Positions 1-20,366 of a stretch of 20,366 nt of DNA are shown piece after piece. The position numbers and the translations under genes were made by a program. The stretch spans positions 1 through 20,366 of IMG/VR virus record IMGVR_UViG_3300021182_000009; one strand, 5' to 3'. Positions within the stretch are counted from its first letter, which is position 1. Each line of letters starts with the position of its first letter. The notes under the pieces were generated by a model. It saw only the letters and a program-made list of their open reading frames with translations. It did no database searches and was not told the DNA's origin. The DNA is from a virus.

Positions 1-524
1 CTGCTGGTGCTGCTGATGCCGCTGACTGAATCAATATGTATCTGTTGTTCTTGCTGTGCTTGCGGTTGTTGTAATCCAAGCGTTCCTGCCGTAGCACCGA
101 AGCGAAGTTGATTTAAACTATTGGTTGCTGATAGCCCTTGCTGTGACATACCAGAAAGGCGATTCATGTAGTTGTTATAGTAATCGCCAAAGATATTCTG
201 GCCTTTTTGTTGTAGGGCCATCATTTGATTCGCACCAAGACCTGATCCAGCGTATTGATTTTGAACGCCTAAAAGTCCTTGCTTCATGGCATTTTGATAG
301 CCGGGCAATTGGCTTACATCGTAAGCTTGGGTGTTGCCATCGCCCATGCCCATTTGAGCCATTAATTGTTCTTGTGCAGAAGCGCCGCCAGAAGTGTACG
401 GAGAAAGCGCAGTTTGTGACTTGGTGAATGCTTTGTTATAGGCCGCAGTATCTGGGCCACCGCCACCGCCGCCAAAAATATTAGTCCATCCACCAATTGT
501 ATTTTTATCTAAGCTAAAACCCAT
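1..524 (-). CDS. DNA ejection/internal virion protein, N-terminal part (cut by window edge)
   Basis: This frame is open from an ATG at 524 to the left edge, giving 174 residues with no stop. It begins MGFSLDKNTIGGWTNIFGGG, then has a Gly/Gln/Ala/Asn-rich body with LPGYQNAMKQGLLGVQNQYA and a following GLGANQMMALQQ stretch, and becomes Gln-rich near the edge. Low-complexity proteins with an LPGYQNA-type start and a G-x-x-x-N-x-x-AL-Q segment are common in podovirus genomes downstream of the gp10-like tail factor, where P22 keeps its ejection proteins gp7, gp20 and gp16. The role in DNA delivery is inferred from that position and composition. It is separated from the gene upstream by a weak terminator-like hairpin. 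The ribosome site is poor (TAGG-type, about 9 bases before the ATG). Confidence 0.7.
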   Translation of the reverse strand, partial: MGFSLDKNTIGGWTNIFGGGGGGPDTAAYNKAFTKSQTALSPYTSGGASAQEQLMAQMGMGDGNTQAYDVSQLPGYQNAMKQGLLGVQNQYAGSGLGANQMMALQQKGQNIFGDYYNNYMNRLSGMSQQGLSATNSLNQLRFGATAGTLGLQQPQAQQEQQIHIDSVSGISSTS

Positions 525-553
525 AAAGACGACCTAAAATTAATGAAATAAAG

Positions 554-567
554 GCCGTCTTTCCGGC
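554..567 (-). terminator. Weak terminator-like hairpin
   Basis: In the minus-strand transcript GCCG and CGGC can pair around a six-base loop, followed by CTTTATTT. It sits between the TAG of the 92-codon structural gene (582) and the ATG at 524. The stem is only 4 bp, so this may be a pause or a partial terminator. Confidence 0.35.
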
Positions 568-581
568 ACGATTAGTATACT

Positions 582-860
582 CTAACGGTTAGGCTGGGTC
601 AATTTGACCGTATTGACATTATTATCTAATGCCGTTCCACCATCCCAAACCGTAGCGTTCTTTAAATAAGACTTTAAACCTGCTAAATCGATGTACGTGT
701 CCCCTGCCTGACCTAAAGCGCTAGCAGGCACCCCTGACCCGATATGACAGTCATTCACTACACGATTATGTAGGCCGTTGATAATGCCCTGAAAGTAAAT
801 CGAAGGCTTCTCACCCTTCAGAACCGACTTATCAAGCTGTAATTGATTACCCTTGTACAC
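582..860 (-). CDS. Small virion structural protein with G-x-x-GD-x-YID motif
   Basis: This 92-residue protein starts at a GTG that overlaps the last codons of the gp10-like gene by 14 bases, and it ends with TAG. Residues near 42-58 read GSGVPASALGQAGDTYID, a pattern (G-x-G-x-P-x-x-x-x-G-x-x-GD-x-Y-x-D) that recurs in tail and fibre-associated phage proteins and usually leads into a short beta domain. A W-D-G segment follows, which fits. The gene lies between the tail accessory factor and the ejection protein, so a structural role in the tail or its plug is likely but unproven. I do not recognise a named family. Confidence 0.65.
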   Translation of the reverse strand: MYKGNQLQLDKSVLKGEKPSIYFQGIINGLHNRVVNDCHIGSGVPASALGQAGDTYIDLAGLKSYLKNATVWDGGTALDNNVNTVKLTQPNR

Positions 861-2295
861 CCTGAAACCCCGTCATGTACGCTTCGTAAATGTTCAGGGC
901 GCAATCACCGTTAACCTCGAATTTATGGACTAAATCTTGAGTCCTAGGTACTCGGATAGGATTCCTCCAGATGAGTTTTTTCTCCCTTTCTCCCACCCTG
1001 CCTAAAGATTGGTCTGGTAAATTAATGTAAGTCGCGCCGCCATTTAACGACCTTGAATAACTGATTTTAGGGTCTACAGGTTGCGGAAGTATTTGACCAA
1101 TGGCATTGACATTCCCGATTGACCCAACACCCATATCAGCGACTAATTCTAATTTGGAATAGGTCATCACCGCATCATTGTTATTGACAGAAGTCGTCAC
1201 CCAAGTCGCCGGAGTTTCAACCCCGTTTTCTGTGTAAGTGTTAGCGTCCATCTGGTAGATGTTTCCGTTAAACCTGTCCCCAACCAAAACCATGTTAGAG
1301 AAGTTAGCAGAAGCGCCGATTCTCCAAGAATCCACCCCTACAGATTTTCTTTTGTGCCAGATTCCACGTTGTACGTCATAGCACCACGTTACATCGTTGC
1401 CAGGGAAGGTTAAGCAGTAGCACTTATAAAAAGGATAATCAACAAAGAACCCGAATGAGCTTGTCGGGCTTGAATAGGTTGTGACTTCATTTTCAAAAGG
1501 AAGATCAGAAACTTTCTGCATCTGGCCACCGGATAAAGACCTTACCGTGAAGTCATCGGCTAACCAGAAAGCTGTGTTTTCAAATTTGACAAGAGTCTGT
1601 GCAGAAGCTATTCCACGATCAAGTGTAGAGCCTTGAATCCTTTGTACAGGGATTACGTCAGTCGTTACGACACCTTCCCATTGCTCGGTAGAATTCGCGC
1701 CAAAAGGGTACAAGGTAGAGCCTAGAGTCACCATTGCTTTAATTGAGTCTGAATTCGTATCCGCTTGGGCAAAGAATAAAGCGTTATACGTCAATCCGTC
1801 CAAAACATCGCTGCAAAAGAATTTGTTTGAATTCGGTTTGTTTAGCCAGAATCTGTCATTCCATCCCACTACAGAATAATCCGGCGTGTAATTAACATCG
1901 GTAATTTTAGTAAAGCTTCCGTCTGAGGTTTTGTAAATGTACCCCGTTCCATTTGTCAAGACTTGAATCTGTGGAGTGTCAGCACCGATAGCCGCCATTG
2001 ACACCGAACCGTTTTGTCCAGACACCGCGCCTACCAAAGTAGAGCTTAATGCACCAAAAGGACTTACGTTTATCTTGTAAAAATTAGAACCTGATACAAC
2101 GTATAGAACACCACCTGCGACTAACTCACCGCGAATAGGCCCCGTCCCAATCGTTTCAAGAAACTTGAAGGCAATCGCCCGTGTAAGCCTCTTAAAACTG
2201 CCATCGGCGTTCGTTTCCAGCCAGCAATTAATGACATCTTCCCGAGACCTTCGGGATTTCATGTCCTGACTTTTACCGCCTAAAGGTATTCTCAT
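847..2295 (-). CDS. P22 gp10-like tail accessory factor (packaged DNA stabilisation protein)
   Basis: The 482-residue product is close to the usual length of P22 gp10. It opens with the family-like MRIPLGGKSQDMKSRRSRED segment followed by INCWLE, where the gp10 N-terminus describes the viral genome product and its strain input. The body is beta-rich with repeated sheets (LYVVSGSNFYKI, GWNDRFWLNKPNSNKFFCSD, the LGSTLYPFGANSTEQWEG stretch and FWLADDFTVRSLSGG), as expected for the gp10 propeller-like fold. It ends in a VHKFEVNGDCALNIYEAYM segment. In P22 this protein seals the portal channel after packaging and connects gp4 to the needle and tailspikes. Its start overlaps the stop of the gp4-like gene as ATGA, so the two are translationally coupled. 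Confidence 0.85.
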   Translation of the reverse strand: MRIPLGGKSQDMKSRRSREDVINCWLETNADGSFKRLTRAIAFKFLETIGTGPIRGELVAGGVLYVVSGSNFYKINVSPFGALSSTLVGAVSGQNGSVSMAAIGADTPQIQVLTNGTGYIYKTSDGSFTKITDVNYTPDYSVVGWNDRFWLNKPNSNKFFCSDVLDGLTYNALFFAQADTNSDSIKAMVTLGSTLYPFGANSTEQWEGVVTTDVIPVQRIQGSTLDRGIASAQTLVKFENTAFWLADDFTVRSLSGGQMQKVSDLPFENEVTTYSSPTSSFGFFVDYPFYKCYCLTFPGNDVTWCYDVQRGIWHKRKSVGVDSWRIGASANFSNMVLVGDRFNGNIYQMDANTYTENGVETPATWVTTSVNNNDAVMTYSKLELVADMGVGSIGNVNAIGQILPQPVDPKISYSRSLNGGATYINLPDQSLGRVGEREKKLIWRNPIRVPRTQDLVHKFEVNGDCALNIYEAYMTGFQGVQG

Positions 2296-3251
2296 ATTCT
2301 TTGATTCGGTGAAATTTTAATAGGAGTGCCTTCGTCGTCATAACTCAACGCTTCACCCATGAGCTTTTCTGCGGTTGCTTCGATTCTTTGGTAAAGTTCC
2401 GTAGAGATACCAAACTCATCACAAGCCCTCAAAGCGCATAAATACTTGAAAGCAGGTAAATAGAATTGATCCATGTCAAGGATTGTAGTGGGGTCTTTCA
2501 TTTGACCTAACTTACATTCATACCAGAACCACACAATACTTAATGAGTTCTGTGGGATAGGCCACATATACATGGTTCCTTTCGGGATTGACCTCTTGTA
2601 GTACATCTGATTGGGTTGGCCAGTAGAGGTTAGTTTATTGTTTAACGTGTCCCACTCTTGTTGACTAATCATTGAGAGAGGTACGTCATTAACGTAGTTA
2701 TCCCTACGTAAAACTTGATGTACTCTGGAAATCTGCCTGATAGGAGTGGTGTAGCTTAAAATGTAATTGCCCGCACTCGCCTGACTTGGTAGAACGTCAG
2801 TGACTACGAGAGTAGGAGAGACGAACGAAACGCAAGTCGTCCAGAACAAAGAACCGTCATCTAGAGTAATGCCTACATAGTCTCCCGCTGTGATCAAGTT
2901 GGAAGGGGTGTTAACTGTGTACGTGACCCCACTCGTTACATCTGCTGCAATGACGTTAGAGACATAACTATTAGTCGCGTGCTCATCTTCTACAATGTAA
3001 GTATTCTGATTTGGTTGTAAAAATAAATAGCCCAATTGATAACTTGAGATATGCAGACCTTTCACCTGCATTTCTAATACAGCGTGATTTATGACGTTAA
3101 CCATCCGAGCGTAATTGTCTGAAGCGTTAGGGTTTTCACCGTCTACACCGACCTGCACTAAACTACAGACCGCGTTAATCGTTTCGGCAAGAGTCTGTTG
3201 AAAGTTATTCTCCGTCTCTGGAGAATAGGGTACAAAGGATCTAAAGCTCAT
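2292..3251 (-). CDS. Head-to-tail adaptor, P22 gp4-like (tentative)
   Basis: The chosen ATG at 3251 gives 319 residues. It has GGGAG eight bases upstream and overlaps the previous stop as ATGA. An ATG 15 bases earlier has no ribosome site. The N-terminal third is helical (QTLAETINAVCSLVQVG, then NVINHAVLEMQVKG). The middle is a beta domain (TSGVTYTVNTPSNLITAGDY). The last part carries the YYKRSIPKGTMYMWPIP block and a helical tail, LPAFKYLCALRACDEFGIS. Helix-beta-helix proteins of this kind directly before gp10-like genes are head-completion or tail-adaptor proteins that bind the portal. P22 gp4 itself is shorter, so this is a longer relative or an analogue. No muramidase motif is obvious. 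Confidence 0.65.
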   Translation of the reverse strand: MSFRSFVPYSPETENNFQQTLAETINAVCSLVQVGVDGENPNASDNYARMVNVINHAVLEMQVKGLHISSYQLGYLFLQPNQNTYIVEDEHATNSYVSNVIAADVTSGVTYTVNTPSNLITAGDYVGITLDDGSLFWTTCVSFVSPTLVVTDVLPSQASAGNYILSYTTPIRQISRVHQVLRRDNYVNDVPLSMISQQEWDTLNNKLTSTGQPNQMYYKRSIPKGTMYMWPIPQNSLSIVWFWYECKLGQMKDPTTILDMDQFYLPAFKYLCALRACDEFGISTELYQRIEATAEKLMGEALSYDDEGTPIKISPNQRI

Positions 3252-3514
3252 GTGAGTGTCTCCCATCCGGTAGCGGGGTTATAAGGCGTTACTGAAGGCT
3301 CCACAATATCCGACCTTGCAATAACATAAGTCTTTTGCGGTTTGGGAAACGGCGGAAAGTCTTGGGGCTGTCTTTCCTCGTAGTTTTCTTTCGTGCATTG
3401 AACACCGTCCCACCGTGTAGCGGTTTGATCAAGCTTCACAATGAGTCCCGTAACATCGTCAATCGTGTTACAAGTTTTCCTTGCGAATCGTGTTCTCGGT
3501 CTATAAGCGCTCAT
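3248..3514 (-). CDS. Conserved small phage protein, WDG...PQDF family
   Basis: This 88-residue protein overlaps its neighbours at both ends with ATGA junctions (3514/3511 and 3251/3248). It starts with a basic MSAYRPRTRFARK stretch, then a TGLIVKLDQTATRWDGVQC segment and EERQPQDFPPFPKPQKTYV. The combination of W-D-G, a charged E-x-R, and P-Q-D-F is a pattern I associate with a small conserved protein in podovirus morphogenesis modules that has no assigned function. Its place between the fibre genes and the adaptor suggests a minor virion or assembly role. Conservation is from memory and was not searched. Confidence 0.7.
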   Translation of the reverse strand: MSAYRPRTRFARKTCNTIDDVTGLIVKLDQTATRWDGVQCTKENYEERQPQDFPPFPKPQKTYVIARSDIVEPSVTPYNPATGWETLT

Positions 3515-3741
3515 TGAATAAATCTCTTGACTTCCATTAATTGGTTAATATGGTCTGGAGGGCATCTGTCTGACAGTAAAGGAGTCACAAATTTAAGGTG
3601 TTCCATTGCCTGATCGTATTCTTTTTTCAATCGACCATAAGCAGCCGCCTCGTTCTGTATTTCCTTGTGTTGCATTTCAATCACTCTTTCAAGTTCAAGG
3701 GTGAAAAAACTTCTGATATGTGCCATGATTTTTTTAAACAT
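3511..3741 (-). CDS. Small coiled-coil protein of unknown function
   Basis: The ATG at 3741 is preferred because GAGG lies five bases upstream, and it falls just after the stop of the glycine-rich fibre gene. A TTG 24 bases earlier would extend the frame into that gene without a better ribosome site. The 76-residue product begins MFKKIMAHIRSFFTLELE, a basic amphipathic or membrane-touching helix, followed by a long charged helix (IEMQHKEIQNEAAAYGRLKK...YDQAMEHL) likely to form a coiled coil. It ends near SDRCPPDHINQLMEVKRFIQ. I recognise no family. A chaperone or minor structural role next to the fibre genes is only a guess. Confidence 0.6.
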   Translation of the reverse strand: MFKKIMAHIRSFFTLELERVIEMQHKEIQNEAAAYGRLKKEYDQAMEHLKFVTPLLSDRCPPDHINQLMEVKRFIQ

Positions 3742-3748
3742 AAATACC

Positions 3749-4795
3749 TCAACTGTATTCCTCAATTACGATTTTACCAATTAAACCAGCAGCACCAGCA
3801 GCAGCAGCGCCACCGTTCACTGAACACCCACCAGCGCCTCCAGCACCGTTACCTACTCCAGCCGTACCAGCTCCCTGTGTAGTCCTTCCAGCTCCGCTTG
3901 CCCCCCAAATACAAGAGCCACCAGCGCCAGAAGATGCCAGCAATCCTGTAAGAGTAAAGCCGGGAGCGCCGGGAGCGCCTGAAGCATTAATATCGCCGTT
4001 TGTTGATATTGCAGGAGCAGCACCGCCAGCTACAGCGTTTATCGTAGTGCCTGCTGTTGCGCCTAAGCCGCCGATACCGCCATTTGCTGTGTAAGTTGTA
4101 CCAGATACCGCGATGGTAGTAATACCGCCTGTACCGCCTGTTCCACCAGCCGCAGCGCCCGCAGAGCCTACAGCACCAATAGCGATTGTGTACGTTGTGC
4201 CCGGTACGATTGTTAAATACTTTTCAAGATAACCGCCAGCAGAACCGCCACCGCCAGCCGCCGCGCTTACCGCGCCAGTATTAGCACCACCACCGCCACC
4301 ACCGCCACCTTGTAATTTAACCAGAATGTTATTACAACCCGCTCCCGGTACGTATGTTGTACCAGATCCAATGACGGTTCTTAACAGTCTGCCTGAGGTG
4401 CTCGCTACCGATGTCTTAATGGCTCCGGTTGAGTCTAGAACATACAATCCGTTAGCGTCTTCGTAGATTAAAGTTTCGTTTATCTGAAGCGCAACCGTTG
4501 AAATAATAGTGGTAACTGGACCGCTGGATATGTACTGCATCGTTACCGTGCTTGCTACCGTATCGGCATTTTTTAGCGAAAATGATTTTAATTGTATCGT
4601 GTGTCCAGACGCAGGAGCGGCAACAACGTCAACCGCTGTCGAGCCGTTTGAAGCGCCTATTCCCGCTGTTGGAGCCGGTGCAAAAGATGAGGCCGTTAAG
4701 TCAACCCATGAAGCCACCCACGGACAATCGTTAGTAGTCTTTGCGCCGCTTAAAACAACCTGTAGCTTTCTTGCTGTGGTATCTAAAATAATCAT
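3749..4795 (-). CDS. Glycine-rich tail fibre/adhesin protein
   Basis: The 348-residue protein has two parts. Residues 1-127 form a beta module starting MIILDTTARKLQVVLSGAKT, with CPWVASWVD and QLKSFSLKNADTVASTVTMQ, a domain I associate with phage fibre and virion-surface proteins. From about residue 139 to the end it is glycine-rich: TTYVPGAGCNNILVKLQ leads into eight consecutive glycines, then blocks such as GGSAGGYLEKYLTIVPGTTY and TYTANGGIGGLGATAG. Such polyglycine-sandwich regions form receptor-binding tips in several phage adhesins. The start is four bases from the stop of the preceding fibre gene, whose GAGG supplies the ribosome site. Receptor binding is inferred from composition. Confidence 0.75.
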   Translation of the reverse strand: MIILDTTARKLQVVLSGAKTTNDCPWVASWVDLTASSFAPAPTAGIGASNGSTAVDVVAAPASGHTIQLKSFSLKNADTVASTVTMQYISSGPVTTIISTVALQINETLIYEDANGLYVLDSTGAIKTSVASTSGRLLRTVIGSGTTYVPGAGCNNILVKLQGGGGGGGGANTGAVSAAAGGGGSAGGYLEKYLTIVPGTTYTIAIGAVGSAGAAAGGTGGTGGITTIAVSGTTYTANGGIGGLGATAGTTINAVAGGAAPAISTNGDINASGAPGAPGFTLTGLLASSGAGGSCIWGASGAGRTTQGAGTAGVGNGAGGAGGCSVNGGAAAAGAAGLIGKIVIEEYS

Positions 4796-4796
4796 C

Positions 4797-6029
4797 TTAC
4801 ATCCTCAAAGAAACTTGCGACCAAACCCGACCGTATACACTTGCCGCTATAGTTGCCGCAAAGGAGCCGGTTCCTGATCCTGTTACGTCACCTGTTAGTG
4901 TTATGGTTTGATCGCCAGTATTAGTGCCGCTTAAATTAGCTACCGCGCCATTAGCGAGCATTGCATTACTGATAGCCCCGTTTGCTATGGCTGTAGCGTT
5001 TCCTGTGGACGTTACCGGACCAGTCAAATTAGCGTTAGTGGTTACTGTTGAGGCATTTCCACTTAATGCGCCCGTGAAAGTGGTCGCGCTTAAATTATTC
5101 GTATTTGAATTGTAAGTAAGGCCAGCATTGTTTAATGGCTGTAGTGATTGTGTTCCTGACGCTGAAATAAATAGCGGGAAGCATGTGGTGTCTGTTGCCT
5201 CATTAACGGATTGTATTGTTTGCGGTACGATGTTAGCCGTTCCATCAAAGCTAACGCCGCCAATCGTTCTGGCAGTCTGTAGGGCTGTCGCCGTTCCCGC
5301 ATTACCGGAAATGGTGGAAATCGTCACGTTGCCGCTAAGCGCCTGACCGTTTACCGTTGTTGTAGTGGGTACTTTCTCAGTATCTAATTCATTGAGAGCG
5401 TCTTGTACGTTGGTTGCGGCAATGTTGCCTGCTGGTACGTTGACAATCTGTGAAGCGTTTTGAGTTAAGGTATAATCCCCCTCATAAGTCCACGTAATCC
5501 CATCTGAATAATAAAGACCGGCGGCTTTGTAACTTGACAAAGGCCATATTCCTTGAGAGGCAAGACAGATAGCTAATTGACCAGAGCTTGCCGCTGCTGC
5601 TGGGAGCGCCGCGTAATTCGCAACGGTTTTATTGGGGATGAAATCAGCATTAATCCAGCTAACATCATAATTGCTGCTCGTGTTTTTCTGGAGTATTTGA
5701 TTACTAGCGCCACCGGAAGGAATGCCTGCCGCTATCCCAAGGCCATTAACAGTCAGTGAGCCAGCCGTGACATTTCCTGAGGCGTTAATACTAGAAGGGG
5801 TAATCGCCCCGAGAGCAAGTGTTAAGTTTGGCGTCGTCGTTGGATTAGTGACAGTCGATGTAATGCCGTTAGCATCGGTAAAACTGAAGCTTGTGACCGT
5901 TCCTGAGCCGCCACCCGCGCCCCACTCAACATCAAAGTCAGTGTTGGATGATTTTTTTAGGACTTGCCCCGTAGTGCCACCACGCAACTGACCCGGCACA
6001 TAGGTTAGCCCAGTTTCGGGTATGGTCAT
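4797..6029 (-). CDS. Tail fibre protein with repeated modules
   Basis: This 410-residue protein is Ser/Thr/Asn/Gly-rich and beta-repetitive. Two copies of a 20-residue module occur at 17-36 and 106-125, each built as G-G-x-x-x-Q-(V/I)-L-(K/Q)-K followed by D-V-x-W. A classical fibre repeat (GNAGTATALQTARTIGGVSF) lies at 241-260. Near the C-terminus are short repeats such as LSGTNTGDQTITLTGDVTGS. These motifs belong to trimeric fibre shafts. The C-terminus (YGRVWSQVSLRM) has no obvious chaperone or enzymatic domain, so receptor binding may fall to the glycine-rich product encoded immediately after. Its ATG overlaps the previous TAA by one base (TAATG). Confidence 0.8.
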   Translation of the reverse strand: MTIPETGLTYVPGQLRGGTTGQVLKKSSNTDFDVEWGAGGGSGTVTSFSFTDANGITSTVTNPTTTPNLTLALGAITPSSINASGNVTAGSLTVNGLGIAAGIPSGGASNQILQKNTSSNYDVSWINADFIPNKTVANYAALPAAAASSGQLAICLASQGIWPLSSYKAAGLYYSDGITWTYEGDYTLTQNASQIVNVPAGNIAATNVQDALNELDTEKVPTTTTVNGQALSGNVTISTISGNAGTATALQTARTIGGVSFDGTANIVPQTIQSVNEATDTTCFPLFISASGTQSLQPLNNAGLTYNSNTNNLSATTFTGALSGNASTVTTNANLTGPVTSTGNATAIANGAISNAMLANGAVANLSGTNTGDQTITLTGDVTGSGTGSFAATIAASVYGRVWSQVSLRM

Positions 6030-6577
6030 TAATCACCCGCTTGCATTACGGTCAGATTGACTTTTCCTGAAAGAGAGCCATTAACTTTAGCTATACGCAG
6101 CAATGAAGCCGCGCCCGTAACTGTACCCTGCTTACGACCAGATACCGCTGAATAGCTGGTTAAATCCTGAACAGGCAAAGGAGCGTATTCCAGAACTCCG
6201 GCAGTTGGACCAGCGTCTAATACCGTGATGGTAAAAACAGTTGTACTGGTTGCGCTTGCTACTTCAAGTGAGAAGCCGTTAGTCGTATCCCAAGTATAAC
6301 CAGAGCAGCGGATTAAAACGCCGTCCCCAGCCACTAGACCATGAAAATCACCATCAACACACGTCAAGGTCAGTGTCGTCGTAGTGCGTGCAAATTGAAT
6401 GTTACGAAAATAATCAGGGCTAGCTTCCGTAACCTGTACAGAATAAGTACCTGTGGCCCCCTGTTGAGGGTCAGCCGTAAAACCGATGTTATAGTCATAC
6501 GAATAATGACTTAACATGACCCAAGGGGAATAAGTGAATGTGCCTGCTGAGTTTGCTGTAACTGTACGTGAACGCAT
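6029..6577 (-). CDS. Beta-rich virion protein of unknown function
   Basis: The 182-residue product starts MRSRTVTANSAGTFTYSPW and is beta-rich throughout (QQGATGTYSVQVTEASPDYF, FHGLVAGDGVLIRCSGY, TTVFTITVLDAG), ending KVNLTVMQAGD. It has AAGAGG eight bases before the ATG. The terminator after the beta-helix gene lies just upstream, and the fibre gene begins on its stop codon. Small two-sheet proteins in this position are often fibre-base or decoration proteins. I recognise no named family and infer a structural role from position and composition. Confidence 0.6.
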   Translation of the reverse strand: MRSRTVTANSAGTFTYSPWVMLSHYSYDYNIGFTADPQQGATGTYSVQVTEASPDYFRNIQFARTTTTLTLTCVDGDFHGLVAGDGVLIRCSGYTWDTTNGFSLEVASATSTTVFTITVLDAGPTAGVLEYAPLPVQDLTSYSAVSGRKQGTVTGAASLLRIAKVNGSLSGKVNLTVMQAGD

Positions 6578-6599
6578 GCCGAACCTCTTAATATGCCGA

Positions 6600-6624
6600 A
6601 AAAATAGGGGGCGTTTCCACCCCC
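6600..6624 (-). terminator. Intrinsic terminator after the beta-helix gene
   Basis: On the minus-strand transcript, GGGGG (6624-6620 side) pairs with CCCCC (6611-6607 side) around an eight-base loop, followed by TATTTTTT. It lies directly after the stop of the 352-residue beta-helix gene at 6632. Confidence 0.7.
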
Positions 6625-6631
6625 GCTAAAC

Positions 6632-7690
6632 TTAGGTTGGAGCTACATCCAGACCACCGGCAGCAGCAGATGGAGCAGACATATTCAGGAAGCTATTAGC
6701 CAAGAAGTTAGTATCGCCAAACTTGGTAACGCCCACCATGTCACAATCTTTAAACACAACCATACCGCCCGGAGATGCACTGGTAAAAGAACCCAGCACA
6801 GTCATTTGGGTAGAAGTTGATTTGATGTTGTTATAAAAATCGCAGTTCTCAAACTGGTTAGTACGATCTACACAAGAAGCGCCAGTACCTAAAATACCAA
6901 GTACAGTTGCAGAGCTTGTCCAAAAAGGGAAAGTACAGCCAGTAAACGTGTTTCTAGGGGTTCCGCCAGCCAGCTCAAGGGATGCGTTAGCAGCTCCGCG
7001 TTGGATAGTGTCATCACCGATAATGCAATTCACAAACTCATTTTCTCCAGTTGTTCCAGAGATTTTGAGAGAGCGTGAGCCAGCGTCAGCAGCAGAAGCA
7101 GCATCACACATGCCCTGAATGACACAGTTGTAATACTGGTTGCGCCCACCGCTATCAGTCCATGCGATCTGGTTAGTGCCACCGGTTGAAAAGCCGTTAA
7201 ACACAGCAATGTTAGCAAACACACAGCCAGAAGCCGTGACGCTTACGAAGTTACCAGAAGCAAAGGTCGCTTGTGTGTACGCTCCTGTCGGTGGAGCAAT
7301 ACGAGCGCGTGGGTTGTTAGAAGCAGCGCCAACACCAATCAAATGCACACCGTTTTTAGCCCAGACCAAAGTACCAACGGTCGGAGCAGTGCCACCAGCA
7401 ATAGCCGCCGCTGCAACTGCGTTAGCCAAAGAAAGGCGAGCTGTACCAGCAGTTGTGCTTGAGGATGTCATGGTTGCTAAAAGAAACACAACGTCATTAC
7501 GGCCCGCTACAGCAGCCCATTGTGCGCGGTACAGGGTTTGGAATGCCGTAGTAGGTGACATGCCATCATTGCCATCTGAGCCGTTAAGCGCGTCCACATA
7601 CCATGCTTGTGAGTTTGGGCCAAATGGAACGCCGCCAGTTAAGGGGACTCCAAAGGACGTAACTCCGTTAGGAAAATTAGTTAAAGACAT
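6632..7690 (-). CDS. Right-handed beta-helix (pectate-lyase-like) virion protein
   Basis: The 352-residue protein has the entry typical of parallel beta-helix proteins: AWYVDALNGSDGNDGMSPTT, then FQTLYRAQWAA. Beta-helix rungs follow with repeated N/C/F-containing turns (FANIAVFNG, QYYNCVIQGM, NEFVNCIIGDD, NTFTGCTFPF, NQFENCDFYN, MVVFKDCDMVG). The rungs are short and no catalytic residues could be assigned. Members of this fold include P22-like tailspikes, but this protein is shorter than gp9 and sits directly after the major capsid gene, so a surface decoration or tail-associated structural role is as likely as depolymerase activity. It has GGAGAG seven bases before the ATG and is bounded by terminators on both sides. 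Confidence 0.75.
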   Translation of the reverse strand: MSLTNFPNGVTSFGVPLTGGVPFGPNSQAWYVDALNGSDGNDGMSPTTAFQTLYRAQWAAVAGRNDVVFLLATMTSSSTTAGTARLSLANAVAAAAIAGGTAPTVGTLVWAKNGVHLIGVGAASNNPRARIAPPTGAYTQATFASGNFVSVTASGCVFANIAVFNGFSTGGTNQIAWTDSGGRNQYYNCVIQGMCDAASAADAGSRSLKISGTTGENEFVNCIIGDDTIQRGAANASLELAGGTPRNTFTGCTFPFWTSSATVLGILGTGASCVDRTNQFENCDFYNNIKSTSTQMTVLGSFTSASPGGMVVFKDCDMVGVTKFGDTNFLANSFLNMSAPSAAAGGLDVAPT

Positions 7691-7712
7691 AAGTTCTCTC
7701 CAAAAGTTAAGG

Positions 7713-7737
7713 AAAAAGCCCCCGATTAAGGGGGCTT
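7713..7737 (-). terminator. Strong intrinsic terminator after the major capsid gene
   Basis: A perfect 8 bp stem, AAGCCCCC with GGGGGCTT, surrounds a six-base loop and runs into TTTTT in the minus-strand direction. It lies eight bases past the capsid stop. No promoter is visible in the short gap before the next ATG at 7690, so later genes must rely on readthrough. Confidence 0.85.
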
Positions 7738-7744
7738 CCCGTTA

Positions 7745-8674
7745 TTAGCTACCAGCGTTACCAGAGCCGAATACACAGCGTGGATCTACTGCACCAAGGG
7801 AGAAACGAGTCGTTACTTTATGACGGTAGTCACTAGTATTGAAGTCGTTGTCTGAGCCTGATTTTTCGCTACGTTGGAAGAAAATCAAACCATCATCCAC
7901 GTCAGTCGTGCAGAACCAGTTGGTTTGGTTATTCAGGTAATGGTTTACCATGTAACCTTTACCAAAGGTCTTCAGAGACATCAATGGGTTGATCGCGTTG
8001 TTAGCATTTTCACTAACCAAGAAAGAACCGAGAATCTTCTCAGCCAAGAACATATCAGAACGAGGGACTACCAGCTTTTCCGGCATGATAGCGGCCAGAC
8101 GACCTGAAGAGTCTTTAAAGCCAGAGATTGAAATAGCAGCAGATTCTAAAGCCGCTTGGTTCAATGCAGAAGCTACTGACAGTTGGTTGGAGTACGTGCC
8201 GCCTTTACCAATCAAATGGCTAGCAGAGAACAGTGATACACCGTCCCATGCTGTAAAGGTGTTCGTGTTGTAACCATTGTCGAACAATTGGGCTGCGATT
8301 GTTTCCTTGGTGATCTTTTCAGACCGGCCAAGTTCTTCACCCATTTTCTTCATTTCGTTCAGGTACAGGTTATCGTCCATCGCTTCTTCAGTAATGGCAA
8401 TACCAAGACCGTAGTTAATGTGGATAAAACGATACAAACCTGTTTCAGTGTATGAATCATACTGAATCGCTTGTCCTTCCGGTTTCACTTGTAACAGTGA
8501 AGTGCCAGTGCGGATTACGAATTCTTCATACGCCTTGTCGGATTTACGAACGTCAAATATCTGCTCATATTCGGAGGGATATTCGCGCCATACAGATACA
8601 ATACCGTTTAAACCGGCTTGTAACTCACGTTGGATACTACCTTGGGAGACTACGCCACCTTGTAAAATTGTCAT
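7745..8674 (-). CDS. Major capsid protein (HK97 fold)
   Basis: The 309-residue product matches the type of phage major capsid protein seen in Mu gpT-like and related HK97-fold families. Recognisable segments are an N-arm helix (LQAGLNGIVSVWREYPSEYE), a beta region with TGLYRFIHINYGLGIAITEE followed by AMDDNLY, the DGVSLFSASHLIGKGGTYSN loop, the helical stretch AALESAAISISGFKDSSGR, and PEKLVVPRSDMFLAEKILGS. In this family those blocks form the E-loop, P-domain and A-domain. It has AGGAG seven bases before the ATG. The gene follows the decoration-like gene by 13 bases and ends at a strong terminator, consistent with high expression. It is not a P22 gp5 type despite the P22-like tail. Confidence 0.85.
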   Translation of the reverse strand: MTILQGGVVSQGSIQRELQAGLNGIVSVWREYPSEYEQIFDVRKSDKAYEEFVIRTGTSLLQVKPEGQAIQYDSYTETGLYRFIHINYGLGIAITEEAMDDNLYLNEMKKMGEELGRSEKITKETIAAQLFDNGYNTNTFTAWDGVSLFSASHLIGKGGTYSNQLSVASALNQAALESAAISISGFKDSSGRLAAIMPEKLVVPRSDMFLAEKILGSFLVSENANNAINPLMSLKTFGKGYMVNHYLNNQTNWFCTTDVDDGLIFFQRSEKSGSDNDFNTSDYRHKVTTRFSLGAVDPRCVFGSGNAGS

Positions 8675-8687
8675 GAGTTAGCTCCTA

Positions 8688-9275
8688 TTAAGTTCCAGTG
8701 ATTGTGTCGTAAGCATTCAGGTTGATTTTTACAATCCAGTTGCCGTTTGAAGAGGCAGAAGTTGGATCGTTCGCTGGCTGGTAAGCCGGAGAAACCAATC
8801 GAAGTGCAAGTGTGTTTGTGTTTTGAGCAGTGGAGCTGTCTAACTGCATACCGGACAGGCCAGTAGTTGTATTACCGCCACCGTTAATGAGGTCGCAGTT
8901 TTGACCAATTGCAGTTGTTACAGGGATATTTCCACCAACGCTGTCTTCCTGAACCATGTACAGTTGTTGCGGGTCAGCAGGTAAGTAGGCGTATGTACGA
9001 GTAGAAGCTGGCTTGTAATAAGTCTGCCAGTTTCCTGCGCGTTGTGGTGCAAAGGAATGAATAGCGCCTGCAAGTTTGCCGTCACCAGCAGAAGCCACAG
9101 TTACTACAGGGGTGATGCCGTCAGTATCGACTGCACCGGTAAATTTGACCATATCGCCTTTGTAGGCGGCTGCGCCATCACCGGAAGCGAATGCAACCAT
9201 ACGAGTAGGTATGTTGTATCCTGATCCGAAGTGGTCGCAAGCTAAAAACCCGCTAGGGGCATTTACGTTTGACAT
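8688..9275 (-). CDS. Capsid decoration/cement-like protein
   Basis: The 195-residue protein begins MSNVNAPSGFLACDHFGSGY. It then shows a beta-rich domain (GDMVKFTGAVDTDGITPVVT, KLAGAIHSFAPQ, RTYAYLPADPQQLYMVQEDS) and ends INLNAYDTITGT. Proteins of this size and composition lie directly before the capsid gene in several podoviruses; the cement protein of Bordetella phage BPP-1 is the case I have in mind. They bind the outer capsid surface. That assignment is inferred from position and type, not from a match. The GAGG ribosome site lies inside the 3' arm of a large hairpin. Confidence 0.65.
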   Translation of the reverse strand: MSNVNAPSGFLACDHFGSGYNIPTRMVAFASGDGAAAYKGDMVKFTGAVDTDGITPVVTVASAGDGKLAGAIHSFAPQRAGNWQTYYKPASTRTYAYLPADPQQLYMVQEDSVGGNIPVTTAIGQNCDLINGGGNTTTGLSGMQLDSSTAQNTNTLALRLVSPAYQPANDPTSASSNGNWIVKINLNAYDTITGT

Positions 9276-9279
9276 GTTA

Positions 9280-9326
9280 AAAACCTCACTAAGATTAATG
9301 ATTGCTCATCAGTCTTAGTGGGTTTT
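9280..9326 (-). promoter_or_regulatory. Terminator-like hairpin containing the ribosome site of the decoration gene
   Basis: Arms at 9313-9326 and 9280-9294 pair over 14 bp with one bulged base. The 18-base loop holds a second possible stem (TGAT/ATCA). In the minus-strand transcript the 3' arm ends in GGTTTTT like an intrinsic terminator. That arm contains the GAGG (9287-9284) eight bases before the decoration ATG. The element could attenuate transcription, occlude the ribosome site, or be an RNase III-type processing site. Confidence 0.7.
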
Positions 9327-9331
9327 AGGAA

Positions 9332-9877
9332 TTACCGATCAAATTTCTCAGATAATCCGTACTTGCCGTTAGAAAGACGAGCCGCATATACGCCATCATC
9401 GGTTTCACCCGTGTTAGCGTTCGGACCTCGTCTTAGTGAGTTCCTTACCTCTTGATTGTGATTTTCCTGCTCTGCGATGTCATCTTCATACCATTCGCGT
9501 GGCATCATCATGAGGACTGAATACATACTATCTGTTGTTTCACCCCGACCTACGGGTATCTTAACAACTCCTCCGGTGTAAGTTCTCTGTTCACCGGGTT
9601 CCCACATTTTACCATCGGCCATATCAAGTTGGACTCTCACCCAACCTCTCTGCTCCCGAATCTCTACCTTTCCTTTTTCGTCGTTCTCCCAGAAGTACAT
9701 AAACTGACTCTCTGGGTATGCGTCTAGGATTGGCTTTGGTACCGCAAGTCTATCTGCGTGTACACTTCCTCCGGGACGCGGACGGGTAATTTTACGCCCT
9801 GGAGTCTTTGCCACATTGCGCTCTGCCCGTTCCGATTTTCGTGCGGTTTTCTTGTCGCCATCAAAATCAATTGTCAT
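9332..9877 (-). CDS. Conserved phage head-module protein of unknown function
   Basis: The 181-residue product has a basic, disordered N-terminus (DGDKKTARKSERAERNVAK, then GRKITRPRPGG). The middle domain has PESQFMYFWENDEKGKVEIR followed by GWVRVQL, and MYSVLMMMPREWYEDDIAEQ follows. The C-terminus is charged and probably unstructured (SLRRGPNANTGETDDGVYAA). Proteins with this pattern (an F/W-x-N/D-D-x-x-G-x-V strand followed by a P-x-x-x-Y/W helix) sit between the scaffold and capsid genes in several phages and have no agreed function. It may assist assembly or bind DNA through the basic arm. A good GGAGTGAT ribosome site precedes the ATG. Confidence 0.65.
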   Translation of the reverse strand: MTIDFDGDKKTARKSERAERNVAKTPGRKITRPRPGGSVHADRLAVPKPILDAYPESQFMYFWENDEKGKVEIREQRGWVRVQLDMADGKMWEPGEQRTYTGGVVKIPVGRGETTDSMYSVLMMMPREWYEDDIAEQENHNQEVRNSLRRGPNANTGETDDGVYAARLSNGKYGLSEKFDR

Positions 9878-9890
9878 AATATCACTCCTA

Positions 9891-10763
9891 TTAGTTAGAT
9901 TGCAAGTTCTTTAAAAAGGCAGCCGCTTTCTTATCGCCGTCTTTCATGGTTTTGATCATTTCGTAAGTTTTACGCTCTGAGGCCGACAGCTTTGGAGGCG
10001 CACCCGCTTTGCTTTGATTGGGTGCTGCTACCGCTGGGGCTTTTGCCGCAGGTTTAGCTTGTTGCTTCTCGGGTGGTTTGTGCATACTAATGACCTCTTC
10101 TAAAATGCCTTTAATGTCAAACGGGCTTAAATCTTTCCCGCCGTACTGGTTTTTAAGCTGCTTGCCGTATTCCAAAGCTTCACCCCATACCTTGTCAGCG
10201 TACTCCTTGTTAAAGTCTGGAGACTCTGGATTAATCGCTGGAGTATTAGCGATAAACTTGGCAATAACAGGAGGCGTTACCTGTTGCTGCTGCACCGGAG
10301 CTTGGGCTTTCTGTTGGTTTATCTGGTTAGATAACTCAACCGCTCTGGCTGCATCACCATCGGCAATCGCTTGCTTCAGTTGTGACTCCTGTACCTTGAG
10401 CGCATCCTGTACGGCCTTTTGCTTGTCATCTTCCCAAGTCTTTAACAGGGTTTGAGTAAGCTTTTTGTTCTCCTTCAGCTCATCGGATATTTCACGACGA
10501 TACTTCATGTCGTCAAATACTTTATTGAACGCCTTCGGACCAACCCATTTATCAGGGTCTTTACCATCAGCCGTCCATACCTCTAACGGTACGTGCCCGT
10601 GGTCTTTTGCCCGTTTATACTCAGGGTCTTTGGTGTATTTGTCTTTGTCAACGTGGTCGCGGAACTTCTCAGGAACCGCACTCAGGTCTACTTCGGGAGC
10701 AGCCTGCTCTACTGTTTCTACGTCCGCCACATCAGCGGTTGAGGTTACGTCTACATCAGCCAT
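9891..10763 (-). CDS. Scaffolding protein
   Basis: The 290-residue protein has the composition expected of a phage scaffold. The N-terminus is acidic and unstructured (VDVTSTADVADVETVEQAA). A charged helical middle (ISDELKENKKLTQTLLKTWE, then KVQESQLKQAIADGDAA) leads to a Gln-rich linker. A Pro/Ala/Lys-rich stretch follows (EKQQAKPAAKAPAVAAPNQS), and a short basic helical C-terminus (KLSASERKTYEMIKTMKDGD followed by KKAAAFLKNLQSN) is typical of the coat-binding segment. It lies two genes before the decoration and capsid genes. A GGAG ribosome site is seven bases before the ATG. Assignment is by composition, size and position, because scaffold sequences diverge quickly. Confidence 0.75.
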   Translation of the reverse strand: MADVDVTSTADVADVETVEQAAPEVDLSAVPEKFRDHVDKDKYTKDPEYKRAKDHGHVPLEVWTADGKDPDKWVGPKAFNKVFDDMKYRREISDELKENKKLTQTLLKTWEDDKQKAVQDALKVQESQLKQAIADGDAARAVELSNQINQQKAQAPVQQQQVTPPVIAKFIANTPAINPESPDFNKEYADKVWGEALEYGKQLKNQYGGKDLSPFDIKGILEEVISMHKPPEKQQAKPAAKAPAVAAPNQSKAGAPPKLSASERKTYEMIKTMKDGDKKAAAFLKNLQSN

Positions 10764-10766
10764 ATT

Positions 10767-11129
10767 TTACTCCGAGTCTATTAGTTTAAGTTTCTTTCCA
10801 TCCGGTAACGTCATTAGTACATTCGTATCTGCCATGATTCGAATAACTTGAGCGTTTGGGTCGTCAGGATTGTCTGTATAGGCTTGTCCGGCAAATTGAC
10901 GGAATACTACCCTTACACCTACGGCATTCTTTTCCCTGTCTGTATCGCCAAAATCAGCGCCCGTAAAGGCTTTCTCACCGACTCCAACAATCGTTCCAAA
11001 GGTAGTAGCCGCTTGCTTGCGTCTTAAACCATCACCGGACTCCATGATGATTCCAGACTTTGTTTTTTGTGCCACCGGATCTAATTTAACCGCTACCATG
11101 TAGGAGTTGACATTACTTGACAGATTCAT
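10767..11129 (-). CDS. Phage GroES-like co-chaperonin
   Basis: The 120-residue protein follows the GroES order. A first strand YMVAVKLDPVAQ is followed by KTKSGIIMESGDGLRRKQAA, which matches the mobile-loop region where cellular GroES has G-I-V-L; here it is G26-I27-I28-M29. Then come the GTIVGVGEKAFTG strand, an insert, GVRVVFRQFAGQ, and a closing VIRIMADTNVLMTL strand. Cellular GroES binds GroEL through the I-V-L tripeptide, and T4 gp31 replaces GroES for capsid folding using a similar tripeptide. The neighbouring scaffold and capsid genes suggest a role in folding the capsid protein. The 20-residue insert between the two barrel halves is an oddity. The ATG has AGGGGG about seven bases upstream. 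Confidence 0.75.
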   Translation of the reverse strand: MNLSSNVNSYMVAVKLDPVAQKTKSGIIMESGDGLRRKQAATTFGTIVGVGEKAFTGADFGDTDREKNAVGVRVVFRQFAGQAYTDNPDDPNAQVIRIMADTNVLMTLPDGKKLKLIDSE

Positions 11130-11379
11130 CGTCTTCCCCCTTCTGGATTAGTTCAAACCTGTCCATCAGCATTTTTGCATCTACACAATCCTGAATAGCG
11201 TCCATCTTCCCCAATTCATAGCGGTATAATTCAGCCGTAGTAATCAAAGGATCTGAAGAGATACATTGACCTCGGGCGATATAAGAAGCTGTGGAATTGT
11301 TGAAAAGTGCTAGTGATTGTAGATACGTGATTGTTACAGGGTCTTTAAGCCACCCGTTTACCTGCTCTTGTGTTACCAT
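11113..11379 (-). CDS. Conserved small helical phage protein
   Basis: The 88-residue protein is mostly helical: MVTQEQVNGWLKDPVTITYL, a QSLALFNNSTASYIARGQC segment, a conserved-looking DPLITTAELYRYELGKMDAI block followed by QDCVDAKMLM, and an acidic tail. I know this pattern only as a hypothetical protein of podovirus morphogenesis regions. It may have a role with the portal or the co-chaperonin that follows, whose start overlaps its end by 17 bases. The ribosome site AGAGG lies inside the 14-base repeat immediately before the ATG. Confidence 0.7.
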   Translation of the reverse strand: MVTQEQVNGWLKDPVTITYLQSLALFNNSTASYIARGQCISSDPLITTAELYRYELGKMDAIQDCVDAKMLMDRFELIQKGEDDESVK

Positions 11380-11383
11380 GTTT

Positions 11384-11397
11384 AACCTCTTGCGGTT
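11384..11397 (-). repeat. 14-base repeat AACCGCAAGAGGTT, copy 1 (translation start region)
   Basis: The minus-strand sequence AACCGCAAGAGGTT also occurs at 16960-16973. Both copies end 3-4 bases before an ATG and contain the ribosome site AGAGG. The ends AACC and GGTT can pair around a six-base loop, so the ribosome site may be partly hidden in a small hairpin. Confidence 0.7.
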
Positions 11398-11424
11398 GTG
11401 GAAAATACTTATCGCCTTTATCTT
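11396..11424 (+). promoter_or_regulatory. Candidate sigma70 promoter facing the plus strand
   Basis: TTGTGG, a 17-base spacer and TATCTT face the plus strand, opposite to the operon, and lie upstream of the small membrane ORF at 11446. The match to consensus is moderate, and an AT-rich gap can give such matches by chance. Confidence 0.3.
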
Positions 11425-11445
11425 AGGCTTTGGTATGCTTTACCT

Positions 11446-11667
11446 ATGAAACTTTTATCTAAAATACTTATCCTGCTTGGTGGCATTACTGGAATCGGCC
11501 TCTTCTTTGAGGCTATTCTCTATGCCGCCATCATCTGCTGGGTATATAAAACTCTCACCAAGCCTTCTAGGGTGATACTACGTCCGCGAGTGAACTTGCA
11601 ACACCTTGCCGAAGGTCAGCGACCTTATTCGAAACATCACCCGCTGTATCAATCATACTCTGAATAG
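11446..11667 (+). CDS. Candidate plus-strand small membrane protein (possible moron)
   Basis: A 73-residue frame runs against the operon in the only sizable gap of the head module. Residues 6-35 are strongly hydrophobic (SKILILLGGITGIGLFFEAI then LYAAIICWVY), enough for one long or two short membrane segments, followed by a basic tail. The codons show a coding-like preference for pyrimidines in third position. It diverges from the 88-residue gene and converges on the 134-residue gene, overlapping its 3' end by about 100 bases. A moderate promoter match lies upstream, but no ribosome site is visible. A 12-base direct repeat (AAAATACTTATC, at 11402 and 11461) flanks its start. It may be a moron gene or a chance frame. 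Confidence 0.4.
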   Translation: MKLLSKILILLGGITGIGLFFEAILYAAIICWVYKTLTKPSRVILRPRVNLQHLAEGQRPYSKHHPLYQSYSE

Positions 11668-11971
11668 TCGATGACGCAGGATGAGCGTCTGCCATTTTTG
11701 ATTCCCACGAGGTTAACCTGTTAGGCGTTCTGCTCGCCATCATCGGATTGACGATAGATGCTCCCATTTGATCAGCTTCTACGTGTGGAATAGTCCTCAG
11801 TGGCTGTCTTGACGCTTGCATGGCTTCAATAGACTTCACGGTATTCTGATACTCTGGAGACTGGTTTCTACCTGTTTCAGACGCTTTAGAGTGAACCCAC
11901 TGCAATACTTCAGGGGATAAGATGTGATTCTTAATCCATGACGGTGGAGCACCTTCGAATAAATCAGCCAT
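11567..11971 (-). CDS. Small protein after the portal, function unknown
   Basis: The 134-residue product begins MADLFEGAPPSWIKNHILSP, continues with QWVHSKASETGRNQSPEYQN, and ends with a helical stretch (SSTIQSMIDTAGDVSNKVAD then LRQGVASSLADVVSP). Its ATG overlaps the end of the portal gene by eight bases. Low-complexity, partly helical proteins directly after the portal may be minor head or portal-associated factors. I do not recognise a family. It ends with TAG and is followed by a gap of about 190 bases on this strand, which holds the plus-strand ORF. Confidence 0.65.
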   Translation of the reverse strand: MADLFEGAPPSWIKNHILSPEVLQWVHSKASETGRNQSPEYQNTVKSIEAMQASRQPLRTIPHVEADQMGASIVNPMMASRTPNRLTSWESKMADAHPASSTIQSMIDTAGDVSNKVADLRQGVASSLADVVSP

Positions 11972-14345
11972 TATTCAATCCCGATAAGTGGTCACTGATT
12001 ACCTTGTGAAGCGCAGAATGTTGATCCATCTTTCCCATCACCTGATCACGGGTCATCCCATGCTTGGCCATTGTGTCCTGAACATCATTCTCCATTACTG
12101 TTCCGTGAACCGGATGTTCAATAGGTTTTGAGGATGCTCCGGCGCTTGCTTTAGTGGCTTGTGCTTCGGCTTCTTTCTCACCCTGAGATTCAGCTACCAA
12201 ATGCTCCCTGACAGCGTTTAATTCTTGTAAAGACTGACTGGCTTGCGCCATGTCAATACCGTTCAATTTCATCATGGTATCAGCTTCGATGTTATCCACT
12301 TCTGCTTGGTGTTTGGCTTCCATCAAATCAGCCGCTCGCTGGTCTAGATGATTGTCAACCGCTTTGATCTGTGTCTCTGCGGCGGCTTTCTGTGCGTTCG
12401 CTTGTTTCAAGGCAGCGTCAGACTTAGTCCATTCCAATTGAGCTTGCTGCATCGGGTCGGGCTGGCCAGTAGGCTCTGGGAGAATCTTGTCAATGTCAAC
12501 ACAGCCGATAACTTTAAGAAAGTTTTTCTCTGCTTCGTATTGATTGTACAAACCACCCGCTTCAGCAGACCTCTGAACGATAATTTCAGCCCTTGAGATT
12601 CTTTCCTGCTCACTACCCATCGTCGGGTCTGCTGTCGTAATTAAATCAAAATCATGATCAAAATCTTTCTTGCTCACCATGTCCTGAGCCAATAACTGTG
12701 GAGGCTGTGGAGGCGGCATATTGAACATCTGGCCTTGTTGTTGTGCTTGTTGTGCCGCTTGCTGGTACTGCTGTACAGCCTGTTGATATTGCATCTGTGC
12801 CGATTGTGGTATTTTAGGATTCCAGTTAACGACCCGCTTGTACTTGTCATCGGTCATGTAGCGTTGCATCAGGTCTTGAATCCGTAAGAATTCATCCGTC
12901 AAAGAACCATAAACCCTTGAACTAATCGCATTGGGAACTTTTAACGATTGGTAGAGTCGCGCAAGGTACATCGATGCCGCTTCATTCGCAGAAACATCCA
13001 GAGCCTGTGACGCTGAAGTATATTGCTCTACGTCCATCTTCAGGTCTTGGAATAGCTTGTACATCGATTCCGAAACACCCGAGAATTGAGGGGTGTAAAT
13101 CATGTCTTTCAGTGAACGGCCAGCACCTACTTGTACTTTGGTCAATTGGCCGAGAATCAGCTCAATCCTGCCTGATTTATTCCTGCCCGGCGCAGAGAGT
13201 TCAGTACTGATAAAGCCTGAATTCATTGCCGTGTTATTCAGCGTCCCCGCGTCGATCATCTGACGCATCATCGTATTCAGGGTTTTGAAGATGTCATACA
13301 ACATATCACCCCAGCCAATGAACACAGCAGGCTTGTCTAGGCTTGGCATGAATCCGGCTTGGGTAAAGAATTCTTCTCCGTCAATCTCGACGACTTGACC
13401 ATCGTCTATTTCAATATCATCTTCACAGAATCTACGTTGAACCTTTACGACCGTATCACAGCATTCACAGAACGTCACAATGTAAGGCTCACAATACCCG
13501 TCATGGTCAAGGTCTAGCGTACAGTGTGATTCGATTAACTTGATAGGGGCTTCAATCTTGGGCTGATTGCCTTTACTCTCATCTACGTGAGCCTCAATCT
13601 CGGCGTAATAACCTGATCTTACATAAGATTCATAATCATTCTGGTCTACGTAAAACCAATGAGACTTTCGTGGTGATTCTTGGAATGAGTCAGAGTCATG
13701 GTCATAAATCATCTTGTCAGCGGTGATCAGGGCTTCCTTAATCTCACCATCAGCCCACCACTTTTTCTTAAAGACCATTCCAACAACAGGCAACAGAAGC
13801 AGAGCTCTGTCCATGCGTTTAGCCCATTGTTTAATCCCTCGTTTTAATTGCCAGTTAATCGCTAAGGCAAGTCTCTCTGCTTGGGCTTCCTTGACCACAT
13901 CGGAATTGCCCCATACCTTAACATTAGCAATGTCTTTACGATTGACTAATTCTGGTACGGTTCTGGAGTTAAACTCGATGGCGGCTTTGGCTAGGGCTGG
14001 AGCCATGACCTTTGAAGCATTGACAAAGGGAAAGGTCTTATCGCCCAACTCTTCCTTCATCGCGGCAAGCTTAATGATTTCTTCATACCGATTGACGTAC
14101 TCGGTCATCGATTTCATATCCATATCGTAACCATCCGTTACACGTTCACGGATAGCGACTACATCAGTCTCGGATAGGTCTTCTAGGATATTGTCAGAAT
14201 CAAGAATCTTTCTTAATTCAACGGGAATGGCGTGCTCTTGTGTTTCCTCTTCCTGAGTCTCATCGGCCTCGCCTTCCTGCATAGCTTCGGGACGCTCATC
14301 CAGCGGCGCATCTTCGTATTCTGTGGGGGATGTTTCTACAGCCAT
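11964..14345 (-). CDS. Portal protein, P22 gp1-like
   Basis: The 793-residue protein is slightly longer than P22 gp1. It forms the dodecameric ring through which DNA is packaged and released. After an acidic N-terminus it carries the family segments EELGDKTFPFVNASKVMAPA, NSRTVPELVNRKDIANVKVW, AKRMDRALLLLPVVGMVFKK, GWGDMLYDIFKTLNTMMRQM, and a wing region rich in aromatic and charged residues. Residues near 530-560 form a long Gln-rich coiled segment (QQAVQQYQQAAQQAQQQGQ), as in the P22 barrel. The C-terminus is helical and charged (DQRAADLMEAKHQAEVDN). The ATG is preceded by an in-frame TAG and has no visible ribosome site. A promoter-like sequence lies just upstream. Confidence 0.88.
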   Translation of the reverse strand: MAVETSPTEYEDAPLDERPEAMQEGEADETQEEETQEHAIPVELRKILDSDNILEDLSETDVVAIRERVTDGYDMDMKSMTEYVNRYEEIIKLAAMKEELGDKTFPFVNASKVMAPALAKAAIEFNSRTVPELVNRKDIANVKVWGNSDVVKEAQAERLALAINWQLKRGIKQWAKRMDRALLLLPVVGMVFKKKWWADGEIKEALITADKMIYDHDSDSFQESPRKSHWFYVDQNDYESYVRSGYYAEIEAHVDESKGNQPKIEAPIKLIESHCTLDLDHDGYCEPYIVTFCECCDTVVKVQRRFCEDDIEIDDGQVVEIDGEEFFTQAGFMPSLDKPAVFIGWGDMLYDIFKTLNTMMRQMIDAGTLNNTAMNSGFISTELSAPGRNKSGRIELILGQLTKVQVGAGRSLKDMIYTPQFSGVSESMYKLFQDLKMDVEQYTSASQALDVSANEAASMYLARLYQSLKVPNAISSRVYGSLTDEFLRIQDLMQRYMTDDKYKRVVNWNPKIPQSAQMQYQQAVQQYQQAAQQAQQQGQMFNMPPPQPPQLLAQDMVSKKDFDHDFDLITTADPTMGSEQERISRAEIIVQRSAEAGGLYNQYEAEKNFLKVIGCVDIDKILPEPTGQPDPMQQAQLEWTKSDAALKQANAQKAAAETQIKAVDNHLDQRAADLMEAKHQAEVDNIEADTMMKLNGIDMAQASQSLQELNAVREHLVAESQGEKEAEAQATKASAGASSKPIEHPVHGTVMENDVQDTMAKHGMTRDQVMGKMDQHSALHKVISDHLSGLNNG

Positions 14346-14377
14346 CTAAGCGAATTCGAGGGATAAACGAAGCCGCT

Positions 14378-14407
14378 ATTGTATATTAGGGATTGTACCT
14401 AAGTCAA
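14378..14407 (-). promoter_or_regulatory. Candidate sigma70 promoter for the portal and head genes
   Basis: The minus strand reads TTGACT (14407-14402), then 16 bases, TATACA (14385-14380), or 18 bases, TACAAT. It overlaps the stop codon of the upstream gene and would give a leader of about 25-30 bases before the portal ATG. The match is good for this window. Confidence 0.55.
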
Positions 14408-14904
14408 TCGACCATCGCATCCTTCAGCTTCTTCAAATCCTTTTCGTCGTGTTCGTCGCGATATGGCTCTAGATCAAGCGCTTTTGGTGCTATCTTGATG
14501 CGCTCAGACCCAATAGTCTTGATATATTTATTACAGAAGTCATTGTAAAAATCCCAATCGACTCGCATAGACTTAATGACTTTAGCCTCCATGTCGGTGG
14601 CTATCTTGTGGGCTTTCAGGTAAGGCAAGCCACACGTAGTCTCAAGGTTCTTTTCAACTCGCTCATGAGTACACAGCGGGACTTTTAGATTAATCCTTCT
14701 GCCTTTGTAAGTCATGAACTTGGGCATGCGCCTATCCCAGTAAACAAGGTTATCATCCAGGTCTTCAGGGTATCCGCAGACGTATGGGATGTCATAATCG
14801 TAGTTAACTTCACAAGTCTTGGCCTCTTCCTGACCGCGTTCAATCGATGGTCGGTAGCTGGCCTTAATCGCTTCCTTGTAAGGTTTGGTGATGTTCTTAC
14901 GCAT
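14404..14904 (-). CDS. Conserved protein with H-E-x-x-E motif between terminase and portal
   Basis: The 166-residue product has a basic N-terminus (MRKNITKPYKEAIKASYRPS), then NYDYDIPYVCGYPEDLDDN and RRMPKFMTYKGRRINLKVPL. Residues 80-84 are H-E-R-V-E, followed by A98-H99 and E106 in the pattern A-H-x-x-A-x-x-x-E. Related phage proteins, as I recall them, keep this H-E-x-x-E-K plus A-H arrangement, which resembles a metal site of zinc hydrolases or an inactive relative. The C-terminus is acidic and charged. It starts overlapping the zinc-ribbon gene. The function is unknown; a packaging-linked or assembly protease-like role is inference only. Confidence 0.65.
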   Translation of the reverse strand: MRKNITKPYKEAIKASYRPSIERGQEEAKTCEVNYDYDIPYVCGYPEDLDDNLVYWDRRMPKFMTYKGRRINLKVPLCTHERVEKNLETTCGLPYLKAHKIATDMEAKVIKSMRVDWDFYNDFCNKYIKTIGSERIKIAPKALDLEPYRDEHDEKDLKKLKDAMVD

Positions 14905-15079
14905 GAATCATAAACACCTTATAGCCACAGTTCTTACATGACCGTGATGGCATTGGTGGAGTACACTTGTACTTCTCTTTTTCAATGCTCATCTGTGCTC
15001 TGGTCTGTACAGCAAAGCACTTCAAACACATATACTCAGTATCCTGTTCTGCTGTCTCTGGAGTCGTCATAACTGTCAT
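14897..15079 (-). CDS. Small zinc-ribbon protein
   Basis: The 60-residue frame overlaps the end of the terminase nuclease half by 44 bases. A second ATG nine bases later would give 57 residues, and neither start has a good ribosome site. C18-x2-C21 and C48-x2-C51, with a further C39, form a four-cysteine zinc-ribbon pattern (YMCLKCFAVQ and SCKNCGYKVF). Such small ribbons bind nucleic acid or stabilise a partner. The link to packaging comes from position alone. The overlap with terL and with the next gene suggests translational coupling. Confidence 0.65.
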   Translation of the reverse strand: MTVMTTPETAEQDTEYMCLKCFAVQTRAQMSIEKEKYKCTPPMPSRSCKNCGYKVFMIHA

Positions 15080-15818
15080 CGTATTGGTCTCGTGGTTCTG
15101 TCTGGCCTATGTTATCAAAAGTCATGACTAGATAGCGCATGCAATCCATTAAGTGATCGAATTCCTTTACAATCTTCCCCTTCTCATCACGCCTGTATAA
15201 TCGATACTCGGCAAGAGTATTGTGCAGGCAGGAGAATATCTTTAAGCCGCCGCCGCTCAGTCGTTGCCAAACCTCGTAGATACCACTCTCTACCGAATTA
15301 TCAGCGCTTGTGAGTATTAATCCGAGGTCAGCATAGGTGTCAAACAATGAGAACCCGTCCTTCTGGCTTCTACCCCTTGACGCAGGGTCGATACAGCCCT
15401 TAATCCAGTCACCACGACCGCGTATAGCTTGAGCGTGAATGCTTGGTTCAGACTGCCCACGATAATGTTCTGAATATAAGTAAATAATGTTACTGTCCCT
15501 GTCCTTTGCACCCCATATCGCAGCAGTACGATTCCAGCCTACGTCCATTGCATAAGCTCTTTGAAAATGCCGTGGTATCTCGAATGGTGCCACAATGATG
15601 TCAGATTCAGCTACCGGATAGATTGCTCCAGATCCGAGGGATGGGATGCCTTTTGAACGAGCATCGCGTAAGTGTGGTGGTGTTGCGTCTAATAAATCCT
15701 TTTTTGCCTGACTGTCAAGGTGAGGAACATCATCCCAGCCGCAAGTAACCAGATACTTTGATTCGCTAATTTTTGGCAAGCTGGTATTCCTTCGGTAAGA
15801 ATCCCATAACGGTTTCAC
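15036..15818 (-). CDS. terL: Terminase large subunit, C-terminal nuclease half
   Basis: This frame carries the nuclease domain of a phage large terminase, from SESKYLVTCGWDDVPHLDSQ on. The RNase H-like residues are visible in AYAMDVGWNRTAAIW (first Asp), GCIDPASRGRSQKDG (second Asp) and FDHLMDCMRYLVM (later Asp pair). It cuts concatemeric DNA at the start and end of packaging. A GTG at 15818 could start a 260-residue product, but the first 14 or so codons of that frame do not look like terminase and overlap the ATPase frame. The homologous part begins at the frame change near 15770, so this half is probably meant to be joined to the preceding one as a 487-residue protein. It ends with TGA inside the zinc-ribbon gene. 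Confidence 0.85.
   Translation of the reverse strand: MKPLWDSYRRNTSLPKISESKYLVTCGWDDVPHLDSQAKKDLLDATPPHLRDARSKGIPSLGSGAIYPVAESDIIVAPFEIPRHFQRAYAMDVGWNRTAAIWGAKDRDSNIIYLYSEHYRGQSEPSIHAQAIRGRGDWIKGCIDPASRGRSQKDGFSLFDTYADLGLILTSADNSVESGIYEVWQRLSGGGLKIFSCLHNTLAEYRLYRRDEKGKIVKEFDHLMDCMRYLVMTFDNIGQTEPRDQYDDSYDDSRDSRTGY
15766..15777 (-). other. Frame-change site within terL (AAAAA before TAG)
   Basis: The minus strand reads GCC AAA AAT TAG C in the ATPase frame and CCA AAA ATT AGC in the nuclease frame. A +1 shift on the five A, or the loss of one A, joins the two. A real one-base insertion, a homopolymer sequencing error, or programmed +1 frameshifting would all look like this. Confidence 0.8.
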
Positions 15819-16500
15819 TCATTCCAAGCATGGGGGTAAATGTGATGATGGTTATTCCGTTTGTCGTCATGGTTCTCACAAGCGCTTCATTATACACTTC
15901 GTTTGGCGGCTCCTCATCAAACCAGATAACATCTTCCTCCGTCCCCTGAAAAATCTTCCTGCCCTGCTCGTAAGACCTTAGCTTCAGGCTAGACCATCCG
16001 CCTGTTGCGTGCTTAACCTTGATTGATTCAATGCCCTTGGCTGTGCCAGATTTAGAGGTATGCTCTCCCAGTGTTTCACGTGGAATTAGGCCACCTCCCA
16101 TGTCATCGTAGTCACCTAATAGTTTTGCTTGCAGAATGTCCTTGGTGGTCTGTGTTGTATCACCAGCCGCCATACATCGAACTGGCCTATCCCACCTACG
16201 ACCATTCCACCATACTGGATAACGACCAGTTAGGTGATAAGTAACCTCAACACCTCCGGCTATTGTCTTCCCCACCCTATTCCCAGCCATGAAGCAGCGT
16301 TCACGGAAGTCTTTCCCTGCCTCAAAAAATTCCAGATGCTTGGTATACAGATCGCGCCTTAATTTTCCATCATCGGGGAAATAGTCATTAATCCTATTCC
16401 CGTCAATGTGTCTTGCTTCCGCCATCAGAAGCCCCAGAAGCCTTACCTGCTCCTTTGCTGATAGCTTGCTGTAGTCGGGTGATTTCGCGGACTCTTTCAT
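15766..16500 (-). CDS. terL: Terminase large subunit, N-terminal ATPase half
   Basis: The 244-residue frame holds the packaging motor ATPase. Walker A is G73-N-R-V-G-K-T79 in CFMAGNRVGKTIAGG, Walker B is VIWFDEE at 191-197, and the coupling motif is T220-F-T-P in TIITFTPMLGMSE. It stops at TAG (15768-15766) right after FLPKEYQLAKN, where full-length relatives continue directly into the nuclease domain. Removing one A from the AAAAA at 15774-15770 gives a continuous QLAKISESKYLVT junction and a product of 487 residues, close to P22 gp2. The gene begins within the small terminase gene (98-base overlap). A later in-frame ATG at residue 26 is also possible. Confidence 0.88.
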   Translation of the reverse strand: MKESAKSPDYSKLSAKEQVRLLGLLMAEARHIDGNRINDYFPDDGKLRRDLYTKHLEFFEAGKDFRERCFMAGNRVGKTIAGGVEVTYHLTGRYPVWWNGRRWDRPVRCMAAGDTTQTTKDILQAKLLGDYDDMGGGLIPRETLGEHTSKSGTAKGIESIKVKHATGGWSSLKLRSYEQGRKIFQGTEEDVIWFDEEPPNEVYNEALVRTMTTNGITIITFTPMLGMSETVMGFLPKEYQLAKN

Positions 16501-16822
16501 CGCTGCTCATTTCAAATAATGGATTATCTGGGTCTTGGCTCAAAGTAATAGCCGATACCTTGCCGTTCGTGAACTCTCCAACCTTTAGCCACTTATCAAT
16601 CGTTTGCAGTATCAAACCTACGGTTTTCTGTTCAGCTTCTAGCTTATCAGACGGGTCTTTTAGCTGTGCTGCAATTGCGTCTTGTTCTTGAATAAGCGTA
16701 TCAAGCCTATTCGCTAAAGCAGCAGCCCTCATAATAGGATCAAACTGCTCGCCATACATGTCCTTTAGCTTGTTAAGCAGGAATACTTTGTTCTTGTCTA
16801 ATGCCCCTATTGGTCGTGCCAT
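16403..16822 (-). CDS. terS: Terminase small subunit
   Basis: The 139-residue protein sits directly before and overlaps terL, the standard place for the DNA-recognition subunit. It starts MARPIGALDKNKVFLLNKLK with DMYGEQFDPIMRAAALANRL, a helical N-terminal segment, then a coiled-coil-like stretch (DTLIQEQDAIAAQLKDPSDK, continuing LEAEQKTVGLILQTIDKWLK) that would form the oligomerisation core, and ends in a Gly/Ser/Lys-rich tail. It has no visible ribosome site. Its ATG overlaps, as TAATG, the stop of a frame that is interrupted upstream by an amber codon. Identification is by position, size and layout. Confidence 0.8.
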   Translation of the reverse strand: MARPIGALDKNKVFLLNKLKDMYGEQFDPIMRAAALANRLDTLIQEQDAIAAQLKDPSDKLEAEQKTVGLILQTIDKWLKVGEFTNGKVSAITLSQDPDNPLFEMSSDERVREITRLQQAISKGAGKASGASDGGSKTH

Positions 16823-16956
16823 TATTTACTTTTAACCTGTTGATTTTTAATTATATTAGCCACTTGGTTCATATACCAGATGTAATAAATACTAAACGCC
16901 TTCTATGGGTTATTTAACATTGTATTGATAATGGCTTTTGATTCGGTGTCAGGCAT
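16822..16956 (-). pseudogene. Amber-interrupted small ORF before terS
   Basis: An ATG at 16956, preceded by a strong AGAGG site inside the 14-base repeat, begins MPDTESKAIINTMLNNP and meets TAG at 16905-16903. The same frame stays open for 26 more codons (KAFSIYYIWYMNQVANIIKN then QQVKSK) and ends in TAA overlapping the terS ATG. An intact version would be 44 residues and would supply ribosomes to terS, which has no site of its own. It may be a nonsense mutation, a 17-residue leader peptide, suppression of the amber, or two separate short frames. TAG is an ordinary stop in at least three other genes here. Confidence 0.4.
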
Positions 16957-17042
16957 TCAAACCTCTTGCGGTTAGTGCTGGTTACTCTCATGGCGCGTGA
17001 GACTACTTGCCACCAGCGGGGCTATCATCGGCTTTTGGCCGG
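16957..17042 (-). other. Spacer with nested inverted repeats
   Basis: Between the stop of the 41-residue gene and the ATG at 16956 there is no gene of convincing size. It holds GCTGGT (16977-16982) pairing with ACCAGC (17012-17017) around an inner CTCA/TGAG pair (16987-16990 with 16998-17001), a small CGGC/GCCG hairpin at 17029-17041, and the second copy of the 14-base repeat. No U-tract follows, so it does not look like a terminator. It could be a structured leader or, given its place just ahead of terS, a packaging-associated sequence. Confidence 0.4.
16960..16973 (-). repeat. 14-base repeat AACCGCAAGAGGTT, copy 2 (translation start region)
   Basis: Identical to 11384-11397. It carries AGAGG five bases before the ATG at 16956, as the first copy does for the 88-residue gene. 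Its presence argues that this ATG is a genuine start. Confidence 0.7.
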
Positions 17043-17168
17043 TTACTTGCCTTTCTTGACGTTAGATGGTGCAGACTTTGAACCCTTATAGCTCATGGCC
17101 TTTTTGGGACTCATTTTCTTGAGGTCTGCGGTTGTTACACCGGGCGGTAAACCGTTACTCTTTGCCAT
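17043..17168 (-). CDS. Small basic protein (41 residues)
   Basis: A short ORF begins MAKSNGLPPGVTTADLKKMS, continues PKKAMSYKGSKSAPSNVKKG and ends in K and TAA. It is basic and lysine-rich. GGAG lies about seven bases before the ATG, and the start overlaps the end of the 98-residue gene by 14 bases. The clear ribosome site and coupling make it a likely real gene despite its size. The function is unknown; a nucleic-acid binding role would suit the composition. Confidence 0.6.
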   Translation of the reverse strand: MAKSNGLPPGVTTADLKKMSPKKAMSYKGSKSAPSNVKKGK

Positions 17169-17451
17169 GTGGCTTCTCCAGTAGTGGATTAATGGGGTAC
17201 TTCTTGTTTAGTTCGTCAAACTTGAAGTAATCCCTGAATTGCTTGTTACGTTCATTGCTCGCAAAAGGTTCGATGTACCTTAAAACCCTTAACTCTCCAA
17301 TCTCTCTTCCAATTATAACAGCTTTTCGGTGTGTTTCAAAGAGGTCTGCATCTCTCTGAGCTTCAAGAGACTGAAGATTATCAAGTAACGATTGTTTTGT
17401 CTGGACAACAAGGAAGCCAAACCAGACAGATTTAGAGTTGATCTTTGCCAC
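17155..17451 (-). CDS. Small helical protein, function unknown
   Basis: The 98-residue frame starts at a GTG that immediately follows an in-frame TGA, with GAGG five bases upstream. It reads MAKINSKSVWFGFLVVQTKQ, then a long charged helix (SLLDNLQSLEAQRDADLFET, continuing HRKAVIIGREIGELRVLRYI), and a C-terminal part RDYFKFDELNKKYPINPLLE. No known motif was recognised. It lies in the accessory gene cluster before the terminase. Confidence 0.6.
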   Translation of the reverse strand: MAKINSKSVWFGFLVVQTKQSLLDNLQSLEAQRDADLFETHRKAVIIGREIGELRVLRYIEPFASNERNKQFRDYFKFDELNKKYPINPLLEKPHGKE

Positions 17452-17514
17452 TCATCCTCTCCATCGTTTGCTGTAGGGTTTCGCCTGCTTGGTGGCTCAT
17501 GAGTATTTCATGTC

Positions 17515-17796
17515 TCAGCCGGTTGTGTAATTAGGACTATAGTACCAAGTCGCCCGTTGTCCTGTACAGGGACACTTTGCCTTATCAAGTTCTTTGACTA
17601 AATCACCAGAGGCTAGAAGCTGGTTAATCTTGCTCGTGAGCGTTGATTGTGCTATGCCTATGTGATTCGATACCATGGTATTGGTAAAGCGGTTAACGGT
17701 TAAGGAATAGGCTTCTATCTGGTCTTTGAGGTCATGTGAATTCATTGCGTCAGAGTGCCAAGCAATTAAGGAGCATTCCTGTACGTTGGTTCTCAT
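17515..17796 (-). CDS. Small winged-helix-like DNA-binding protein
   Basis: The 93-residue protein has the layout of a short winged helix. A first helix is HDLKDQIEAYSLTVNRFTNT, the helix-turn-helix lies in MVSNHIGIAQSTLTSKINQL followed by LASGDLVKEL, and a beta wing is CPCTGQRATWYYSPN. Phages often encode such proteins of this size near the nin region, where they are taken to be regulators. Its place a few genes before the late packaging genes allows a role in late-gene control, but nothing here proves it. The start overlaps the previous stop as ATGA. Confidence 0.65.
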   Translation of the reverse strand: MRTNVQECSLIAWHSDAMNSHDLKDQIEAYSLTVNRFTNTMVSNHIGIAQSTLTSKINQLLASGDLVKELDKAKCPCTGQRATWYYSPNYTTG

Positions 17797-18095
17797 TTAA
17801 TCACCTCGCGGACTTTGATAATGTCGGAACCTGACTCTGCAAGGATCAGTGTTGTCCCCCAATTATTTAGGGTAGGGAGCACTTTCATGGTTTTCTTGTC
17901 TAAATACCACTCCCTCGGCTTTGGCTGTACTCTAAATTGGTTTGGCTTTTGAATCATATCCGACAAAATCTCATCATCTAAATAGTTTAATTCAATCCAA
18001 AACACTTCTGATACTTTAGAGCAAGTCTGAATAGTCTCTCCCCGCTCAATAGCCTCAATAATCGGCTTTAGTTTTACCAAGTCTTTTAGTTTCAT
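17793..18095 (-). CDS. Conserved small phage protein with C-terminal IKVREV motif
   Basis: The 100-residue protein reads MKLKDLVKLKPIIEAIERGE, then SEVFWIELNYLDDEILSDMI, QFRVQPKPREWYLDKKTMKV, and ends with GSDIIKVREVIK. The F-R-V/I-x-P-x-P-R-E-W-x-L-D segment and the terminal I-K-V-R-E-V strand recur in a family of small hypothetical phage proteins. The function is unknown. It follows ninG with an ATGA overlap and a very strong GAGGAGAGG ribosome site, and is coupled in the same way to the next gene. Confidence 0.7.
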   Translation of the reverse strand: MKLKDLVKLKPIIEAIERGETIQTCSKVSEVFWIELNYLDDEILSDMIQKPNQFRVQPKPREWYLDKKTMKVLPTLNNWGTTLILAESGSDIIKVREVIK

Positions 18096-18682
18096 GATAA
18101 CCTCTCCTCTTGCTCTTTGATTCGCTTGTTGATGTCTGCTAATAGTACTGCAAGTTCATCCCTTGTGTATTTGCGCGAAAACCGAGATAAAGATTCTATG
18201 TCGGCCTTTGTTCCAGCCCCATACTTTCTATCCAAAGCAGCCCCATAATTACTTCCGGTCTCACCGTCCGGCCAACCATTACAGCGCTTACACTGTAAAT
18301 TTATATTACGCTCATCAAGCTTTGTAGAAGTCTTTCCCCTGCTCTTGTAGTGCCCTCCATCGCCCATTGTGTAGTGGACAGAAGCGCCGCAAGATATACA
18401 CTCGCCCCATCCATCATCTCCTGCATCTTCCATGCGCCGCAATTCCTGAAGCTTTACAGCCACCTTTTCGACTTCCTGAGCTATGGTTAATCGATTGCTA
18501 TTAGGCTTTTCATTTAACATTGCCTTTAGTTTTTCTATCACAAGATCAATCTCTTGTCTTTCATGATGCAGGTGGTCTGGTAAAAGACCAAGAATTTCAT
18601 CATAATTTTTACACCACAATATCTCATCCCATATTCGACAGAACTTCTCTAGTATCAAAATATCTTCTTTTGTTATTTTCAC
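18092..18682 (-). CDS. ninG: NinG/Rap-like recombination protein
   Basis: The 196-residue protein has a NinG-type C-terminal half. C95-x2-C98 occurs in ECISCGA, followed by GDGGHYKSRG (compare A-G-H-Y-R in lambda NinG), NLQCKRCN with C131-x2-C134, and a tail like NinG with AALDRKYG and a helical end. Lambda NinG (Rap) is a zinc-dependent structure-specific endonuclease that cuts Holliday junctions and D-loops. The N-terminal half (helices with DILILEKFCRIWDEILW) lacks the cysteine-rich start of canonical NinG, so this is a divergent or shortened-domain form. It starts at GTG with a GTGA overlap and is coupled to its neighbours. Confidence 0.78.
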   Translation of the reverse strand: MKITKEDILILEKFCRIWDEILWCKNYDEILGLLPDHLHHERQEIDLVIEKLKAMLNEKPNSNRLTIAQEVEKVAVKLQELRRMEDAGDDGWGECISCGASVHYTMGDGGHYKSRGKTSTKLDERNINLQCKRCNGWPDGETGSNYGAALDRKYGAGTKADIESLSRFSRKYTRDELAVLLADINKRIKEQEERLS

Positions 18683-18801
18683 TTAATCGGCCTCAAAGTA
18701 TCCCCGTCCCACTCGTATTTAACATAGATAACCTTCTTGCTCTGCTTTAACCACGGGCAGAGTTTTAGGATTATCCAGTATTTCCAATGAGGTCTGATCA
18801 T
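18679..18801 (-). CDS. Small protein (40 residues) between the KGGKI gene and ninG
   Basis: A short frame starts with an ATG that overlaps the previous stop as ATGA, and its own TGA overlaps the GTG of ninG. The product begins MIRPHWKYWIILKLCPWLKQ, then SKKVIYVKYEWDGDTLRPIK. It is basic and rich in aromatic residues. The perfect coupling at both ends makes it very likely translated. I recognise no family. Confidence 0.6.
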   Translation of the reverse strand: MIRPHWKYWIILKLCPWLKQSKKVIYVKYEWDGDTLRPIK

Positions 18802-19052
18802 CTTTTCTGCTTAGCCTTTCTCTCTGCCTGCCTTAATTGCCAGTTTCTTTGCTGCGCGTTCTTGTGTGCGAATACACTTCCGCCATTCTCCATAACTGCT
18901 TTAGTTTCACCAATTTTTAACCGTGTTATTTTACCACCTTTAGCCTCAAATTGCCTTATATCTTCGGCTATCTGGTCACTCGTAAAGCTAACAACTTTTG
19001 CCGGTTTTCTTACCCTGCATTCGTTGAAACGTCTTGATATATCTTCAATCAT
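18798..19052 (-). CDS. Small phage protein with KGGKIT motif
   Basis: The ATG at 19052 is chosen because AGGAG lies five bases upstream; a longer frame upstream overlaps the previous gene. The 84-residue product has SDQIAEDIRQFEAKGGKITR followed by LKIGETKA. The D-I-x-x-F-x-A-K-G-G-K-I-T block is shared by many small phage proteins of the nin and replication regions with no settled function, possibly regulatory. It ends in a lysine/arginine-rich stretch (RQAERKAKQKR) that would bind nucleic acid. The start is eight bases inside the upstream gene. Confidence 0.7.
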   Translation of the reverse strand: MIEDISRRFNECRVRKPAKVVSFTSDQIAEDIRQFEAKGGKITRLKIGETKAVMENGGSVFAHKNAQQRNWQLRQAERKAKQKR

Positions 19053-19368
19053 AATCACTCCTAAACCTGTCGGGAAACGAAACGCTAACTCCAAAATTTT
19101 CAGATATAAACTTGTTCAACACTAAACACGCCATGCTCAATTCTTTCGTTGTCAACTCGGTAGTCGAATCCTTGTCAAACATCGCCTTGGCAATCTTCTT
19201 TAGCATCTGGTTTTTAACAATCTTGTCTGTTAAAGGTATTTCCACTTCTGGCCCTAATACCGCTCTAGCATCATAACCGGCATCATTCAAAGCATCGGCC
19301 ACCATCGTAAACCATTTGTGCATGGCCTTGTTCTGCTGCAAGGTTCTTAGATTCTCTTCATTCGTCAT
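19045..19368 (-). CDS. NinB-like phage protein (tentative)
   Basis: The 107-residue protein begins MTNEENLRTLQQNKAMHKWF, with R-T-L-x-Q-N-K near the N-terminus followed by helices (VADALNDAGYDARAVLGPEV, KAMFDKDSTTELTTKELSMA) and a closing ISENFGVSVSFPDRF strand. The R-(S/T)-L-x-Q-N-(K/R) stretch is a feature of NinB-type recombination proteins, and nin-region genes are nearby. The rest of the protein does not look like lambda NinB, so the assignment is only a hint; it may be an unrelated conserved phage protein. It overlaps the previous small gene as ATGA. Confidence 0.55.
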   Translation of the reverse strand: MTNEENLRTLQQNKAMHKWFTMVADALNDAGYDARAVLGPEVEIPLTDKIVKNQMLKKIAKAMFDKDSTTELTTKELSMACLVLNKFISENFGVSVSFPDRFRSDYD

Positions 19369-19442
19369 TCACAAACCCCGAACAACCAAGCAAAGAACAT
19401 CATTCCAATTAAAAGCTTTTTATCCATGTCTTCTATTTTCAT
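19365..19442 (-). CDS. Tiny membrane protein (25 residues)
   Basis: The frame reads MKIEDMDKKLLIGMMFFAWL followed by FGVCE and TGA. It is mostly one hydrophobic segment. Its ATG overlaps the stop of the 33-residue ORF, and its stop overlaps the ATG of the 107-residue gene, both as ATGA. Coupling at both ends supports translation. The function is unknown. Confidence 0.45.
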   Translation of the reverse strand: MKIEDMDKKLLIGMMFFAWLFGVCE

Positions 19443-19540
19443 AAACCACTCACCATTACGTAAGGAATACCAAAACAAAACGCCCCAAGTAAACAATACC
19501 AGAATAACTGTCGGATAATCTTCTTTGCCTTGCGTTTCAT
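19439..19540 (-). CDS. Tiny membrane protein (33 residues)
   Basis: The frame reads MKRKAKKIIRQLFWYCLLGA followed by FCFGIPYVMVSGL and TGA. It has a basic start and one membrane segment. Its ATG overlaps the stop of the 92-residue upstream gene (ATGA), and its stop overlaps the 25-residue ORF. It forms a coupled pair with that ORF. The function is unknown. Confidence 0.5.
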   Translation of the reverse strand: MKRKAKKIIRQLFWYCLLGAFCFGIPYVMVSGL

Positions 19541-19815
19541 TTAATCACTCTTAATGCCCAGTTTCTGTCTGTGTGAAGCTCTATAAAATCTACTTCAGAT
19601 GTCTTTCTGTTTTGCTTGCGTTTAGTTGTTTCGTTTGGGTATACAGTATGCCAGCCGCCTATAATCGCGTTCTCAAGCAATAGTTCTATACTGTGGCCCT
19701 CAGACTCAGCTCTTTCCAGATTTCGTACCAGCATGGTTTTAGCACGGTCGCTCATGGGCTTTTTAAGCTCTATGCGATGCTCGTAGAAGTCTTCTAGTAG
19801 GGATGGGTCGATCAT
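19537..19815 (-). CDS. Stand-alone replication-protein C-terminal-like domain
   Basis: An ATG at 19815 is preferred (92 residues); a GTG two codons earlier overlaps the previous stop and is also possible. The core, LEDFYEHRIELKKPMSDRAK then RNLERAESEGHSIELLLENA and IIGGWHTVYPNE, matches the pattern found at the C-terminus of many phage replication initiators: D-F-x-x-x-R-x-x-x-K-K-P-(L/M)-(T/S), a helix with G-H, and an N/G-G-W-x-x-V-(Y/F)-P end. There it lies after the DNA-binding part and is linked to loading the helicase. Here it is separate and has no N-terminal domain, so it may be a split or accessory part of replication. Confidence 0.65.
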   Translation of the reverse strand: MIDPSLLEDFYEHRIELKKPMSDRAKTMLVRNLERAESEGHSIELLLENAIIGGWHTVYPNETTKRKQNRKTSEVDFIELHTDRNWALRVIK

Positions 19816-19820
19816 TGTCA

Positions 19821-19988
19821 CTAGTCTTTAATAAACCCATGATTAACATTAACAAGACATCCTTCTACAACCTCGGCATCACGAACTGTAACAATTACTG
19901 ATGTGTGGGGGTGGCAATTGTCGTTAAGCCATTTTATCATTTGATCTGATATTTCATTAAATTCTTTTCTTTGCGCGTCTGTATACAT
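19821..19988 (-). CDS. Small phage protein (55 residues)
   Basis: The ATG at 19988 has GGAG eight bases upstream. The product is MYTDAQRKEFNEISDQMIKW, then LNDNCHPHTSVIVTVRDAEV, then VEGCLVNVNHGFIKD, ending in TAG. An N-terminal helix followed by a beta strand-turn-strand with P-H-T-S-V-I-V-T is typical of a small conserved accessory phage protein. The function is unknown. A GTG start of the next gene overlaps its stop. Confidence 0.6.
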   Translation of the reverse strand: MYTDAQRKEFNEISDQMIKWLNDNCHPHTSVIVTVRDAEVVEGCLVNVNHGFIKD

Positions 19989-20008
19989 GTTATTTCTCCG
20001 GTTGGTTT

Positions 20009-20287
20009 TTAAAAATTCATCAATTCTTTTTCTTGCATATTAAATACAAACGACTTGAACTCATTCTCATATTTTTCTGATATTGCCGCCTCCATTGGGC
20101 ATCTATAAGACCTTTCTTGGTGAAATTTTTCTACAAGTTCGTGGCTCATATGATGCCAGTGAATTAAAAACCTAAGTAGATCATCTGCTTGATCACAGGT
20201 TAATTCTTTTTTAATCCCCTCAAAACAATAATCAACATCACGGTTGCTTAATGCAGAATTAATTTTTTTATACAAAATGTTATTCAT
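20009..20287 (-). CDS. Small helical protein of unknown function
   Basis: The ATG at 20287 is chosen because a GGAG/GGAAG site precedes it and it overlaps an upstream stop as ATGA; the frame continues upstream to the window edge without a better start. The 92-residue product is helical and charged (NNILYKKINSALSNRDVDYC, then TCDQADDLLRFLIHWHHMSH, then ENEFKSFVFNMQEKELMNF). No motif was recognised. Confidence 0.6.
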   Translation of the reverse strand: MNNILYKKINSALSNRDVDYCFEGIKKELTCDQADDLLRFLIHWHHMSHELVEKFHQERSYRCPMEAAISEKYENEFKSFVFNMQEKELMNF

Positions 20288-20366
20288 TGCTTCCACTCCT
20301 TTCCGCAAATATGACAGCGATGCCAAAGGCCTAAACACCAGTGTATAAAAGGACTGGTTCCGCATT
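20284..20366 (-). CDS. C-terminus of a zinc-ribbon-like protein (cut by window edge)
   Basis: The last 26 codons of a frame that enters from the right read CGTSPFIHWCLGLWHRCHIC then GKEWKQ and TGA. The C-H-I-C pair and the preceding cysteines suggest a zinc ribbon, and the TGA overlaps the next ATG as ATGA. Two other frames cross the same bases; this one is favoured by the overlap and the cysteine pattern. Confidence 0.45.
   Translation of the reverse strand, partial: CGTSPFIHWCLGLWHRCHICGKEWKQ

Follow-up and report, generated by a model that had tools for sequence, protein, structure and literature searches.

The stretch of viral DNA analysed here, called the window, is 20,366 nucleotides long. 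Its minus strand carries a run of head genes in the order terminase, portal, two small ORFs, GroES, putative scaffold, a 181-aa ORF, a 195-aa ORF and capsid. The genes around GroES are located as follows.

11964 to 14345, minus strand: portal protein, 793 aa, 89.3 kDa (PHROG 1216)
11113 to 11379, minus strand: small ORF, 88 aa, adjoining GroES on its upstream side; most relatives examined also have a small ORF here
11133 to 11142, minus strand: Shine-Dalgarno-like AAGGGGGAAG just 5' of the GroES ATG, read from the sequence
10767 to 11129, minus strand: GroES/Cpn10-family co-chaperonin gene, 120 aa, 12.9 kDa (profiles and predicted fold)
9891 to 10763, minus strand: putative scaffold, 290 aa, the next gene after GroES (named from place and size only)
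9332 to 9877, minus strand: conserved module ORF, 181 aa
8688 to 9275, minus strand: conserved module ORF, 195 aa, adjoining the capsid gene on its upstream side
7745 to 8674, minus strand: major capsid protein, 309 aa, 34.1 kDa, HK97 fold, PF25209/Mu gpT type (profiles)

An earlier note on this DNA had placed a GroES-like co-chaperonin between the portal side and the scaffold of a P22-type head module. The placement stands, and the gene probably serves head assembly. The P22 label does not fit the capsid: Pfam searches of this protein at E≤1 returned PF25209 (9.9e-10), Mu gpT (3.5e-9) and one chance match, with no P22 coat among them, and the sole matches of the capsid family profile were one Mu-type chain (9jod, from phage Mu) and two GpT-domain chains. 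We took the capsid type from these profiles, since VIA matched the capsid model to encapsulins and phage capsids alike. The label possibly holds for the tail connector; the candidate at 847-2295 matches PHROG 578 'head closure Hc3' (2.9e-65), which we take to be the P22 gp10-type connector.

The large terminase of the window is split in two overlapping ORFs, an ATPase half at 15766-16500 and a nuclease half at 15036-15818, with an A-run at the overlap. The split may be real and not a sequencing error, since the terminase of MW202785 is split in the same region (L003 5025-5792 and 5926-6657). Elsewhere in the window, the ORF at 19045-19368 matches PHROG 72, the NinB/Orf recombination mediator (1.3e-5).

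The 120-aa ORF is a real, divergent GroES/Cpn10 homologue. Taken by itself the window protein is hard to place: phmmer against PDB sequences gave zero matches at E≤1, BLASTP against E. coli GroES was not significant (E=0.74), a related-locus search with the window GroES alone as query returned zero relatives, and Pfam Cpn10 matched at E=1e-3 with 19.5 bits, slightly below the 21.1-bit cut-off. Its identity is settled by the profiles of its relatives. The protein matched PHROG 3188 'co-chaperonin GroES' at E=1.2e-5 and a 13-member phage GroES profile, from which the window sequence was excluded, at E=1.2e-15. A 15-sequence family profile that included it reached solved GroES/Cpn10 chains with E-values down to 4e-26, the one for E. 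coli GroES being 1.3e-11. Sequence diversity in the two alignments A1 and A2 was too great for pattern scans. A chance ORF is ruled out, as family-profile matches in the surveyed loci fell solely at the expected place, except in L186.

Like PHROG 3188 and the independent phage profile, the predicted fold bears out the co-chaperonin claim. The earlier note had proposed a comparison of the predicted structure with GroES and gp31, and had named a fold without the GroES barrel as grounds for giving up the idea. The barrel is present in the AlphaFold model (68 sequences, mean pLDDT 82.1), and both GroES and gp31 were matched. In Foldseek searches against the PDB, the first 30 matches were all GroES/Cpn10, algal co-chaperonin or gp31 chains. 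VIA aligned the model with the bacterial GroES 8wuc_a (Z 8.9, rmsd 4.0, 93 aligned), with gp31 bound to GroEL, 2cgt_O (Z 8.0, rmsd 2.3, 74 aligned), and with gp31 1g31_A (Z 7.3), and TM-scores were moderate, 0.40-0.57 on the query. By block, pLDDT was about 77-82 in the mobile loop and had its minimum, 65, in roof residues 61-70. The GroES-like domain of medium-chain dehydrogenases was considered and rejected; it ranked lower in the structure list (VIA Z ≤6.5), and there were zero dehydrogenase profile matches.

Four segments of the protein were located from the alignment.

10998 to 11087, minus strand: mobile-loop segment, residues 15-44
11043 to 11051, minus strand: I-I-M, residues 27-29, the equivalent of the GroEL-docking I25-V26-L27
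10998 to 11048, minus strand: lengthened descending arm of the mobile loop, residues 28-44
10920 to 10976, minus strand: roof segment, residues 52-70, 19 residues

The mobile-loop motif K-S-G-I-I-M, read earlier from the sequence, was recovered at residues 24-29, with the hydrophobic tripeptide after Gly in the alignments. Docking residues were counted in the family alignment (loci L020-L114 and L118-L196). Positions 1 and 2 of the tripeptide are hydrophobic in 130 of the 142 capsid-linked phage GroES. At position 3, Lys or Arg occurs in 44 of the 142 and in none of 16 cellular GroES; the window has Met there. Docking may thus differ in part of the family, and a Lys/Arg third residue may mean altered docking or a matching to particular GroELs. 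The same residue could be read as a sign that the GroES-fold protein no longer acts on GroEL and instead forms part of the virion or scaffold, or inhibits or competes with host GroES. The strong divergence of the family (median pairwise identity 39%, branch length of the window 2.54) would suit such a change of function. We think it very unlikely, as the first two docking positions are kept hydrophobic in 130/142, the loop lengths are tightly conserved, as expected for a docking element, and the roof is retained.

Between the equivalents of V12 and G38 the loop has 30 residues in the window, 25 in E. coli GroES and 30 in T4 gp31. The ascending arm of the window protein is 12 residues, the same as in E. 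coli GroES. Its descending arm, measured between the equivalents of E. coli I25 and G38, has 17 residues against 12 in E. coli. This arm is 16 residues long in 137 of the 142 capsid-linked phage GroES and 17 in three, namely the window, MW202796 and QDWS535; the two proteins without a long arm are those of L186 (12) and L033 (8, probably misaligned). Of the 16 cellular GroES, 15 have an arm of 12 residues and one has 13. Among nine hand-picked phage GroES not linked to the capsid (gp31 not counted), two of which, vir526 and MW202601, come from distant capsid relatives, seven have arms of 11-12: Shewanella 1/44, Vibrio 1.049.O, BcepSaruman, Motura, Immuto, Vibrio D93 and vir526. The exceptions are Campylobacter phage F207 (15) and MW202601 (20). 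A Cpn10 of unknown linkage, MAG_L219, has an arm of 16; MAG_L220 and MAG_L222 have 14, and MAG_L213 and MAG_L218 have 12.

The roof, taken as the stretch between the equivalents of E. coli G44 and G62, is ordinary; its 19 residues compare with 17 in E. coli and a phage median of 18. The insert of about 20 residues that the earlier note saw at G57-V70 is therefore absent. Its suggestion of a changed cage size is left with a different site: the loop is lengthened (30 against 25 residues in E. coli), and the roof is not where a change lies.

The survey sampled 129 loci with a gpT-type capsid and at least 2.8 kb of upstream sequence, and in 123 of them a same-strand GroES gene precedes the capsid gene. 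The sample drew on the best 80 of 590 confirmed capsid relatives and, from 85 relatives in genome contigs, on 79 loci, and the loci are not fully independent. GroES was found 1-4.5 kb upstream of the capsid in 65/66 IMG/VR viral loci and in 58/63 genome-contig loci. Loci with less than 2.8 kb upstream were left out (29 viral, 8 of which show GroES, and 16 genome loci, 1 of which does). Over 132 hits the GroES-capsid distance had a median of 2.1 kb and a 95th percentile of 2.3 kb. An own GroES, which had been regarded as an exception, is thus the rule among phages with this capsid type.

The six misses are two chimeric contigs, two distant relatives without GroES, one locus with GroES further upstream (L186, 5.8 kb from the capsid) and one short locus (L190, with 3.0 kb of upstream sequence only). 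In the distant relatives L034 and L194 (capsid about 30-32% identity), the portal, an 88-90-aa ORF and the putative scaffold are present and GroES is absent between them; these two loci offer a natural contrast from which the purpose of the lid might be read. L118 and L138 are public MAG contigs in which bacterial genes abut mid-module, a sign of chimeric assembly or binning. G018, the genome of L136 (a Maricaulis MAG), has eleven Cpn10 matches and probably represents many phage contigs binned together.

The window capsid type was found by tblastn in 26 phage records. An annotated GroES stands directly before the putative scaffold in 13 of the 18 records examined among these: MW202796, MW202785, QDWS535, Pag-Yong1, HTVC023P, DSL-LC04, CRP-901, CRP-902, 023Pt_psg01, HTVC027P, RW, ct7L0027 and ctpbd312. 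GroES was sought and found absent in Mushu and two faecal fragments. In vir526, said to infect Methanomicrobiales, groS lies upstream of the terminase (L014 1027-1383) and has an ordinary loop length. MW202601 has a Cpn10 far from the head genes (L116 1402-1866), with a 20-residue descending arm and long extensions. Matches to the DSL-LC04 GroES occur in 25 phage records, 16 with a gpT-type capsid and nine unannotated. A GroEL gene was sought in 16 phage records and found in none (0/16).

The closest relative of the window GroES is that of MW202796, with 36% identity. A tree was built from 142 phage and 16 cellular GroES; it needed only 2 label changes, against 15.5 in shuffles. Sequences with fewer than 85 aligned residues were dropped from the tree, and the cellular set was kept free of L218 and of any Cpn10 whose match to E. 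coli GroES had an E-value above 1e-8. A recent capture of host groES is disfavoured by this near-full separation of phage and cellular sequences, and capsid-linked phage GroES may have a single origin; the tree gives modest support only, since few of its forks are well supported and the window sits on a long branch.

Over 113 loci, Mantel correlations with the GroES distances were 0.81 for the capsid and 0.85 for the putative scaffold. These correlated distances fit a co-inherited unit. They name no client, since vertical co-inheritance alone would give values of this size and the scaffold scores at least as high as the capsid. That the co-chaperonin acts on a head protein other than the capsid, be it the portal, the putative scaffold or the 195-aa protein, agrees with the position of the putative scaffold directly after GroES and with its slightly higher correlation (0.85 against 0.81). 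We nevertheless consider another such client improbable. The portal, at 89 kDa, is beyond the size that an ordinary GroEL-GroES cage holds. In CRP-901 and CRP-902 the linkage of GroES to scaffold and capsid is kept and the immediate upstream neighbours of GroES do not include the portal, which the authors place at gp75 (in excerpts of PMC10149686), so portal and GroES do not adjoin there. In the known phage precedent, the client is a capsid protein (PMC3012670, in excerpt).

A client may also be lacking altogether: the protein could be a working GroES replacement that has no dedicated capsid client and keeps the GroEL system going late in infection as host chaperone expression falls. Host chaperones and folding catalysts are indeed among the down-regulated genes in pelagiphage infections (PMC12753301, in excerpt), and GroES has no head gene as a direct neighbour in MW202601, Motura and Immuto. 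Such a general role leaves unexplained both the fixed place near scaffold and capsid (123/129 loci) and the difference in loop length from unlinked phage GroES (arms of 11-12 in 7/9), and we regard it as unlikely.

We consider it probable, at roughly 0.7, that the phage GroES lid docks on host GroEL and closes the chamber over a head protein, most likely the gpT-type capsid protein. The phage probably brings its own lid to fold a head protein, since GroES lies near the capsid in nearly all relatives examined and the docking loop is lengthened. The capsid is suggested as client by analogy with T4, where gp31 and GroEL are needed for gp23 folding. GroES would be co-expressed with the head genes and would form a seven-fold lid. 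This lid would dock on host GroEL through the hydrophobic I-I-M of its mobile loop and close the chamber over the putative client, and folding of the capsid protein would be sped or permitted before prohead assembly. With the arm 4-5 residues longer and the roof kept, the lid may be raised or tilted relative to host GroES, and the shifted lid could give a chamber tuned for the phage client. Enlargement of the cage is not an obvious need, since a 34-kDa capsid protein should fit the ordinary GroEL-GroES cage and does not by size alone require a bigger one. For such a client, changed kinetics or contacts are as likely as enlargement.

More tentatively, and with doubt outweighing confidence, we propose that an old, large, mostly short-tailed phage lineage depends on its own GroES lid for its gpT-type capsid, and that a tuned cage evolved there independently of T4, through the descending arm and with the roof kept. 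If this is true, lid and capsid protein are a matched pair, and host GroES cannot substitute for the phage lid. Such matching is directly testable in growable phages, namely Caulobacter phage RW, pelagiphages and roseophages.

The GroES proteins of HTVC023P (gp36), CRP-901 (gp61), DSL-LC04, Pag-Yong1 and Caulobacter phage RW belong to the same family as the window protein. HTVC023P-type and related phage GroES share with it the long arm and the site, next to the putative scaffold and before a gpT-type capsid gene. The window protein is a divergent member of this group (at most 36% identity, to MW202796) and has an arm of 17 instead of 16. GroES is one of 13 core genes in HTVC023P-type pelagiphages (n=82; excerpts of PMC9599517), is labelled in the figure of the CRP-901 genus (excerpts of PMC10149686), and is discussed for a siphovirus in an excerpt of PMC4294664. 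In the literature searched, which did not cover a key viral-chaperonin survey, we found no description of the descending-arm loop architecture or of a near-universal GroES-capsid linkage across hosts. The phage loop architecture thus appears to be unreported.

Other phages carry GroES homologues with ordinary arms (12/11-12), such as Shewanella phage 1/44, BcepSaruman, Motura, Immuto and Vibrio D93, and their settings differ: that of Shewanella phage 1/44 lies between head and tail genes, and that of Immuto adjoins groEL. Like the E. coli groS product, the window protein has the barrel fold, the hydrophobic tripeptide and the roof segment; it differs by five more residues in the mobile loop and by the lack of a groEL partner, absent in 16/16 phage records.

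T4 gp31 and the window protein are alike in the GroES fold, the docking loop, a total loop of 30 residues and a proposed function in the phage head. They differ in how the loop is lengthened, since gp31 extends the ascending arm (16/13) and the window protein the descending arm (12/17). The roof segment has 10 residues in gp31, 19 in the window protein and 17 in E. coli GroES. As described in excerpts of PMC6318259, gp31 has loops of 22 residues against 16 in GroES, lacks the roof loops and gives a cage 8% larger. Its client gp23 is about 56 kDa (same source), against 34 kDa for the window capsid. T4 gp31 is needed with GroEL for gp23 folding and GroES cannot substitute for it; gp31 and CocO replace GroES, and gp31 homologues prefer their own gp23 (all in excerpts of PMC3012670). 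The well-studied replacement of GroES for capsid folding is that of T4 and its kin. The phages described here add a second, widespread group: nearly all of them encode a GroES lid near the capsid gene, and this lid carries a different, precisely conserved change of the loop.
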